From assembly GCF_900163835.1 (NCBI RefSeq), contig NZ_FUKR01000053.1, positions 1 to 64,000 on the forward strand: a stretch of DNA of 64,000 nucleotides. The letters run 5' to 3'. Positions 1 to 64,000 of the stretch are shown here, in pieces; positions within the stretch are counted from its first letter, which is position 1; the number at the start of each line of letters is the position of its first letter. The notes under the pieces were generated by a model, which was not told the DNA's origin, searched no databases, and saw nothing but the letters and a program-made list of their open reading frames with translations. The position numbers and the translations under genes are program-made. The DNA is from Mycetocola reblochoni REB411 (GTDB lineage Bacteria; Actinomycetota; Actinomycetes; Actinomycetales; Microbacteriaceae).

Positions 1-1
1 C

Positions 2-73
2 TCGGCCGTCGCCGCCCCTCCCACGGCGCCCGTGCCCGACCACCCCCGGGAGCAGAAGGAAGGCCAGTCATGA
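2..73 (+). CDS. 3' end of an upstream gene (partial)
   Basis: An open frame enters from the window edge and stops with TGA at 71-73, overlapping the ATG of the thiamine-binding gene by four bases (ATGA). Only about 23 codons are visible and they are Pro/Ala-rich and charged, so the product cannot be identified from sequence. In many actinobacteria a DUF77 thiamine-binding gene closes an energy-coupling-factor thiamine uptake operon, so the last codons of an EcfT-type or ATPase subunit are plausible. That identity is inference only. Confidence 0.4.
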   Translation, partial: SAVAAPPTAPVPDHPREQKEGQS

Positions 74-387
74 TCGTCGCATTCTCCGTCGCCCCCTCCG
101 GCGGCCCCTCCGCCCACGACGACGGGTCCGTGCACGACGCCGTCGCCGCCGCCGTTGCGGTGGTCCGTGCCTCCGGGCTGCCGAACCGCACCTCGAGCAT
201 GTTCACCGAGATCGAGGGGGAGTGGGACGAGGTCTTCGCGGTCGTCAAGGCCGCCACCGAGGCCGTCGCCGCCTACGGGACGCGCGTCTCGCTCGTGCTC
301 AAGGCCGACATCCGCCCGGGCCGGACGGGGGAGATCGACGGCAAGCTGGAGCGGCTGGAGGCGGCCCTGCAGGAGTCCGGCGCGTAG
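70..387 (+). CDS. Thiamine-binding protein, DUF77/MTH1187 family
   Basis: This 105-residue protein has the size and layout of the MTH1187/YkoF-like (DUF77) family, small ferredoxin-like alpha/beta proteins that bind thiamine or hydroxymethylpyrimidine in the cytoplasm. Family-typical features are the start MIVAFSVAPSG, a central segment with MFTEIEGEWDEVF, and the late strand RVSLVLKADIRPGR. It follows an AAGGAAGG ribosome site and overlaps the end of an upstream frame by four bases, so it is probably the last gene of an operon. Family members usually sit with ECF-type thiamine transporters, which would place the rest of that operon left of the window. Ligand assignment is by family, not by visible binding residues. 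Confidence 0.85.
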   Translation: MIVAFSVAPSGGPSAHDDGSVHDAVAAAVAVVRASGLPNRTSSMFTEIEGEWDEVFAVVKAATEAVAAYGTRVSLVLKADIRPGRTGEIDGKLERLEAALQESGA

Positions 388-544
388 GCGCGCCCGCGCC
401 TCACCGCCCGGCGGTCGGCTCGCGGGGCGAGGCACGTCCGCTGTGGCGCTGCCGAGCTCGGCGGCCCGTCGGCACGCCTGCAGCACCCTGCGGCCACCAC
501 GAACGGCGACGACAACCGCGCGCTCTCCTCGCCCAGGGGCCGGC

Positions 545-1192
545 TCAGGCCAGGATGACGCCGTCCCTGATCGCCTGCTTGCGCAGCGACACCTTCGTGC
601 CGACGTCGTAGCCGGCCTGGCGGTACTTCTCCCTGATGCGCTTGAGGTAGCTCTTCGCCGTCTCCTCCGAGATGCCGAGGGCGTAGGCGACCGACTTCAC
701 CGGCTCGCCGTTGGCGTAGAGGGCCATGACCCTGCGCTCCTGCGCGCTCAGCTTGGGGGTGCCGTCCTCGGTGGCGTTCAGCGCCTGACCGAGCTCGGGG
801 GAGATGAAGACCTCGCCCGCGTGCGCGGCGCGGATCGACTCGACGATCATGTCGACGTCCTCGCTCTTGAACAGGTAGCCGGAGGCGCCCGCGTTGAGCG
901 ACTCGCGGATGACCGCGGGCTCCGAGTAGGTGCTCATCATCACGGTGCGCGTGCCGGTCGACGTCAGCGTCGCCAGCTTCATCGACACGGGGATGCTGTC
1001 CTTCAGGTCCAGGTCGAGCAGCACGACGTCGGCGGGGAACTCGGGGTGGGTGAGCAGCTCGGGCCAGGACGCCACGGCGGCGACCATCTCGATGTCGTCC
1101 GCCGCTGACTTGATCCACTCGGTCAGCGCCCCGAGCAGCATGCGGTGGTCGTCGACGATGGCGAGCCGGATGGGGGCCGATGGTTCAGGCAT
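545..1192 (-). CDS. NarL/FixJ-type response regulator
   Basis: The 215-residue product has an N-terminal receiver domain (about 8-125) with acidic pair D14-D15, phospho-acceptor Asp60 in VVLLDLDL and a conserved Lys in GYLFKSED. A LuxR-type helix-turn-helix follows at about 146-195 (LSAQERRVMALYANGE, then ISEETAKSYLKRIREKY). It should be phosphorylated by the histidine kinase encoded upstream on the same strand and then bind DNA. It lies 51 bases after the end of the membrane-protein gene. An AAAGGA ribosome site precedes the ATG, so it may be the last gene of the kinase operon or have its own promoter in the gap. Its target genes are not evident. Confidence 0.92.
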   Translation of the reverse strand: MPEPSAPIRLAIVDDHRMLLGALTEWIKSAADDIEMVAAVASWPELLTHPEFPADVVLLDLDLKDSIPVSMKLATLTSTGTRTVMMSTYSEPAVIRESLNAGASGYLFKSEDVDMIVESIRAAHAGEVFISPELGQALNATEDGTPKLSAQERRVMALYANGEPVKSVAYALGISEETAKSYLKRIREKYRQAGYDVGTKVSLRKQAIRDGVILA

Positions 1193-1243
1193 GGGGGTCC
1201 TTTGGGTTCATTCTGTGACGAACGTTAGAGGCAGCTTAGTCGG

Positions 1244-2413
1244 TCACCGCGGCTCGATCGTCACGGTCAGGCTGATGCCGCCGTCCCTCGCCTCGGAGCT
1301 GTGCGGACCGATCTGCCGAAGCAGCTCCCAGAGGTTCGACTCCACCTCGCGTCGCCTCACCCCGGTCAGGCGGATGCGCAGCTCGCTCCGGGTGCTGCCT
1401 CCGGCAACCGTCGCGCGGGCGAACGACACCTCCCCGGCCACCGCGCCCCGCGTGCGCCCCGAGCAGAGCAGCCAGAGGGCAGAGACGAGGGCGTCCCTGG
1501 CGGTGCTGTCCAGCTCGGAGGCGATCGACTCGGGGTCGGTCACGGTGATCGCTCCGGCGAGCACCGAGCTGTCCGCGACCGCGTGGTTGAGCCAGGTCTC
1601 GCGCTTGCCGCTGAGGAGGAGCTGTCTAAGCTCCGCGGCGAGCTCCCCGGCCCTGGCGCTGCGCTCCGCATCGAGCGGGAGGGGGATGTCGCCGCGCGAG
1701 ATGGCACCGAACAGTCCCTCGATCTCACTGTCGAGCGCCCCGATCCGCGTCCCCGCCCACGGCTGGTGGCCGCTGTCCGCACTGCGTGTGGCGAGCGTCC
1801 CGTGCAGACGGGCCCTGTCCGCCGCCATGCCTCCCATGCGGCGCAGCGAGGCGGTGAGGGCGATCGCGAGCGTCGCGGGGACGAAGATGAGCACGTCGCT
1901 GCTCAGTGCCAGCGGGGTCAGGGCCCCGGCGTGCATCACGAGCACCACGTCGGGGATGATCCGGAGAACCGCGAGCCCCCCGAGCGCGAGGAGCATCTCC
2001 CTCGTCGGCCGCAACGGCGCGAGGGCGATGATCACGCCGCCGATCGCGCCCGTCACCGAGCTGGAGCTGTACGGGGGGCCGGCCACCACGGTGCCGCATC
2101 GGTCGAGCAGACAGGCGATCGTCAGCAGCGGCACCGCGACGGCGATCATGCGCGACGTCACCCGCATCCCGTTCCGACGCAGCCCGACGAGCCCGACCGC
2201 GAGCACGCCCAGCAGGATCGCCCAGCCGGCGGCGGAGAGCAGCGCACCCGGGCCGGGGCTCGTGATCGTCAGGAAACGGAACACGAAGAACCCGAACATG
2301 ATCAGCCCGCACACCAGCAGGCCGAGACCGAGCTGGACGCCCGGTGCCTCCGCCGGGGCCGCGGGGGGCTCGGCGCGCCCCGCGCGCGGTCGCGGCTCAC
2401 TCACGAACGTCAT
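1244..2413 (-). CDS. Membrane protein with possibly degenerate histidine-kinase-like C-terminus
   Basis: This 389-residue protein begins with a Pro/Ala/Glu-rich stretch, then about five or six hydrophobic segments between residues 28 and 190, and a soluble C-terminal half. The spacing of the C-terminal part (a helix DALVSALWLLCSGRTRG, strands SELRIRLTG, a final GGISLTVTIEP) recalls the ATP-binding domain of two-component kinases. The Asn of the N box and the G boxes are missing, and no phospho-accepting His is obvious. Its ATG overlaps the stop of the kinase gene by four bases, so the two are translationally coupled and the regulator follows. I infer a kinase partner or sensor subunit; no catalytic role is supported. 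It could equally be an unrelated membrane protein of unknown function. Confidence 0.75.
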   Translation of the reverse strand: MTFVSEPRPRAGRAEPPAAPAEAPGVQLGLGLLVCGLIMFGFFVFRFLTITSPGPGALLSAAGWAILLGVLAVGLVGLRRNGMRVTSRMIAVAVPLLTIACLLDRCGTVVAGPPYSSSSVTGAIGGVIIALAPLRPTREMLLALGGLAVLRIIPDVVLVMHAGALTPLALSSDVLIFVPATLAIALTASLRRMGGMAADRARLHGTLATRSADSGHQPWAGTRIGALDSEIEGLFGAISRGDIPLPLDAERSARAGELAAELRQLLLSGKRETWLNHAVADSSVLAGAITVTDPESIASELDSTARDALVSALWLLCSGRTRGAVAGEVSFARATVAGGSTRSELRIRLTGVRRREVESNLWELLRQIGPHSSEARDGGISLTVTIEPR

Positions 2414-3636
2414 CGCGGCATCTCCAGAACGACCGTCGTCCCCGCCCCGGGGGCGCTGAAGACGCGCGCGCCCCCTCCGGCGTCCGACATGCGCGCGACG
2501 ATGGAGTCGCGGAACCCCAGGCGGGCGGGATCGAGAGCATCGGGGTCGAAACCGCGGCCGGCGTCGGTCACGACCACCCTGACGGTCATCCCGTCGTCGC
2601 TCAGCGTGACCTGCGCGTGCGCCGTGCCCGCGTGCCTGCGCACGTTCTCGAGGCATTCGGTCAGGGCCAGCCGCACGGCGTCCGACTTCGGCGGGGGCAG
2701 CGCGAGCGCCGTGCTGCCGTGCCAGTCGATGTGCAGGCCGTGACCCTCGAAACGTTCGACGAGGTCCTCGAAGTCGCCGCGCTGCGTCCTCCGCTCGCTC
2801 CGGGTGACGAGCGAGTACGAGCCGGAGCGATGCGGCTCCGGCGTCTCGCCCTGGCGCAGCCGGGAGAGGAGCTCGGCGTCGGCTCCGGCCTGTTGACGCA
2901 GCGCACGGTCCTGAACGCCCGCACCACCGTGCGCGAGCATGGACAGCGTCGCCAGGACGGTGTCGTGGAGCAGGCGCGCCTCGCGCAGCCGCTGGGCCTC
3001 GACCTCGCTGGCGAGCCGCTCGAGCCGGTGGCCCTCGCCGATGCCGGCGACCTGGTGCGCCATCGAGACGAAGCTGCGGTGCAGCCAGAGCCCGAACGCG
3101 GCGCACAGGGCCCAGGCGGTCACATAGTGGGCGACGATGAGGGTGCGCAGCGTGTCGTCGACGGTGACGGCGAACACGAGCAGCAGCCCGGCGACGAAGG
3201 CGCCGACCAGACCGATCACCCTGCCCCAGCTGGACACGAGCAGCGGCGCGAGCGAGCCCGCGCCCCAGGACAGCACCATGAGGATGGCGAACGCGCTCGA
3301 GTTGGGCGTCACCGGGCCGGAGGACAGCAGGATCATCACGGCACTCGTCACCGACAGCACGATGACGCCCACCATCGCCAGCGGCCCCCTCCGCACCAGC
3401 AGGAACAGGTGGACCGCCCCGAGCAGCGCCAGCAGCGTCGCCGCGATCGCGGTGTCTGGCAGCCGCATCGGGCTGGGGATCGCCAGGCAGCACAGCGCGG
3501 CGACGACGCCGGACAGGCCGATCGCGAGCGTCGAGCGGGACAGCAGCCGGGACTGCTGCCAGGAGAAGCGGTTCTGCTCCTGCCTGCTCATGCCGTAGCG
3601 CTCGGGGGTGAAGCGCGCGAGCTCGGCGACGATCAT
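2410..3636 (-). CDS. Sensor histidine kinase (NarL-partner type)
   Basis: The 408-residue product has an N-terminal membrane domain of about five or six helices (residues 35-185), a linker, then a phosphotransfer helix with His224 in RLLHDTVLATL. The catalytic domain has an N box (LALTECLENVRRHAG, Asn331) and a G box DAGRGF at 358-363, ending GAGTTVVLEMPR. This is the architecture of kinases that pair with NarL/LuxR-type regulators, matching the regulator downstream. The start was chosen at ATG 3636 because a GGAGG site lies just upstream; the same frame is open much farther 5' but runs antisense through metX. The stop overlaps the next gene (ATGA). A TAGAGT -10 box lies at 3663-3668. The stimulus is unknown. 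Confidence 0.9.
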   Translation of the reverse strand: MIVAELARFTPERYGMSRQEQNRFSWQQSRLLSRSTLAIGLSGVVAALCCLAIPSPMRLPDTAIAATLLALLGAVHLFLLVRRGPLAMVGVIVLSVTSAVMILLSSGPVTPNSSAFAILMVLSWGAGSLAPLLVSSWGRVIGLVGAFVAGLLLVFAVTVDDTLRTLIVAHYVTAWALCAAFGLWLHRSFVSMAHQVAGIGEGHRLERLASEVEAQRLREARLLHDTVLATLSMLAHGGAGVQDRALRQQAGADAELLSRLRQGETPEPHRSGSYSLVTRSERRTQRGDFEDLVERFEGHGLHIDWHGSTALALPPPKSDAVRLALTECLENVRRHAGTAHAQVTLSDDGMTVRVVVTDAGRGFDPDALDPARLGFRDSIVARMSDAGGGARVFSAPGAGTTVVLEMPR

Positions 3637-3662
3637 GGGGGTCCTCCGGGAGTTCTGAGTGG

Positions 3663-3668
3663 ACTCTA
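3663..3668 (-). promoter_or_regulatory. -10 box for the two-component operon
   Basis: TAGAGT on the minus strand lies about 26 bases before the histidine-kinase ATG and leaves room for a short leader carrying the GGAGG ribosome site. It sits in the short gap after metX, so the signalling genes need not depend on metX transcription. No clear -35 was identified. Confidence 0.45.
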
Positions 3669-3728
3669 ACCGATCCGTCCGCCGCGGCGCGGTCGTCGCG
3701 CGGCCCCGTGCCACCCGGTGGGGGCCGC

Positions 3729-4946
3729 TCAGACGCTCCGGAGCAGGGTGCGCAGGGCGTCGGCGACCGCGGCGCTCTCGATGAGGAAGCCGTCGTGGCC
3801 GAACTCCGAGTCGATCTCGACGACGTCGTCGCCGAGGACGTTCCCCGGCAGCGCCCGCGCGATGCGCCGCTGGTCGGCGAGGGGGAACAGCCGGTCGCTC
3901 GTGACCCCGAGGACGAGGGACGGCGCGTCGATGCGGGACAGCGCCGCCTCCACGCCACCGCGGTCGCGGCCGACGTCGTGCGAGTTCATCGCCTCGGTCA
4001 GGCACAGGTAGCTGTTGGCGTCGAAGCGGCGGGTGAATCGGTTGCCGTGGAAGTCGAGGTAGGACTCGACGGCGAAGCGGCCTGACCGCCCGATCGGGTT
4101 CAGCCGGGACTGGGCCGCCCTGCCGAAGCGCGCATTGATCTCGTCGGCGCTGCGGTAGCTGATGAGGGCGATCCGCCTGGCCAGCGCCAGACCGCGGTGC
4201 GGTCCCTCGGCGGAGTCGTAGTAGTCGCCGCCCTCGAAGGCCTCGTCGGTGCGGATGGCGTCCAGCTGCACGGCGTTGAGCGCGATCTGGTCGGCCGTCG
4301 TCGCCGCCGTCGAGGCGAGGACCGCGAGCGAGGCGAAGCGCGCCGGGTCGAGCGCGGCGAGCTCGAGCACGTGCATGCCGCCCATCGAGCCGCCGACGAG
4401 CGCTGCGACGCGGGGGAGCCCGAGCTCGTCGAGCAGGCGGAGGATCGCCACCGCCTGATCCCTCACCGTCAGGTAGGGGAAGCGTGAGCCCCACTCCCTG
4501 CCGTCCGGTGCGAAGCCGGAGGGGCCGGTCGAGCCCTGGCAGCCGCCGAGCACGTTCGGCGCGACGACGAAGAAGCGGTCGGTGTCGATCGCCCGCCCCG
4601 GACCGACGATGTCGTCCCACCACCCCGGCGTTCGGTGCCCCGGCCCCGCCGGGCCGGCGACGTGGGAGTCGCCCGTCATCGCGTGCGGGACGAGGACGAC
4701 GTTGTCGGCGGCGGGGGAGAGCGTGCCCCAGGTCTCGTACGCGATCCTGACCGCCGGAAGCTCCCCGCCGGCCTCGAGGGCGAGCGCGCCGATCGAGGCG
4801 AAGCTCCTCCGGCCGACCGGGTCGCCGTCACGCCATGCGCCGGACACCGGCGGCTTGCCGAGCGAGAGCAGCTGCTCGGGGGGGATCAGGGCCGAGGGTA
4901 CGGTGTCCGCCGAGCTCTGCCAGTCCATGCCCCCATTGTCGTCCAT
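3729..4946 (-). CDS. metX: Homoserine O-acetyltransferase
   Basis: MetX transfers an acetyl group from acetyl-CoA to homoserine, activating it for sulfhydrylation in methionine synthesis. The 405-residue alpha/beta-hydrolase shows the nucleophile elbow GGSMGG (Ser187), the late catalytic His384 in EFGHDGFLIE, and family blocks PHAMTGDSHVAGP, GPGRAIDTDRFFVV and NVLGGCQGSTGPS. Length is normal. Two starts are possible, ATG 4946 and ATG 4928; the longer one is given. It follows metY on the same strand with a 36-base gap that holds a perfect GC palindrome. Its substrate homoserine comes from the hom gene at 28801, and its product goes to MetY. Annotation as an acetyl- rather than succinyltransferase rests on family resemblance. 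Confidence 0.95.
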   Translation of the reverse strand: MDDNGGMDWQSSADTVPSALIPPEQLLSLGKPPVSGAWRDGDPVGRRSFASIGALALEAGGELPAVRIAYETWGTLSPAADNVVLVPHAMTGDSHVAGPAGPGHRTPGWWDDIVGPGRAIDTDRFFVVAPNVLGGCQGSTGPSGFAPDGREWGSRFPYLTVRDQAVAILRLLDELGLPRVAALVGGSMGGMHVLELAALDPARFASLAVLASTAATTADQIALNAVQLDAIRTDEAFEGGDYYDSAEGPHRGLALARRIALISYRSADEINARFGRAAQSRLNPIGRSGRFAVESYLDFHGNRFTRRFDANSYLCLTEAMNSHDVGRDRGGVEAALSRIDAPSLVLGVTSDRLFPLADQRRIARALPGNVLGDDVVEIDSEFGHDGFLIESAAVADALRTLLRSV

Positions 4947-4948
4947 CC

Positions 4949-4964
4949 GCCGGGGGCCCCCGGC
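4949..4964. other. Perfect 16-bp GC palindrome in the metY-metX gap
   Basis: The sequence GCCGGGGGCCCCCGGC is a perfect inverted repeat immediately upstream of the metX start. As RNA it could fold into a short hairpin close to the metX ribosome site and modulate the metY/metX expression ratio. It is followed by TTTGTT on the plus strand, which would suit a terminator, but no plus-strand gene ends here. Function is unproven. Confidence 0.3.
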
Positions 4965-4982
4965 TTTGTTACGCCGCCCCGC

Positions 4983-6308
4983 TCAGTCGCGCCGGGACTG
5001 CACGAGACGGTTCGCCGCGGCCAGCGCCTGCTCCAGGTCGGCGATCAGGTCGGTGATGTTCTCCAGCCCGACCGAGAGGCGCACGAGCCCCGGCGTGACG
5101 CCCGTGGTGAGCTGCTGCTCGGGGGTGAGCTGGGAGTGCGTCGTCGAGGCGGGGTGGATGACGAGCGAGCGCACGTCGCCGATGTTCGCCAGGTGGCTGA
5201 ACAGCTGCAGCGAGTTGACCAGCTCGCGGCCCGCATCGACGCCGCCCTTCAGCTCGAAGGACAGCACCGCGCCGACGCCGCGGGGGGCGTAGCGGTTCGC
5301 GGCGGCGTACCACGGGCTCGACGGGAGACCCGAGTAGTTTACGCTGGCGATGTCCGGGTGCGCGTCGAGCCATTCGGCGATCTCCTGCGCGTTCTGCACG
5401 TGCCGCTCGACCCGGAGCGAGAGCGTCTCGATGCCCTGGATGAGCAGCCAGGCACTGTTCGGCGAGATCGCCGAGCCCAGGTCGCGCAGCCCCTGCACAC
5501 GGGCCTTGATGATGTACGCCAGCGGGTCGCCGACCGCCGTCGTGTAGCTGGCGCCGTGGTACGAGGGATCGGGCTCGGTCAGGCCGGGGAAGCGGTCGAC
5601 GTTCGCCGACCACGCGAAGGTTCCGCCGTCGACGATCGCGCCGCCGATCACCGTTCCGTGGCCGCCGAGGAACTTCGTCGCCGAGTGCACGATGATGTCG
5701 GCGCCGTGCTCGAACGGGCGGATGAGGTACGGCGTCGCGATGGTGTTGTCGACGATGAGCGGGATGCCGGACTCGTGGGCGACGTCGGCCACGAGCCGGA
5801 TGTCGAGCACGTTGATGCGCGGGTTGCCGATCGTCTCCGCGAAGAACAGCTTCGTGTTGGGGCGCACCGCGCGCCGCCACTCGTCGGGGTCGTCCTGGTC
5901 CTCGACGAAGGTCGTCTCGATGCCGAGCTTGGCCAGCGTGTAGCGGAACAGGTTGTACGTGCCGCCGTAGATCGAGGACGAGGAGACGATGTGGTCGCCC
6001 GCCTGGGCGATGTTGAGCACCGCGAGCGTCTCCGCCGCCTGCCCGCTGGACACCAGCAGCGCCCCGGTCCCGCCCTCGAGCGCGGCGATGCGCTGCTCGG
6101 CGACGTCCTGGGTGGGGTTCTGGATGCGCGTGTAGATGTTGCCCGGCTCGCTCAGGGAGAACAGGTTCTTCGCGTGGTCCGCATCGTTGAAGACGTAGCT
6201 GGTGGTCTGGTAGATCGGCGTCGCACGTGCGTTGGTCACCGGGTCCGGCTGCGCCCCGGCGTGGATCTGCGCGGTCTCGAACTTCCAGGACGACGAGTCG
6301 AGGGTCAT
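4983..6308 (-). CDS. metY: O-acetylhomoserine/O-acetylserine sulfhydrylase
   Basis: MetY is a cytosolic pyridoxal-phosphate enzyme that uses sulfide to turn O-acetylhomoserine into homocysteine. The 441-residue sequence carries the Cys/Met-metabolism PLP pattern with the Schiff-base Lys212 in HSATKFLGGHGT, the cofactor-contact segment SSGQAAETLAVLN, the PLP-binding Asp of IVDNTIATP and the N-terminal ETAQIHAGAQPDP typical of MetY. The length matches MetY (about 430-445) and exceeds MetB (about 380). An AGGAG site precedes the ATG and a TACTGT -10 box lies at 6356-6361. It is co-oriented with metX, which supplies its substrate; sulfide comes from assimilation genes not in this window. Confidence 0.95.
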   Translation of the reverse strand: MTLDSSSWKFETAQIHAGAQPDPVTNARATPIYQTTSYVFNDADHAKNLFSLSEPGNIYTRIQNPTQDVAEQRIAALEGGTGALLVSSGQAAETLAVLNIAQAGDHIVSSSSIYGGTYNLFRYTLAKLGIETTFVEDQDDPDEWRRAVRPNTKLFFAETIGNPRINVLDIRLVADVAHESGIPLIVDNTIATPYLIRPFEHGADIIVHSATKFLGGHGTVIGGAIVDGGTFAWSANVDRFPGLTEPDPSYHGASYTTAVGDPLAYIIKARVQGLRDLGSAISPNSAWLLIQGIETLSLRVERHVQNAQEIAEWLDAHPDIASVNYSGLPSSPWYAAANRYAPRGVGAVLSFELKGGVDAGRELVNSLQLFSHLANIGDVRSLVIHPASTTHSQLTPEQQLTTGVTPGLVRLSVGLENITDLIADLEQALAAANRLVQSRRD

Positions 6309-6355
6309 GGTGGCTCTCCTGTGAGGTAGACGGTGGCGACGAACGCCGCATGACC

Positions 6356-6361
6356 ACAGTA
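6356..6361 (-). promoter_or_regulatory. -10 box of the metY-metX operon
   Basis: TACTGT on the minus strand, about 48 bases upstream of the metY ATG, leaves a leader of roughly 40 bases with an AGGAG ribosome site. The imperfect palindrome at 6388-6410 lies about 30-50 bases upstream, a position where a regulator of sulfur genes could act. Confidence 0.45.
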
Positions 6362-6387
6362 GGGAGTGGCGGACCCCGAGGCCAACG

Positions 6388-6410
6388 GCCGGTCACCTGC
6401 GGTAACCGGC
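6388..6410. promoter_or_regulatory. Operator-like palindrome between metY and the SDR gene
   Basis: GCCGGTCACC and GGTAACCGGC flank TGC and match as inverted arms in 9 of 10 positions. The site lies in the divergent promoter region between metY and the short-chain dehydrogenase gene. It does not match the Corynebacterium McbR motif as I know it, so the cognate regulator is unknown. Confidence 0.3.
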
Positions 6411-6447
6411 GCGCGTGGCGCCGGACGCCCCGGTCTACGCTTGTCGC

Positions 6448-7230
6448 ATGACGATTCGACGTGCAGTTGTGACAGGTGCCAGCTCGGGGATCGGCGCGGA
6501 GACCGTGCGGGTCCTGCGCCGCGAGGGATGGGACGTCGTTGGTGTGGCACGTCGGGCCGACCGGCTGGCGGCGCTCGCCGCGGAGACCGGCGCCGACACG
6601 GTCGTCGCCGACATCACCCGCGACGAGGACGTCGCAGCACTGGCCGAGCACGTGCGGAGCAGCGGGGGCGCCGACGTGCTGATCAACAACGCCGGCGGCG
6701 CTCTCGGACTCGACTCCGTCGAGGACTCCGCGCTCGAGGACTGGGAGCAGATGTACGACTCGAACGTGCTCGGCACCAAGCGCGTCATCGCCGCGCTGCT
6801 CCCCGTGCTGCGCGAGAGCGTGGAGGAGGGGCGCAGCGCCTCCATCCTGGCCGTGACGAGCATCGCCGGCCGGGAGGCCTACGCGAAGGGCGGCGGGTAC
6901 AACGCGGCCAAGTTCGCCGAGCGCGCCCTGCTTCGGGCCCTGCGGCTCGACCTCGTCGGCGAGCCGATCCGGGTCATCGACATCGCTCCGGGCATGGTGA
7001 AGACCGAGGAGTTCTCCCTCGTGCGCTTCGGCGGCGACCAGGCCAGGGCCGACGCCGTCTACGAGGGGGTGGAGACACCGCTCACCGCCGAGGACGTGGC
7101 GCAGACGATCCGGTTCGCCGTGGAGCTGCCTCCGTTCGTCAACCTCGACGAGGTCGTCATCAAGCCGGTGGCGCAGGCCGCGCCGTACAGCGTCGCCAAG
7201 GGTCCGCTGCGCGTCAGGGACGCCAGGTGA
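6448..7230 (+). CDS. Short-chain dehydrogenase/reductase, YdfG-like
   Basis: The 260-residue classical SDR has the dinucleotide-binding motif TGASSGIG (9-16), NNAG (80-83), catalytic Ser138 in VTSIAG and the YxxxK pair Tyr151/Lys155 in GGGYNAAKFAERALL. The segment VIDIAPGMVKTEEFSLVRF after the active site resembles the NADP-dependent YdfG/serine 3-dehydrogenase group, which acts on 3-hydroxy acids or aldehydes. The exact substrate cannot be read from the sequence. The ATG at 6448 lies seven bases after a TACGCT -10 box, suggesting a leaderless message. Its stop overlaps the next start (GTGA), so it heads a three-gene unit with the S51-like gene and ung. Confidence 0.9.
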   Translation: MTIRRAVVTGASSGIGAETVRVLRREGWDVVGVARRADRLAALAAETGADTVVADITRDEDVAALAEHVRSSGGADVLINNAGGALGLDSVEDSALEDWEQMYDSNVLGTKRVIAALLPVLRESVEEGRSASILAVTSIAGREAYAKGGGYNAAKFAERALLRALRLDLVGEPIRVIDIAPGMVKTEEFSLVRFGGDQARADAVYEGVETPLTAEDVAQTIRFAVELPPFVNLDEVVIKPVAQAAPYSVAKGPLRVRDAR

Positions 7231-7925
7231 GCATCCGGCTCAGCGGGGCCGAGGACGCGGGCGGGGTGCAGGGCGACACCGTCGCCGCGCTCGTCGCTGA
7301 CGCGTCCCGCCGTGCCGATGCCGCGCAGGGCCTCACCAGGATCGCCGTGCTCGTCGACGCGGAGGCGGAGGGCGACGCGCTCGCGACCCTGCTCGCCGAG
7401 CTCGGCGCGGAGGCCGTCGTGACCGTCGTCGGCCCGGACGCCCCCGCCGAGGCCGTGGCGCTCGCCGGGGCGACCGGGGTCGTCGTGTCGGGCACGGCGA
7501 CGCCCCGCGTGCGCGAGGGCATCGAGCCGATCATGGGCGAGCTGCGTCGACGGGCGGCGGCAGGGGAACCGTACCTCGGCATCGGCGCGGGCAGGGACCT
7601 CGCGGCGGAGAGGGCGCTTCTCGGCGGCAGCCGCATCGGCGGGGTCCAGGTGATCCCCGAGCAGGACGCGGCCGAGGAGGTCGTGCTCGCCCCGGGGATC
7701 GGTCTCATCGACGTCGGCATCGACGGGTCGGCCGCCGAGCGGGGCACGCTCACGCGGCTCATCGCCCTGACCGAGGCCGGCGAGCTGCCGGGCGGCGTCG
7801 CCCTCGACGCGGGGGCCGTCCTCGTCGTCGCCGACGGCTCGCTCGCCGTCGCCGGGAGCGGAAGCGCCTGGCAGGTGCTGCCCGCCGACCACGGCGTGCA
7901 GGTCTCGTCCATTCCCGCCACGTGA
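7227..7925 (+). CDS. Peptidase S51/cyanophycinase-like protein, catalytically degenerate
   Basis: The 232-residue product (GTG start overlapping the SDR stop) has no obvious active site but keeps the outline of the peptidase S51 fold. [18 protein letters not shown] sits where the family has its GGG(N/D)Q loop. GIGAGRDLA (118-126) takes the place of the nucleophile block [25 protein letters not shown] (155-173) replaces the late GxGL...D-Q-H-F..RGR block, and [21 protein letters not shown] matches the C-terminal strands. The nucleophile Ser is Gly120 and the catalytic His is missing. I infer a non-enzymatic homologue, perhaps binding a ligand. It overlaps ung by four bases at its 3' end. The family call is moderate. 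Confidence 0.6.
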
Positions 7926-8638
7926 GCGAAGCCGAGGGCATCCTGCGTCGGGCAGGCGTGCACGAGAGCTGGCACGCGGCGCTGCTCGGCGAGGCCGAGG
8001 CGCTCGAGGCCGCCGTCGGGACCGTGGTGCGCGAGCGGGCGGCCGGCCGTCGGGTGGCGCCCGACGACGCCCGGCTGCTGCGGGCGTTCAGCAGGGACAT
8101 GGCCGAGGTCAGGGTCGTCATCCTCGGCCAGGACCCGTACCCGGGTGAGGGGCACGCGGTCGGGCTGTCGTTCAGCGTCGCCCCCCGCGTGCGGCCGCTG
8201 CCGCGCAGTCTGGCGAACATCTACCGCGAGCTGCACGACGATCTGGGCATCCGCCCGGTCGGGCACGGCGATCTGTCCTCCTGGTTCGACCAGGGCGTGC
8301 TGCTGCTCAACCGCGTGCTCAGCGTGGAGGTCGGCGCCCCCGGTTCACACCGGGGCATCGGCTGGGAGCGCGTCACCGGTGCGGCCCTCGCCGCGCTCTC
8401 CGCCAGGGGCGGGTCGCTCGTGGCGATCCTCTGGGGCAGGGACGCTCGCTCCGCCGCGCCGCTCCTCCCGGGGGCGGCGCTGATCGAGTCGCCGCACCCG
8501 AGCCCGCTGTCCGCGTCGCGGGGCTTCTTCGGCTCCGCCCCGTTCAGCAGGGCGAACACGCTGCTGCGCGAGCGCGGTGCCGAGCCGATCGACTGGAGCC
8601 TCCCGCCGGCGGTCGACGCGCCGCCGACGCTGCTCTGA
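7922..8638 (+). CDS. ung: Uracil-DNA glycosylase, family 1
   Basis: Ung removes uracil from DNA as the first step of base-excision repair. The 238-residue sequence has both family-1 signatures: the water-activating motif GQDPYPG (69-75, Asp71) and the leucine-loop motif [13 protein letters not shown] starting at His192, plus the uracil-stacking region GLSFSV and the late [16 protein letters not shown]. Length is usual for the family. The GTG start overlaps the stop of the S51-like gene by four bases, so translation is likely coupled. The last 30 residues are Pro-rich and not conserved. Nothing indicates loss of function. Confidence 0.95.
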
Positions 8639-8708
8639 CCCGCGCGGCGCCGCTCGCCGTCACCGCGGGCGTAACCCCTGCGACATGTGGGTTCAGTAGC
8701 CTGGGACC

Positions 8709-9296
8709 GTGTTGGAAGAGGAATACCAGAGGCGCCGACGTCTGCCGCGCCACCTGCGGCCGGCGCCCGAGCCGGAGCCGCCCTTCGCGTTCAGCATCAG
8801 GGACGCCGAGGAGGCCGACCTGCCCGACATCAGGGAGATCTACAACTACTACGTCGCCAACAGCGTCGTGACCTTCGACGAGGACGCCATGACCCTGCGC
8901 GAGTGGCGGTCCAAGTTCGCCCGGCTGCGGGCGCTCGGGCTGCCCGTGCTCGTCGCCGAGTCGCCGAGCGGCCAGATCCTCGGCTACGCCCTCGTCTCGC
9001 CGTGGAAGGACAAGCGGGCGTACCGCTTCACCGTCGAGAACTCCATCTACCTCCGCGCCGCCTCGACGGGGAAGGGCCTCGGCCGTGCCCTGCTCGGTGC
9101 GCTCATCGATCGGAGCAGGGAGGCGGGCCTCAAGGAGATCCTCGCCGTCGTCTCCGACCAGGGCGCCGAGGGCTCGCTCGCCCTCCACGAGGCCTTCGGC
9201 TTCACAGAGGCGGGGCGCATGGGCAGGGTCGGCTTCAAGTTCGACCGCTGGCTGGGGACGGTGCTGCTGCAGAAGTCGCTGAAGAAGGAACGATGA
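8709..9296 (+). CDS. GNAT-family N-acetyltransferase (phosphinothricin-acetyltransferase-like)
   Basis: The 195-residue protein starts with a basic, Pro-rich tail (about 30 residues), then a GNAT domain opening SIRDAEEADLPDIREIYNYYV, the start pattern of the PAT/YncA group. Acetyl-CoA contact is expected at STGKGLGRALLGALI (about 120-134), followed by the GFTEAGRMGRVGFKFDRW block typical of amino-acid or antibiotic acetylating members. The substrate is not determinable; related enzymes acetylate phosphinothricin, methionine sulfone or similar small molecules. The GTG start lies seven bases after a TAGCCT -10 box (8696-8701), suggesting a leaderless message. Its stop overlaps the amidase ATG, so both are co-translated. 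Confidence 0.85.
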   Translation: MLEEEYQRRRRLPRHLRPAPEPEPPFAFSIRDAEEADLPDIREIYNYYVANSVVTFDEDAMTLREWRSKFARLRALGLPVLVAESPSGQILGYALVSPWKDKRAYRFTVENSIYLRAASTGKGLGRALLGALIDRSREAGLKEILAVVSDQGAEGSLALHEAFGFTEAGRMGRVGFKFDRWLGTVLLQKSLKKER

Positions 9297-10732
9297 CCCG
9301 GATCGACGAGCTGAGCGCGGTCGAGCTCGGGCAGGAGCTGCGCCGGAGGTCCCTGGGCGCCGCGGAGGTCGCCGAGCACTACCTGCGGCGGATCGACGAG
9401 TCGCCCGTGCGCGACGCCCTGTTCACCGCGGTGACCGCGGAGCGCGCCCTGGAGCGGGCGCGAGCGCTGGATGCGCAGGGCCCCACGGCGGCGATGCTCT
9501 GGGGGATCCCCCTGGCCGACAAGGACCTGGTCAACCGCCGCGGCGTCCCGACACGTGCGGGGTCGGCTGCGACACCGACGACCCCGGCGGAGAGGAGCGA
9601 CCTCGGCGTCGAGGTGCTCGACCGGGCGGGTGCGGTCAGCCTGGGCAAGACCGCGACGCCGGAGTTCGGACTGCACGCCTACACGATGAGCGACATCCAG
9701 CCGCCCGCGCCCGTCCCGTGGCTGACGGGGCTGAACGCGGGGGGATCCAGCGGCGGCGCGGCGGCCGCCGTCGCGGCGCGTCTGCTCCCGTTCGCCAGCG
9801 GAAGCGACGGCGGCGGGTCGATCCGCATCCCCGCCGCGGCGACGGGACTCATCGGGCTGAAGCCGACCCGCGGACTGGTGCCGGGCGGTGACGGCGTCGG
9901 CTCGCTCGGCGGCCTCGCCGTCCAGGGCCCGCTCGCACGCACCGCGGAGGACGCGGCCCTGCTGCTGGAGGCGATGCTCGACCGCGAGCGCCACCGCGGC
10001 GTCACGCCGCACGACACGAGCCTGCGATCGCCCGAGCCGGGCGACCTGCTCTCCGCCGCCGTGCGCGGTGCGGGGCGGCTGCGGATCGGCATGACATGCA
10101 CGAGCCCCTGGGACGACTGGTGCGACATCGATGTGGCGCCGGAGGCGGTGGCCGCGTTCGAGCTCGCCGCGGCCGAGCTCGCCGCGGTCGGCCACGAGCT
10201 CGAGGAGCTGCCGTGGCGGCCGTCGGCCGGATACGCGGAGCACTTCCGGGTCATCTGGCGCGCGGGGATCGGCTCGGTGCCGTTCGGGGAGGGCCAGCGT
10301 GAGCTGCTCCAGCCGATCACCCGGCAGATCTGGGAGGCCGGGCGGTCGATGCGCGCGGCAGACGTCGTGGCCGCGCTCGCGGGTCTGACCGCGTTCGAGC
10401 GGGCAACGGTGGCGGCCTTTGCGCCGTACGACGCCGTCCTCACCCCGGCGATGGCGATGACACCGCGGCCGCACGACTGGTACGACCAGGACGATATGGA
10501 GGTGAACTTCCGCCAGCAGGTGCAGTACACGCCGTTCACCTCCTTCGTGAACGTCGCGGGGCTGCCCGCGATCTCGCTCCCCGTGGCCGAGTCGGCCGAC
10601 GGCGTTCCGATGGCGGCCCACCTGATCGGCCGGCCCGGCGGTGAGGCCGCCCTGCTCGGGGCGGCCGCGCAGCTGCAGCGCAGGCTGCGCTGGCACGAGC
10701 GGCGATCGGCTGCCGCGCCCCGGCGCCCCTGA
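9293..10732 (+). CDS. Amidase signature family protein
   Basis: The 479-residue product has the full amidase-signature triad: Lys77 in GIPLADKDL, the cis-Ser around 152 in GGSSGGAAAA and the nucleophile Ser176 in GSDGGGSIRIPAA. Related enzymes hydrolyse amides such as 6-aminohexanoate dimers, acylamides or aryl amides; the long hydrophobic C-terminal half (FTSFVNVAGLPAISLPV) is like the stand-alone hydrolases rather than GatA. No gatB or gatC is adjacent, so a role in transamidation of tRNA is unlikely. The ATG overlaps the GNAT stop by four bases. An acetyltransferase coupled to an amidase could act on one amine/amide substrate, but this is speculation. Confidence 0.88.
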   Translation: MTRIDELSAVELGQELRRRSLGAAEVAEHYLRRIDESPVRDALFTAVTAERALERARALDAQGPTAAMLWGIPLADKDLVNRRGVPTRAGSAATPTTPAERSDLGVEVLDRAGAVSLGKTATPEFGLHAYTMSDIQPPAPVPWLTGLNAGGSSGGAAAAVAARLLPFASGSDGGGSIRIPAAATGLIGLKPTRGLVPGGDGVGSLGGLAVQGPLARTAEDAALLLEAMLDRERHRGVTPHDTSLRSPEPGDLLSAAVRGAGRLRIGMTCTSPWDDWCDIDVAPEAVAAFELAAAELAAVGHELEELPWRPSAGYAEHFRVIWRAGIGSVPFGEGQRELLQPITRQIWEAGRSMRAADVVAALAGLTAFERATVAAFAPYDAVLTPAMAMTPRPHDWYDQDDMEVNFRQQVQYTPFTSFVNVAGLPAISLPVAESADGVPMAAHLIGRPGGEAALLGAAAQLQRRLRWHERRSAAAPRRP

Positions 10733-10744
10733 CCGCCGTCGTCG

Positions 10745-11497
10745 TCAGCCCAGTCGGGGCGCCGCGTCGACGAGCCGCCGCGCTGCAGCGCTGCGCGGTG
10801 AGGACAGCACCTGCTGCGCCGTTCCGTCCTCGACCAGCCGGCCGTCGTCGAGGACGAGCACCCGCTCGCTGACCCGCTGCACGATGCCCAGGTCGTGCGA
10901 TACGAGGAGGAGCGTCAGCCCCCGCTCCGCGACCAGCTCCCGCAGCAGCGTGAGGATGCGTGCCCTGACGGTGACGTCGAGGGCGCTGAGCGGCTCGTCC
11001 GCGACCAGGACCTCGGGCTCGTGCACGAGCGCGCGCGCGATCGCGATGCGCTGCCGCTGACCTCCGGAGAACTCGTGGGGGTAGCGGTCGGCCGCGTCGC
11101 CGGGGAGGCCGAGCCGGTCGAGCATCGACCGCGCCGCCGCGTCGTGGTCACCGCGGATCCGGAAGCCGCGCAGCGGCTCGGCGACGATCCGGCCGACGCG
11201 CATCCGCGGATCGAGCGACGTCGCCGGGTCCTGCAGCACCACCCCGGTCCGCCGCAGCCAGCGCCTGTCCGTCACGGGCAGTCCGTCGCCGGTCGTCACG
11301 GTTCCGGTGCTCGGCGTGTCCAGGCCGAGCAGCAGCCGGACGAGCGAGGACTTGCCGGAGCCGGAGCCGCCGACGACGGCGGTGCTCTCGCCCCGGCGCA
11401 GGGCGACGCTCAGCGGGTGGAGCGCGACCCTCTGCCGTCCTCCGCGCCCGTGGTGCACCCGGCTCAGCTCGGTGGCGGTGAGCAGCTCCTCCGTCAT
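10745..11497 (-). CDS. ABC transporter ATPase, peptide/nickel (OppF/DppF) type
   Basis: The 250-residue ATP-binding subunit carries Walker A GGSGSGKSS (about 43-51), Q-loop VLQDPATSLDPR, signature FSGGQRQRIAIARAL, Walker B VLVADEPLSALD and switch His in LLVSHDLGIV. The Q-loop form DPxxSLDPR and the order of genes mark the OppF/DppF group. It is the last gene of a five-gene operon and overlaps the preceding ATPase gene by four bases. It lacks the roughly 60-residue C-terminal extension often seen in OppF, which carries an iron-sulfur cluster in some members. The complex energises uptake across the membrane; the ligand is unknown. Confidence 0.92.
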   Translation of the reverse strand: MTEELLTATELSRVHHGRGGRQRVALHPLSVALRRGESTAVVGGSGSGKSSLVRLLLGLDTPSTGTVTTGDGLPVTDRRWLRRTGVVLQDPATSLDPRMRVGRIVAEPLRGFRIRGDHDAAARSMLDRLGLPGDAADRYPHEFSGGQRQRIAIARALVHEPEVLVADEPLSALDVTVRARILTLLRELVAERGLTLLLVSHDLGIVQRVSERVLVLDDGRLVEDGTAQQVLSSPRSAAARRLVDAAPRLG

Positions 11498-12291
11498 GGT
11501 CGTCCCCCGTCCCAGCTGGTCAGCCTCGCCGCGTCGCGGAGCGCGCGCGCCGTCGCGGACACCGGCGAGGTGAGCAGCCGCTCGACGGGCCCGTGCTCGA
11601 CCACCCGCCCCGCGTCGAGGACGCTGGCGCTGTCCGCCGCGCGACGCAGCACGGCGAGGTCGTGCGTCACGAACAGCGTCGACAGCCCGCGCGTGCGCCC
11701 GAGCCGGGCGAGCAGTTCGAGCACCTGCGACTGCACCACCGTGTCCAGCGCCGTCGTCGGCTCGTCGGCGAGAAGCAGCCGGGGCTCGGCGGACAGCGCC
11801 GCGGCGATCTGGACGCGCTGGCGCTGGCCCCCGGAGAGCTCGTGGGGGTACCGGTCGACGGCGTCGGCGGGGGAGGGCAGCCCGACCTCCTCTGCGAGCC
11901 GCACGGCGAGCGCCCGCGCGCCGGCCCGGCCGACCCGGTGGTGGCGCCGGGCGCCCTCGGTGATCTGGGCGCCGACACGGCGGAGCGGGTCGAGCGCGGT
12001 CGCCGGGTCCTGGAGCACGATGCCGATCTCGCCGCCCCTGACCCGGGCGAGCACGCGCTCGGGCGCGCCGAGCAGTTCGACGCCGTCCCAGCGGATGCTC
12101 CCGCCGAGCGCGGCGTGGGAGGGGAGCAGCCCGAGGACGGCGCGGAGCGTCAGCGACTTCCCCGAGCCGGACCCGCCGACGAGGCCGACGCGCTGCCCCT
12201 CCGCGACCGCGACGTCGACGCCGTCGAGCAGCCGCTCGCCGTTGATGCCGATGGTGAGACCGGAGACGACCAGCCCCGTCGCCCCGCTCAT
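11494..12291 (-). CDS. ABC transporter ATPase, peptide/nickel (OppD/DppD) type
   Basis: This 265-residue ATPase has Walker A GGSGSGKSL, Q-loop VLQDPATALDPL, signature LSGGQRQRVQIAAAL, Walker B LLLADEPTTALD and switch LFVTHDLAVL. It partners the adjacent OppF-type subunit to form the heterodimeric motor. The start was set at ATG 12291 because it overlaps the upstream permease stop by four bases and the ABC domain begins right after it; the open frame farther upstream is antisense-like and Arg/Pro-rich. Short for the family (usually about 320), because the C-terminal oligopeptide-type extension is missing in this subunit as well as its partner. Confidence 0.92.
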   Translation of the reverse strand: MSGATGLVVSGLTIGINGERLLDGVDVAVAEGQRVGLVGGSGSGKSLTLRAVLGLLPSHAALGGSIRWDGVELLGAPERVLARVRGGEIGIVLQDPATALDPLRRVGAQITEGARRHHRVGRAGARALAVRLAEEVGLPSPADAVDRYPHELSGGQRQRVQIAAALSAEPRLLLADEPTTALDTVVQSQVLELLARLGRTRGLSTLFVTHDLAVLRRAADSASVLDAGRVVEHGPVERLLTSPVSATARALRDAARLTSWDGGRP

Positions 12292-13163
12292 CGGCGGCCC
12301 CCCGCGTCGCGGAGCCCGTCGCCGAGCAGCGTGAATCCGAGCCCGGTGAGGGTCACGGCGAGACCGGGCCAGAGCACGGTGAGCGGGTAGACGGCGAGGT
12401 ACGACTGCATGTCGGCCAGCATCCGGCCCCAGGAGGCGACCTCGGGCCCTGCCCCGTAGCCGAGGTAGCTCAGGCCGGCCTCGGCGAGCACGGCGAGCGC
12501 CATCGTCCAGCTCAGCTGGACGATGAGGACGCCGGAGACGGCGGGCAGCTGGTGGTCGCGGAGGATCCGCACGGGGCCCATCCCGGCGGCGCGGGCGGCG
12601 AGCACGTAGTCGCTGGCCGCGGCGGTGCGGAACTCGCCGCGGAGAACCCGGGCGATGGTCACCCCGAAGCCCAGCCCGACGGCGCCGATGACGACACCGA
12701 GCGAGCCGCCGAGGACGCTCGCCAGCAGCATCGCCAGCAGCACGGTGGGGAAGGCGAGGAGGACGTCGATGAGGACGGCGGTCGCGGTTCGCACCCGGTG
12801 CGGGGTGAGCGCGCCGACCGCGCCGAGCAGCACACCGGTCAGCCCGGCCAGCGCGCCGCCGAGCACAGCGACCAGCAGCGCCGTCCGTGCGCCCGCCATG
12901 AGCAGGGACAGGACGTCGCGGCCGGAGGCGTCGGTGCCGAGCAGATGCGACCCGCCCGGCGCCGCCCATCGCGCGTAGGGGTCGGCGGCCTGCGGGGGGT
13001 ACGGCGTCCACAGCAGCGAGACGAGCGCGACGAGCAGGACAACGGTGACGAGCGCCGCACCGGTCCAGCCGAGGACGCCGAGCCGCGCGGCGCGGCCCGG
13101 TCGCCGGCTCGCGGTGCGGGGGAGCGGGGGATGCCGCGCGCGGCCGAGTCGGGGCGCGCTCAC
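12288..13163 (-). CDS. ABC transporter permease, OppC/DppC type
   Basis: The 291-residue inner-membrane subunit has a basic N-terminal tail, a first hydrophobic helix at about 32-52, then the OppC-type periplasmic loop with GSHLLGTDASGRDVLS, followed by four or five further helices. The EAA-like cytoplasmic loop SDYVLAARAAGMGPVRILRDHQLP (split here by helix ends) contacts the ATPases. It overlaps both neighbours by four bases, giving tight translational coupling. The LGTDxxGRD motif separates it clearly from the OppB-type partner. Transport specificity cannot be read from the permease. Confidence 0.92.
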   Translation of the reverse strand: MSAPRLGRARHPPLPRTASRRPGRAARLGVLGWTGAALVTVVLLVALVSLLWTPYPPQAADPYARWAAPGGSHLLGTDASGRDVLSLLMAGARTALLVAVLGGALAGLTGVLLGAVGALTPHRVRTATAVLIDVLLAFPTVLLAMLLASVLGGSLGVVIGAVGLGFGVTIARVLRGEFRTAAASDYVLAARAAGMGPVRILRDHQLPAVSGVLIVQLSWTMALAVLAEAGLSYLGYGAGPEVASWGRMLADMQSYLAVYPLTVLWPGLAVTLTGLGFTLLGDGLRDAGGRR

Positions 13164-14110
13164 GAGCGCACCCGCAGCCGGGGGTCGATGAGGCGGTGGG
13201 CAAGGTCGACGAGGACGCCGATGACCAGCACCGCGGCGGTGAGGAGCAGGACCTCGCTCTGCACCTTCACCAGGTCCCTGTTGCCGACGTCGGCGACGAG
13301 CATCCGGCCGAGCCCCGGCAGGGAGAACAGTTGCTCGACGATCACCGCTCCGACCAGCAGTCCCGCGGTCTGCACCCCGAGGACGGAGACCACGCTCACA
13401 CCTGCCCCCGCCAGGCCGCGGCGCAACCGGGCGCCCAGCAGGGTGCCCCCGCGGGCGGCGGAGGCGAGCACGTGCTCGGACTCGGCCGCGTCGATCATCG
13501 CGGAACGGACGATGCGCAGGAGCACGGCGCCCTCGACGACGCCGATCGCGATGGCGGGGAGCACGAGCGCCCGCAGCGCGCCCGCCGGGTCGTCCCAGCC
13601 GGTGCGGGGGAAGCCCTGGACGGGGAACCAGCCGGCGCCGACGGCGAACACGAGGACGAGCAGCATGCCCGCCCAGACGACGGGGACGGCGGCGGCGAGC
13701 TGGGCCAGCACGCTGAGGAGCCGTCCGCTCGGGTGAGTCCGGCGCAGTGCCGCGACCACGCCGAGGGGCATAGCGATGACGAGGGCGACGAGCAGGGCCA
13801 TCGCCGTGAGCGGTGCGGTGACCTGCAGCTTCTGGGCGATCTCCTCGGCGACGGGCGTCCCGGTCACGCTGGACACCCCGAGGTCGCCGCGGAGCAGGCC
13901 TCCGATCCAGTCCAGGTATTGGACGGGAAGCGGCCGGTCAAGGCCCAGCTGCGCACGGATCGCCGCCACGCGCTCCGGCGAGCTGTCGGTCCCGGCGATG
14001 ACCTGTGCCGCGTCGCCGGGGGCGACTCGCAGCACGAGGAAGATCAGCAGGCTCGCGAGCGCGAGTCCGGCCAGCAGGGCTCCCGCGCGGGCGGCGAGGA
14101 TCCGGGTCAT
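13160..14110 (-). CDS. ABC transporter permease, OppB/DppB type
   Basis: The 316-residue permease begins with a membrane helix (about 8-28) and has the OppB family block DSSPERVAAIRAQLGLDRP (about 42-60), which precedes a large outer loop. Further helices include QVTAPLTAMALLVALVIAMP and VLPAIAIGVVEGAVLLRIV, with the ATPase-contact loop AMIDAAESEHVLASAARG. It pairs with the OppC-type permease downstream. Overlaps of four bases exist with both the substrate-binding protein gene and the next permease. All expected OppB features are intact. Confidence 0.92.
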   Translation of the reverse strand: MTRILAARAGALLAGLALASLLIFLVLRVAPGDAAQVIAGTDSSPERVAAIRAQLGLDRPLPVQYLDWIGGLLRGDLGVSSVTGTPVAEEIAQKLQVTAPLTAMALLVALVIAMPLGVVAALRRTHPSGRLLSVLAQLAAAVPVVWAGMLLVLVFAVGAGWFPVQGFPRTGWDDPAGALRALVLPAIAIGVVEGAVLLRIVRSAMIDAAESEHVLASAARGGTLLGARLRRGLAGAGVSVVSVLGVQTAGLLVGAVIVEQLFSLPGLGRMLVADVGNRDLVKVQSEVLLLTAAVLVIGVLVDLAHRLIDPRLRVRS

Positions 14111-15618
14111 CGCTCCAGCGTCACGTCGGACAGGTCGAGGCGTGCCGTCGTGGAGTCGGTCGGGAAGCCGGTGACGCCCGCGGAGACCGCGGTGATCGCG
14201 GTCGCCGTGTACAGCCAGTCCCCGGCGTGGTCCTCCGACACCAGCCGGGCGGCACGGGCGAGGGCGTCGGCCGCCTCGTCATCGCTCGTCGCCGTCAGCG
14301 CAGAGCGGTACAGCTCGATGACCTCGGGGTTGTCGTAGCCGAAGTAGTAGTCGGGGTTCGCCCAGTTGCCGAAGTCGCGGGCCTCCGCATGGTCGACCAT
14401 GCTCAGCTCGTAGTCGTGGTTGGTGTACACGTCGTTGAGCCAGAGCGGGAACTCGACGCTGGTGACCTCGAGCGTGACGCCGACCTCGGCGAACTGCGAG
14501 CGCAGGACCGTGCCGATCGCCTCGGGGTAGTGGTTGGGGATGGTCAGGCGCAGGGTGAGGTCGTCCTGCCCCGCCTCGGCGAGCAGCTGCCTGGCCGCCT
14601 CCGGGTCGTACTCGACGACGTCGGTGAGGTCTTCGTAGCCGGGGTCGAGCTCGGGGATCGGGCCGCCGATGCGTACCCCAGCCCCTCCGACCGCGGCGAT
14701 GAGGGCGTCGTGGTCGATGGCCTGCCGGAGCGCCTGGCGGACACGCACGTCGGTGAACGGCTCGATCGCGTTGTTGAACGCGAGCGTGTAGACATCGGTC
14801 GTTCGTCCCTCGACCAGCTGGACGCCGTCGACGTCCTCGAGTTGCACGGCGAGCGTCGGGTCGACGTTCGTCTGCACGTCGACCTCGCCGGCGAGGACGG
14901 CGTTGACCGCGGCCGAGGGGTCGGTGATGTACTGGAACGTCACCCCGTCGAGCCCAGGGGGCGTGCCCCAGTAGCCCTCGTAGGCGTCCAGCGTGATGCT
15001 GTCGCCCTGGCGCCAGTCGGCGAGGGTGAACGGTCCCGTGCCGATCGCGGTGTCGGACAGGTCGACGGTGTCGCTCACGGGGATGACCAGGCCCGGCCGG
15101 CCGGCGAGGGACCACAGCAGCTGGGAGTCCGGCTCGCTCAGCGTGATCCTGACGGTCCCGTCGTCGCCCTCCTCCACGCGGGAGACGGAGCTCAGCGCGT
15201 CGTGTCCGACGGCGCTGTCGTCGTCGAGGACGGCGGTGAGCGAGGCGACGACCTCCGCCGCGCCGACGGGCCGTCCGTCGTGGAAGGTGATGCCCTCGTT
15301 GAGGGTGAAGTCGTAGTGCAGCCCGTCCTCGCTGACGGTGTAGTCGCTGGCCAGCTCCGGGCGGATGCCGCCGTCGCCGTCGAGCGCGACCAGCCCCTCG
15401 TAGACGTTGCCGATGAGGACCTGCTCGAGGGCCACCCCGCTGGTGTGCCTGATGTCGAGGTCGGTCGGCTCCAGGACGAGGCCGACGGTGAGCTCGGCGG
15501 GTGTCGCCGCGGTGGTGGCGGTGCCGTCGGGCCCGGCGGTCGGGGTGCAGCCCGTCGCGGCCAGGGTGAGGCAGAGCGCGGCCGACAGCAGGCCCGCACG
15601 GAGGCGAGTGGTGGTCAC
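14107..15618 (-). CDS. Substrate-binding lipoprotein of a peptide/nickel-type ABC importer
   Basis: The 503-residue protein has a type-II signal peptide ending in a lipobox (LAATGC, Cys about 24), so it should be anchored outside the membrane. The mature part is SBP family 5: GLVLEPTDLDIRHTSG near the start, NVYEGLVALDGDGGIRPELASDY, the ITFHDGRPVGAAEVVASL block and the late GTGPFTLADWRQGDSITL. It heads the operon and is followed by two permeases and two ATPases. A TAGCCT -10 box (15667-15672) and an AAGGA ribosome site are visible. The ligand may be peptides, metals or metal chelates. It is divergent from an iron-linked SIP gene, which hints at a metallophore, but no direct evidence shows that. 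Confidence 0.92.
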   Translation of the reverse strand: MTTTRLRAGLLSAALCLTLAATGCTPTAGPDGTATTAATPAELTVGLVLEPTDLDIRHTSGVALEQVLIGNVYEGLVALDGDGGIRPELASDYTVSEDGLHYDFTLNEGITFHDGRPVGAAEVVASLTAVLDDDSAVGHDALSSVSRVEEGDDGTVRITLSEPDSQLLWSLAGRPGLVIPVSDTVDLSDTAIGTGPFTLADWRQGDSITLDAYEGYWGTPPGLDGVTFQYITDPSAAVNAVLAGEVDVQTNVDPTLAVQLEDVDGVQLVEGRTTDVYTLAFNNAIEPFTDVRVRQALRQAIDHDALIAAVGGAGVRIGGPIPELDPGYEDLTDVVEYDPEAARQLLAEAGQDDLTLRLTIPNHYPEAIGTVLRSQFAEVGVTLEVTSVEFPLWLNDVYTNHDYELSMVDHAEARDFGNWANPDYYFGYDNPEVIELYRSALTATSDDEAADALARAARLVSEDHAGDWLYTATAITAVSAGVTGFPTDSTTARLDLSDVTLER

Positions 15619-15666
15619 TGGAATCCTTCGCGTGTGAGGGGGAGCTCGTGTGGAGAGCTACAGTGC

Positions 15667-15672
15667 AGGCTA
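15667..15672 (-). promoter_or_regulatory. -10 box of the ABC importer operon
   Basis: TAGCCT on the minus strand lies about 48 bases before the binding-protein start and leaves a leader of roughly 40 bases with an AAGGA ribosome site. It is the only good -10 match in the 185-base divergent gap on this strand and does not overlap the putative iron box. Confidence 0.45.
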
Positions 15673-15777
15673 CCGCGGCCGTCGCCGCCGGTGGGTAACG
15701 ATGGCATCGCGTGGGCGGTCGGGGAACGGTCCCGGCCCGCTCGCGTCGGATCCGCCGCTGACCCTGGTGGCGTCAGC

Positions 15778-15796
15778 TTAGGCGTGCCTATACTTA
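15778..15796 (+). promoter_or_regulatory. Putative DtxR/IdeR iron box with overlapping -10
   Basis: TTAGGCGTGCCTATACTTA matches the classical DtxR/IdeR consensus TTAGGTTAGSCTAACCTAA at about 13 of 19 positions by hand count. It overlaps a TATACT -10 box (15789-15794), which itself sits nine bases before the ATG of the siderophore-interacting protein gene. Iron-loaded repressor bound here would block the promoter, the normal mode for this family. The match is imperfect in the right arm, so binding is a prediction. Confidence 0.6.
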
Positions 15797-15803
15797 TCTG
15801 GAC

Positions 15804-16310
15804 ATGACCACTCGACCCCTCTCCCGCTCCCCGAGGGCCCCGCGTCCCGCCGGGTCCGGGGTGGGGTCGTTCGCCCGGCACCCGCAGTACCTGCTCGTGG
15901 CGGACGAGACCGCGATCGCCTCGCTCGAGGCCATGATCGCGACCCTCCCGCTGTGCGCCTCCGGACGCATCTTCGTCGAGGTCGGCGACGGCGACCAGGT
16001 GTCCCGTCTCGACGCGCCGAGCCGGATGTCGGTGACCTGGCTGGTCCGGTCGCAGCGCAGCGGCGAGGCGGGCACGGGGCTGGCCTGCTCGCGCGGGCAG
16101 GCGGCCTCCCGCGCCGTCGCCGCGTGGTGCTCAGAGATGTTCCCCGACGCCGATGCCGACGCCGATGCGGCGGGGGTCAGGCTCAGCTCGGCGTGGCTCG
16201 GCGGCGACTACCGCCTGGTGTCCTCGGCCTACGAGGTGCTCGTCGAGGAGTCGGGCGTGGACGCCGACCTCGTCGACGCCCCGGCGGACTTCGGCCTGCG
16301 TCGCAGGTAG
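15804..16310 (+). CDS. Stand-alone siderophore-interacting protein (SIP) domain
   Basis: The 168-residue product matches only the C-terminal, NAD(P)H-binding SIP domain of ferric-siderophore reductases: RHPQYLLVADETAIASLEAMIATLP near the start, RIFVEVGDGDQV, MSVTWLVRS and the terminal VRLSSAWLGGDYRLV. The N-terminal FAD-binding half of full-length ViuB/SIP proteins is absent, so it may work with a separate flavin protein or have another role. The message is probably leaderless behind an iron-box-like promoter. The 3' end overlaps the convergent HEAVH-protein gene by 82 bases. Role in siderophore iron release is inferred from family and promoter. Confidence 0.85.
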   Translation: MTTRPLSRSPRAPRPAGSGVGSFARHPQYLLVADETAIASLEAMIATLPLCASGRIFVEVGDGDQVSRLDAPSRMSVTWLVRSQRSGEAGTGLACSRGQAASRAVAAWCSEMFPDADADADAAGVRLSSAWLGGDYRLVSSAYEVLVEESGVDADLVDAPADFGLRRR

Positions 16311-16657
16311 CCTCCGTCGGTCAGGCCCGCCTCGATCTCGAAGCGGTTTGTCGTCGGCTCCGCTCCCGCCAGCAGGTTGAGGAGGGGGAAGGCCAGGCCG
16401 TAGCGGCGCCACTGCGCCTTGTGCACGGCTTCGTGCCTGAGCACCGCGGGCGACACGGTGCCTCCGGTCAGGTAGCAGGCGCCGACGCAGATCCCGCCGC
16501 GTCGGTACGCCCAGCGCGGCAGGCCGGTGAACACGATCAGGCCGTCGCGCCTGACGATCCGGCCCGTGCTCCACAGCGTCCCCCAGGCCGCCCCGATCGC
16601 GGTGGCGATGGCGTACCCGGCGAGGCTCACCGGTGAGTCGAACAGCAGGCGCCTCAC
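16229..16657 (-). CDS. Small HEAVH-motif protein, function unknown
   Basis: The 142-residue frame starts at GTG 16657, overlapping the stop of the arginase-like gene by four bases (GTGA). It has one hydrophobic segment (about 10-28), a Gly/Cys-containing middle (GGICVGACYLTGG), and HEAVH at 75-79 followed by KAQWRRYG and a downstream Glu cluster RFEIEAGL. HExxH plus a later Glu is a zinc-metalloprotease-like arrangement. Conserved short proteins of about 110 residues with this sequence occur in Microbacteriaceae, often labelled Fe-S oxidoreductase without evidence. The last 30 residues are antisense to the SIP gene and look unselected, so a recently lost stop is possible. Function is not assigned. 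Confidence 0.65.
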   Translation of the reverse strand: MRRLLFDSPVSLAGYAIATAIGAAWGTLWSTGRIVRRDGLIVFTGLPRWAYRRGGICVGACYLTGGTVSPAVLRHEAVHKAQWRRYGLAFPLLNLLAGAEPTTNRFEIEAGLTDGGYLRRRPKSAGASTRSASTPDSSTSTS

Positions 16658-17475
16658 GATCGGTCCAGTGCCCTCGTGAGCGAGCCGACGACCCGGAGGA
16701 CGGTCGACATCGACTCGGTCACGTCCGCGGGGCCTGCCGGGGCGAAGCCCGTGAGGGAGGCGCCGCGGACGGGCAGGATCGCGGCGATCCGGTCGACGGC
16801 GTCCGTCAGCTGCGCCGTGCTCGGGCCGAAGGGGACCAGCTCGCCGCCGGTGAAGTCCTCCGGGTCCAGGACGGGCAGGTCGACGGCGATGTAGCAGCCG
16901 TCCGCTCCCAGCTCGGCCGCGCGACGCTCCACGACGGAGGACGCATCGGCCAGAGGGACGCCGGCGGCCCGGCTGCCCTGGGCCTGCTCGTCGCCCCTGG
17001 CGTCGACGACGACGATGCGCTCGGGGGCCAGCGGGTGCGCGGGCGTCAGCGCGGGGGGAAGCGCCTCGCCGAGCAGGGAGAGGAAGGCCTCGTCCGCCGA
17101 CACGGAGCCGTCCTCAGCGGTGACCGGCACGGCGGCGGAGCCGGGGTCGGCGGCGATGACCACGACGAGCGGCGTCCCCCGCTGGGCGAGCACGCGGTCG
17201 ATCCCGCCGAGCGCGGCGGAGCGGCCGCCGCCGACGGTGAGGACCGGTTCGGTCGTCGAGGTCAGTGCGATCCGCACGCTGTCGCGGACGGCGAGGATCG
17301 TCGATGCGCGGGCGAGCCCCGTGCCGAGGTCGCTGCCCGCGCCGGGCGGGACATCGACGCCGCTCGTGCTCCGGGGCGGCAGGTCGCTCCCGATCGCCTC
17401 GGCACCGGCCTGCAGCCGGAGCCCGCGGGCGGAGGAGGAACCCTGCCAGAGCGGGACGAGAAGGAAACGGGCCAT
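16654..17475 (-). CDS. Arginase-fold protein without metal ligands
   Basis: This 273-residue protein follows the ureohydrolase (arginase/agmatinase) plan but lacks its chemistry. GGGRS (82-86) stands where GGDHS supplies a metal His. IAADPGS (107-113) replaces the DAHxDxN block, and VDLPVLDP (198-205) replaces the DxDVLDP block, keeping only its first Asp. The flanking frame (N-terminal LVPLWQGSSSARG, C-terminal ASLTGFAPAGPADV) fits arginase. A manganese hydrolase reaction is therefore unlikely; a structural or ligand-binding role is more plausible. The ATG at 17475 has an excellent GAGGTGATC ribosome site and a TAGAAT -10 box (17522-17527). Its stop overlaps the HEAVH-protein start. Confidence 0.7.
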   Translation of the reverse strand: MARFLLVPLWQGSSSARGLRLQAGAEAIGSDLPPRSTSGVDVPPGAGSDLGTGLARASTILAVRDSVRIALTSTTEPVLTVGGGRSAALGGIDRVLAQRGTPLVVVIAADPGSAAVPVTAEDGSVSADEAFLSLLGEALPPALTPAHPLAPERIVVVDARGDEQAQGSRAAGVPLADASSVVERRAAELGADGCYIAVDLPVLDPEDFTGGELVPFGPSTAQLTDAVDRIAAILPVRGASLTGFAPAGPADVTESMSTVLRVVGSLTRALDRS

Positions 17476-17521
17476 TCGATCACCTCGTGTCGCGTCGGGG
17501 GACCGGGGCGCCCCCGGGACG

Positions 17522-17527
17522 ATTCTA
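17522..17527 (-). promoter_or_regulatory. -10 box of the arginase-like operon
   Basis: TAGAAT on the minus strand lies about 47 bases before the ATG. It is one of two divergent TAGAAT boxes in this gap; the other is at 17587-17592. A tandem 10-bp repeat lies between them near the expected -35 position of this promoter. Confidence 0.5.
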
Positions 17528-17535
17528 CGGTCGCG

Positions 17536-17555
17536 GTGTGACGGCGTGTGACGGC
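17536..17555. repeat. Tandem GTGTGACGGC decamer in a divergent promoter
   Basis: Two identical, adjacent copies of GTGTGACGGC lie between the divergent -10 boxes of the arginase-like operon and the glutamine-hydrolase gene. Ten-base periodicity puts both copies on the same DNA face, as for a dimeric activator or repressor, but no regulator is known. Confidence 0.4.
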
Positions 17556-17586
17556 GGCGCACTGGGTTTGGGCGCGTGCCGGCGCC

Positions 17587-17592
17587 TAGAAT
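17587..17592 (+). promoter_or_regulatory. -10 box for the gamma-glutamyl hydrolase gene
   Basis: TAGAAT on the plus strand, 36 bases upstream of the chosen ATG, allows a leader of about 29 bases with a GGGAGGTGG ribosome site. Confidence 0.5.
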
Positions 17593-17628
17593 GGTGTGAT
17601 CCTGATGCACTCGACCTGGGAGGTGGCC

Positions 17629-18381
17629 ATGGCATCGTCGCGTCGTTCAACGCTCGCCGTGATCGAGGTCACCCGCATGCGCCCCGAGGCGCCCGACTAC
17701 CAGGACTTCTCCGCCGCCCTCGTGCAGAACGCCGTCGACCGCGCCATCGGCACTGGCTGGGACGTGGTGCGCACCCCCGCCGACATCGGACCGGCCGCCC
17801 TGCTCGACGCGGTCGGCGGTGCCGACGGCGTCCTCATCATGGGCGGGGAGGACATCGCCCCCGAGCACTACGGCGTCCGCCGCGGCTACCCCAACGAGGG
17901 GATCCACCGGCCGCTCGCCGACGAGGCGCAGCTGGCCGTGATCCGGAGGGCGGCGCAGACGAGGACCCCGCTGCTGGGGATCTGCCGCGGCCACCAGCTG
18001 ATCAACGTCGCCTTCGGCGGGACGCTCATCACCGACCTCGGCGAGCAGCACGAGCACCGCAACGAGGACGTCCCCATCCAGCGGGTGCTCAACCCGCACG
18101 CGGTCGACATCGCCGCGGAACCGGGCTACCTCGCCGGGCTGGGGGACAGGATCACTGTCGAGAGCGCCCACCACCAGGCCGTGGAGCGCCTCGGGCTGGG
18201 TCTCGGCGCGATCGCGTGGGCGCCGGACGGCGTCATCGAGGCGGTCGCCCACCGTGAGCTGCCGATCACCGGCGTCCAGTGGCACCCGGAGGCGCCCAGG
18301 GCGAACGCCGAGCACTTCGACGCCCTCCTGCTCGGGCTGCAGGCGCAGCTCGTCGCGCCCGACGTCGTCCGCGTCGCCTAG
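17629..18381 (+). CDS. Gamma-glutamyl-gamma-aminobutyrate hydrolase family protein (class I glutamine amidotransferase, C26)
   Basis: The 250-residue protein has the class I amidotransferase triad: Cys119 in LLGICRGHQLINVAFGG and the late His/Glu of GVQWHPEAPRA. Blocks such as GVLIMGGEDIAPEHYG and TVESAHHQAVERLG are typical of the PuuD group, which splits gamma-glutamyl-GABA in putrescine breakdown. The ATG at 17629 was preferred to an upstream in-frame ATG because of the GGGAGGTGG ribosome site. No other Puu genes are adjacent, although a succinate-semialdehyde-type dehydrogenase that could finish GABA breakdown lies at 22247. Whether putrescine or another gamma-glutamyl compound is the real substrate is open. 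Confidence 0.9.
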   Translation: MASSRRSTLAVIEVTRMRPEAPDYQDFSAALVQNAVDRAIGTGWDVVRTPADIGPAALLDAVGGADGVLIMGGEDIAPEHYGVRRGYPNEGIHRPLADEAQLAVIRRAAQTRTPLLGICRGHQLINVAFGGTLITDLGEQHEHRNEDVPIQRVLNPHAVDIAAEPGYLAGLGDRITVESAHHQAVERLGLGLGAIAWAPDGVIEAVAHRELPITGVQWHPEAPRANAEHFDALLLGLQAQLVAPDVVRVA

Positions 18382-18466
18382 CGGCGGCGGCGCGAGCGCA
18401 TCGCCCAGCCGGGTGACGTCGTCGAGCCGTACGGCGGGGCCGGGATGATCGCGCTGCTGGAGGCCG

Positions 18467-18787
18467 TTGGCCGCGGAGATGCGCTCGACACGCTGCCGGA
18501 CCAACGGTCGGTGGGATGCAGCAGTGGGCGGCCCGGAGTGCCCGGAGGTGATGGTGACGTCCTCGCTCGCCGTCGGCGTCTCGCACGACCCGCCGATGGT
18601 GTCGGCGTCCATCCAGGCCGACTCGCGCACCTGGCCGCGTCTCGCGGCTGTGGGAGCGATCGGCGTGGACGTACACCCGGTCGGCGATCACCTGCTCGTC
18701 GTGCTCCGCGTGCTGCGGCTCTGGTCGGATCCCCAGCGCGACGCCGCCGTGTGGCACGGGCGGCGGCTGCGATCGCTCGGCAGCTGA
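18467..18787 (+). pseudogene. Flavin reductase-like gene remnant
   Basis: The frame contains two well-preserved pieces of the flavin reductase (DIM6/NTAB) family joined directly: VTSSLAVGVSHDPPMVSASIQ with SRTWPRLAAVGAIGVDV from the first half, and AGDH-like VGDHLLVVLRVLRLWSDP with WHGRRLRSLGS from the end. About 50-60 residues that normally lie between them are missing, and the N-terminal 20-30 residues do not match the family start. I read it as a gene with an internal deletion and a decayed 5' end. It fills most of the otherwise gene-free stretch 18382-18904; I found no other gene there. Confidence 0.6.
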
Positions 18788-18904
18788 CTGCGCCGGTCGT
18801 CCGTGCCCGCGGATGGACGGGTCTTCGGCCCTTCGGCGGTGGGCCCGCCCGTGCGGACCCGCGTGGCTCGCCGCCGCGGCGGTCCGGCTGGGTACCGTGG
18901 TCTG

Positions 18905-19750
18905 GTGCACGACGACAATCGATACTCCGGCGATGTCCTCGCGCCCGGCTGGCGCGACCGCGGCGTCGTGGCGCCCATCACGGTCCCCGCCGAACCCGGC
19001 CTCGTGATCGAGCGCAGCGACGACGGCTGGTGCGGCGCGGTGATCAGGGTGGAGGCGGGCAACGTCCAGCTCGAGGACCGGCGCGGGGCGACGCGGGTGT
19101 TCCCCCTGGGCGGTGGCTACCTGTACGAGGGCAGGAAGGCGGTCCTCACCGCCCCCGGCCCCTCACGTCCTTCCGTGCCGGCGCGGACCGCCTCCGGCTC
19201 CGTGCGGGCTCCCGAGTCGCGGGCGCGTGTTGCGCGCGGCAGCCGCATCTTCGTCGAGGGTCGCCATGACGCCGAGCTGGTCGAGAAGGTCTGGGGGGAC
19301 GACCTGCGCGCCGAGGGCGTGGTCGTGGAGTACCTCGGCGGCATCGACGACCTGCCGGCCATCATCCGCGAGTGGGGGCCGGAGCCCGGCCGCCGCATCG
19401 GGGTGCTCGTCGACCACCTGGTTCCTGGCTCGAAGGAGAGCCGCATCGCCGAGGAGACGATGCGTGGCCGCGGCGGCGAGCACGTGCTCATCGTCGGGCA
19501 CCCGTACGTCGACGTCTGGCAGGCGGTCAAGCCCGAGCGCCTCGGCATGCGGGCCTGGCCGACGATCCCGCGCGGCACCGACTGGAAGACCGGCATCATG
19601 ACGCACCTCGGGCTGCCGACCGGGACGCAGGCGGACACCGCCAGGGCGTGGCAGGCGATCCTCGGGCGGGTGCGGAACTACCTCGACCTCGAGCCGGAGC
19701 TGCTCGGCCGCGTCGAGCAGCTCATCGACTTCGTCACCGCGCCGGTCTAG
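18905..19750 (+). CDS. DUF3097 family protein
   Basis: The 281-residue product begins VHDDNRYSGDVLAPGWRD, close to the usual start of the actinobacterial DUF3097 family. An N-terminal beta-rich part (to about 75) carries GLVIERSDDGWCGAVIR and a linker follows. The larger domain opens RIFVEGRHDAELVEKVWGDDL and has GRRIGVLVDHLVPGSKESRI and HVLIVGHPYVDVWQ. The FVEGRHDAELV and VLVDH blocks resemble TOPRIM-type acidic motifs (Glu in strand 1, DxD-like later), which would fit a nucleic-acid enzyme or metal binding; this is inference. The GTG start lies six bases after a TACCGT -10-like box, consistent with a leaderless message. No function is established for the family as far as I know. Confidence 0.85.
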   Translation: MHDDNRYSGDVLAPGWRDRGVVAPITVPAEPGLVIERSDDGWCGAVIRVEAGNVQLEDRRGATRVFPLGGGYLYEGRKAVLTAPGPSRPSVPARTASGSVRAPESRARVARGSRIFVEGRHDAELVEKVWGDDLRAEGVVVEYLGGIDDLPAIIREWGPEPGRRIGVLVDHLVPGSKESRIAEETMRGRGGEHVLIVGHPYVDVWQAVKPERLGMRAWPTIPRGTDWKTGIMTHLGLPTGTQADTARAWQAILGRVRNYLDLEPELLGRVEQLIDFVTAPV

Positions 19751-19826
19751 GCCCTCGGCGGCTCCGCGGGGCGCGGCGATCCGGTGCACCGCACCGGCTC
19801 ACGCGAGCGGAGGCGCCGTCGCACCC

Positions 19827-20933
19827 TCAGCCGCGTCTGGCCTCGTGCACGAGCAACCAGATGAGGTAGCAGCCGCCGACGACCACGGTGACCACCCCGA
19901 CCGGCAGCTGAACGCCGGGGACCAGGTGCTGCGCCGCCGTGTCCGCGACGAGCAGCACGAGCGCTCCGAGCAGCGCGGACGACACGACCCCCGTCGAGCC
20001 GGACCGGGTGAGGCGGCGGGCGATCTGCGGGGCGGCGAGCGCGATGAACGCGATCGGCCCCGCCGCGGCCGTCGCGAGTGCGGTGAGCGCCACCCCGAGC
20101 AGGAGCAGGCAGAACTCGTAGCGCGCCGAGGCGGCCCCGAGGGCGCGCGCCGCGTCGTCGCCCAGTTCCAGCATCCTCAGCCTCGGTGCTGTCGCCGTCG
20201 CCGCGGCCAGGAGCAGGAGCACCCCGATGCCCACGGGAGTGAGCTCCTCGGTCCCGAGCCCGTTCAGCGACCCCGCGCCCCACACGGCCGCCGTCATGGC
20301 GACCTGGAGGTCGGCGGTGAGGACGAGCCAGGTGTTGACCGCGCCGAGCAGCGCCGAGACCCCGATCCCGACGACGATGAGCGCGACACCCCTCGTGCCC
20401 CGGCCGAGCGTGAGTGTCCACACCACCAGTGCGGTCGCGACACCGCCGACGAGGCTCCCCGCGGCCGCGGAGGCGTAGCCGCCGCCGACGGTGATGATCG
20501 CGACGAGCGCCCCGGTGTAGGACCCGCTGGCGAAGCCGATCACGTCGGGCGAGCCGAGCGGGTTGCGGGTGAGGGTCTGGAAGATCGCCCCGCTGACGGC
20601 GAGGGCCGCTCCGATGCTGAGCGCGAGCAGGATGCGGGGGAGCCGCCAGCCCAGGACGACGAGGGTGGTCCGGTCATCGGCCGTGCCGAGCAGCGCCGAG
20701 GCGACCTCGGCGGGGCCGAGCGCGATGTCGCCGAGGCCGAGCGCGAGGACGCCGACGACGAGGATCGCCGCGGCGAGCAGAGCGGACACGATGACGGCCC
20801 TGCGGTCGACGGAGAGCGATGCGCCCGCCCACCTCAGCGTCCGGCGACCTCGGCGACGGAGCGTCGCGCCCCCCGGGGCTCGGGCTCCCCGCCCCGGCCC
20901 CTGGACACCCCCCGGGTGGCGTGCGGTGCTCAC
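19827..20933 (-). CDS. Iron-siderophore ABC permease, FecCD family (second of pair)
   Basis: This 368-residue permease has about nine or ten hydrophobic helices and the FecCD signatures LGWRLPRILLALSIGAALAVSG, FQTLTRNPLGSPDVIGFASG, ARALGAASARYE and GPIAFIALAAPQIARRL. The GTG start at 20933 overlaps the stop of the first permease by four bases; a 40-residue Arg/Pro-rich tail precedes the first helix. It would form a heterodimeric channel with its neighbour for ferric siderophores, heme or cobalamin. No ATPase or binding protein follows: the next gene is convergent DUF3097. The missing subunits must be encoded elsewhere. Confidence 0.92.
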   Translation of the reverse strand: MSTARHPGGVQGPGRGARAPGGATLRRRGRRTLRWAGASLSVDRRAVIVSALLAAAILVVGVLALGLGDIALGPAEVASALLGTADDRTTLVVLGWRLPRILLALSIGAALAVSGAIFQTLTRNPLGSPDVIGFASGSYTGALVAIITVGGGYASAAAGSLVGGVATALVVWTLTLGRGTRGVALIVVGIGVSALLGAVNTWLVLTADLQVAMTAAVWGAGSLNGLGTEELTPVGIGVLLLLAAATATAPRLRMLELGDDAARALGAASARYEFCLLLLGVALTALATAAAGPIAFIALAAPQIARRLTRSGSTGVVSSALLGALVLLVADTAAQHLVPGVQLPVGVVTVVVGGCYLIWLLVHEARRG

Positions 20934-22015
20934 AGCCCGGCCATCCGCGGCCGCCGGGCGAGGAGGATGAGGACGGGGGCGCCGAGGACGGCGGTGATCA
21001 CGCCGGCGGGGACCTCCTGCACGCCGAGGGCGACCCGGCCGAGCATGTCCGCCAGCAGCATGAGTGCCGCACCGAGAACGGCCGAGTAGGCCAGCACCCA
21101 GCGCTGGTCCTGGCCGACGATCCACCGCGCCGCGTGGGGCACCATGAGGCCGACGAAGGCGATGGGGCCGGCCGCGGCGGTCGCGGCCCCGGCGAGCAGG
21201 GTGAGTGCGGCGATCACCGCGATGCGCCCTCCGACGACGCCGACCCCGAGCGACACCGCGACGTCGTCCCCCAGGGCTAGCGCGTTGAGTGGCCGCGCGG
21301 CCAGGCCAGCGACGAGCAGGCCGGCCGCGACGGCAGGGATGATGGCGGCCACGACCGGCCAGCCCCGGTCGGCGACGCTGCCGCTGCGCCAGCCGCGCAT
21401 GCTGTCGAACGTCGCCGGGTCGAGCAGGGTGATCGCCGTCGTGATGCCGAGCAGCACCGCGGCGAGCGCAACGCCGACGAGGGTGAGCCGCAGGGGCGTC
21501 GCCGCCGCACGCCCGGCCGACCCGAGCAGGGTGACCATCAGGGTGGCCGCCGCGGCCCCGGCGAAGGCGAACCACACGGTCGCCCCCGTTCCGACGCCGA
21601 TGCCGAGCGTTCCGACGCCGATCGTGACCGCGAGGGCCGCCCCGGCGTTGACGCCGAGGATCCCCGGGTCCGCGAGGGGGTTGCGGGTGAGCGCCTGGAT
21701 GAGGGCCCCGGCGACGCCGAGGGCCGCCCCGACGAGGACGGCCAGCGTCGCGCGAGCGCCGCGCATCTCGACGACGACGTGCCTGACCTCGTCGTCGACG
21801 GGCGAGCCGCTGAGGACGGCGAGCAGCTGCTCGGGGGAGACGGCCCTGGTGCCGACGCCGAGGCTCAGCACGGCCACAGCGGCGAGTCCGACGACCAGGC
21901 CGCCCAGGAGGAGCGCTCGTCGCCCGCCGGTGACGCGGCCCCTCCGCCTCGGCCTCGTCGACCGTCGCGGCTCCGCGCCGACACGGGCGGGGGCGGCCGG
22001 CGGCTGTGCGGTCAC
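20930..22015 (-). CDS. Iron-siderophore ABC permease, FecCD family (first of pair)
   Basis: The 361-residue protein has a basic N-terminal tail and about nine or ten membrane helices, with FecCD blocks MRGARATLAVLVGAALGVAGA, IQALTRNPLADPGILGVNAGA, GVVGGRIAVIAALTLLAGA and GPIAFVGLMVPHAARWIVG. The GTG start has a GGAGGGA ribosome site. Upstream, at 22062-22080, an iron-box-like sequence covers the -10, so iron repression is likely. It leads a two-gene transcript with the second permease, and the pair is missing its own ATPase and binding protein. Confidence 0.92.
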   Translation of the reverse strand: MTAQPPAAPARVGAEPRRSTRPRRRGRVTGGRRALLLGGLVVGLAAVAVLSLGVGTRAVSPEQLLAVLSGSPVDDEVRHVVVEMRGARATLAVLVGAALGVAGALIQALTRNPLADPGILGVNAGAALAVTIGVGTLGIGVGTGATVWFAFAGAAAATLMVTLLGSAGRAAATPLRLTLVGVALAAVLLGITTAITLLDPATFDSMRGWRSGSVADRGWPVVAAIIPAVAAGLLVAGLAARPLNALALGDDVAVSLGVGVVGGRIAVIAALTLLAGAATAAAGPIAFVGLMVPHAARWIVGQDQRWVLAYSAVLGAALMLLADMLGRVALGVQEVPAGVITAVLGAPVLILLARRPRMAGL

Positions 22016-22061
22016 TGGGGTCCCTCCGACGACGCCTCGTCCCGCGGCGGTCTTCCCGCAG

Positions 22062-22080
22062 GAAGGCCAGCCTAACCCGT
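22062..22080 (-). promoter_or_regulatory. Putative DtxR/IdeR iron box upstream of the FecCD permeases
   Basis: On the minus strand ACGGGTTAGGCTGGCCTTC matches 12 of 19 positions of the DtxR/IdeR consensus by hand count, with an intact core GGTTAGGCT. The core contains TAGGCT (22069-22074), a good -10 box about 55 bases before the permease GTG. Overlap of operator and -10 is the same arrangement as at the SIP gene. Confidence 0.6.
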
Positions 22081-22246
22081 GGTGCGCGGGGACGGTTCGC
22101 TCACAGCGTGACGCGAGCGGGCTGCGATCCCGCGTTGCGGAACACTCCGTCGTCGGGCGGAGTTATGGTTGGCGTGCCCTGGCAGGATCTCCGCCGATAT
22201 GGCGAGGACGCCAGCCCACGGATCGATGAGGAGTGAAACGAATCCC

Positions 22247-23638
22247 ATGGCTTATCAGACTGTGAACCCCTACACCAACGAGGTCGTCGCGACCTTCCCC
22301 GACGCCACCGACGCCGAGGTCGACCGGGCGCTCGACACCGCGCAGGCCGCCTTCGAGGAGTGGAGGGACACCCCGCTCGCCGACCGCGCGGCGCTGCTCG
22401 GCCGCGCCGCCGCGCTTCTGCGCGAGCAGAGCGAGGAGTACGCCCGCATCCTCACGCTCGAGATGGGCAAGACCATCGCCGAGGCCAGGGCCGAGGTCGG
22501 CCTGTCCGCCGACATCCTGCAGTGGTACGCGGATAGGGGCGAGGGGTTGCTCCAGCCCCGTGTCCTCGAGCACAGCCCCGAGTCGGGCAAGTCGGCAAAG
22601 ATCCTCAAGCAGCCGCTCGGCATCATCTACACGGTCGAGCCCTGGAACTTCCCGTACTACCAGGTGGTCCGCGTCGGCGCGCCCCAGCTCATGGCTGGCA
22701 ACACCGTCGTCCTCAAGCACGCCTCGAACGTCCCGCAGTCCGCCGCCGCGATGGAGAAGCTGTTCCACGACGCCGGCGCTCGCGAGGGACTGCTGACCAA
22801 CCTGTACCTCACGCGCGACCAGTCCGGCCGGGTCATCGAGGACTTCCGCGTCCGCGGCGTCGCGCTGACCGGCTCGGAGGGTGCGGGAGCGGTCATCGCC
22901 TCGCAGGCGGGCAAGGCGCTCAAGAAGAGCACGCTCGAGCTCGGTGGCAACGACGCGTTCATCGTGCTCGAGGACGCGGACATCGCCAAGTCGGCGGAGT
23001 GGGGTGCCTTCGGCCGCTACTGGAACGCGGGCCAGGTCTGCTGCTCGTCCAAGCGGATGATCGTCCTCGACGGCGTCTACGACGAGTACCTGGAGCGGTT
23101 CACGGCTGAGGTCGCCACCCGGCGTGCCGGTGACCCCTTCGACGAGGACACCGTGCTCGCGCCACTGTCCTCGCAGGGCGCCGCGGACGACGTGAAGGCC
23201 CTCATCGCGGAGGCCGTCGAGCACGGTGCGACCGCGACGGAGGTCGGCGAGCCCGTCCCGAGCACGGGTGCCTTCGTCCAGCCGACGATCCTCACCGGCG
23301 TGACGCGCGACAACCCCGTGTTCCGCAAGGAGATCTTCGGCCCGGTCGCCATGGTGCTCCGTGCCGGCAGCGAGGACGAGGCGATCGAGATCGCCAACGA
23401 CACCCCCTACGGCCTCGGCGGCTCGGTCTTCACCTCCGACGAGGCGCACGGCCAGGAGCTCGCCGAGCGGATCACGACCGGGATGGTCTACATCAACCAC
23501 CCGACCGGTGTGAAGGCCGACCTCCCGTTCGGCGGGGTGCAGAACGCCGGCTACGGCCGCGAGCTGCTCGACCTCGGGCTCAACGAGTTCGTCAACGAGA
23601 AGCTCGTCGTCGTGTCTGACATCGACGGCGTCTTCTAG
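22247..23638 (+). CDS. Aldehyde dehydrogenase, NAD(P)-dependent succinate-semialdehyde type
   Basis: The 463-residue enzyme begins AYQTVNPYTNEVV and has the aldehyde dehydrogenase residues: oxyanion Asn134 in EPWNFPYYQ, general base Glu231 in LELGGND, and nucleophile Cys265 in GQVCCSSKR. EIFGPV and GGSVFTSD are also present. The overall length and N-terminus resemble GabD1/Sad-type succinate-semialdehyde dehydrogenases, which make succinate at the end of GABA breakdown. The coenzyme-specificity segment reads VVLKHASN, with Lys then His-Ala-Ser, which does not settle NAD versus NADP. The ATG at 22247 has an AGGAG site; a TATGGT box lies near 22161. A strong hairpin follows the gene. Confidence 0.9.
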   Translation: MAYQTVNPYTNEVVATFPDATDAEVDRALDTAQAAFEEWRDTPLADRAALLGRAAALLREQSEEYARILTLEMGKTIAEARAEVGLSADILQWYADRGEGLLQPRVLEHSPESGKSAKILKQPLGIIYTVEPWNFPYYQVVRVGAPQLMAGNTVVLKHASNVPQSAAAMEKLFHDAGAREGLLTNLYLTRDQSGRVIEDFRVRGVALTGSEGAGAVIASQAGKALKKSTLELGGNDAFIVLEDADIAKSAEWGAFGRYWNAGQVCCSSKRMIVLDGVYDEYLERFTAEVATRRAGDPFDEDTVLAPLSSQGAADDVKALIAEAVEHGATATEVGEPVPSTGAFVQPTILTGVTRDNPVFRKEIFGPVAMVLRAGSEDEAIEIANDTPYGLGGSVFTSDEAHGQELAERITTGMVYINHPTGVKADLPFGGVQNAGYGRELLDLGLNEFVNEKLVVVSDIDGVF

Positions 23639-23670
23639 GAACGCGCTGCGACGCGACCGGTGAACGGTCG

Positions 23671-23700
23671 GCGGGCCCCCGGCTTCGGCCGGGGGCCCGC
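23671..23700 (+). terminator. Hairpin after the aldehyde dehydrogenase gene
   Basis: GCGGGCCCCCGGC and its exact complement flank a TTCG tetraloop, giving a 13-bp stem 32 bases after the stop codon. A U-rich tail is weak (TGTGTGT), as is common in actinobacteria. The remaining bases up to 23866 hold no gene that I can see. Confidence 0.75.
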
Positions 23701-23866
23701 TGTGTGTCGGGCACGCGGCGCCCGGTTCCGGACCGGATCCCGCCCGCACGACAGCACCCACCGGGCGGCACAACGCACCGGGCGGGACGAGCGCGCATGG
23801 AAGCGGCACGAGAGCGAAGGGGAGCGGAGCTCAAGATCGCAGATGGCTACACGATTGGCTACACCA

Positions 23867-23894
23867 AAGGGCGGGGCATTTCTGCCCCGCCCTT
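23867..23894 (-). terminator. Terminator of tRNA-Arg
   Basis: AAGGGCGGGGC and GCCCCGCCCTT form a perfect 11-bp stem around a six-base loop, starting 11 bases after the 3' end of the tRNA on the minus strand. It is symmetrical enough to act in both directions. Confidence 0.75.
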
Positions 23895-23905
23895 GTGTTT
23901 ACTAG

Positions 23906-23978
23906 TGCCCCCGGAGGGATTCGAACCCCCGACCTTCGGTACCGGAAACCGGCGCTCTATCCCCTGAGCTACGGAGGC
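23906..23978 (-). tRNA. tRNA-Arg(CCG)
   Basis: The 73-base gene folds as a full cloverleaf: acceptor GCCTCCG/CGGGGGC with one T-G pair, D arm GCTC/GAGC, anticodon loop TTCCGGT with anticodon CCG reading CGG, variable AGGTC and T arm GGGGG-TTCGAAT-CCCTC. The lowest anticodon-stem pair is a C-A mismatch, otherwise all stems pair. The discriminator base is A and CCA is not encoded. A TAGGGT -10 box lies at 23988-23993. CGG is a common codon in this GC-rich window. No integrated element adjoins it, although tRNA-Arg genes are frequent attachment sites. Confidence 0.97.
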
Positions 23979-23987
23979 GCGATGACT

Positions 23988-23993
23988 ACCCTA
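23988..23993 (-). promoter_or_regulatory. -10 box of tRNA-Arg
   Basis: TAGGGT on the minus strand ends nine bases before the first base of the mature tRNA, so a transcript starting there would have almost no 5' leader. Confidence 0.45.
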
Positions 23994-24038
23994 GCGCACC
24001 CCCGGCCGACTCTCCGACCGGCGGTGCACCCGCGAGTG

Positions 24039-24677
24039 TCACCCGTTCAGCGAGGCGATGACGTCGGCGACGAGAGGCTGCGGGTCGCCCGGCTCGAGGA
24101 ACAGCTCCGAGTGCAGCGCGATCCAGTAGTCGCCAACGAAGACCTGGGCCTCCTTGCCCGCCGTCGAGAAGTAGCCCTCCTCCGCGCCGCCCTCGCGGTA
24201 GGTGGGAACGCTGCTGCTCCGGGTGATGGCGATGTTCTTGAGGTTCTCGATGGAGGCGTCGTCGAGCTTGGCGACGCCGACGTCGATGGTCTCCTCCGAG
24301 GTCGCGTTCACCCACTGGCAGGTGAGGCCGCCGAGCTCCTGGATGGTGGAGACGTTGCTCGTCCCGCTGAGCGTGACCGTGTCCAGGAGCGACACGTTCG
24401 CGTTGTAGTCGTACATCTGCTGGTTGCTGATCAGCTCGGAGCAGGGGATGTCGATGGCCTGCGACTCCGGCGCCGCCTCGGTGGGCTCCGCCGTCGCCGT
24501 CTCCTCGGGCGCCGCCGACTCAGTGGCCGGCGCGGCCTCGGTGGGCTCGGCGGTGGGCGTCGTGGGGGCCGCGCTCGGCGTGCCCTGCGCGCACGAGGTC
24601 AGCAGAAGACCGGTGGCGGCGGCGAGGGCCAGCGTGGTGGCGACGCGACGGGCGGGGGAGACGGAACGGGTAGCCAT
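24039..24677 (-). CDS. Predicted lipoprotein of unknown function
   Basis: The 212-residue product has a type-II signal peptide (basic start, hydrophobic ATTLALAAATGLL, lipobox LLTSC with Cys about 29), then about 45 residues rich in Ala, Pro, Thr and Glu that probably form a spacer. A globular domain of about 130 residues contains two cysteines (DIPCSELIS and LTCQWVN) likely to form a disulfide outside the cell. The domain resembles small actinobacterial DUF3558-like lipoproteins in layout, with a Cys-bearing start, Q-W segment and a late GDYWIALHS, but I cannot assign it firmly. The start at 24677 fits the signal peptide; upstream in-frame codons do not. Confidence 0.75.
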   Translation of the reverse strand: MATRSVSPARRVATTLALAAATGLLLTSCAQGTPSAAPTTPTAEPTEAAPATESAAPEETATAEPTEAAPESQAIDIPCSELISNQQMYDYNANVSLLDTVTLSGTSNVSTIQELGGLTCQWVNATSEETIDVGVAKLDDASIENLKNIAITRSSSVPTYREGGAEEGYFSTAGKEAQVFVGDYWIALHSELFLEPGDPQPLVADVIASLNG

Positions 24678-24779
24678 GGCTGCTCTTTCTGCGGGAGGTG
24701 TGATCCGAACATACCAAGCCGTCATGACGCGCCGGTGTGATTGCGCCGATCGGGGCCGGATCGTCATCGCGGGGTCGGC

Positions 24780-24785
24780 TAGAAT
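24780..24785 (+). promoter_or_regulatory. -10 box of argS, leaderless arrangement
   Basis: TAGAAT ends eight bases before the GTG start codon of argS, so transcription should begin at or next to the start codon. Confidence 0.6.
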
Positions 24786-24793
24786 CGGGGCTC

Positions 24794-26458
24794 GTGACTC
24801 CCGACGACCTCGCCTCAGCAATCCTCGCCGTCCTCCGCCCCCTCGCGGACGCGCACCGACCGGGTGCGGGGCAGGAGATCGGTGAGGGGGTCGTGACGCT
24901 GGAACGGCCCAAGAACCGCGACCACGGCGACTGGGCGTCCAACGTGGCGATGAAGCTGGCGAAGGTCCTCGGCGTCCCGCCGCGGCAGCTCGCGCAGGAG
25001 GTCGTCGAGGCGCTCGCCGGCACGCCGGGCATCGCCTCGGCCGAGGTCGCCGGTCCCGGGTTCATCAACATCCGTCTGGACGCGGCGGCGGCCGGTGCGC
25101 TCGCCAGGACCGTCGTCGAGCAGGCGGAGGCCTACGGGCGCAACGACTCCCTGTCCGGCGAGCGGATCAACCTCGAGTTCGTCTCGGCCAACCCGACCGG
25201 GCCGCTGCACATCGGTCACACGCGCTGGGCCGCGCTCGGCGACGCGATCGCCCGCGTGCTGCGCGCCTCGGGCGCCGAGGTGCAGGCCGAGTACTACATC
25301 AACGACGCGGGCAGCCAGATGGACACCTTCGGGCTGTCGGTGCTCGCCGCGGCCATGGGGGAGCCCACCCCCGAGGGTGGTTACCCCGGCGCGTACATCG
25401 GCGAGCTCGCCGCGACCGTGCTCGCCGAGCGCCCCGATCTGCTCGACCTCGACCCGGCCGAACGGCTGGCGACGGCCCGTGAGCTGGCGTACCGGGCGCA
25501 GCTGGCCGAGATCCGCCGTTCGCTCGAGACCTTCAACGTGCACTTCGACGAGTTCTTCAGCGAGCGCACGCTGCACGAGGCGGGGCCCTCCGGCACGAGC
25601 GCGATCGACGACGCGGTGGAGCGGCTGCGGGAGCAGGGCTACGTGTACGAGCAGGACGACGCGATCTGGGTGCGCACGACGGCGTTCGGCGACGACAAGG
25701 ATCGCGTGATCCGGCGGGGAAACGGCGTCTACACCTACTTCGCCGCCGACGCGGCGTACTACCTGTCCAAGTCCGACCGCGGCTTCGCCCACAAGATCTA
25801 CCTGCTCGGCGCCGACCACCACGGCTACGTGCACCGTCTCAAGGCCCTCGCCGGCGCCGCGGGGGAGGACCCCGACCGCGACATCGAGATCCTCATCGGG
25901 CAGCTCGTCAGCGTCAACGGGGCGAAGCTGTCCAAGCGCGCGGGCAACATCGTCGAGCTGGACGACCTGCAGAGCTGGCTCGGCACGGACGCGCTGCGGT
26001 ACACGCTCGCGCGCTACCCGGCCGACTCGCCTCTGACCATCGACCCGGAGCAGCTGCGCAAGCGGAGCAACGACAATCCGGTCTTCTACGTGCAGTACGC
26101 CCACGCCCGCACGCGGTCGGTGGCGCGCAACGCCGCCGAGGCCGGTGTCGATCTCAGTTCCTTCGCCCCGGAACTGCTCGACCACGAGACCGAGTCGGCC
26201 CTGCTCGGCGCTCTTCAGGAGTTCCCGCGCATCGTCGCCCAGTCGGCTGAGCTCCGCGAGCCGCACCGCGTCGCCCGCTACCTGGAGGAGCTCGCCGCGC
26301 TGTATCACCGCTGGTACGACAACCGGCGCGTGCTGCCGTTCGGCGACGAGCAGGTCGGCGACGTGCATCGCACCCGGCTGTGGCTGAACGAGGCCACCGG
26401 TCAGGTCCTGCGCAACGGTCTCGGGCTGCTCGGCGTGAGCGCGCCCGAGCGGATGTGA
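24794..26458 (+). CDS. argS: Arginyl-tRNA synthetase
   Basis: ArgS charges tRNA-Arg with arginine. The 554-residue class I enzyme has the HIGH motif in GPLHIGHTRWAA (His139), the KMSKS equivalent as AKLSKRAGN, the N-terminal additive domain with NRDHGDWASNVAMKLAK and the Arg-type C-terminal anticodon domain with VQYAHARTRSVARN. The GTG at 24794 was chosen because the next residues TPDDLASAILAVL match the family start and a -10 box lies eight bases upstream. The DUF2993 gene follows after 11 bases, probably on the same transcript. Confidence 0.97.
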   Translation: MTPDDLASAILAVLRPLADAHRPGAGQEIGEGVVTLERPKNRDHGDWASNVAMKLAKVLGVPPRQLAQEVVEALAGTPGIASAEVAGPGFINIRLDAAAAGALARTVVEQAEAYGRNDSLSGERINLEFVSANPTGPLHIGHTRWAALGDAIARVLRASGAEVQAEYYINDAGSQMDTFGLSVLAAAMGEPTPEGGYPGAYIGELAATVLAERPDLLDLDPAERLATARELAYRAQLAEIRRSLETFNVHFDEFFSERTLHEAGPSGTSAIDDAVERLREQGYVYEQDDAIWVRTTAFGDDKDRVIRRGNGVYTYFAADAAYYLSKSDRGFAHKIYLLGADHHGYVHRLKALAGAAGEDPDRDIEILIGQLVSVNGAKLSKRAGNIVELDDLQSWLGTDALRYTLARYPADSPLTIDPEQLRKRSNDNPVFYVQYAHARTRSVARNAAEAGVDLSSFAPELLDHETESALLGALQEFPRIVAQSAELREPHRVARYLEELAALYHRWYDNRRVLPFGDEQVGDVHRTRLWLNEATGQVLRNGLGLLGVSAPERM

Positions 26459-26469
26459 CGGAGGACGGC

Positions 26470-27270
26470 ATGAGCGAGATCTTCGGCGAGGCGGCACCGG
26501 CTGCAGACCGGCCGCGACGCACACGGCGTCGCGGCAGGGGAGGCGTGACCGCCCTGGTGATCCTCCTCGTGCTGGTGGTCCTCGCCGTCGTCGGGTACTG
26601 GCTCTCCGATCGGCTCGCGCGGCAGGCCGTCGAGGACGTCGTCGCCGGTCAGGTCGAGGCGAAGCTGCCGGAGAACGTCAGCGGCGACGTCGACGTCACG
26701 CTCGGGGGCGGCTGGTCGGTCGCGCAGATCATCGCCGGACGTTTCGACGAGATGAGCATCGATGCGCCCGACCTCACCGCGGACGGTGTCGAGCTCTCCG
26801 CGCACGCGACCCTGACAGGCATCCCGCGGAACACCACGGACCCGGTGGACACGGTCGCGATCACCGTCAGCACGGATGCGGCGCAGCTCGCCGGCCTCGA
26901 CCTGCTCCCCGTCGGGGACGGGGACGTCGAGCTCGGCGACGGCACCCTCAGCTACGCGGGGACCCAGGACGTCCTCGGCATCGCGGTCGGGTACCGCGTC
27001 ACGGTGGAGCCGAGCGTCGCCGACGGGCAGGTCCTGTTGACCCCGGTGGACGCGAGCGTGGATGCCGGCGGTCTGAACCTGGACGCGCAGCCTCTGGTCG
27101 ACCGCATCCTCGGCGGGGACCCCGTGGTCGTCTGCGTCGCGGACCGGCTGCCGTCCGCGCTGACGCTGAGCGACGTGGACGTCACCGCCGCCGGCGTCGC
27201 GCTCACCGCCACGGGGAGCGAGCTCCCGCTGTCGGGCTCGGGGCTGTCGACGCTCGGCAGCTGCGAATAG
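26470..27270 (+). CDS. DUF2993 (LmeA-like) membrane-anchored protein
   Basis: The 266-residue protein has an Arg-rich start, one transmembrane helix at about 25-48 (ALVILLVLVVLAVVGYWL), and an extracytoplasmic beta-rich domain. The opening of that domain, DRLARQAVEDVVAGQVEAKLP followed by VDVTLGGGWSVAQIIAGRFDEMSIDAP, is the DUF2993 pattern. In mycobacteria the relative LmeA supports mannosyl-lipid maturation and binds phospholipids. Here the role is unknown, but a lipid-binding, cell-envelope function is reasonable. It follows argS closely, an arrangement without obvious functional sense. Confidence 0.85.
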   Translation: MSEIFGEAAPAADRPRRTRRRGRGGVTALVILLVLVVLAVVGYWLSDRLARQAVEDVVAGQVEAKLPENVSGDVDVTLGGGWSVAQIIAGRFDEMSIDAPDLTADGVELSAHATLTGIPRNTTDPVDTVAITVSTDAAQLAGLDLLPVGDGDVELGDGTLSYAGTQDVLGIAVGYRVTVEPSVADGQVLLTPVDASVDAGGLNLDAQPLVDRILGGDPVVVCVADRLPSALTLSDVDVTAAGVALTATGSELPLSGSGLSTLGSCE

Positions 27271-27340
27271 TCCGGCGCGGTCGCCCGCCGAGGGCACCCA
27301 CGGCGCGGGCCCGTATTCCGCGGCGTCACCGTGCTCTCGC

Positions 27341-27346
27341 TAGACT
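27341..27346 (+). promoter_or_regulatory. -10 box of the lysA-hom-thrC-thrB operon
   Basis: TAGACT lies 57 bases before the lysA GTG, giving a leader of about 50 bases. I see no leader peptide rich in Lys, Thr or Met codons and no riboswitch in it. Confidence 0.45.
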
Positions 27347-27403
27347 CGACGGAGGCGCTCCCGGCCGAGCGCGACTCCCCGCACCGACGATTGGCTCCCC
27401 GTA

Positions 27404-28804
27404 GTGGCATCATCCCCTCTCGCCCCCGAGTGGCTCCGGTTTCCCGATGACGCGAACGCCCTCGACGACGCGATCTGGCCCTCGTCGGCCGTGCGCGACG
27501 GGGACGGCGCCGTCTGGATCGGAGGGGTCCCCGTCGCGGAACTCGCCGAGCGTTTCGGGACGCCGCTGTATGTGATGGACCGCGCCCACCTGCGGGACCG
27601 CGCGGACGAGGTTGCCTCCGCCTTCCGTGAGGCGGCGGAGCGTCACGGGACCTCCGTGCACGTCTACTATGCGGGCAAGGCGTTCCTGTCGACCGCGGTC
27701 GCCGGGTGGATGAACGCGGCGGGGCTCCGCATCGACGTGTGCAGCGGCGGCGAGTTCGCCGTCGCCAGGGCGGCGGGCGTCGACCCGGCCGACTGCGGAT
27801 TCCACGGCAACAACAAGTCCGACCGCGAGATCGCGGAGGCGGTCGAGAGCGGCATCGGGGCGATCGTGCTCGACTCGGCGGAGGAGGTCGGACGCGTCGC
27901 CGACGTCGCCGAGCGTCTCGGGCGGGTGCAGCCGGTGCGGCTCAGGGTCAACTCGGGAGTGCACGCGCACACCCACGAGTTCCTCGCCACCGCCCACGAG
28001 GACCAGAAGTTCGGCGTCACCCTCGCGGAGGCGCCAGCGATCGTGGCGGAGGTCCGTTCGCGGCCTGGCCTGAGCTTCCTCGGCCTGCACTGCCACATCG
28101 GCTCCCAGATCTTCGGGGCGGAGGGCTTCTCCGAGTCGGCGTCGCGTCTGCTGGACGTGCACGAGCGGCTGCTGGCGGACGGGCCCGTTCCCGAGCTGAA
28201 CCTCGGCGGCGGCTTCGGGGTGGCCTACACCTCCTCCGACAGCCCGACCCCCATCGCTGACCTCGCGGAGGCCATCATCGGCGACGTCGCGGAGCAGTGC
28301 GCCCGGAGGGGCATCCCCGTGCCCGTGCTCGCCTTCGAGCCGGGCCGGAGCGTCATCGCGCAGAGCACCGTCACCCTCTACGAGACGGGGACGGTCAAGG
28401 ACGTCGAGGTCGACGCCCCCGGCGGCCCCGCCCGTCGGCGCTATGTCAGCGTCGACGGCGGCATGAGTGACAACGCCCGGCCCGCGCTGTACGGGGCCGA
28501 CTACGCCGTCCGCGTGCTCTCGCGGGCCTCGGCGGAGGACGCCGTGCTCGTCCGGATCGCCGGAAAGCACTGCGAGTCGGGAGACATCGTCGTCGACGCG
28601 GACTACCTTCCGGGTGACGTGCGTCGCGGCGACCTGCTCGGCGTCCCGGTGACGGGCGCCTACTGCTGGGAGCTGTCCAGCAACTACAACTTCCTGCCCC
28701 GTCCGGCCGTCGTCGCGGTCGAGGACGGGCGGGCCCGCGTCATCGTGCGCGGGGAGACGGCCGACGATCTACTGGCACGCGACGCCGGATGGGACCAGGA
28801 ATGA
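27404..28804 (+). CDS. lysA: Diaminopimelate decarboxylase
   Basis: LysA removes CO2 from meso-diaminopimelate to give lysine, the last step of the pathway. The 466-residue fold-type III PLP enzyme has Lys92 in VYYAGKAF for the Schiff base, HCHIGSQI, the phosphate-binding LGGGFGV, FEPGRS and the active-site Cys in AGKHCESGD. The GTG at 27404 gives the usual N-terminal extension of actinobacterial LysA. The last codons overlap the hom ATG (ATGA), so translation is coupled to homoserine dehydrogenase, which uses the same precursor, aspartate semialdehyde. Confidence 0.96.
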   Translation: MASSPLAPEWLRFPDDANALDDAIWPSSAVRDGDGAVWIGGVPVAELAERFGTPLYVMDRAHLRDRADEVASAFREAAERHGTSVHVYYAGKAFLSTAVAGWMNAAGLRIDVCSGGEFAVARAAGVDPADCGFHGNNKSDREIAEAVESGIGAIVLDSAEEVGRVADVAERLGRVQPVRLRVNSGVHAHTHEFLATAHEDQKFGVTLAEAPAIVAEVRSRPGLSFLGLHCHIGSQIFGAEGFSESASRLLDVHERLLADGPVPELNLGGGFGVAYTSSDSPTPIADLAEAIIGDVAEQCARRGIPVPVLAFEPGRSVIAQSTVTLYETGTVKDVEVDAPGGPARRRYVSVDGGMSDNARPALYGADYAVRVLSRASAEDAVLVRIAGKHCESGDIVVDADYLPGDVRRGDLLGVPVTGAYCWELSSNYNFLPRPAVVAVEDGRARVIVRGETADDLLARDAGWDQE

Positions 28805-30114
28805 ACGACTATCGCAGTGTGAGGGTGGCGGTTCTCGGCGCGGGGACCGTCGGTTCCCAGGTGGCCGCGGTGCTGCTGGAGCGCAGGGAGGAACTGGCCA
28901 GGCGCATCGGGGCGGACATCGAGCTCGTCGGTGTCGCCGTTCGGCGGCTCGACGCCCCGCGCGACAGGGAGCTGCCGCGTGAGCTGCTGACGACGGACGC
29001 CGAGTCGCTCGTGCTCAGGGCCGACATCGTCATCGAGCTGATGGGCGGTATCGAGCCGGCCAAGTCGCTCATCGAGCGGGCCATCGACGGCGGCGCCGAC
29101 GTGGTCACCGGCAACAAGGCGCTCATCGCGGCCCACGGGACGGAGCTGTTCGAGCGGGCGGAGCGCGTCGGCGCGGCGGTGTACTACGAGGCGGCGGTCG
29201 CCGCGGCGATCCCGATCATCCGGCCGCTGCGCGAGAGCCTGGCCGGCGACAACGTCACTCGGATCCTCGCGATCGTCAACGGCAGCACCAACTTCATCCT
29301 CGACCGGATGCACCGCTTCGGCGACAGCGCCGAGGCGGCGCAGGCGACCGCGCTCGAGCTCGGCTACCTGGAGGCCGACCCGACGCTCGACGTCGAGGGC
29401 TACGATGCGGCGCAGAAGGCCGCCATTCTCGCCAGCCTGGCGTTCCACACCGAGATCCCCGCTGACGCCGTGTACCGGGAGGGCATCACCTCCGTCACGG
29501 CCGACCAGGTGGAATCGGCGCGGCAGGCCGGCTACGTCATCAAACTCCTCGCGATCGTCGAGAAGGCGGTCGATGCGGACGGCGCCGCCGGTGTGTCGGT
29601 CAGGGTGTACCCCGCGCTGCTGAACGCCGACCACCCGCTCGCCTCGGTGCACGGCGGCAACAACGCCGTCTTCGTCGAGGCGGAGATGGCCGGCCCCCTG
29701 ATGTTCTACGGGGCGGGGGCCGGCGGTCAGGAGACCGCCTCCGCCGTCCTCGGTGACACGGTCTCCGCGGCGCGGCGTCACGTCGCCGGTGGCCCGGGCA
29801 TCGCGAGCTCGACGCACGCGGAGCTGCCCGTCCTCCCCATCGGACTGGTCAGGACCCGGTACTACATCACCCTGACGGTGACCGACCGCCCCGGTGTGCT
29901 CGCGGACGTGGCGGGCGTGTTCAGCCGCGGAGGCGTCTCGGTGCAGACCGTGCGCCAGGATGTCGCCGAGGGCGACACAGCGGGCACCGCTACGCTGGTG
30001 ATCGGGACCCACGCGGCCGGAGAGGCCGCCCTGCGCGAGACCGTCGCCGCCCTCGCCGACAACGCATCCGTCGTCGGCGTCGAGAGTGTCCTCCGAGTAG
30101 AAGGAGCCGAGTAA
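28801..30114 (+). CDS. hom: Homoserine dehydrogenase
   Basis: Hom reduces aspartate semialdehyde to homoserine, the branch point to threonine and methionine. The 437-residue protein has the NAD(P) motif [14 protein letters not shown] near the start, GNKAL and [16 protein letters not shown], the catalytic [11 protein letters not shown] and [23 protein letters not shown]-terminal ACT domain (about 350-430, [22 protein letters not shown]) is the usual site of threonine feedback control. Its stop TAA overlaps the thrC ATG (TAATG) and its start overlaps lysA. Homoserine made here feeds thrB/thrC directly downstream and metX at 3729. Confidence 0.97.
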
Positions 30115-31202
30115 TGGCCAAGCAGTGGCGCGGAGTCATCCGCGAGTACGCGGATCGTCTCGACGTGACCGAGTCGACCCCCATCGTGTCCCTCGGCGAG
30201 GGCGGCACACCGCTCATCCCCGCGCCCGCCCTCTCCGCCCGGACGGGCGCGCAGGTCTGGGTCAAGTTCGAGGGCATGAACCCGACCGGCTCCTTCAAGG
30301 ACCGCGGTATGACGATGGCGATCACGAAGGCCGTCGAGGCGGGCGCGAAGGCCGTCATCTGTGCGTCGACGGGGAACACCTCCGCCTCGGCCGCCGCGTA
30401 TGCGGCGCACGCGGGCATCACGGCGGCCGTCCTCGTCCCCGAGGGCAAGATCGCGATGGGCAAGCTCAGCCAGGCCGTCGCCCACAACGGCGAGCTCATC
30501 CAGATCCAGGGCAACTTCGACGACTGCCTCGACATCGCCAGGGAGCTCAGCGCGAACTACCCCGTGCACCTGGTGAACTCGGTCAACAACGACCGCATCG
30601 AGGGGCAGAAGACCGCGGCGTTCGAGATCGTCGACGTCCTCGGTGACGCCCCCGACTTCCACTTCATCCCGGTGGGCAACGCCGGCAACTACACGGCCTA
30701 CACCCGCGGCTACCGCGAGGCGATCGCGCACGGCGAGGCGAGCACCCTTCCGCGCATGTTCGGCTTCCAGGCGGCCGGGGCCGCCCCGATCGTCAGGGGT
30801 GAGGTCGTGAAGAACCCCGAGACGGTCGCCAGCGCGATCCGGATCGGCAACCCGGCATCGTGGGAGCTCGCACTCGAGGCCCGCGACGCCACCGACGGCT
30901 ACTTCGGCGCGATCAGCGATGCCGACATCCTCCGTGCGCAGAAGATCCTCGCGGCCGAGGTCGGCGTGTTCGTCGAGCCGGCGTCCGCGATCAGCGTCGC
31001 CGGGCTGCTCGAGCGCTCCGACGCCGGGGCGGTTCCTGCCGGAGCCCGCGTCGTGCTGACGGTTACCGGCCACGGCCTGAAGGACCCGCAGTGGGCGCTG
31101 AAGGGCGCCGACGGCGTCGACGTGAGCCCCACGGTCGTCCCGGCGGAGACCCGCCGGGTGGCTGAGGTCCTCGGGCTCGTCTCCGGCGGTCCGGCGGCGT
31201 GA
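30114..31202 (+). CDS. thrC: Threonine synthase
   Basis: ThrC converts O-phosphohomoserine to threonine with pyridoxal phosphate. The 362-residue protein has Lys62 in GSFKDRGM for the cofactor, the phosphate pocket [14 protein letters not shown], and [14 protein letters not shown] with the late [11 protein letters not shown]. It is the short form typical of actinobacteria and Bacillus. An AAGGAG site lies just upstream; the start overlaps the hom stop, and the stop overlaps the thrB GTG by four bases. Confidence 0.97.
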
Positions 31203-32125
31203 CCGAGGCGCCTCGCCGCGTTCGGGTCACCGTCCCGGCGACCTCGGCGAACCTCGGACCCGGCTTCGACACCCTCGGCATCGCCCTGAGCGTCTACGAC
31301 GAGCTGACGGTGAGTGTCGTCGACGAGCCGGGCGTCCGGGTCGTCGTCTCCGGGGTGGGGGAGGGCGAGGTCCCGCTCGACGAGCGCAACCTGGTCGCCT
31401 CGTCGATGCTCCACACCTTCGCCGCGCTCGGTGTCCCCGCGCCGGGCGGCGTCCTCATCGAGGCATCGAACACGATCCCTCACGGCAGGGGGATGGGCTC
31501 CTCCGGCGCCGCGGTCGTCGCCGGCATCATGGCTGCGGTGGGGCTCGTCGGCTCGGACCGCCCCGTCTCCGACGATGAGCTGCTGCGGATCGCCACGGAG
31601 CTCGAGGGGCATCCCGACAACGTCGCGCCGGCGCTCTTCGGCGGCCTGACGATCGCCTGGATCACGGAGGACGGCCCGCGCTTCAAGCGGCTCCTCGTCC
31701 ACAGGGGGGTGTCGCCGCTCGTGCTCGTTCCCGAGGTGACGATGTCGACGAAGCTGGCGCGCAGTCTCCAGCCGGAGCAGGTGCCGCACGCGGACGCGAT
31801 CTTCAACCTGTCCCGGTCCGCCCTGCTGGTGGCGGCCATGACGCAGAGCCCCGAGCTGCTGCTCGCCGCGACGGAGGACCGACTCCACCAGGACTACCGG
31901 GCGGGGGCGATGCCCCAGACCAGCGGCATGGTCCAGGCGCTGCGCGAGCGCGGGTTCCCCGCCGTCGTGTCGGGGGCCGGGCCGTCCGTCCTCGTCCTGG
32001 CGAACGGCCCGGGGGAGCGCGAGCGCGCCGCTGCGGCCGCGGCGGAGCTCAGCGGGGTGCCGTGGACGGCACTCAGCCTGGCGGTCGACATCCGGGGCGC
32101 TCGCGTCGTCGACGTGAATTCCTGA
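31199..32125 (+). CDS. thrB: Homoserine kinase
   Basis: ThrB phosphorylates homoserine for threonine synthase. The 308-residue GHMP kinase has the N-terminal [16 protein letters not shown], the ATP loop [14 protein letters not shown] (about 99-112) and the C-terminal [10 protein letters not shown] motif. It ends the lysA-hom-thrC-thrB transcript; rho follows 261 bases later with its own leader. Nothing unusual is seen in the sequence. Confidence 0.97.
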
Positions 32126-32166
32126 GGAACGCGACGCTTTTCGTCTCGGCACGGCCGGGGCGGTGC

Positions 32167-32172
32167 TAGTGT
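32167..32172 (+). promoter_or_regulatory. -10 box of rho
   Basis: TAGTGT lies directly before the inverted repeat that opens the rho leader, giving an untranslated region of about 205 bases. No strong -35 was found at 17-bp spacing. Confidence 0.4.
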
Positions 32173-32177
32173 GGGGT

Positions 32178-32220
32178 CAACACGGTGGAGCGCAATTGCG
32201 CATTCTCTGCCACCGTGTTG
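32178..32220 (+). promoter_or_regulatory. Stem-loop opening the rho leader
   Basis: CAACACGGTGG and CCACCGTGTTG form a perfect 11-bp outer stem. Inside it lies the palindrome GCGCAATTGCGC (32190-32201). The structure begins within six bases of the predicted -10 box, so it would be the first element of the transcript. A structured leader ahead of rho is consistent with autoregulation of the termination factor, which is well known in enterobacteria; here it is inferred. Confidence 0.6.
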
Positions 32221-32386
32221 CATTCGCACTATCAGCCCATCACCTCATGTGCCCGCGCGTCTCTTCGCTCGGGCGGTGTCTCGGGGGTGCAGTGTCCTGT
32301 CGCCGTGACGCGACGCACGCCCCCAAGGATGGTGGTACTCCCCGTGTTGCGCACACAGCGCCCGGGAGGAAAGGAATCCCACGAAC

Positions 32387-34555
32387 GTGACAGACGTCAA
32401 CAACACCTCGTCCGCCGAGGTCCCGGACGCCGAACTCGGCCGTCTCAAGGTCGCCGCGCTCCAGCAGCTGGCGACCGGTCTCGGAGTCTCCGGAGCGTCC
32501 AAGCTCCGTAAGCAGGAGCTCATCGAGGCGATCATCGCCGCCAGGGGCGCCCAGCTGCCCGTGGTCGAGGCACCGGCCGCCGAGGCCGTGGCCGCTCCTG
32601 AGGCCCAGGCTCCGGCCGCGTCCGCGGAGCCGGAGGCCGAGCCCGCACCCGAGGCGACCCCCGCAGCCGAGGGCCGTCGGGCCGACGGCACGCGTGGTTC
32701 GGGTCGCGGACAGCGCGGCTCGCGTCGTGCGTCGTCCGAGCCCGCCGTCGCGCCGGAGGAGGCCGCCGCCATCGAGGCCAGCCTCGCCGAGGCGATCGCC
32801 GCCGTTCAGCCCGCGGGCGAGAGCGGACGCGGCTCGCGTCGTGCCCGCAGCGGTGGCCCCGTGGCTGCCGGTGGGCACGTGAACGCCGACACCGAGCAGG
32901 CCCAGGTTCCGCCGGCCGCCGAGGAGGAGACCGCCGAGCAGCGCCCGAGCCGTCGCAACCGGGGCAGGGGCAGGGACCGTCAGCAGAACGGCGACGCCGA
33001 GGTCGCGTCGTCGGAGCAGCAGAACGAGCAGAAGTCCGCCGAGAAGCGCGGCCAGAGCGACGCGGGCCAGGACGACAAGCGCGGACAGGGCGAGGGCACC
33101 GGCCGTTCCGGGAACCGCCAGGGCACCAACGGCCAGGACGGCAACCGCCAGGACGGCAACCGCCAGGACAACGGCGACGGCGAGGGCAACGGCCGCAGCA
33201 GGGGTCGCGGTCGTGGCCGTGGCAGGGGCAACAACGGCAACGCCGACAGCACCCACGACGCCGACACCGCGCAGAACGGCCCCAGGGGTCACGAGCAGGA
33301 CGCCGAGGACGAGGGCTCCGCCCGCGGCCGCGGCCGCGGCAGGGACCGCAAGCGCCGCACCGGCGACGAGGTCGAGCCGGAGATCGCCGAGGACGACGTG
33401 CTGATCCCCGTCGCCGGCATCCTCGACGTGCTCGACAACTACGCCTTCATCCGCACCTCCGGCTACCTGCCGGGACCGAGCGACGTGTACGTCTCGCTCG
33501 GCCAGGTGAAGAAGTACCACCTCCGCAAGGGCGACGCCGTCTCCGGCTTCATCAAGCAGCCGCGCGAGGGCGAGAGCTCCGGACGGCAGAAGTACAACGC
33601 CATCGTCAAGGTCGAGTCGATCAACGGCCTGAGCGTCGAGGACGCCGGCACGCGCGTCGAGTTCGGCGCGCTCACGCCGCTGTACCCGCAGGAGCGGCTC
33701 CGCCTCGAGACGGAGCAGAACAAGCTCACCCAGCGGATCATCGACCTGGTCGCCCCGATCGGCAAGGGCCAGCGCAGCCTCATCGTGGCCCCGCCGAAGG
33801 CGGGCAAGACGATCGTGCTCCAGCAGATCGCCAACGCCATCGCCAAGAACGACCCCGAGGTCCACCTGATGATGGTCCTCGTCGACGAGCGGCCGGAAGA
33901 GGTCACCGACATGCAGCGCTCGGTCGCGGGCGAGGTCATCGCCTCGACCTTCGACCGGCCGGCCGAGGACCACATCACCGTCGCGGAGCTCGCCATCGAG
34001 CGTGCCAAGCGCCTGGTGGAGCTCGGCCAGGACGTCGTGGTGCTCCTCGACTCGATCACGCGCCTGAGCCGGGCCTATAACCTGGCCGCGCCGACCTCGG
34101 GCCGTGTGCTCTCCGGCGGCGTGGACGCCAGCGCGCTCTACCCGCCGAAGCGGTTCTTCGGCGCTGCGCGCAACATCGAGAACGGCGGCTCGCTCACCAT
34201 CATCGCGACGGCCCTCGTCGAGACCGGCTCCAAGATGGACGAGGTCATCTTCGAGGAGTTCAAGGGAACCGGCAACTCGGAGCTGCGGCTCAGCCGCCAG
34301 CTGGCCGACAAGCGCATCTTCCCCGCGGTCGACGTCAACGCCTCCTCGACCCGGCGCGAGGAGATGCTCCTGGCCGCCGACGAGGTCAAGGTCACCTGGA
34401 AGCTCCGCCGCGCGCTGGCGGGTCTCGACCCGCAGCAGGCGCTCGAGGTCGTCCTCGGCAAGCTGAAGGAGACCGGCTCCAACGTCGAGTTCCTCGTCCA
34501 GATGCAGAAGTCGGCCGTCTCCGCCCCCGGAGCGCACGACCGCGACCACCGTTAG
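32387..34555 (+). CDS. rho: Transcription termination factor Rho, with long low-complexity insert
   Basis: Rho is the hexameric RNA helicase that ends transcription. The 722-residue protein starts with the Rho N domain ([30 protein letters not shown], split here, about 17-45). A 270-residue insert follows, very rich in Ala, Arg, Gly, Asn, Gln and Asp with short repeats such as NRQDGNRQD and [10 protein letters not shown]. From about 335 the RNA-binding fold and ATPase core are standard: [20 protein letters not shown], the P-loop [10 protein letters not shown] (about 469-478), [17 protein letters not shown] and the Q/R-loop regions. Inserts of this kind occur in many actinobacterial Rho proteins and add RNA-binding capacity. 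The GTG start has a GGGAGGAAAGG site. prfA follows after 90 bases. Confidence 0.97.
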
Positions 34556-34564
34556 CGTCCAGCA

Positions 34565-34609
34565 CGGGCCCGTGCCCTCACCGCATCGCCGGGAGGGGAC
34601 GGGCCCGTT
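34565..34609. repeat. Two ACGGGCCCGT palindromes between rho and prfA
   Basis: The self-complementary decamer ACGGGCCCGT occurs at 34565-34574 and again at 34600-34609. The copies can pair with each other or fold individually, so RNA of this gap should be structured. No U-tract follows, so I call it a possible attenuator or processing site rather than a proven terminator. Confidence 0.4.
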
Positions 34610-34645
34610 GCCTGTCCGCACGCCGACACACCCAGGAAGGCCCCC

Positions 34646-35725
34646 ATGTTCGAATCCGTCTCCGTCCTGATCGACGAGCACGCGCAGCTGCAGGAGCTGC
34701 TCGCCGACCCCGCCGTCCACCAGGACGCGGCGAGGGCGCGGAAGGTGAACCGCCGGTATGCGGAGCTGTCGCGCATCGTCGCCGCCTACCAGCGCTGGAG
34801 CGGGCTGACCGACGACCTCGAGGCGGCACGGGAGCTCGCCGCCGAGGACGAGGCGTTCGCCGCCGAGATCCCCGTGCTCGAGGCGTCCATCGCCGAGGCG
34901 CAGGAGGCACTCCGCCGCCTGCTCATCCCGCGGGACCCCGACGACGGCCGCGACGTGATCATGGAGATCAAGGGCGGCGAGGGCGGCGCGGAGAGCATGC
35001 TGTTCGCCGCCGACCTGCTGCGCATGTACATCCACTATGCGGAGTCGAAGGGCTGGAAGACGGAGCTGCTCGAGCGCACGGAGAGCGACCTCGGCGGGTA
35101 CAAGGACGTCCAGGTGGCCATCAAGTCGTCCGGCTCCGACCCGGCGCAGGGCGTGTGGGCGCACCTGAAGTACGAGGGTGGCGTGCACCGCGTGCAGCGC
35201 GTCCCCGCGACCGAGTCACAGGGTCGTATCCACACCTCGACGACCGGGGTGCTGGTGTTCCCCGAGGTGGACGAGCCGGAGGAGGTCGACATCAACCAGA
35301 ACGACCTCAAGATCGACGTCTACCGCTCGTCCGGCCCCGGCGGTCAGAGCGTGAACACGACCGACTCGGCCGTGCGGATCACCCACCTGCCGACCGGCAT
35401 CGTCGTGTCGATGCAGAACGAGAAGAGCCAGCTGCAGAACCGTGAGGCGGCGATGCGCGTGCTGCGTGCCCGGCTGCTGGCCCGCCAGCAGGAGGAGCAG
35501 GCGGCGGCGGCCTCCGACGCCCGGCGCAGCCAGATCCGCACAATGGACCGCTCGGAGCGCATCCGCACCTACAACTTCCCGGAGAACCGCATCGCCGACC
35601 ACCGCACGGGGTACAAGGCGTACAACCTCGACCACGTCATGAACGGTGCGCTCGACCCGATCATCGAGTCGGCGATCACCGCCGACGAGGAGGCCCGTCT
35701 GGCGGAGATCGGCGACAACGCCTAG
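34646..35725 (+). CDS. prfA: Peptide chain release factor 1
   Basis: RF1 recognises UAG and UAA codons and triggers release of the finished protein. The 359-residue sequence has the catalytic GGQ at 232-234 in [18 protein letters not shown], the N-terminal coiled domain and the recognition domain, with the tail [18 protein letters not shown]. The anticodon-like tripeptide should be in the stretch around [15 protein letters not shown], which has the normal position for PxT (here PAT). An AGGAAGG site precedes the ATG. In most relatives prmC, whose product methylates this GGQ, follows directly. Here a two-gene cys operon on the other strand lies between them. Confidence 0.97.
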
Positions 35726-35788
35726 CATTCCGAGCCGCCACGGCGCCTCCCGCGCTTGTCCGCGAGCTGTTCGGCCGTGCCGCCGGCG

Positions 35789-36322
35789 TCAGCGCTGGCT
35801 GCGGTCGCGCTGCCGGACGGTGGCCGGCACGCCCACGAGCAGGGAGCCGTCCGGGGCGTCGGTCAGGACGACGGCGCCCGCGCCGACCACGCTGTCCGAG
35901 CCGACGGTGATCGGGCCGAGCAGCTTCGCGCCCGCGCCGAGGACGACGCGGTCGCCGACGGTGGGGTGGCGTCGGCCGGGGGAGCGGGTCGTGCCGCCGA
36001 GGGTGACCTGGTGGTACATGAGGACGTCGTCGCCGACGACCGCGGTCTCGCCGATGACGACGCCGGAGCCGTGGTCGATGAAGAAGCGCCGACCGATCGT
36101 GGCACCCGGATGGATCTCGACGCCGGTGAGGAAGCGGGTGAACTGCGAGATCAGGCGTGCCGGGAGCCGCACGCCCCTCCGCCAGAGCGCGTTCGCGAGC
36201 CGGTGGCCCCACACGGCGTGCAGGCCCGAGTAGCTCAGGAACACCTCGAACGAGGACCGGGCGGCCGGGTCGAAGACCCTGGCCGCCCTGATGTCCTCGC
36301 GGATGCGTCGGAGGGGTGACAC
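35789..36322 (-). CDS. cysE: Serine O-acetyltransferase
   Basis: CysE makes O-acetylserine from serine and acetyl-CoA, the carbon acceptor for sulfide. The 177-residue protein is the short form: a small helical N-terminus, then a left-handed beta-helix of hexapeptide repeats. The repeats include [21 protein letters not shown] (split by turn residues; His in FIDHG is catalytic), [23 protein letters not shown] and [23 protein letters not shown]. The long N-terminal domain of enterobacterial CysE is missing, as is normal in Gram-positives. The GTG start is three bases after the cysK stop, so the two are co-transcribed. The C-terminal tail ending RDRSQR lacks the Ile that docks into CysK in other species. 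Confidence 0.95.
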
Positions 36323-36325
36323 GTG

Positions 36326-37261
36326 CTAGTCGGCCAGGCCGGCCCAGAGCGGCGTCGAGATGTACCGCTCGCCCGTGTCGGGGATGATGACCACGATGGT
36401 CTTGCCCGCGTTCTCGGGACGCGCGGCCAGCTGCGCGGCGGCCCACACGGCGGCTCCGGACGAGATGCCCGCGAGCACGCCCTCCTCCGCGGCGAGACGC
36501 TGCGCCGTCGCGACCGAGTCGTCGAAGGACACGTCGATGACCTCGTCGTAGATCGTGGTGTCGAGCACCTCGGGGACGAAGTTGGGGCCGATGCCCTGGA
36601 TCTTGTGGGGCCCGGGCTGGCCGCCGTTGAGGATCGGGGAGTCGACCGGCTCGACGGCGACGATCTGCACGCCGGGCTTGCGCTCCTTGAGCACCTGGCC
36701 GACGCCGGTGATGGTTCCCCCCGTGCCGATGCCGGCGACGACGATGTCGACCTCGCCGTCGGTGTCCCGCCAGATCTCCTCCGCCGTGGTTTTGCGGTGG
36801 ATCTCGGCGTTGGCCTCGTTGGCGAACTGCTTCGCCCAGATCGCGCCGGGGGTGCTCTCGACGATCTCCTGCGCCTTCGCGACGGCGCCCTTCATCCCCA
36901 GCGCCGGCTCGGTGAGCACGAGCTCGGCCCCGAACGCGCGCAGGAGCACGCGGCGCTCCTGGCTCATCGACGAGGGCATGGACAGGATCACGCGGTAGCC
37001 GCGCGCCGCACCGACCAGGGCGAGGGCGATGCCGGTGTTGCCGCTGGTGCCCTCGACGATCGTGCCGCCGGGCTTCAGCTCGCCGCTGGCCTCGGCGGCG
37101 TCGACGATGGCGATGCCGAGACGGTCCTTGACGCTCGACCCGGGGTTGAAGTACTCGAGCTTGGCGGCGACGGTCGCCTGATCGCCGGCGACGCGGTTGA
37201 GCCGGACGAGGGGGGTGTTGCCGAACGCCGTGGTGATGTTGGGGTGAATCGAAGCAGTCAC
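36326..37261 (-). CDS. cysK: Cysteine synthase A
   Basis: CysK joins sulfide to O-acetylserine to give cysteine. The 311-residue PLP enzyme has Lys45 in [10 protein letters not shown], the substrate loop [10 protein letters not shown] and the phosphate pocket [12 protein letters not shown], with the late [10 protein letters not shown]. It leads the cysK-cysE operon, which has a TACACT -10 box at 37301-37306 and an AGGAAG ribosome site. The pair stands convergent to prfA and divergent from prmC. It supplies cysteine while metX/metY at 3729-6308 run the direct-sulfhydrylation route to methionine. Confidence 0.97.
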
Positions 37262-37300
37262 GGGTGCACTTCCTGATCGGTGGTCGGGGGACTCCGTCTC

Positions 37301-37306
37301 AGTGTA
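37301..37306 (-). promoter_or_regulatory. -10 box of cysK-cysE
   Basis: TACACT on the minus strand lies 39 bases before the cysK GTG. The divergent prmC gene has a TAGGCT box at 37353-37358, so the two promoters are back to back in a 120-base gap. Confidence 0.45.
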
Positions 37307-37384
37307 TGGGCTCGTCCTCGCCGTGTGACGCGTGGTGTCGCGACCGCTCGGCTAGGCTCCAGGGGTGAGGACTTCCAGGCGCGC

Positions 37385-38323
37385 ATGACCGAGTACCCCC
37401 GGCCGGTCCGGCCCTTCCCCTCCCTCGTCGCCGACCCCTCCGCCGGCGCGGTGCGCCGCGCGACCGTCGCCCTGCTCGCCTCGGCTGGTGTCCCCTCCGC
37501 CGATGTCGACGCGGAGCTGCTGATCGCCTTCGTCTCCGGCCTGGACAGGGCGCAGCTGCAGACCGCGATCGTGCTCGGGCGGCCGCTGGACCCGGCGGCG
37601 CTCGACGCGCTCGGCGAGGTCGTGAGCAGGCGGATGGCGCGCGAACCTCTGCAGCACATCACCGGCGTCGCCGCGTTCCGCCGGATCGAGCTCGCAGTCG
37701 GGCCCGGTGTCTTCGTGCCGCGACCGGAGACCGAGGTGCTCGTGCAGCTCGGCCTCGACGAGCTCGAGCGCCTGGAGCACGCGGGCGGCTCCGTTGCCGC
37801 CGCCGCGGGGGGACCGGTCGTCGTCGATCTTGGGACGGGCTCGGGCGCCATCGCCCTCTCCGTGGCGACGGAGAGCCCCGCGAGCCGCGTCTGGGCCGTC
37901 GAGGCCTCCGTCGAGGCGTTCCTGTGGGCGGAGGGCAATCGCCGTCGCCTCGGCCTGGACAACGCGACCGTGGTGAGGGGCGACCTCGGCGACGCCCTCG
38001 ACGAGCTGGACGGCACGGTCGACCTGGTGCTGAGCAACCCTCCCTACGTGCCGGACGACGCGATCCCCCGCGACCCGGAGGTGCGGCTCCACGATCCCGA
38101 GCTCGCGCTGTACGGCGGTCCCGACGGGCTCGACGTCGTGCGGGTGCTCGCCGTCAGGGGAGCGGAGCTGCTGAAGCCCGGCCGTCTCCTGGCCATCGAG
38201 CACGGCGAGCGGCAGGGCGAGCAGATCAGGGAGCTGCTGACGGCCGCCGGCTGGTCAGAGGCGACGACGATCCCCGACCTCAGCGGCAGGGACAGGGTCA
38301 CGCACGCCCGCCGGCACGGCTGA
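37385..38323 (+). CDS. prmC: Release factor glutamine methyltransferase
   Basis: PrmC uses S-adenosylmethionine to methylate the Gln of the GGQ motif in release factors. The 312-residue protein has a helical N-terminal domain for RF binding, a link region RMAREPLQHITGVAAFR and GPGVFVPRPETEVLV. The methyltransferase core carries VVDLGTGSGAIALSVA and the substrate motif LVLSNPPYVP. The ATG at 37385 is the first start that matches the family. A TAGGCT box at 37353-37358 would serve as its promoter. It is cut off from prfA by the cys operon but is followed closely by the Sua5-type gene as in other actinobacteria. Confidence 0.95.
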   Translation: MTEYPRPVRPFPSLVADPSAGAVRRATVALLASAGVPSADVDAELLIAFVSGLDRAQLQTAIVLGRPLDPAALDALGEVVSRRMAREPLQHITGVAAFRRIELAVGPGVFVPRPETEVLVQLGLDELERLEHAGGSVAAAAGGPVVVDLGTGSGAIALSVATESPASRVWAVEASVEAFLWAEGNRRRLGLDNATVVRGDLGDALDELDGTVDLVLSNPPYVPDDAIPRDPEVRLHDPELALYGGPDGLDVVRVLAVRGAELLKPGRLLAIEHGERQGEQIRELLTAAGWSEATTIPDLSGRDRVTHARRHG

Positions 38324-38354
38324 GTCGCCGGCGCCTCGCGGTAGAGTGGGTCCG

Positions 38355-39011
38355 ATGTCCAGGATCTTCGACTGCAGCGTCGACAGCGAGCTGCTGACCG
38401 GTACCCGCCTCGCCCGTCAGGCCATCGCCAAGGGCGAGCTCATCGTGCTGCCGACGGACACGGTGTACGGGGTCGGCGCCGACGCGTTCTCCGCCTCCGC
38501 CGTGCAGCGGCTGCTCGACGCGAAGGGCCGGACCCGGCAGTCGCCTCCCCCCGTCCTCGTCCCCGCGGCGACCACGGTCGACGCGCTCGCGAGCGAGGTC
38601 CCCCGCGCCGTCCGCGACCTCATCGACGAGTTCTGGCCGGGCGGCCTGACGATCGTGCTGCTCGCGCACCCCTCGCTGTCCTGGGACCTCGGCGAGACGG
38701 AGGGGACGGTCGCGCTCCGCATGCCCGACCACCCCGTCGCCCTCGAGCTGCTCGCCGAGACCGGCCCGCTCGCGGTGTCCTCGGCGAACCTCACCGGCCA
38801 GCCCGCCGCGCGCACCGCCGCCGAGGCCGAGGCCATGCTCGGCGACTCGGTGGGCGTCTACCTGTCGGCGGGGTCGGGGGGCGAGCAGGCGTCGACGATC
38901 GTCGACGCCACCGCCCTGCTCCACGGCGGGGACCTCACCGTGCTCAGGGACGGCGCCGTCAGCCGCGAACGCCTGAGGGCCGTCGTCGGCCGTCTCCTGG
39001 CCGAGGACTGA
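38355..39011 (+). CDS. L-threonylcarbamoyladenylate synthase (Sua5/YwlC/TsaC type)
   Basis: The enzyme makes threonylcarbamoyl-AMP from threonine, bicarbonate and ATP for the t6A modification at position 37 of ANN-reading tRNAs. The 218-residue protein has the YrdC-fold blocks KGELIVLPTDTVYGVGADAF, the KGR loop (AKGRTRQSPPPVLVP) and EFWPGGLTIVL, with VALRMPDHP and PLAVSSANLTGQPA. It is the short TsaC-like form without the Sua5 C-terminal domain. The ATG at 38355 follows a TAGAGT box (38342-38347) by seven bases, suggesting a leaderless message. wecA starts 11 bases after its stop. Confidence 0.93.
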   Translation: MSRIFDCSVDSELLTGTRLARQAIAKGELIVLPTDTVYGVGADAFSASAVQRLLDAKGRTRQSPPPVLVPAATTVDALASEVPRAVRDLIDEFWPGGLTIVLLAHPSLSWDLGETEGTVALRMPDHPVALELLAETGPLAVSSANLTGQPAARTAAEAEAMLGDSVGVYLSAGSGGEQASTIVDATALLHGGDLTVLRDGAVSRERLRAVVGRLLAED

Positions 39012-39022
39012 GCGGCGACCCG

Positions 39023-40207
39023 GTGAGACAGTATCTCCTGATCGCACTGATCGCGGCGGTGGTGACGTTCGTCGTCTCGGTCGCCGTGTACAAGCTGGCG
39101 CTCAAGCGCGGCTGGCATCCGCCGATCCGCGAGCGGGACGTGCACACGCGGCCGACGCCGCGCCTCGGCGGCGTGGCCATGTACGTCGGTGTGCTCGTCG
39201 CCGTGCTCGTCGCCTCGGTGAACCCGTACTTCCAGATCGTCTTCGACGGCAGCGGCGAGGTGCCCGCCGTCCTCGTGTCGGCCACGCTGATCGTCGTCAT
39301 CGGTGTGGCGGACGACCTCTGGGACCTGGACTGGATGATCAAGCTCGCGGCGCAGTTCGTCACCGCGGGGGTGATCGCCTGGTTCGGCGTGCAGGTCTAC
39401 TCCTTGCCGATCGGCGGCCTCACGGTCGGGTCGAGCTGGCTGTCGTTCACGCTGACGGTGTTCATCATCGTCCTGGTGATGAACGCGGTGAACTTCATCG
39501 ACGGACTGGACGGGCTCGTCGCCGGTGTCGCGCTCATCGCCAACAGCGTGTTCTTCGTGTACGGCTACATGATGGTGAGGGAGCTCGGCCAGAGCAGCTG
39601 GTTCAACCTGTCGCTGCTGATCTCCGCGGTCCTCGTCGGTGTCTGCGTCGGGATCATGCCGCTGAACTTCCGCCCGGCGAAGATGTTCATCGGCGACGGC
39701 GGCGCCCTGCTCGTCGGTCTGCTGATGGCCACGAGTGCGATCGCGATGACCGGTCAGATCAACCCCGAGGCGCTCGGCGCGGCCGGAGGCGACGCCACAC
39801 TGGGGCGCAGTCAGCTCATCGGTGCGTACATCCCCGTGATCCTGCCGATCGCCATCCTCATCCTCCCGTTGCTGGACTTCTCGCTGGCCGTGCTGCGGCG
39901 CCTGCGCGCCGGTCAGTCCCCGTTCGCCGCCGACCGCAAGCACCTGCACCATCGTCTGCTCGACCTCGGGCACTCCCACCTCAACGCCGTGCTCGTCTTC
40001 TACGCCTGGACGAGCGTGATCTCGATCGCCTGCCTGCTGGCGTTCCTGATCCGGCCGTCCTGGTGGGCTGGCCTGTTCCTCGTGGTCGGCGTGATCGTGT
40101 GCACGCTGTTCACGATCTGGCCGATCCTGTCCCGTCGCCTCAGCCGACGCCGTTCCCGTTCCGTTCCGAGCCCGACGCCGACCCCCACCCCAGAGGAGTT
40201 GCCATGA
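39023..40207 (+). CDS. Undecaprenyl-phosphate N-acetylglucosaminyl-1-phosphate transferase (WecA/TagO family)
   Basis: The enzyme loads a sugar-1-phosphate, probably GlcNAc, onto undecaprenyl (or decaprenyl) phosphate to start cell-wall polymer synthesis. The 394-residue integral membrane protein has about eleven helices and the family's acidic motifs: RPTPRLGGVAMYVG, GVADDLWDLDWMIK, NFIDGLDGLVAG and the cytosolic FIGDGGALLVG with the His-rich HLHHRLLDLGHSH. The C-terminus ends in an Arg-rich segment and a Pro/Thr tail. The GTG start is close behind the Sua5-type stop, and the stop overlaps the AtpI-like start. WecA-type genes sit just before the atp operon in many actinobacteria. Confidence 0.93.
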   Translation: MRQYLLIALIAAVVTFVVSVAVYKLALKRGWHPPIRERDVHTRPTPRLGGVAMYVGVLVAVLVASVNPYFQIVFDGSGEVPAVLVSATLIVVIGVADDLWDLDWMIKLAAQFVTAGVIAWFGVQVYSLPIGGLTVGSSWLSFTLTVFIIVLVMNAVNFIDGLDGLVAGVALIANSVFFVYGYMMVRELGQSSWFNLSLLISAVLVGVCVGIMPLNFRPAKMFIGDGGALLVGLLMATSAIAMTGQINPEALGAAGGDATLGRSQLIGAYIPVILPIAILILPLLDFSLAVLRRLRAGQSPFAADRKHLHHRLLDLGHSHLNAVLVFYAWTSVISIACLLAFLIRPSWWAGLFLVVGVIVCTLFTIWPILSRRLSRRRSRSVPSPTPTPTPEELP

Positions 40208-40668
40208 GCAGCACGCCCGTCTTCCGCACCATCGTCCGCGCCGGACTGCTCCTGGCCCTGGCGATCGCCGTCGTCGGGGGAGTGGTGGGCTGGCTCGTCG
40301 TCGGCAGCACGGGGCTGGTCGGCGCGCTGCTCGGCGCCGTCGTCGCCGCGGTGCTGGTGACCATGACCGCGGCGAGCATCCTCTTCGCGAACCGGTTCCA
40401 GGACACCCCCGGCTACGTCACCACCTTCTTCGCCATCGTGCTGGGCGGCTGGGTGCTGAAGTTCGTCATCTTCATCGTGCTCGTGCTCACCCTGTCTGGC
40501 CAGCCGTGGCTGGACCGCACCGTGTTCCTGCTCTGCATCATCGCCGGCGTCCTCGTCTCGCTCATCCTTGACGTCGTGATCGTCTCGCGTGCGCGGATCG
40601 GCAACGTCAGCGACGTCGAGTTGCCTGGTCAGACCACAGGCCGCGACGAGGGCAATTCGATTAGTTAG
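40204..40668 (+). CDS. AtpI-like small membrane protein
   Basis: The 154-residue protein has four hydrophobic segments (about 13-37, 42-63, 75-98 and 104-127) and a hydrophilic tail. Position directly before atpB and the helix layout fit the AtpI group, which assists assembly of the c-ring or magnesium supply for ATP synthase in other bacteria. Primary sequence similarity to AtpI is weak by eye, as is usual in actinobacteria. The ATG overlaps the wecA stop by four bases. Confidence 0.75.
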   Translation: MSSTPVFRTIVRAGLLLALAIAVVGGVVGWLVVGSTGLVGALLGAVVAAVLVTMTAASILFANRFQDTPGYVTTFFAIVLGGWVLKFVIFIVLVLTLSGQPWLDRTVFLLCIIAGVLVSLILDVVIVSRARIGNVSDVELPGQTTGRDEGNSIS

Positions 40669-40752
40669 ACGCTGAGGTTTTTGCTACAGTGGAGGAAGAT
40701 TCCCCGGATTGTGCAGCCTGTTGAGGCGCGCTCATAACCGGCCGTCTTCCGA

Positions 40753-41897
<1,145 letters not shown>

Positions 41898-41926
41898 TCC
41901 CTCGAACTCGTAGCAAGGAGGCGTGA

Positions 41927-42478
41927 ATGCTTCACGCACTAGTACGGGCAGCAGGCGAGGCGGAGGCCCCCAACCCGCTGATCCCGGCTGACTACGACAT
42001 CATCTGGTCGGCAGTCATCTTCGTGATCATCCTGGTCGCGTTCTGGAAGGGCTACCTGCCCAAGTTCCAGGCGATGCTCGACGCACGCGGTGCCGCGATC
42101 GAGGGCAACATCGCCAAGGCCGACGAGGCCCAGCGCCAGGCCGAGGCGGCTCTCGAGCAGTACACGGCCCAGCTGGCCGAGGCGCGCGTCGAGGCCGGCA
42201 CGATCCGGGAGTCCGCCCGTGAGGACGGCAAGCAGATCGTTCTCGAGGCCAAGGAGCAGGCGACCGCAGAGGCCGAGCGGATCGGCGTCGCGGCGCAGGC
42301 CCGTATCGAGGCCGACCGCCAGGCCGCCGTCACCGCTCTCCGGAGCGAGGTCGGCACGCTGGCCCTCGACCTGGCCTCCGGTGTCGTCGGCGAGTCGCTC
42401 AGCGACGACGCCAAGGCGAAGAACGTCGTCGACCGCTTCCTGGCCGACCTCGAGTCCAGCTCGAACGAGAAGGCGTAG
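41927..42478 (+). CDS. atpF: ATP synthase subunit b
   Basis: The peripheral stalk subunit has 183 residues: a short outer tail, one membrane helix (about 20-42, DIIWSAVIFVIILVAFWKGYL) and a long charged, Ala-rich coiled coil to the end. It should dimerise and hold F1 still against rotation. An AAGGAGG site lies before the ATG. Length and charge pattern are normal for actinobacteria. Confidence 0.96.
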   Translation: MLHALVRAAGEAEAPNPLIPADYDIIWSAVIFVIILVAFWKGYLPKFQAMLDARGAAIEGNIAKADEAQRQAEAALEQYTAQLAEARVEAGTIRESAREDGKQIVLEAKEQATAEAERIGVAAQARIEADRQAAVTALRSEVGTLALDLASGVVGESLSDDAKAKNVVDRFLADLESSSNEKA

Positions 42479-42483
42479 TCCGC

Positions 42484-43272
42484 ATGGGTAGCGCATCGCG
42501 TGAAGCTCTGGCCTCGGCACGGGGAGTCCTCGAGGGCACCTCGTCCGACGCCCGCGCGGCGGCCGACGTGCTGTCCACGGCTCGCGTGCTCTCGGAGAAC
42601 CCCGCACTGCTGAGCGCCCTGGCCGACGCCACCGCCGACTCGGGGGCGACCATCGCCCTGGTGTCGCGGTTGTTCGGCCAGAGCGCGGCACCGGAGGCTC
42701 TGCCGGTGATCGAGGCCGTCGTGTCGTCACGGTGGTCCTCGTCAGCCGAACTGGTCGACGGTCTCGAGGAGATCGGTCTCCGTGCCTACGCACGGACGTC
42801 CGACGCCCGCGTGCTCAGCGCGGAGCTCCTCTCCGTCGGCAGGGCTATCGCCTCCGACCCGGAGCTGGAGCTCGCCCTCGGAAGCAGGCTCGGCGATCCG
42901 GCGGCGAAGGCCGTCCTGGTCGAGCGGCTGTTCTCCGGCAGGGTCTCGGACGCAGCGGTCGCCGTCACCGCCCACCTGGTGCGGTCGCCCCGCGGCCGTC
43001 GTACTCGGGCGCTCCTCGTGCACGCCGCACGGATCGTGGCCGATCAGGCCGGGCGTCTGGTCGCCGAGGTCCGCGCTGCGGCCCCGCTCGACGACGACCA
43101 GTCGGCTCGGCTCGCCGCCGAGCTCGGCACCAGCTACGGACGGGCGGTCGACCTCGACGTCGTCGTCGATCCCAGCCTGCTGGGCGGTCTGCGGGTCGAG
43201 ATCGCCGGCGACGTGATCGACGGGAGCGTCAGCACCCGCATTTCCGAGCTCCGGCAGAAACTGGCCGGCTAA
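42484..43272 (+). CDS. atpH: ATP synthase subunit delta
   Basis: The 262-residue subunit links the b stalk to the top of F1. The C-terminal part carries the family pattern [20 protein letters not shown] and [22 protein letters not shown]. The protein is longer than the E. coli subunit (about 177) because of an enlarged N-terminal domain, as in related actinobacteria. The b-delta fusion seen in mycobacteria is not present, since atpF is separate and complete. It starts five bases after atpF. Confidence 0.96.
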
Positions 43273-43345
43273 CCCTCTCTCGACATGGATCCGATGCGGA
43301 TCACCCCACGAAGGCCAGAAGCCTTCGCAACGCAAAAGGAAGATG

Positions 43346-44971
43346 ATGGCAGATCTGACAATCAGTCCCGATGAGATCCGGGACGCGCTCAAGGACTTCG
43401 TGGGCAGCTACGAGTCGAGCAAGCCCGGCAAGACCGAGGTCGGCCACGTCATCGACGCGGCTGACGGCGTGGCACACGTCTCCGGGCTGCCCGGTGTGAT
43501 GGCCAACGAGCTCATCCGTTTCTCGAACGGTGTTCAGGGCCTGGCCCAGAACCTCGACCAGGACGCGATCGGCGTCGTCGTCCTCGGCGACTTCGCCGGC
43601 ATCGAGGAGGGCATGGAGGTGACCCGCACCGGCGAGGTCCTGTCCGTCCCCGTCGGTGACGCGTTCCTCGGCCGTGTGGTCGACCCGCTCGGTGCCCCGA
43701 TCGACGGCCTCGGCGAGGTCGCCAGCGTCGGCCGCCGCGCCCTCGAGCTGCAGGCGCCCGGCGTCATGCAGCGAAAGAGCGTGCACGAGCCGCTGCAGAC
43801 CGGCATCAAGGCGATCGACGCGATGATCCCCGTCGGCCGTGGCCAGCGCCAGCTGATCATCGGTGACCGCCAGACCGGCAAGACCGCGATCGCGATCGAC
43901 ACCATCATCAACCAGAAGGAGAACTGGGCGACCGGCGACCCGACGAAGCAGGTCCGCTGCATCTACGTCGCCATCGGCCAGAAGGGCTCGACCATCGCCT
44001 CCGTGAAGGGCGCGCTGGAGGAGGCCGGTGCGATGGAGTACACCACCATCGTCGCCTCGCCCGCGTCCGACCCGGCCGGCTTCAAGTACCTGGCGCCGTA
44101 CACCGGCTCCGCCATCGGCCAGCACTGGATGTATGACGGCAAGCACGTCCTGATCATCTTCGACGACCTGTCGAAGCAGGCCGAGGCCTACCGTGCCGTG
44201 TCGCTCCTGCTGCGCCGTCCGCCGGGCCGCGAGGCGTACCCCGGTGACGTGTTCTACCTGCACTCCCGCCTGCTGGAGCGTTGCGCGAAGCTGTCCGACG
44301 AGCTCGGCGCGGGATCGATGACCGGTCTTCCGATCATCGAGACGAAGGCGAACGACGTGTCCGCCTACATCCCGACCAACGTGATCTCGATCACCGACGG
44401 CCAGATCTTCCTGCAGTCGGACCTGTTCAACTCCAACCAGCGTCCGGCCGTCGACGTCGGAATCTCGGTCTCCCGTGTCGGTGGCGACGCGCAGGTCAAG
44501 AGCATCAAGAAGGTGTCGGGAACGCTCAAGCTCGAGCTCGCCCAGTACCGCTCGCTCGAGGCCTTCGCCATGTTCGCCTCCGACCTCGACGCGGCCAGCC
44601 GTCGTCAGCTGGAGCGCGGTGCGCGTCTGACCGAGCTCCTCAAGCAGCCGCAGTACTCGCCGTACCCCGTCGAGGAGCAGGTCGTCTCGATCTGGGCCGG
44701 AACGAACGGCAAGCTCGACCTCGTCCCCGTCGAGGACGTGCTGCGCTTCGAGGCCGAGCTGCTCGACCACCTGCGTCGCAACAGCACGATCCTGACCACG
44801 CTGCGCGAGACCAACGTTCTCGACGACGACACCCGTGACGCGCTCTCGGCCGAGGTCGACCGCTTCATCGGCGAGTTCCAGACCTCGGAGGGCAAGCCGC
44901 TCACCGAGACGGTCGAGGCGCTCGACGAGTCCGAGGTGGGCCAGGAGCAGATCGTGAAGGGTCGCCGCTAA
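43346..44971 (+). CDS. atpA: ATP synthase subunit alpha
   Basis: Alpha subunits form the F1 hexamer with beta and bind non-catalytic nucleotide. The 541-residue protein has the P-loop GDRQTGKT (173-180), the arginine-finger region [19 protein letters not shown] and the DELSD-like [19 protein letters not shown]. Two adjacent ATG codons exist; the second (43346) is better spaced from the AAAAGGA site. A leader of 70 bases separates it from atpH. Confidence 0.97.
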
Positions 44972-44974
44972 AGC

Positions 44975-45874
44975 ATGGGCGCTCAGCTTCGGGTCTACAC
45001 GCAGCGGATCAAGTCCGCTCAGACGACCAAGAAGATCACGAAGGCGATGGAGCTCATCGCCGCCTCACGCATCCAGAAGGCGCAGGCACGGGTGAAGGCG
45101 TCGGGGCCCTACTCCGACGCGATCACCCGCGCCGTGTCGGCGGTCGCGACCCACACCGACATCGACCACCCGCTCACCACCGAGCCCGCCACCGTCGAGC
45201 GCGCGGCCGTCGTGATCTTCACGGCGGACCGCGGCCTGGCCGGGGCGTTCAACTCCCAGGTGATCCGCGAGGCCATGGAGCTGGCCGAACTGCTGCGCTC
45301 GCAGGGCAAGGACGTCGTCTTCTACCTGATCGGGCGGAAGGCGGTCGGCTACTTCCAGTTCCGGAAGCAGGAGTGGGTCGCGGAGTGGACGGGCGACACC
45401 GACACCCCGCACCACGGCACGGCCAAGGAGATCGCGGGCAAGCTGCTCGAGGCCTTCATGACGCCGGCCGCCGAGGGCGGCGTTGATGAGATCCACGTCG
45501 TGTACAACAAGATCCTCACGATGATCACGCAGGAGCCGCAGACGGTCCGTCTGCTTCCCCTCGCGATCGTCGAGGGCGTCGCCGAGGTCGCCGCGGGTGA
45601 GCCGCTTCCGCTGTACGACTTCGAGCCGGACGCGGAGGACGTGCTCGACGCGCTCCTGCCCGTGTACGTCGAGTCGCGCATCTTCAACGCCCTCCTCCAG
45701 TCGGCCGCAGCCAAGCACGCGGCGACACAGAAGGCGATGAAGTCCGCCAGCGACAACGCGGACAAGCTCATCACCGACTACACCCGACTCCGCAACAACG
45801 CCCGTCAGGCCGAGATCACACAGCAGATCAGTGAGATCGTCGGCGGCGCAGACGCCCTGTCGTCCGCGAAGTAG
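44975..45874 (+). CDS. atpG: ATP synthase subunit gamma
   Basis: Gamma is the central rotor shaft. The 299 residues start [28 protein letters not shown], the N-terminal helix of the coiled-coil, and end with the matching C-terminal helix [36 protein letters not shown] (split here across turns). The gamma signature is intact in that last helix. It begins three bases after the atpA stop. Confidence 0.97.
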
Positions 45875-47371
<1,497 letters not shown>

Positions 47372-47373
47372 TC

Positions 47374-47646
47374 ATGGCCGCGTCCTCTTCACTGCAGGTG
47401 AGCGTCGTCGCCGCCGACCACGAGGTCTGGTCGGGGCAGGCCGCGATGGTCGTGGCCACGACGATCGACGGGGAGATGGGCATTATGCCCGGTCACATCC
47501 CGACCCTCGCGATCCTCGACAAGGGCGAGGTTCGCGTGACCCTCGCCGACGGCAGCAAGGTCATCGCCACGGCCACGGAGGGTTTCCTTTCCGTGGACCG
47601 CGATGTGGTCTCCGTGGTCGCCGGCGACGCGTCGCTGGTCTCCTGA
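47374..47646 (+). CDS. atpC: ATP synthase subunit epsilon
   Basis: The 90-residue subunit consists essentially of the N-terminal beta-sandwich (LQVSVVAADHEVWSGQA, GEMGIMPGHIPTLAIL). The C-terminal two-helix inhibitory arm found in E. coli is missing, as is common in actinobacteria. The ATG is two bases after the atpD stop. The operon ends here; yaaA follows after 37 bases. Confidence 0.96.
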   Translation: MAASSSLQVSVVAADHEVWSGQAAMVVATTIDGEMGIMPGHIPTLAILDKGEVRVTLADGSKVIATATEGFLSVDRDVVSVVAGDASLVS

Positions 47647-47683
47647 CCGCTCCACACCAGCACTACAACAGATAGCGGGCCCC

Positions 47684-48439
47684 GTGCGTCTTCTGCTTCC
47701 TCCGTCCGAGACGAAGGAGCAGGGGGGCACGGGGCCCGCCGTCGATCTCTCGGCCCTCTACGCTCCGTCCCTGCGGGACGCCCGGCTCCAGGTCATCGAG
47801 CGTCTCGTGGAGCTGTGCCAGGACGAGGGGGAGGCGCGACGGGTCCTCAAGCTCGGCGATCGGCTCCGTGGCGAGGTCGAGGTCGACCGTGTCGTTCTGC
47901 GGTCGCCGACTCGTCGGGCGCTGGAGCGCTACACCGGGGTGCTCTACGACGCGCTCGACGCCGGGTCCCTGAGCGGTCGGGACTGGGCCGCGGCGGGCCG
48001 GCGCATCATCGTCCAGTCGGCGCTGTTCGGACCGGTACGTGCCGATGACGCGATCCCCGCCTACCGTCTGTCCGCGACGACGGGGCGCCCCGTCGGTCCG
48101 TTGAAGCGGCACTGGACGCGGGCGACGGCGGGCGTCTGGGACGAGGAGGAGTTCATCGTGGATGCCCGCTCCGAGTCCTACAGAGCCCTGAGTCCCGTAC
48201 CCGAGCACGTTCCGCATGTGTACGTGCGGGTGCTGTCGGGGAACGGCTCCGGAGCGGCCCTCAACCACTTCAACAAGGCGGCCAAGGGGCGGTTGGCATC
48301 GGCGGTGATCCGCTCGGCAGACGAAGCTTCCTCCGCGCGTGAACTCGTCGACTGGGCGCGCGCGGAGGGGATGTCGTTCGATCTCGACGCTGCGGCGCCG
48401 GGCGAGGTGATCCTCTGGGATCAGCATGGCGCGGCGTGA
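47684..48439 (+). CDS. yaaA: YaaA-family peroxide stress protein
   Basis: YaaA (DUF328/UPF0246) lowers free iron under peroxide stress in E. coli. The 251-residue product has the family start VRLLLPPSETK, the GxxYxxL-like middle VLYDALDAGSLSGRDW, and the block RVLSGNGSGAALNHFNKAAKGRLASAVI, whose NHxNKxxKGR pattern (here NHFNKAAKGR) is a hallmark. The GTG start at 47684 sits at the beginning of conservation. The position after atpC is a recurring arrangement in Microbacteriaceae. Confidence 0.92.
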   Translation: MRLLLPPSETKEQGGTGPAVDLSALYAPSLRDARLQVIERLVELCQDEGEARRVLKLGDRLRGEVEVDRVVLRSPTRRALERYTGVLYDALDAGSLSGRDWAAAGRRIIVQSALFGPVRADDAIPAYRLSATTGRPVGPLKRHWTRATAGVWDEEEFIVDARSESYRALSPVPEHVPHVYVRVLSGNGSGAALNHFNKAAKGRLASAVIRSADEASSARELVDWARAEGMSFDLDAAAPGEVILWDQHGAA

Positions 48440-48507
48440 GGGGCGGGCCGGGGCCGACACCGCCGTGATCGCTGCCGCCTCGGCGCCGGAGCGTGTGACA
48501 GGCAGCG

Positions 48508-49023
48508 TCAGGGCAGTGAGGGGATGCGCTCGTGCTCCTGGAGGCGCCGAGTCAGCGAACCGCGGTGTCGCTCGGAGCGGGGCAGCACAAGCCCGCCCGC
48601 ACCGAGCACCCGATGGCGGGGTTGCAGGAGTGGCACGGGCACCCGGTCGAGCGCGCTCTCGACGGTGCGTCGGGGCAACCCGACGCGCGTGGCCAGGCGG
48701 CTGACCCCGATTGCGTGCCGCGCCGGCAGCCGGGTGAGGGACTCCCACACCCGCCGCTCCTCCGCGCTGGTGCCCGTCGGCACGGAGACGGGGATGTCGA
48801 GGGGCGCCCCCGGGTCGCGAAGGTAGCGGGCGATCTGCTCCGCCGCGGCGTCGAGCACCATCGGGTGGCCGCCGTCCGCGAGGGGGAGCGTCTCCGGCCA
48901 GGGCGAGTGCTCGTCCCGCAGCGACAGCCCGGCGATGGCCGTCCCGTCCTCGTCGGCGGTGAGGAGCAGGACGCCGAGCGGCGTGGTCATCAGAAGGTGA
49001 TGGCTGTTCTCTGTGCGGATCAT
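48508..49023 (-). CDS. Ogt/MGMT-like protein lacking the alkyl-acceptor cysteine
   Basis: The 171-residue protein has the full two-part plan of O6-alkylguanine-DNA alkyltransferase. An N-terminal domain carries TPLGVLLLTADEDGTAIAG, and the DNA-binding domain runs ERRVWESLTRLPARHAIGVSRLATRVGLPRRTVESAL. The active-site strand reads QPRHRVLGAGG (134-144), so the acceptor Cys of PCHR is Arg136 (codon CGC for TGC). The conserved Tyr of the SYxxLA segment and the Asn of NP are also changed. Repair by methyl transfer is therefore not possible. Alkyltransferase-like proteins with PWHR flag lesions for excision repair; this could be a relative or a decaying Ogt. The message looks leaderless: TAGTGT at 49031-49036 ends seven bases before the ATG. 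Confidence 0.75.
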   Translation of the reverse strand: MIRTENSHHLLMTTPLGVLLLTADEDGTAIAGLSLRDEHSPWPETLPLADGGHPMVLDAAAEQIARYLRDPGAPLDIPVSVPTGTSAEERRVWESLTRLPARHAIGVSRLATRVGLPRRTVESALDRVPVPLLQPRHRVLGAGGLVLPRSERHRGSLTRRLQEHERIPSLP

Positions 49024-49030
49024 GGCCCGG

Positions 49031-49036
49031 ACACTA
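49031..49036 (-). promoter_or_regulatory. -10 box of the Ogt-like gene, leaderless arrangement
   Basis: TAGTGT on the minus strand is seven bases from the ATG at 49023. A divergent TAGCCT box at 49133-49138 is seven bases from the aldo/keto reductase ATG, so both genes appear to give leaderless messages from one 122-base gap. Confidence 0.5.
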
Positions 49037-49145
49037 GGTGAGGGACCGGAGTCCCCGTCGGGGGAATGAGGGGTAATGGGAACCGCCGCGATGGTGTGAC
49101 GGCTGAGGAGGACAGCGGGGCCGTCAACGCAGTAGCCTGGGATTC

Positions 49146-50123
49146 ATGTCTGACATGGAGTACCGCCCGCTCGGGCGTTCCGGTCTCATCGTCTCCGCTG
49201 TCGGCCTCGGATGCAACAACCTGGGCCGGCGCGGCACGCAGAGCCACGACGAAGCCGGCGCGCGAGCCGTCGTCCACGGGGCGCTCGACGCGGGCGTGAC
49301 CCTGTTCGACACCGCCGACGTGTACGGCGTCGAGCCAGGACTGAGCGAGACCCTGCTGGGGGCCGCACTGCGGGGCCGCAGGGACGAGGCCGTCGTCGCG
49401 ACCAAGTTCGGCCACGCCGACATCGATGCCGGGATCCCCAATCACGGTGCGCGCGGCTCGAGACGATACGTCCGCCTCGCCATCGAGCGGTCGCTGCGCC
49501 GCCTCGGTACCGACTGGATCGATCTGTACCAGCTGCACACCCCCGACCCGGTCACCCCGATCGGCGAGACCCTCGCCGCGCTCGACGAGCTCGTCGACGA
49601 GGGGAAGATCCGCTACATCGGGCACTCCAACTTCGCCGGATGGCAGATCGCCGAAGCCGAGCTCACCGCGGCCCTGTCCGGGACCGAGCGTTTCATCAGC
49701 GCGCAGAACGAGTTCAATCTCATCCAGCGCTCGGCCGAGCGGGAGGTGCTTCCCGCCGCCGAGCACTTCGGGATCGGATTCCTGCCGTGGTTCCCGCTGT
49801 ACAACGGTCTGTTCACCGGCAAGTTCAGCCGCACGGGCGGCCCGGAGGACAGCCGGATCATGCGTCAGCGTCCCCACCTGCTCGACTCGGCACCGTGGGA
49901 GGCCATGGACGCCTACGAGCGCTTCTGCACGGAGCGCGGCGTCAGCATGCTCGAGGCGACGTTCGGCTGGCTTCTGACCCGCCCGGCGCTCAGCAGTGTG
50001 ATCGCCGGGGCGACCACGCCGGAGCAGGCGGCCCAGAACGCGGCCGCGTCGCGGTGGCGTCCGGACCCGAGCGAGGCCGCGCACATCGGTGAGATCTTCG
50101 CCGCATCGTCGGGGAGCCGCTAG
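49146..50123 (+). CDS. Aldo/keto reductase
   Basis: The 325-residue NADPH-dependent reductase has the catalytic tetrad Asp55 and Tyr60 (LFDTADVYG), Lys87 (VVATKFGH) and His131 (LYQLHTPD), with the NADPH end block LLTRPALSSVIAGATTPEQ. The order of motifs and the GRSGLIVSAVGLGCNNLG start place it with the YhdN/Tas-like AKR group (AKR11/12 type). The substrate is unknown. The ATG follows a TAGCCT -10 box by seven bases. Confidence 0.92.
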   Translation: MSDMEYRPLGRSGLIVSAVGLGCNNLGRRGTQSHDEAGARAVVHGALDAGVTLFDTADVYGVEPGLSETLLGAALRGRRDEAVVATKFGHADIDAGIPNHGARGSRRYVRLAIERSLRRLGTDWIDLYQLHTPDPVTPIGETLAALDELVDEGKIRYIGHSNFAGWQIAEAELTAALSGTERFISAQNEFNLIQRSAEREVLPAAEHFGIGFLPWFPLYNGLFTGKFSRTGGPEDSRIMRQRPHLLDSAPWEAMDAYERFCTERGVSMLEATFGWLLTRPALSSVIAGATTPEQAAQNAAASRWRPDPSEAAHIGEIFAASSGSR

Positions 50124-50162
50124 GTGCTGAGGGCACCGCGGCATCAGGAGAGAGAGGACAGC

Positions 50163-50957
50163 ATGACCCAGCTGCATGTGGAGACGGGCTCGCGGCGCCT
50201 GGATGGCGAGGCAGGCGTCGTCGCCGAGCTGAGCTGGGCCGCGGCGACCGACACCGGCCGTCGCAGGGAGGTCAATCAGGACGCCTTCCTCGCCTCGTAC
50301 CCTCTGTTCGTCGTCGCCGATGGAATGGGCGGCCATGAGGCGGGGGACATCGCCAGCGCCGCGGTCGTGCGCCGGCTGTCCGAGGCCGTGCAGAACCCGC
50401 GGCCCGTCGACAGGGACGCGGTCACGGACGCGCTCGACCAGGCCGTCGAGGACATGGAGCTGGAGATCGGCCAGAGCGACGTGGGCACCGGGACCACGGT
50501 GACGGGGATTCTCGCGGACACCTCGCCCGTCCAGCCGGCGGGGGTGTCGTGGACGGTGTTCAACGTCGGCGATTCGCGCGTGTACCGTCTCGTCGGCGAG
50601 GAGCTCAGCCAGATGACGCTCGACCACTCGGTCGTCCAGGAGCTGCTGAGCATCGGCGCGATCACGCCGGAGGAGGCCGAACACCATCCCCACAGCAACG
50701 TGATCACGCGGGCCGTCGGGTTCTCGGGCGAGTCCGTGCCCGACTACAGTGACGCGGTCCCGGAGCGCGCCTCCCGGTGGCTGATCTGCTCGGACGGCCT
50801 GACGAAGGAGCTCACCGACTACGGGCTCCGGCACTTCCTTCTCGCGGCGGAGTCGCCGGAGCAGGCGGTGGTCGCCCTGATGGGGGCCGCGCTGGAGAAC
50901 GGGGGCCGTGACAACGTGTCGGTCGTCGTCCTTGACGAGATGGTGACGTCGGACTGA
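50163..50957 (+). CDS. PP2C-type serine/threonine phosphatase
   Basis: The 264-residue cytosolic protein carries the PP2C metal-binding pattern: Asp in VNQDAFL, the pair in VVADGMGGHEAGDIAS, the later Asp in LICSDGLTKEL and the terminal GGRDNVSVVV. It should use Mn or Mg to remove phosphate from Ser/Thr proteins. No transmembrane segment is present, unlike PstP of mycobacteria, and no kinase or FHA gene is adjacent. The next gene on the same strand (117 bases on) encodes an FtsK/EccC-like ATPase. In actinobacteria such phosphatases often accompany secretion or cell-wall ATPases, so a regulatory link is plausible. Confidence 0.92.
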   Translation: MTQLHVETGSRRLDGEAGVVAELSWAAATDTGRRREVNQDAFLASYPLFVVADGMGGHEAGDIASAAVVRRLSEAVQNPRPVDRDAVTDALDQAVEDMELEIGQSDVGTGTTVTGILADTSPVQPAGVSWTVFNVGDSRVYRLVGEELSQMTLDHSVVQELLSIGAITPEEAEHHPHSNVITRAVGFSGESVPDYSDAVPERASRWLICSDGLTKELTDYGLRHFLLAAESPEQAVVALMGAALENGGRDNVSVVVLDEMVTSD

Positions 50958-51074
50958 CGGGTCCCACCGGGGCGGGCATCGGCCGGTCCTCACCACCGGC
51001 GGAGGGCCGGGACGATCCCACGGTCCCCGGGCAGCGCGGCGGAATGGGGCGGTCGATGACGCAGGCTCGTCGGC

Positions 51075-54000
51075 ATGATCCGAGCAGACGTCCGAACACG
51101 ACCGGCGCGGCACGGCGAGCGCTCCGACCCGTTCTCGGCCCGGCCGGCACAGCCATCCTCGTCCGAGCCGGGAGCTGAGCGGCAGGCGCAGCCCGATCCG
51201 GCACGTGGCGCTGCCAGGTTCCGGGTCCGAAGCATGCTGGTGTCCGCCGCGATCGGACCGGTGATGTTCGCGGTCACTGGCAGCCCGGTGTCCTTGCTGC
51301 TCTCGGTGTTGGCGCCTGCCGGAATGCTCGCCTCGGCCCTCGACCAGCGTGCGCTGGGCCGCGAGCGCCCCCGGCGGGGGCAGCAGCGGCCCCGGGACTC
51401 GCACGGGGACGGTGCGCCGCCGTCCTTACCGCCGAGGGAACGGCGAGCCGATGCGGGGTGGGGGACCGAGTGGGACGGCGTGTGTCGCGCGATTCCCGTC
51501 GGGATGGAGAAGCGGGAACCCATCGAGGTTCATCGCCGGGCACCCCGGGCCGCGAACCACGGGCGGGTTCTCCTGGGCTCGTCGAGTCGGAGCAGGGCGA
51601 CGGCTCGGGGGCAGCGCTCCGTCCTGCTGCCGCTGCCCTCCGTTGTGGCGATCCGCGCACCGCGTGCCGTCGCCGACGGTGTCGCCAGGGCGGTGATCGC
51701 CGGGGCGTTCCGCCTGGTCCATCCCTCGCTGTTGGCGGTCGAGGACGCCGGCGGGTGCACGCGTGGCGTGCGTTCGTATCGGGGACGGCGCGCCGCATCC
51801 GCCGACGGGGTGGTCGTCTCCGTCGTCGAGGCCAGGGCTCTCGGTGCGGGGCCGCCCACGCCCGCGCACGACGGTGCGGAACGGGCGCGGTCGCTCCGTA
51901 TCGTGATCTGTGCGGTCGGTGAGCCGATCCCACCCGGGACCACCCATGTCTTGGAGCTGAGCCGGGGAGGAGAATGGCGCACTCGTGTCGAGGAGACGGT
52001 GCCCGATGGCATACCGGCGGCACTCGGCAGGGACCGGACGCCGGCGTCGTCCCTGCCGGACCGTTCGTGCCGCATCGATCTGGTGTCGGCGGGGGAGCTC
52101 GCCGTGATGGCGAGGGAACTCGGTGAACGGGCGGCGCGCTGGGGTGCGAGCGAGGACGACGCCGATCAGTCGCCGTCGGAGATCGCCGGATCGATGCTCG
52201 ACGGCTCTCCCACCGGTGGGACACCTGGCGAGCACTCTGCGTACGACGGCACGACCCTGGTCGGCTCGGTCGGCAGGGCGGACGGCGCCGCGGTCGAGGT
52301 CGATCTCGTCCGGGACGGCCCACATGCGCTCGTGGTGGGGACCACCGGCTCGGGAAAGAGCGTGCTGATCACGACCTGGCTCCTCGGGATGGCCGTGCGC
52401 CACAGCCCCGATCGGCTCACCTTCGCCGTCGTCGATTTCAAGGGTGGCACCGGCCTCGGTGACCTGGCCGGGCTGCCCCACTGCCGTGGCTTCGTCAGCG
52501 ACCTCAGCGCCACCGACCTGAGCCGGGTGGCCAGAGCTCTTAGCTCCGAGCTCGCGGAGCGCGAAAGACGGTGCGCGCTGGCCGGCGTCCGGGACGTCAC
52601 CGAGCTGGCGTCGGGTGAGCGCCCGGCGCGACTGATCGTCGTCGTCGACGAGTTCGTCGCCGCCGTCGAAGCATCGCCCGTGTTCGAGCGGGTGCTCGGC
52701 GACCTCGCCGCGCGCGGTCGTTCCCTGGGCATCCACGTGATCGTCAGTACACAGAACCTGGGCGGCGCGGTCCGGTCGAGGATCCAGAACAACTGCGCTC
52801 TGCGGATGTGCTTGACGGTCCTCGACGGCGCGGAGTCGCTCGCCGTCGTCGGCGTGCGCGGGGCGGAGAGGCTCGACACCGTGGGCTCGTTCCTGTGCGC
52901 ACGGGGCGGGAGCACGCAGCGTGTCCGCGGGGGAGCCCCCACGATGGCGCAGCGCTCCGAGGCGATGGCACGGGCCGCCCATGTGGGAGCGAGGGCGGCA
53001 TCGGACCCGCTCTGGCTCGACCCGCTTCCGGCACGGGTCACGCATGCGGACCTGGCGCGGCTCGCCGAGAGCGGTGGTGGATCGCACGACGTCGAGCGCC
53101 AGCGGGGGCCAGCGGGCGTCCGTTCCGTGCCGGGGCCGGCACGGTCGGTCCTGGGGATGAGCGAGGAGCACGATGCGCGCAGACGGTCGCTCGCGACGTT
53201 CGATCCGCAGCGGGACGGGACGCTCCTCGTCGTCGGCGTGGCCGGGTCCGGTCGGACCGCTGTCCTACGCCAGCTCGATGACGGGCGGCCGGGCACTGTG
53301 TTCCTTGATGCTGCTCGCACCCCGGAGGAGGCCTGGGACGTGCTCGCCTGGGCCGATCACGCGATCGCTGAGCAGGAGGCGCTCCCTCGCCGGCTCCTCA
53401 TGGATGACGTCGACACCCTGCTCAGTCGCCTCGGCGCGTCCGAGCAGCAGCTGTTCATCGAACGGCTGATCCGGGTGGCCGCGGCCGCTCCGGCGCGCGG
53501 CACGGTCGTCGCCGTGAGCAGTCGTCGGTCCGGAGGACCGCTCGTCGGGCTCGACGCGGTGTCCACCCGGCTCCGGCTCGGCGTGACCGTTGTCGAGCCC
53601 GGACGGGCCGGATCGCACGATGCGGACGGGAGCGGCGAGGGCGATCTGCCCCGGGGCAGGGGCGTCTGGCGCGGTCGTCCAGTTCAGTGCACCGATCCGG
53701 GTGCACCGCCGGCACGACGGCACTGCTTCACGCCGAGCGGGCGGCATGCGGCAGCGGCCCTGGACGGCTGCGAGGGGACGGTCCAGGTGGTGCTCAAGGA
53801 CCCGGACCGCTGGCCGGACCCCGAGCTCGTCGCCGAGATGAGGGCGAGGGGGTGGGCGGTCATCGGCGTCGAGGACGCGCTGAGGGGCCGACGGGCCCAC
53901 GCCGACGTCCTGCTCTGCGACTCGGAGCTACGGAGCGAGTTCCCACTCCTGAACGGTGGGACTGTGCGGCCGCCCTACACGGTGAACCGGTGCCTGTGGG

Positions 54001-54404
54001 TCGTTCCACGCGGCGGCCCCGTGCGGCGGATCGTCGTCTCAGCGGTTGAGCGCGATCGTCTCCGACGCCCGCACCGTGCCGACGACGACCCCGCCGCCGA
54101 GGACATCGAGCCCGAGCTCGCCGCGGACGGTGTCGATGTCGCTCGCGGGGATCGCGCCGGCACCGGCCAAGAGGGTCAGCCCGGCGATCGTCGCGCCGCG
54201 CAGGCTGCCGTCCAGCATCTTCAGCGCGACCGTCGTGCCGTCCGGCGCGCTCATCACCATCACGCCCTCCGCGCCGAGCTTCGCGAAAACGCTCAGCCTG
54301 TCGATGACGACGGTGTTCGCCCGCCCGACCCCGTCGATGGCCCAGCCGTTGCTCATCACGGCGTCGACCAAGATCCCCGCGTTGCGGTAGAGGGCGAACG
54401 GTGA
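51075..54404 (+). CDS. FtsK/SpoIIIE (EccC-like) twin-ATPase membrane protein, probable lost stop
   Basis: The 1109-codon frame has a 55-residue basic start, two membrane helices at about 55-90, a divergent middle, an intact FtsK/SpoIIIE domain, then a second, degenerate one. The first has Walker A GTTGSGKS (422-429), Walker B LIVVVDEFVAAVE and STQNLGG. The second has Walker A as GVAGSGRT (721-728, Lys to Arg) but still LLMDDVDTLL. This layout resembles the EccC motor of type VII secretion. No WXG100 or other Ecc gene is in the window. Homology-like sequence ends near residue 990 (VVPRGGPVRRIVVS). The last 122 codons are antisense to the asparaginase gene and look like read-through. A TGA at 54047-54049 in another frame may be the original stop. 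Confidence 0.85.
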   Translation: MIRADVRTRPARHGERSDPFSARPAQPSSSEPGAERQAQPDPARGAARFRVRSMLVSAAIGPVMFAVTGSPVSLLLSVLAPAGMLASALDQRALGRERPRRGQQRPRDSHGDGAPPSLPPRERRADAGWGTEWDGVCRAIPVGMEKREPIEVHRRAPRAANHGRVLLGSSSRSRATARGQRSVLLPLPSVVAIRAPRAVADGVARAVIAGAFRLVHPSLLAVEDAGGCTRGVRSYRGRRAASADGVVVSVVEARALGAGPPTPAHDGAERARSLRIVICAVGEPIPPGTTHVLELSRGGEWRTRVEETVPDGIPAALGRDRTPASSLPDRSCRIDLVSAGELAVMARELGERAARWGASEDDADQSPSEIAGSMLDGSPTGGTPGEHSAYDGTTLVGSVGRADGAAVEVDLVRDGPHALVVGTTGSGKSVLITTWLLGMAVRHSPDRLTFAVVDFKGGTGLGDLAGLPHCRGFVSDLSATDLSRVARALSSELAERERRCALAGVRDVTELASGERPARLIVVVDEFVAAVEASPVFERVLGDLAARGRSLGIHVIVSTQNLGGAVRSRIQNNCALRMCLTVLDGAESLAVVGVRGAERLDTVGSFLCARGGSTQRVRGGAPTMAQRSEAMARAAHVGARAASDPLWLDPLPARVTHADLARLAESGGGSHDVERQRGPAGVRSVPGPARSVLGMSEEHDARRRSLATFDPQRDGTLLVVGVAGSGRTAVLRQLDDGRPGTVFLDAARTPEEAWDVLAWADHAIAEQEALPRRLLMDDVDTLLSRLGASEQQLFIERLIRVAAAAPARGTVVAVSSRRSGGPLVGLDAVSTRLRLGVTVVEPGRAGSHDADGSGEGDLPRGRGVWRGRPVQCTDPGAPPARRHCFTPSGRHAAAALDGCEGTVQVVLKDPDRWPDPELVAEMRARGWAVIGVEDALRGRRAHADVLLCDSELRSEFPLLNGGTVRPPYTVNRCLWVVPRGGPVRRIVVSAVERDRLRRPHRADDDPAAEDIEPELAADGVDVARGDRAGTGQEGQPGDRRAAQAAVQHLQRDRRAVRRAHHHHALRAELRENAQPVDDDGVRPPDPVDGPAVAHHGVDQDPRVAVEGER

Positions 54405-55082
54405 GGTCGGCGACGAGGTTCGGATGCGGGCGATGCCCCGCGCAAGGGCACGAAGGCTCATCGCGTGCACCGGGGCGCCGCACCCGTCGACGGCGCTGGC
54501 GACGGGGCGCTCGCCGGTGAACCGCTCGACGGTGTCGAGGATCTGCTGCTGGAGCGGGTGCTCGGGGTCCAGGTAGCTGTCGATCGGCCAGCCGTTGCGA
54601 ACGCAGGCCAGCAGCATCGCGGCGTGCTTGCCGGAGCAGTTCATGTACACGGGGGAGGGGCCGCCACCATCCCTGAGGACCTCGACGCGTGCGGCGCGGT
54701 CCGCAGGCAGGTCGGCCGGGCACTGCAGCGCGTCCTCCGTCAGCGAGGCCTCGGCGAGGATGCTCCGAACCACCGAGACATGGGCGGGGGTTCCCGCGTG
54801 GCTGGCCGTGGCAAGCACGGCGGCGAGGGAACGGAGGTTCACCCCCGCATTCATGACGGCGATCGCCTGGAACGGCTTCATGCAGGACCGGGGAAGGATG
54901 GGGGAGTCGATGTCGCCGACCCGTCGGATGACGTCCGCGTGCTGGGACATGACCACGGCAGAGCCGAGGTGGCGCGACTCGATGAAGTCGTTGCGGGTCA
55001 CGACCGCGAGCTCTTCGGCATCGGCGGCGAGGAAGACATCAGGCACGGTAACTCCGGGGTGGGGTGCGGGCGGGGACGCCAT
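54039..55082 (-). CDS. Asparaginase (thermolabile/RhII type)
   Basis: The 347-residue protein belongs to the asparaginase II family found in Rhizobium and actinobacteria, unrelated to the E. coli AnsA/B fold. Family blocks are VTRNDFIESRHLGSAVV, the SxxK motif at 66-69 in LPRSCMKPFQAI, the NCSGKHAAMLLAC loop and GCGAPVHAMSLRALA. The SxxK-type Ser and Lys are the expected catalytic residues, in a beta-lactamase-like fold. It should hydrolyse asparagine to aspartate, feeding the aspartate family. Its last 366 bases lie opposite the 3' part of the FtsK-like frame. The N-terminal dozen residues are weak and translation might start a little later. Confidence 0.9.
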   Translation of the reverse strand: MASPPAPHPGVTVPDVFLAADAEELAVVTRNDFIESRHLGSAVVMSQHADVIRRVGDIDSPILPRSCMKPFQAIAVMNAGVNLRSLAAVLATASHAGTPAHVSVVRSILAEASLTEDALQCPADLPADRAARVEVLRDGGGPSPVYMNCSGKHAAMLLACVRNGWPIDSYLDPEHPLQQQILDTVERFTGERPVASAVDGCGAPVHAMSLRALARGIARIRTSSPTSPFALYRNAGILVDAVMSNGWAIDGVGRANTVVIDRLSVFAKLGAEGVMVMSAPDGTTVALKMLDGSLRGATIAGLTLLAGAGAIPASDIDTVRGELGLDVLGGGVVVGTVRASETIALNR

Positions 55083-55117
55083 TCAGCGTACCGCTGCGGC
55101 TGTGCCACCCTTGACCC

Positions 55118-55594
55118 ATGAGCCGATCCCACCACTACGCGGTCGCCGTCGAATGGAAGGGCAATCGCGGAAGCGGGACCTCCGGGTACCGCGACTACGG
55201 GCGCGAGCTGCTGCTCACCGCGGACGGCAAGCCGCCGATCCCATCATCGGCGGACCGCGCCTTCCACGGCGACCCGGCGCGCTGGAACCCAGAGGAACTC
55301 CTCCTGGCCGCCCTCAGCGAGTGCCATCTGCTGTCCTACCTGCATGCCGCGACACGACGAGGCGTCGTCGTCGTCTCCTACACGGACGCCGCGCGCGCGA
55401 CGATGCTCACGGAGCCGGACGGAACAGGTCGCGTGACCGAGGCGGTGCTCAGACCCACCGTGACCGTCGCCGCCGCCAGCATGGCCGCCGCCGCGGCCGA
55501 GGCGCACGCGGACGCGAACAGGATGTGCTTCATCGCGAACTCGGTGGCGTTCCCCGTACGGCATGAGGCCACGACCCTGAGCCCTGAGCCCTGA
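55118..55594 (+). CDS. OsmC-family peroxide/peroxiredoxin-like protein
   Basis: The 158-residue protein has both redox cysteines of the OsmC/Ohr fold: Cys69 in LLAALSECHLLSYLH and Cys137 in DANRMCFIANSV, with the early YAVAVEWKGN and GDPARWNPEELL. OsmC proteins reduce organic hydroperoxides or persulfides using lipoylated or thiol donors. The sequence is nearer to the YhfA/OsmC-like branch than to Ohr, as judged by the ECHL context. The stop codon lies inside a run of six CCCTGAG repeats, so the C-terminal residues LSPEP come from the repeat. Confidence 0.9.
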   Translation: MSRSHHYAVAVEWKGNRGSGTSGYRDYGRELLLTADGKPPIPSSADRAFHGDPARWNPEELLLAALSECHLLSYLHAATRRGVVVVSYTDAARATMLTEPDGTGRVTEAVLRPTVTVAAASMAAAAAEAHADANRMCFIANSVAFPVRHEATTLSPEP

Positions 55595-55616
55595 GCCCTG
55601 AGCCCTGAGCCCTGAG
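55575..55616. repeat. Six tandem CCCTGAG heptamers across the OsmC-family stop codon
   Basis: Six perfect copies of CCCTGAG run from 55575 to 55616. The gene enters the repeat and meets its TGA stop in the third copy. Since seven is not a multiple of three, all three frames are read in turn, and each frame reaches TGA within three copies. Gain or loss of copies beyond three would not change the protein. Confidence 0.9.
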
Positions 55617-55653
55617 CCCGGCGTGACCGGGGGATGAGAGGCGACGAAGCCCG

Positions 55654-56412
55654 TCAGAGCCGTTCCGGACGGAGCACACGGCCGATCCGTTCGGCCGCAC
55701 CCGAGGGGGGAGCCTCGTTGAACGTCCCCGCGCGCTCCTGTCCGCTGAGCTCGGCGATCGCATCCATGATCTGGTCGGTCGCGTGTCTTCTCGCCCGTCC
55801 GCTCGACGCGGGCCCGTGCCCGCTGACGTCGATCGGCTCGCCGAACACCACGGTGACCCGAACGCGTCGCGGCCGCTTCGCGCCGACGGGCAGCAACTCG
55901 TCTGTTCCGATCAGGCCGACCGGGACGACGGGCGCACCCGTCGTCAGCGCGAGCCAGCCCACGCCCGTGCGACCGCGGTAGAGCCGTCCGTCGAGCGAGC
56001 GGGTGCCCTCGGGGTAGAGCGCGAAGGCGTTGTCGTCGTCGAGCAGGGCCTTCCCCGTGTCGAGCGCCGCCTGCGCGGCCTGACCCGCGCCCCGCTCGAC
56101 GGGGACGGCGCCGATCCCCCGGAAGAACGCCGAACTCAGACGCCCGGAGATCCCGGTGCCGGTGAAGTAGGAGTCCTTCGCCAGAAAGCGCACCGGCCGG
56201 GGGGCGAGCACGGGGATCACGATGCTGTCGATGAAGGACTGGTGGTTGCTCGCGAGGATCACGGCGCCCTCGCGGGGCACGTTCGTCGAGCCGACAACGA
56301 TCGGACGGTAGTACAGCCGGACGATCGGGATGAGGAGGGTGCGGCCGAGCCAGTACAGGAATCCGGGTCGCGTGGCGCGCGTGACCGACACGTCGTCGTC
56401 TTCAGTGGTCAT
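55654..56412 (-). CDS. 1-acyl-sn-glycerol-3-phosphate acyltransferase (PlsC family)
   Basis: The 252-residue membrane-associated acyltransferase has the catalytic HX4D in SNHQSFIDSI (His57, Asp62), the FRGIGAVPVERG block and the glycerophosphate site LYPEGTRSLDGRLYRGRTG. It adds an acyl chain to lysophosphatidate or a related acceptor in phospholipid synthesis. An N-terminal hydrophobic helix (about 17-38) anchors it. The ATG at 56412 was preferred to GTG 56418 because a TACCCT -10 box (56420-56425) ends seven bases before it. Confidence 0.92.
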   Translation of the reverse strand: MTTEDDDVSVTRATRPGFLYWLGRTLLIPIVRLYYRPIVVGSTNVPREGAVILASNHQSFIDSIVIPVLAPRPVRFLAKDSYFTGTGISGRLSSAFFRGIGAVPVERGAGQAAQAALDTGKALLDDDNAFALYPEGTRSLDGRLYRGRTGVGWLALTTGAPVVPVGLIGTDELLPVGAKRPRRVRVTVVFGEPIDVSGHGPASSGRARRHATDQIMDAIAELSGQERAGTFNEAPPSGAAERIGRVLRPERL

Positions 56413-56490
56413 TCGCACGAGGGTAGCGGACGACGTATGCGCACCGGAGCATGATCACGGGAGCACGGCGGAGGCCGAGCCCGGGCCGTG

Positions 56491-56530
56491 CCGGTGCGCC
56501 ACGGCCTGGGCCGGTGCGCCACGGCCCGGG
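56491..56530. repeat. 20-bp tandem duplication upstream of the FKBP gene
   Basis: CCGGTGCGCCACGGCCTGGG at 56491-56510 is repeated at 56511-56530 with a single T/C difference. It lies 116 bases before the FKBP start, in the divergent gap with the acyltransferase gene. Confidence 0.8.
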
Positions 56531-56645
56531 GCGTTGCCCGCCGGGCGAGCCCGCGTCGTCGGCACACCTCCGAGGTGTCCTGCGTTCGACGCGTCGCCCC
56601 CGACCGTGCGACCCTTGAGGTCGACCCGCAACGAAAGAGAGCACT

Positions 56646-57578
56646 GTGCGCCGCGCGACTCCACTCCTGGCCCTAGCCATGGCCGCCGCCGTCACCCTGA
56701 CGGTCAGTTCCTGCAGTTCATCCCCGACCGATCGCGCGCTCGACGCGGTCACCGTGACCGGCGACTGGGGCGCGGCACCCGAGGTGACCGTCGACGCCCC
56801 CCTCGAGATCGAGGAGAGCGCGTACCGCACGCTCATCACCGGTGACGGGGAGACCGTCGCCAGCGGGGACTCCGTCGACGTGCACCTGACGATGCTGTCC
56901 GCCACGACCGGCACGGTCGTCAGCCAGGACGAGTACACCGACGACAGCCTTGTCACCTTCGCAGCCGACCCCGAGCAGTTGCTTCCCGGCCTGGCCAACG
57001 CGCTCGTCGATCAGACGATCGGCTCGCGGGTGCTGGCCGTCATCGCCCCCGATGACGCGTTCGGGACGACGGGGAGCGAGCAGCTCGGCGTCGACGCCGA
57101 CGAGCCGCTCGTCGGCGTGCTCGACCTGGTGCGGAAGACCACCCTGGCGGCGGACGGCGAGCCGCAGGACGTCGACCCGTCGCTTCCGTCCGTGACGCTC
57201 GACGACTCCGGCGCACCGACGATCACGATCCCGGACGCCGACCCGCCGACGGAGACCGAGATCGGCGTCCTCAAGAAGGGCGACGGCGCGACCGTCGCCG
57301 AGGGCGACACCGTCACGGTCCAGTACCAGGGCGTGGTCTGGGCCTCAGGCGAGATCTTCGACCAGAGCTGGGGCAGGGGCCCGATGTCGTTCCCGACCGA
57401 CGGCGTGATCGGCGGCTTCTCCAAGGCACTCGTCGGCCAGACGGTCGGCTCGCAGGTGATCGTCGTCATCCCGCCGGGCGAAGACAACTACCAGGAGGGT
57501 TCCGTCCCCGAGGGCGCTGCGTTCACCGCGGACGACACCCTCGTGTTCGTCGTGGACATCCTCGGCAGCACCGCCTGA
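56646..57578 (+). CDS. FKBP-type peptidyl-prolyl isomerase lipoprotein
   Basis: The 310-residue protein has a lipoprotein signal (VTLTVSSC, Cys23) and two FKBP-like domains. The first (about 62-165, ITGDGETVASGDSVDVHLTML) has lost most active-site aromatics. The second (about 205-308) keeps VTVQYQGVVWASGEIFDQSWGRG, FPTDGVIGGFSKALVGQTVGS and TLVFVVDIL, close to classical FKBP12. It should speed folding of secreted proteins on the outer face of the membrane. The GTG start fits the signal peptide. Single-gene unit with a hairpin terminator downstream. Confidence 0.92.
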   Translation: MRRATPLLALAMAAAVTLTVSSCSSSPTDRALDAVTVTGDWGAAPEVTVDAPLEIEESAYRTLITGDGETVASGDSVDVHLTMLSATTGTVVSQDEYTDDSLVTFAADPEQLLPGLANALVDQTIGSRVLAVIAPDDAFGTTGSEQLGVDADEPLVGVLDLVRKTTLAADGEPQDVDPSLPSVTLDDSGAPTITIPDADPPTETEIGVLKKGDGATVAEGDTVTVQYQGVVWASGEIFDQSWGRGPMSFPTDGVIGGFSKALVGQTVGSQVIVVIPPGEDNYQEGSVPEGAAFTADDTLVFVVDILGSTA

Positions 57579-57586
57579 TCGGGGGG

Positions 57587-57624
57587 GCCGACGCTCGACG
57601 CTCGACGGCCGACGCTCGACGCTC
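57587..57624. repeat. 21-bp spaced direct repeat after the FKBP gene
   Basis: GCCGACGCTCGACGCTC at 57587-57603 recurs at 57608-57624, giving a period of 21. Within each copy ACGCTCG is itself partly repeated. It sits between the FKBP stop and the long hairpin. Confidence 0.7.
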
Positions 57625-57684
57625 CCCACGACCGGCACCGCCCCTCCCTCGACACATCGGGGGAGGGGCGGTGCCGGTCGTGGG
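57625..57684. terminator. 24-bp perfect hairpin between convergent FKBP and Mur-ligase genes
   Basis: The arms 57625-57648 and 57661-57684 are perfect reverse complements around a 12-base loop. It lies between the stops of two convergent genes and is likely a shared bidirectional terminator. There is no U-tract, which is usual in this GC range. A perfect stem of 24 pairs is longer than the other hairpins in the window. Confidence 0.75.
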
Positions 57685-57688
57685 AGGG

Positions 57689-59242
57689 TCAGGGAGCGAC
57701 GTCCCAGCCGGCCTCCGCGAGGGCGCGGCGGCTCTCCTCGATTGCGGAGAACGGAAGCTCGGCGGTCCCGACGGCACGGTAGTCCTGCGATGCCAGCCCC
57801 GACCAGAGCACGCTGTCACCCGGCTCGGCCCGCTCGATCGCGCAGCGGATGGCGGTGACAGGGTCGGGGATCTCGCTCACGGGGGTCGAGGGTGACGCGT
57901 CGGCCGCGCCGCGACGCAGGGCCGCCCGGATGGACGCGGGATCCTCGGTGCGGCTGTGGTGGTCGGTGATGATCACCTCGTCGCTGCCCCTGGCCGCGGC
58001 CGCGCCCATCGCCTCGCGCTTGCTCGGGTCGCGCAGGCCGTCCGCACCGGTGACCATGATGACGCGGCCGGGCGTGACCGCCCTGAGCGCCGCCAGCGTC
58101 TTCTCGAACGCGTCGGGCGTGTGCCCCGAGTCGACGAGCACGGTCGGCGCATGCGGACCGGAGACCCGAACGCTGCGCCCGGGGAGCCGGACGGGGATGA
58201 CGGGCTCGTCGGCGAGGACGGCGCCCAGCCGGTCGAACGGGACCCCCGACTCGAGCAGCATCACGAGGGCGAGCCCCGCGTTGGCCGCCATGTGCCGCCC
58301 GATCAGCGGCAGCCGCGCGGAGAGGGTCCTGCCGGTCCTGACGGTGTCGCTCAGAGTGAAGCGCAGCCCCTCGACGGACTCCTCGGCGACCTCGACGTGC
58401 CAGTTCGCGTCGACGTCGTGCCGCGAGGTGATGGTGACGACGGGGACGGTGCTGCGGGCCGCGACCCTGCCACCCGCCTCGGAGTCGAGCGAGACGACGG
58501 CCCTGTCGGATCGCTGCGGGGTGAACAGGAGCTGCTTGGCGTCGAGGTAGTCGTCCATGCTCGCGTAGTCGTCGAGGTGGTCGTGACTGAGGTTCGTGAA
58601 CCCGGCCACGTCGAAGCGCACCCCGTCGACCCGGTGCCGCGTCAGAGCGTGTGCGCTGACCTCGAGGATCGCGGCGTCCACGCCGCGCTCGTGCATGCGG
58701 GCGAGCAGGGCGTGCACGTCGGGGGCCTCTGGCGTGGTCAGGTGCGACACGATGACCTCGTCGCCGATGCGACGCTCTGCGGTGGTGCTGAGCCCCGTCG
58801 TCCTGCCGAGCAGGTGCAGGAGGGCGTCGAGGATGTGGGCCGTGGAGGTCTTGCCGTTCGTCCCCGTGATCCCGAAGGTCGTCGGCCGGTCCCGGTCGGT
58901 TCCGTAGATGCACGCGGCGAGCGCCCCGGCGACCGTGCGGGGGTCGGCATCGGAGACGATGACGGGCAGGCCGGAGCGGGCGGCCTGTTCGGCGCCGGCG
59001 GCGTCGGTGAGCACCGCCACCGCACCCCGCTCGGCCGCGTCGACGCTGAACGCCGCGCCGTGGAAGCGCGCCCCGGGCACGCCGAGGTAGAGGTCGCCCG
59101 CACGGACCGCCCCGCTGGACATCGCCACCCCGCCGATCGCGATGCCCGCGGAGGAGCCGGGGGCGCTCAGCCCGACGACGGCCAGCGCCTGGCTCAGCGG
59201 GATCGGGGTGACCGTGTCCGGCCGGATGGTGTCCTGAAGCAT
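57689..59242 (-). CDS. MurE-type Mur ligase (UDP-MurNAc-tripeptide synthetase-like)
   Basis: The 517-residue cytosolic ligase has the three Mur domains: N-terminal UMAG-binding (AMSSGAVRAGDLYLGVPGARFHG, split), central ATPase with GTNGKTST at 127-134 and Lys236 in LDAKQLLF for carbamylation, and C-terminal amino-acid domain. In MurE enzymes that add meso-diaminopimelate the C-terminal motif is DNPR. Here it reads DHHSRTEDP (427-435), and the usual GGDRD is GADGLRD. The added amino acid is therefore unclear; Microbacteriaceae use diverse diamino acids. The ATG at 59242 has a GAGG site. It is divergent from the site-2 protease gene and not in a division cell-wall cluster. Confidence 0.85.
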   Translation of the reverse strand: MLQDTIRPDTVTPIPLSQALAVVGLSAPGSSAGIAIGGVAMSSGAVRAGDLYLGVPGARFHGAAFSVDAAERGAVAVLTDAAGAEQAARSGLPVIVSDADPRTVAGALAACIYGTDRDRPTTFGITGTNGKTSTAHILDALLHLLGRTTGLSTTAERRIGDEVIVSHLTTPEAPDVHALLARMHERGVDAAILEVSAHALTRHRVDGVRFDVAGFTNLSHDHLDDYASMDDYLDAKQLLFTPQRSDRAVVSLDSEAGGRVAARSTVPVVTITSRHDVDANWHVEVAEESVEGLRFTLSDTVRTGRTLSARLPLIGRHMAANAGLALVMLLESGVPFDRLGAVLADEPVIPVRLPGRSVRVSGPHAPTVLVDSGHTPDAFEKTLAALRAVTPGRVIMVTGADGLRDPSKREAMGAAAARGSDEVIITDHHSRTEDPASIRAALRRGAADASPSTPVSEIPDPVTAIRCAIERAEPGDSVLWSGLASQDYRAVGTAELPFSAIEESRRALAEAGWDVAP

Positions 59243-59338
59243 GCGGTCCTCGTGCGTCGGGGGCGGGTACGTTCCGGTGGTGCCGGTGCAGGCCATCGTC
59301 TCACAGCGCACCGACAGTAGCCGCGGGGAAGGCGGGAC

Positions 59339-59344
59339 TATCCT
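59339..59344 (+). promoter_or_regulatory. -10 box of the site-2 protease gene, leaderless arrangement
   Basis: TATCCT ends six bases before the GTG start codon at 59351, so a leaderless message is expected. Confidence 0.5.
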
Positions 59345-59350
59345 CGACCC

Positions 59351-60820
59351 GTGGAAACCGTTCTCCTGTACCTCGTCGGCGTGGTCGTCATCGCGCTCGG
59401 ACTCGGCCTGTCCATCGGCCTCCATGAGATCGGTCACCTCGTGCCGGCGAAGCTGTTCGGGATCAAGGTCACCCAGTACATGGTGGGCTTCGGCCGGACC
59501 GTGTTCTCGCGGCGGCGGGGCGAGACCGAGTACGGCATCAAGCTCATCCCGCTGGGCGGCTACATCTCGATGATCGGCATGTTCCCCCCGCGTGCACCCG
59601 GCTCGGCAGCCGAGGAGAGCAGCACGGGCTTCTTCCAGGCGCTCGACGAGTCCAGGCGTCGCCGGGAACCGGAGGATGCCGGGCGGGACGATGCGGACAC
59701 GGATGAAGCCGCGGGAGTCCGCGGCGCCGAGGACGGCTCCGCCGCGGCGGACGGCGCACAGCGGACGGGGCGCCTGGAGTCGATCATCCGCGACGCCAGG
59801 GAGGTCAGCGCCGAGTCGATCGGCGAGGGCGAGGACGACAGGGCCTTCTACCGCCAGGCCGTGTGGAAGCGCGTGGTCGTCATGCTCGGGGGGCCGCTGA
59901 TGAACCTGCTCCTCGCCGTCGTCTTCTACGCCATCCTGCTGATGGGCTTCGGCACGCCGGTGACCACGACGACGGTCGCGTCGGTCAACGAGTGCGTGAT
60001 CACCTCGGGGGAGCAGCGCCAGCAGTGCACCGATACCGACCCGACGGCTCCGGCCGCGGAGGCGGGGATCCGTGCAGGCGACCGCATCGTCAGCGTCGAC
60101 GGCACGGCCGTGGCCACCTGGGAGCAGTCCAGCGCCATCATCAGGGAGTCGCCGGAGCGCAGCATCCCCGTCGTCGTCGAGCGTGACGGCGAGCAGCTCG
60201 CCCTCACCCTGCGGCCGATGCTCACCGAGCGGCCCCAGCTCGACGCGGACGGTCAGCCCCTCACGGACGACGACGGCGACCCCGTCGTCGCGGAGCAGGG
60301 CTTCGCGGGCATGGTCGCGCAGCAGCGCCTCGAGCCCCAGGGGCCGGGGAGCGTCCTCCCCGCCGTCGGTGAGAACATCGCCGCCGTCGGGAACATCATC
60401 CTCAACCTGCCCCAGCGCCTCATCGACACGGCGGAGGCCGCCTTCGGTCAGGGGGAGCGGGACGCGGACGGCCCGATCAGCGTGGTCGGCGTCGGGCGCC
60501 TCGCCGGAGAGGTCGTGAGCATGGACGAGGTGCCGCTCGCCTCGAAGGCCGCGACGCTGGTGGGGATGCTCGGCTCGCTGAACGTGGCGTTGTTCGTGTT
60601 CAACCTCGTCCCGCTCATGCCCCTGGACGGAGGGCACGTCGTGACCGCGCTGTGGGAGAAGATCAAGCGCACCACCGCACGTCTGCTCGGCCGGCCCGAT
60701 CCGGGGCCGGTGGACGGGGCGAAGGCCGTGCCCGTGACGATCGTCGTCGCCGCGCTGCTCGGGGCGATGGTGCTGCTGCTCGTCTACGCGGACATCGTCA
60801 AGCCGATCTCGTTGCTGTAG
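59351..60820 (+). CDS. Site-2 protease, RIP metalloprotease (RseP/Rip1 type)
   Basis: The 489-residue membrane protease cuts substrates within the membrane, typically anti-sigma factors. HEIGH at 25-29 in the first helix binds zinc and MPLDGGHV (Asp426) in a late helix completes the site. A PDZ domain (about 225-290) has [17 protein letters not shown]. Between the first two helices lies an unusual acidic insert of about 75 residues (80-155, rich in Glu, Asp and Arg, such as [18 protein letters not shown]). It is longer than in Rip1 of mycobacteria. The next gene, proS, follows after 79 bases. Confidence 0.93.
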
Positions 60821-60887
60821 CGGCGCACCGTCGGAGTCCGCCCGGCCGCGTGATCGGGCCGCTACCGGTCGGGGGCCGTCGCGGCGG

Positions 60888-60893
60888 TACGAT
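60888..60893 (+). promoter_or_regulatory. -10 box of proS, leaderless arrangement
   Basis: TACGAT ends six bases before the GTG at 60900. Confidence 0.45.
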
Positions 60894-60899
60894 GGTCGG

Positions 60900-62693
60900 G
60901 TGGTTACGCGCCTTTCAACTTTCTTCCTCCGTACGCTCCGTGAAGACCCCGCCGACGCCGAGGTGACCAGTCACCGGCTGCTCGTCCGCGCGGGGTACAT
61001 CCGCCGCCAGGCGCCGGGCGTTTTCGCCTGGCTGCCCCTCGGCTTGCGGGTGAAGTCGCGCATCGAGGCGGTCATCCGCGAGGAGATGGCGGAGGCAGGT
61101 GCGTTCGAGGTGCACTTCCCCGCGCTGCTTCCCCGGGAGCCGTACGAGCGGACGAATCGCTGGACGGAGTACGGCGAGGCGCTGTTCCGCCTGCAGGACC
61201 GCAAGGGGGCCGACTACCTGCTCGCGCCCACGCACGAGGAGGCCTTCACCCTCCTGGTGAAGGACCTGTACTCCTCGTACAAGGACCTTCCGCTGACGAT
61301 CTTCCAGATCCAGGACAAGTACCGCGACGAGGCCAGGCCGCGCGCCGGCCTGCTGCGCGGGCGCGAGTTCACGATGAAGGACGCGTACTCCTTCGACGTC
61401 GACGACGAGGGACTCGAGCGCTCCTACCTGACCCAGCGCGACGCCTACGAGCGCATCTTCACCCGTCTGGGTCTGGAGTACGCGATCGTCCAGGCGGACG
61501 CGGGGGCGATGGGCGGGTCGCGGAGCGAGGAGTTCCTGCACCCGACGCCGATCGGCGAGGACACCTTCGTACGCAACGACGCCGGCTACGCGGCCAACGT
61601 CGAGGCCTTCGCGACGGCGGTCGCCGCGCCCGTCGACGCCACCGGCGCACCGGCCCCGGTCGTGCACTCCACCCCTGACACGCCGACCATCGACGCGCTG
61701 GTCGCGGTGGCGAACGAGGTCGAGGCGAGGGCCGGCTCGGCGTGGACGGCTGCGGACACGCTGAAGAACGTGGTGCTCGCCGTCACCGGCGTCGACGGGG
61801 TTCGCGAGCTCGTCGTCATCGCCCTGCCCGGCGACCGCGAGGTCGACCTCAAGCGTGCCGAGGTGGCCTTCCCCCTCGCCGAGGTCGAGCCGGCCACGGA
61901 GGAGGACTTCGCGGCGAACCCGCTGCTGGTCAAGGGGTACATCGGCCCCTGGTCCGCGCGCGGCGCGGTCCTCGGTGAGACCTCGTCGAGTGGTATCCGC
62001 TACCTCGTCGACCCCCGGGTCGCCGAGGGCAGCGCCTGGATCACCGGGGCGAACGTCACCGGCGAGCACGTCTTCGGCCTCGTCGCCGGACGCGACTTCA
62101 GCTGGGACGGGCGCGTCGACGTCGCCGCCGTGCGACCCGGCGATCCCGCACCGGACGGCTCGGGCCCCGTCGAGCTGGCCAGGGGGATGGAGCTGGGGCA
62201 CGTGTTCCAGCTGGGCCGCAAGTACGCTGAGGCGCTCGGGCTCAAGGTGCTCGACCACAACGGCAAGCTCGTGACGGTCACGATGGGCTCCTACGGCATC
62301 GGCGTCACGCGGATCCTGGCGACGATCGCGGAGCTCAACAACGATGACCGCGGACTGGTCTGGCCGGAGCCGCTCGCGCCGTTCGACGTGCACGTGGTCG
62401 CGACGGGCAAGGACGCGGCCGTGTTCGATGCGGCCGCGGCCCTCTCCTCGGAGCTCGAGGCCGCGGGCCTCGAGGTGCTCTACGACGACAGGCCGAAGGT
62501 CTCTCCCGGCGTGAAGTTCGGCGATGCGGAGCTCGTGGGCATCCCGTGGATCATCATCGTGGGCAGGGGCGTCGCCGAGGGGACGGTCGAGCTCTGGAAC
62601 CGCCGCACGGGTGAGCGCACCCCCGTGGCGATCGTCGACGCCGTCGAGGAGCTGCGCCACGCGCGGGAGTCGTCGGCCGACGCGCTCGGCTGA
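60900..62693 (+). CDS. proS: Prolyl-tRNA synthetase
   Basis: ProS charges tRNA-Pro. The 597-residue class II enzyme is the bacterial type: the N-terminal [33 protein letters not shown], split here, motif 1 region, [15 protein letters not shown] and [24 protein letters not shown] of motif 2. An editing-domain insert of about 180 residues (roughly 225-400) and the C-terminal anticodon domain follow. The insert indicates ability to clear mischarged Ala-tRNA. The GTG at 60900 was chosen because a TACGAT box lies six bases upstream. rimP, which usually precedes nusA in actinobacteria, is not found after proS. Confidence 0.96.
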
Positions 62694-62719
62694 TCCGCCG
62701 CCTCCCGCATCGCGGACAC

Positions 62720-62755
62720 GGACGGCCCCGTCGCGGATGCGCAGCGGGGCCGTCC
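62720..62755 (+). terminator. Hairpin after proS
   Basis: GGACGGCCCCG and CGGGGCCGTCC form a perfect 11-bp stem around a 14-base loop, 26 bases after the proS stop. It separates proS from the nusA promoter. Confidence 0.7.
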
Positions 62756-62825
62756 GGCGCTCCGCCCGGCAGGGACGGGGCGCCGTTGCGGCACCGCGGG
62801 TGCGGGCGCTGGCGTCGGACTCGGG

Positions 62826-62831
62826 TATCCT
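62826..62831 (+). promoter_or_regulatory. -10 box of nusA
   Basis: TATCCT lies 58 bases before the nusA ATG, leaving a leader of about 50 bases that ends in a GGAGGAG ribosome site. Confidence 0.5.
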
Positions 62832-62889
62832 GGAGGATTGAACCCGCGCCCGCGGCGCAGGCCCAGTTGAATATGGAGGAGCACCCCGC

Positions 62890-63876
62890 ATGGATATCGA
62901 TCTCAGCGTCCTGAAGCTGTTGGAGCGCGAGCGGGAGATCCCGTTCGACGAGCTTGTCGAGATCATCGAGCAGGCGATCCACACGGCGTACCTCAAGACC
63001 GTCACGCCCGAGGGCGGGACCGCTCCGACCGCGCGCGTCGTTCTCGACCGTAAGACGGGTCACATCACCGTTCTCGTGCCGGTGCTCGACGATGAGGGGG
63101 CCGTCGTCGGTGAGGCCGAGTCGGAGCCGGAGGACTTCGGCCGGATCGCCGCGTACGCCGCCAAGCAGGTCATCAACCAGCGCCTGCGGGACATCCAGGA
63201 CGACGCCGTGCTCGGCGAGTTCAAGGGCCGTGAGGGCGACATCGTGGCCGGCGTGATCCAGCAGGGCCCGAACCCGCGGATGGTGCACGTCGACCTGGGC
63301 ACGGTCGAGGCCATCCTGCCCCCCGAGGAGCAGGTCCCCGGCGAGGAGTACCGTCACGGCTCCCGCATCAGGGTCTTCGTCACGAGCGTCGCGAAGGGGA
63401 CGAAGGGCCCGGCCATCACCGTGTCGCGCACGCACCCCGGTCTGGTGAAGAAGCTGTTCGCGATGGAGGTGCCGGAGATCGCCGACGGCGTCGTCGAGAT
63501 CGTCTCCATCGCCCGCGAGGCGGGTCATCGTTCCAAGCTCGCCGTGAAGGCCAACGATCCCAGCGTCAACGCCAAGGGCGCGTGCATCGGCGAGCTCGGC
63601 CGCCGGGTGCGCGCGGTCACCGAGGAGCTCGGCGACGAGAAGATCGACATCGTCGACTACTCGCCGAACCTCTCCGTCTTCGTGGCGAACGCGCTCTCGC
63701 CGGCGAAGGTCACCTCCTCGTTCGTGCTGAACGAGGAGACGAAGGCCGTCCGCGCCCTGGTGCCCGACTACCAGCTCTCGCTCGCCATCGGCAAGGAGGG
63801 GCAGAACGCCCGTCTCGCCGCGAAGCTGACGGGCGCGAAGATCGACATCCAGCCGGACTCGATCCTGGAGGACTGA
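62890..63876 (+). CDS. nusA: Transcription termination/antitermination protein NusA
   Basis: NusA binds RNA polymerase and nascent RNA to control pausing. The 328-residue protein has the N-terminal polymerase-binding domain (to about 105), an S1 domain (GREGDIVAGVIQQGPNPRMVHVDLG, split, about 118-190) and two KH domains ending AIGKEGQNARLAAKLTGAKIDI. It stops right after KH2, with no acidic repeats, as normal in actinobacteria. The ylxR gene begins 82 bases later. Confidence 0.96.
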   Translation: MDIDLSVLKLLEREREIPFDELVEIIEQAIHTAYLKTVTPEGGTAPTARVVLDRKTGHITVLVPVLDDEGAVVGEAESEPEDFGRIAAYAAKQVINQRLRDIQDDAVLGEFKGREGDIVAGVIQQGPNPRMVHVDLGTVEAILPPEEQVPGEEYRHGSRIRVFVTSVAKGTKGPAITVSRTHPGLVKKLFAMEVPEIADGVVEIVSIAREAGHRSKLAVKANDPSVNAKGACIGELGRRVRAVTEELGDEKIDIVDYSPNLSVFVANALSPAKVTSSFVLNEETKAVRALVPDYQLSLAIGKEGQNARLAAKLTGAKIDIQPDSILED

Positions 63877-63958
63877 TGCCGTCGTGTGCGACGGCTCGGG
63901 CGGCGGTCGTGGTCGGCGACGCGCCGCGCCGAGACCGCGGGACGGGGCTGGTGCTACG

Positions 63959-64000
63959 ATGGATCCCGTAAGAACGTGCATCGGATGCCGTTCCCGCTCC
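63959..64000 (+). CDS. YlxR family protein (5' part only)
   Basis: The first 14 codons read MDPVRTCIGCRSRS, the start pattern (RTCxGCR) of the small YlxR/DUF448 RNA-binding family that lies between nusA and infB in most bacteria. A TACGAT box overlaps the ATG, so the true start may differ by a few codons. The rest lies outside the window. Confidence 0.7.
   Translation, partial: MDPVRTCIGCRSRS

Follow-up and report, generated by a model that had tools for sequence, protein, structure and literature searches.

The window, i.e. the whole stretch of 64,000 nucleotides that was analysed, lies in contig C20 of a 2.9-Mb genome; named relatives of one of its genes, an aldo/keto reductase (AKR), place it in or near the Microbacteriaceae. 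The gene considered here occupies positions 48508-49023 on the minus strand. It starts with ATG, is free of internal stops and encodes a protein of 171 residues, which is a homologue of the alkyltransferase Ogt. It is flanked by two conserved neighbours on the plus strand, both assigned by Pfam and by synteny: yaaA of the peroxide stress protein family (47726-48439; PF03883, 91 bits) and the divergently oriented AKR gene (49146-50123; PF00248, 220 bits). A -10-like hexamer, TAGTGT (49031-49036, minus strand), precedes the ATG by 7 nt, which is a leaderless spacing. Further along the window, at 51075-54404 (plus strand), there is a long ORF with a GTTGSGKS P-loop, which looks FtsK/EssC-like by eye.

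Profile searches differed in how much of the protein they detected. Pfam assigned DNA_binding_1 to residues 89-166 with 34 bits (cut-off 27) and gave no match for the N-terminal domain at E ≤ 1; the NCBIfam model ogt reached 27.1 bits, which is below its cut-off of 46.4. A two-domain family HMM, built with the protein left out, aligned to it over positions 4-161 out of 165 with 71 bits, all within one reading frame. The claim of the original prediction that both Ogt domains are present at normal length therefore holds, although Pfam sees the DNA_binding_1 part alone. No significant HMM piece was found in another frame of the gene; as the family HMM aligns end to end in one frame, a compensated frameshift was not seen.

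At the position of the acceptor cysteine, residue 136 is an arginine encoded by CGC, one transition away from TGC. It is part of the PRHR motif (residues 135-138, counted from the ORF; 48610-48621, minus strand) within the segment LQPRHRVLG. This exchange of PCHR for PRHR, from which the original prediction started, was confirmed in the ORF and in the family alignment, and so were the proposed changes of the conserved Tyr (V107) and of the Asn of the NP pair (V128-P129). Conservation was assessed with 91 distinct Cys-type rows, excluding Ser rows and rows with fewer than 120 of the 165 columns filled. The protein has kept 11 of the 24 columns that are at least 99% conserved, whereas 13 are changed; at 95% conservation, 21 of 40 are kept. 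The retained residues are P15, G17, G84, W93, the Arg finger R119, H137-R138-V139-L140 and H164-E165. The losses are Gly102→Arg, Tyr107→Val, Gly122→Glu, Gly123→Ser, Asn128→Val and Cys136→Arg. Three of these lie in the recognition-helix/hinge stretch (residues 119-128; 48640-48669, minus strand), to which the Arg finger also belongs. The former active-site loop (residues 147-161; 48541-48585, minus strand) today reads LPRSERHRGSLTRRL, with LPRSERHRG at the place of the TGYSGG...K loop of the Cys-type rows. That the GYSGG loop is replaced, along with glycines such as Gly102, Gly122 and Gly123, had not been mentioned in the original prediction. Hydrophobic columns are still hydrophobic in 34 of 42 cases; in the Cys-type rows this number is at least 38.

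Compared with the requirements of an Ogt/AGT enzyme, the protein possesses the Arg finger (R119), the motif His (H137) and the activating Glu (E165), and it lacks the acceptor Cys of the PCHR-type motif (Arg136), the base-flipping Tyr and the Asn hinge (V107 and V128). Because the acceptor Cys is an Arg, alkyl groups should no longer be accepted; alkyl transfer is expected to be lost and the protein, judged by its sequence, should be catalytically dead. Normal base flipping in the minor groove would be unlikely due to the Glu in the recognition helix and the lost Tyr, and minor-groove lesion binding appears doubtful.

The AlphaFold2 model of the protein has a mean pLDDT of 85.2 and a pTM of 0.80. 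Note that the underlying alignment consisted of the protein and 28 Cys-type orthologues, such that the confidence values partly reflect these homologues. A Foldseek search with the model listed Ogt/MGMT structures first, the best one being M. tuberculosis OGT (4wxc, E 1.9e-9); the alkyltransferase-like protein (ATL) of S. pombe (3gva) followed with E 0.015, in a comparison in which the alignment used favours Ogt. The predicted two-domain AGT fold is thus compatible with the sequence rather than proven by the model, because of the Cys-type rows in the alignment.

In length, domain order and predicted fold, as well as in possessing the Arg finger, HRV and the C-terminal Glu and in sharing the genomic position of the Microbacteriaceae orthologue, the protein resembles Ogt/MGMT enzymes like M. 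tuberculosis OGT (PDB 4bhb/4wxc); unlike these, it lacks the acceptor Cys, the Tyr, the Asn hinge and the GYSGG loop. ATLs are characterised by binding to O6-alkylguanine and by contacts with UvrA/UvrC; some of them carry Ala at the Cys position. According to the 2023 review PMC10779285, most ATLs have Trp at this position; they lack the N-terminal domain and the Asn hinge and conserve both Tyr and Arg finger. PMC7216122 likewise mentions Trp in place of the Cys. Like S. pombe Atl1 and E. coli ATL, the protein has the Arg finger and lacks the acceptor Cys and the Asn hinge (V128). Unlike them, it comprises the N-terminal part (171 residues, HMM positions 4-161 of 165, a part to which Pfam is blind), the Tyr is a Val, and the Cys is replaced by Arg and not by Trp. 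Judged by its active site, the protein is not an Ogt enzyme, nor does it qualify as an ATL when compared with the published features. The original prediction had offered a distinct ATL variant or an Ogt losing its function; the missing Cys agrees with a loss of the chemistry, whereas the full-length N-terminal part and the lost Tyr speak against the ATL variant.

A more specific version of the latter idea is that the protein acts as a two-domain ATL sensor, which would bind O6-alkylguanine via the Arg finger and hand it over to nucleotide excision repair. We consider this improbable. The conserved Arg finger, HRVL and Glu, the absence of the Asn hinge as in ATLs and the Ser form of the positional orthologue, which is kept with low dN/dS in one genus (see below), would fit such a role, but the Tyr is lost, the recognition helix contains a Glu, the loop is replaced, the N-terminal domain is present and the Cys position is occupied by Arg instead of Trp; the better E-value of 4wxc compared to 3gva points in the same direction, though with the above bias of the alignment. 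Moreover, the genome already contains an ATL-type protein. DNA_binding_1 was matched four times in this genome, namely by two PCHR proteins (contigs C43 and C29), by a PWWRVV protein of ATL type (C26) and by the protein studied here. The search for a second, Cys-bearing ogt that had been suggested was thus successful twice, both genes coding for PCHR. With these three proteins encoded elsewhere, the genome could afford a Cys-less form. The ATL-type protein consists of 97 residues (L003; C26, 38011-38208, minus strand); the corresponding motif of E. coli ATL is given as PWHRV in PMC10779285.

The gene order atpD-atpC-yaaA-ogt-AKR, with ogt and AKR diverging, is common to many genera of the Microbacteriaceae, and the gene occupies the ogt slot. 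Among 80 named AKR loci, 28 have an Ogt in this slot (20 GCHR, 7 PCHR, 1 ACHR) and 52 do not, many of the latter belonging to other families or to Microbacterium. No Ogt was found in the named Microbacterium and Labedella AKR loci within flanks of at most 5 kb and loci of up to about 11 kb. In Labedella-type genomes, an ORF is located between yaaA and AKR (L141, about 2522-3241; L157, about 2591-3253; both plus strand), which we take to resemble a Tag-type 3-methyladenine glycosylase. A further set consisted of 110 AKR-adjacent stretches, i.e. the 30 loci of the AKR search, including that of the window, plus 80 more; as AKR matches occur in 196 of 398 genomes, it is a partial sample. These stretches contained 72 Cys-bearing Ogts (44 PCHR and 28 GCHR in the match rows), 5 with Ser, the one with Arg from the window and 2 Ogts that run off the stretch ahead of the motif; the remaining 30 gave no match. 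The latter number is an upper bound for the absence of Ogt, as the stretches reach just about 1.5-1.7 kb past AKR: one of them (L213) ends after 781 bases, and in four genomes of this class (G028, G102, G128, G316) an Ogt match lies 2.6-7.5 kb off on the same contig. Based on position and profile alignment, the gene is the orthologue of the Microbacteriaceae ogt that is divergent to AKR.

A close relative with PRHR was found neither in 199 and 398 genomes of the family nor in 396 genomes of the order (overlapping sets); the search for PRHR in related genomes, which had been proposed, yielded no close relative from the 398 and 396 genomes. The best matches other than the window itself were 34% identical in the family (E 3e-16) and 37% in the order (E 5e-16), with a range of 34-38%. 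The active sites of 53 matched loci (L008-L036, L123-L136, L247-L256) showed 52 Cys, one Ser and no Arg, and a scan of the genome contigs with the protein as query gave no match. It had been foreseen that relatives might carry Cys and that the exchange might be a mutation of a single strain. The orthologues do have mostly Cys; a point mutation in one strain, in contrast, does not explain 13 changed columns out of 24. For the same reason the Arg is no single-base artefact. That sequencing, assembly or the choice of frame produced this gene is hardly credible altogether: the genome is the sole one of its genus in the comparison, which would leave room for an error, but the many concordant in-frame substitutions, the normal codon usage, the conserved gene order on either side and the alignment in a single frame argue against it.

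In the Ogt tree, the branch leading to the protein amounts to 5.5 changes per column, the median of the end branches being 0.14. Note that this tree cannot place the protein reliably, as joins were flagged as possibly false; orthology rests on synteny and the profile alignment. In the AKR tree, the branch of the window has a length of 0.44 compared to a median of 0.088; both branches are long, the Ogt branch by far the longer one. The partner of the window in the AKR tree (G017, SH-aLRT 87) has its yaaA adjoining AKR without an ogt; in the other three genomes of this genus, no AKR match was obtained at E ≤ 1e-80.

In order to distinguish between drift and constraint, codon statistics were computed. 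The GC content at the three codon positions of the gene is 0.78/0.54/0.91, and the mean of 48 ORFs of the window is 0.72/0.50/0.93; these ORFs include the gene itself and were picked for coding signal (at least 150 codons and GC3-GC2 above 0.25). Of the 47 other ORFs, 5 have a lower synonymous bias than the gene. The pattern is weaker in the C-terminal half (0.83/0.57/0.86) than in the N-terminal half (0.73/0.50/0.95). For a simulation of neutral decay, 48 GC-rich orthologues were mutated randomly until 21 of the 40 conserved columns were left. Runs that preserved the frame and also reached the observed GC3-GC2 or more numbered 2, 0, 0 and 1 of 1000 at a neutral (equilibrium) GC content of 0.60, 0.72, 0.80 and 0.88, respectively. 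The open frame alone was retained in 15-55% of the neutral runs, and as many hydrophobic columns of the core as observed were kept in 4-19% (4-24% in a first run with 300 each), which makes both of them weak evidence. Pure neutral drift starting from a normal Ogt is rejected by the simulation; partial relaxation, or decay that set in late, still fits. Many conserved columns changed while the frame and GC3-GC2 stayed, which speaks for coding constraint that acted over a long time in the absence of the Cys. Codon statistics, simulation and the -10 spacing indicate that the gene is probably still expressed. The original prediction had argued against simple decay. Codon statistics and simulation support this view; the open frame is a weak argument, the branch is of great length, and several lineages lack the gene at the equivalent place.

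Taken together, we favour with a probability of about 0.55 that the gene is a fast-evolving, strongly diverged and catalytically dead Ogt orthologue, which shows signs of continuing coding constraint and is probably still translated. In this case, the gene would be transcribed and translated, the protein would retain the AGT fold and may fulfil a non-catalytic role, for which weak or altered DNA binding seems more likely than an ATL-style capture of lesions; the loss of activity would be tolerated owing to the two PCHR Ogts and the PWWR ATL. Several observations stand against this reading. An Ogt branch of 5.5 beside an AKR branch of 0.44 speaks for relaxed constraint, more than half of the columns conserved to at least 99% are gone, the codon pattern of the C-terminal half is weaker, and among the genomes searched there is no homologue close enough to reveal conservation of PRHR.

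The main rival is quite possible, if less probable: a redundant Ogt that lost its function recently and decays under relaxed constraint; stops and frameshifts would not have accumulated so far, and the gene would go on to be lost as in other lineages. The very long branch and the redundancy with the two PCHR Ogts would be expected then, and the equivalent place is devoid of an Ogt match in Microbacterium and Labedella loci, in the partner of the AKR tree and, as an upper bound, in 30 of the 110 shorter stretches. The gene also lacks the PafBC-like upstream element described below, though this holds for several Cys-bearing genera too. On the other hand, neutral simulations rarely reproduced the observed loss of columns with frame and GC3-GC2 kept, a result that would also agree with partial constraint at first and decay setting in late.

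A second Cys-less form of the same gene was found in genus g2. All five species examined have PSHR at the AKR-linked locus (L150 in G001, L162 in G084, L144 in G147, L152 in G198, L159 in G243). These proteins share with the one studied here the position beside AKR, the missing acceptor Cys and the Arg finger; they differ from it in having Ser instead of Arg, in keeping the Tyr and the TG-aromatic loop, and in their low dN/dS. G198 and G243 carry another residue instead of the Asn. Nei-Gojobori dN/dS values were between 0.04 and 0.30 for nine of the ten pairs, dS being saturated in one pair; several dS values are above 1, so the ratios are rough. Four of the five genomes also possess a PCHR Ogt elsewhere, and G001 has further Ogt matches. 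The Ser form of g2 is the better-supported novelty of the two. Searches of the open PMC literature for naturally occurring Cys-to-Ser forms or other ATL replacements gave no such report; in PMC10779285, Ser at the acceptor Cys occurs in a human AGT variant from crystallography.

Hence, Ser and Arg both replace the acceptor Cys of one positional Ogt orthologue within one bacterial family; these are two forms and not a count of events. It is tempting to assume that the AKR-linked ogt turned more than once into a two-domain, Cys-less lesion binder, conserved as the Ser form in a genus and fast-evolving as the Arg form, which would imply non-Trp routes to an ATL-like function; we regard this as speculative and rather unlikely. 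If the Ser and Arg forms did bind O6-alkylguanine without repairing it, one could follow the transition from suicide enzyme to damage marker in closely related organisms with different active sites; if they do not bind, the locus would clearly exemplify a pseudoenzyme of DNA repair.

The original prediction also credited the gene with a promoter of its own, which is compatible with the arrangement TAGTGT-N7-ATG. Of the 69 orthologous genes tested, 58 had a TANNNT element 6-7 nt upstream of an ATG; the chance is about 0.3% per site tried, and several starts were tried per gene. The divergent AKR gene has TANNNT (TAGCCT) 7 nt before its ATG (49133-49148), such that both genes of the pair look leaderless. 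For the Cys-type orthologues, upstream regions were scored for a RecA-NDp/PafBC-like element, using a nonamer consensus that is said to stem from Gamulin et al. 2004. At a fixed distance from the -10 element, at least 5 of 9 positions agreed in 46 of 91 distinct Cys-type upstream regions, compared to about 3.6% of shuffles, which suggests a putative induction of the Cys-type ogt by DNA damage. Upstream of the gene in the window and of the five Ser genes, no such element reached 5 of 9. It is also missing in the Cys-bearing genera g3, g51 and g44 and in most of g74; we therefore do not infer a link between the loss of the Cys and the loss of a DNA-damage promoter. The RecA-NDp/PafBC promoter class is described in PMC6789036, PMC8223512 and PMC11804915. 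The layout seen in Cys-type ogt genes, e.g. in L194, L218 and L161, is a RecA-NDp/PafBC-like element followed by N8-TANNNT with leaderless spacing, and a primer given in PMC5087735 displays the same arrangement of element and -10.
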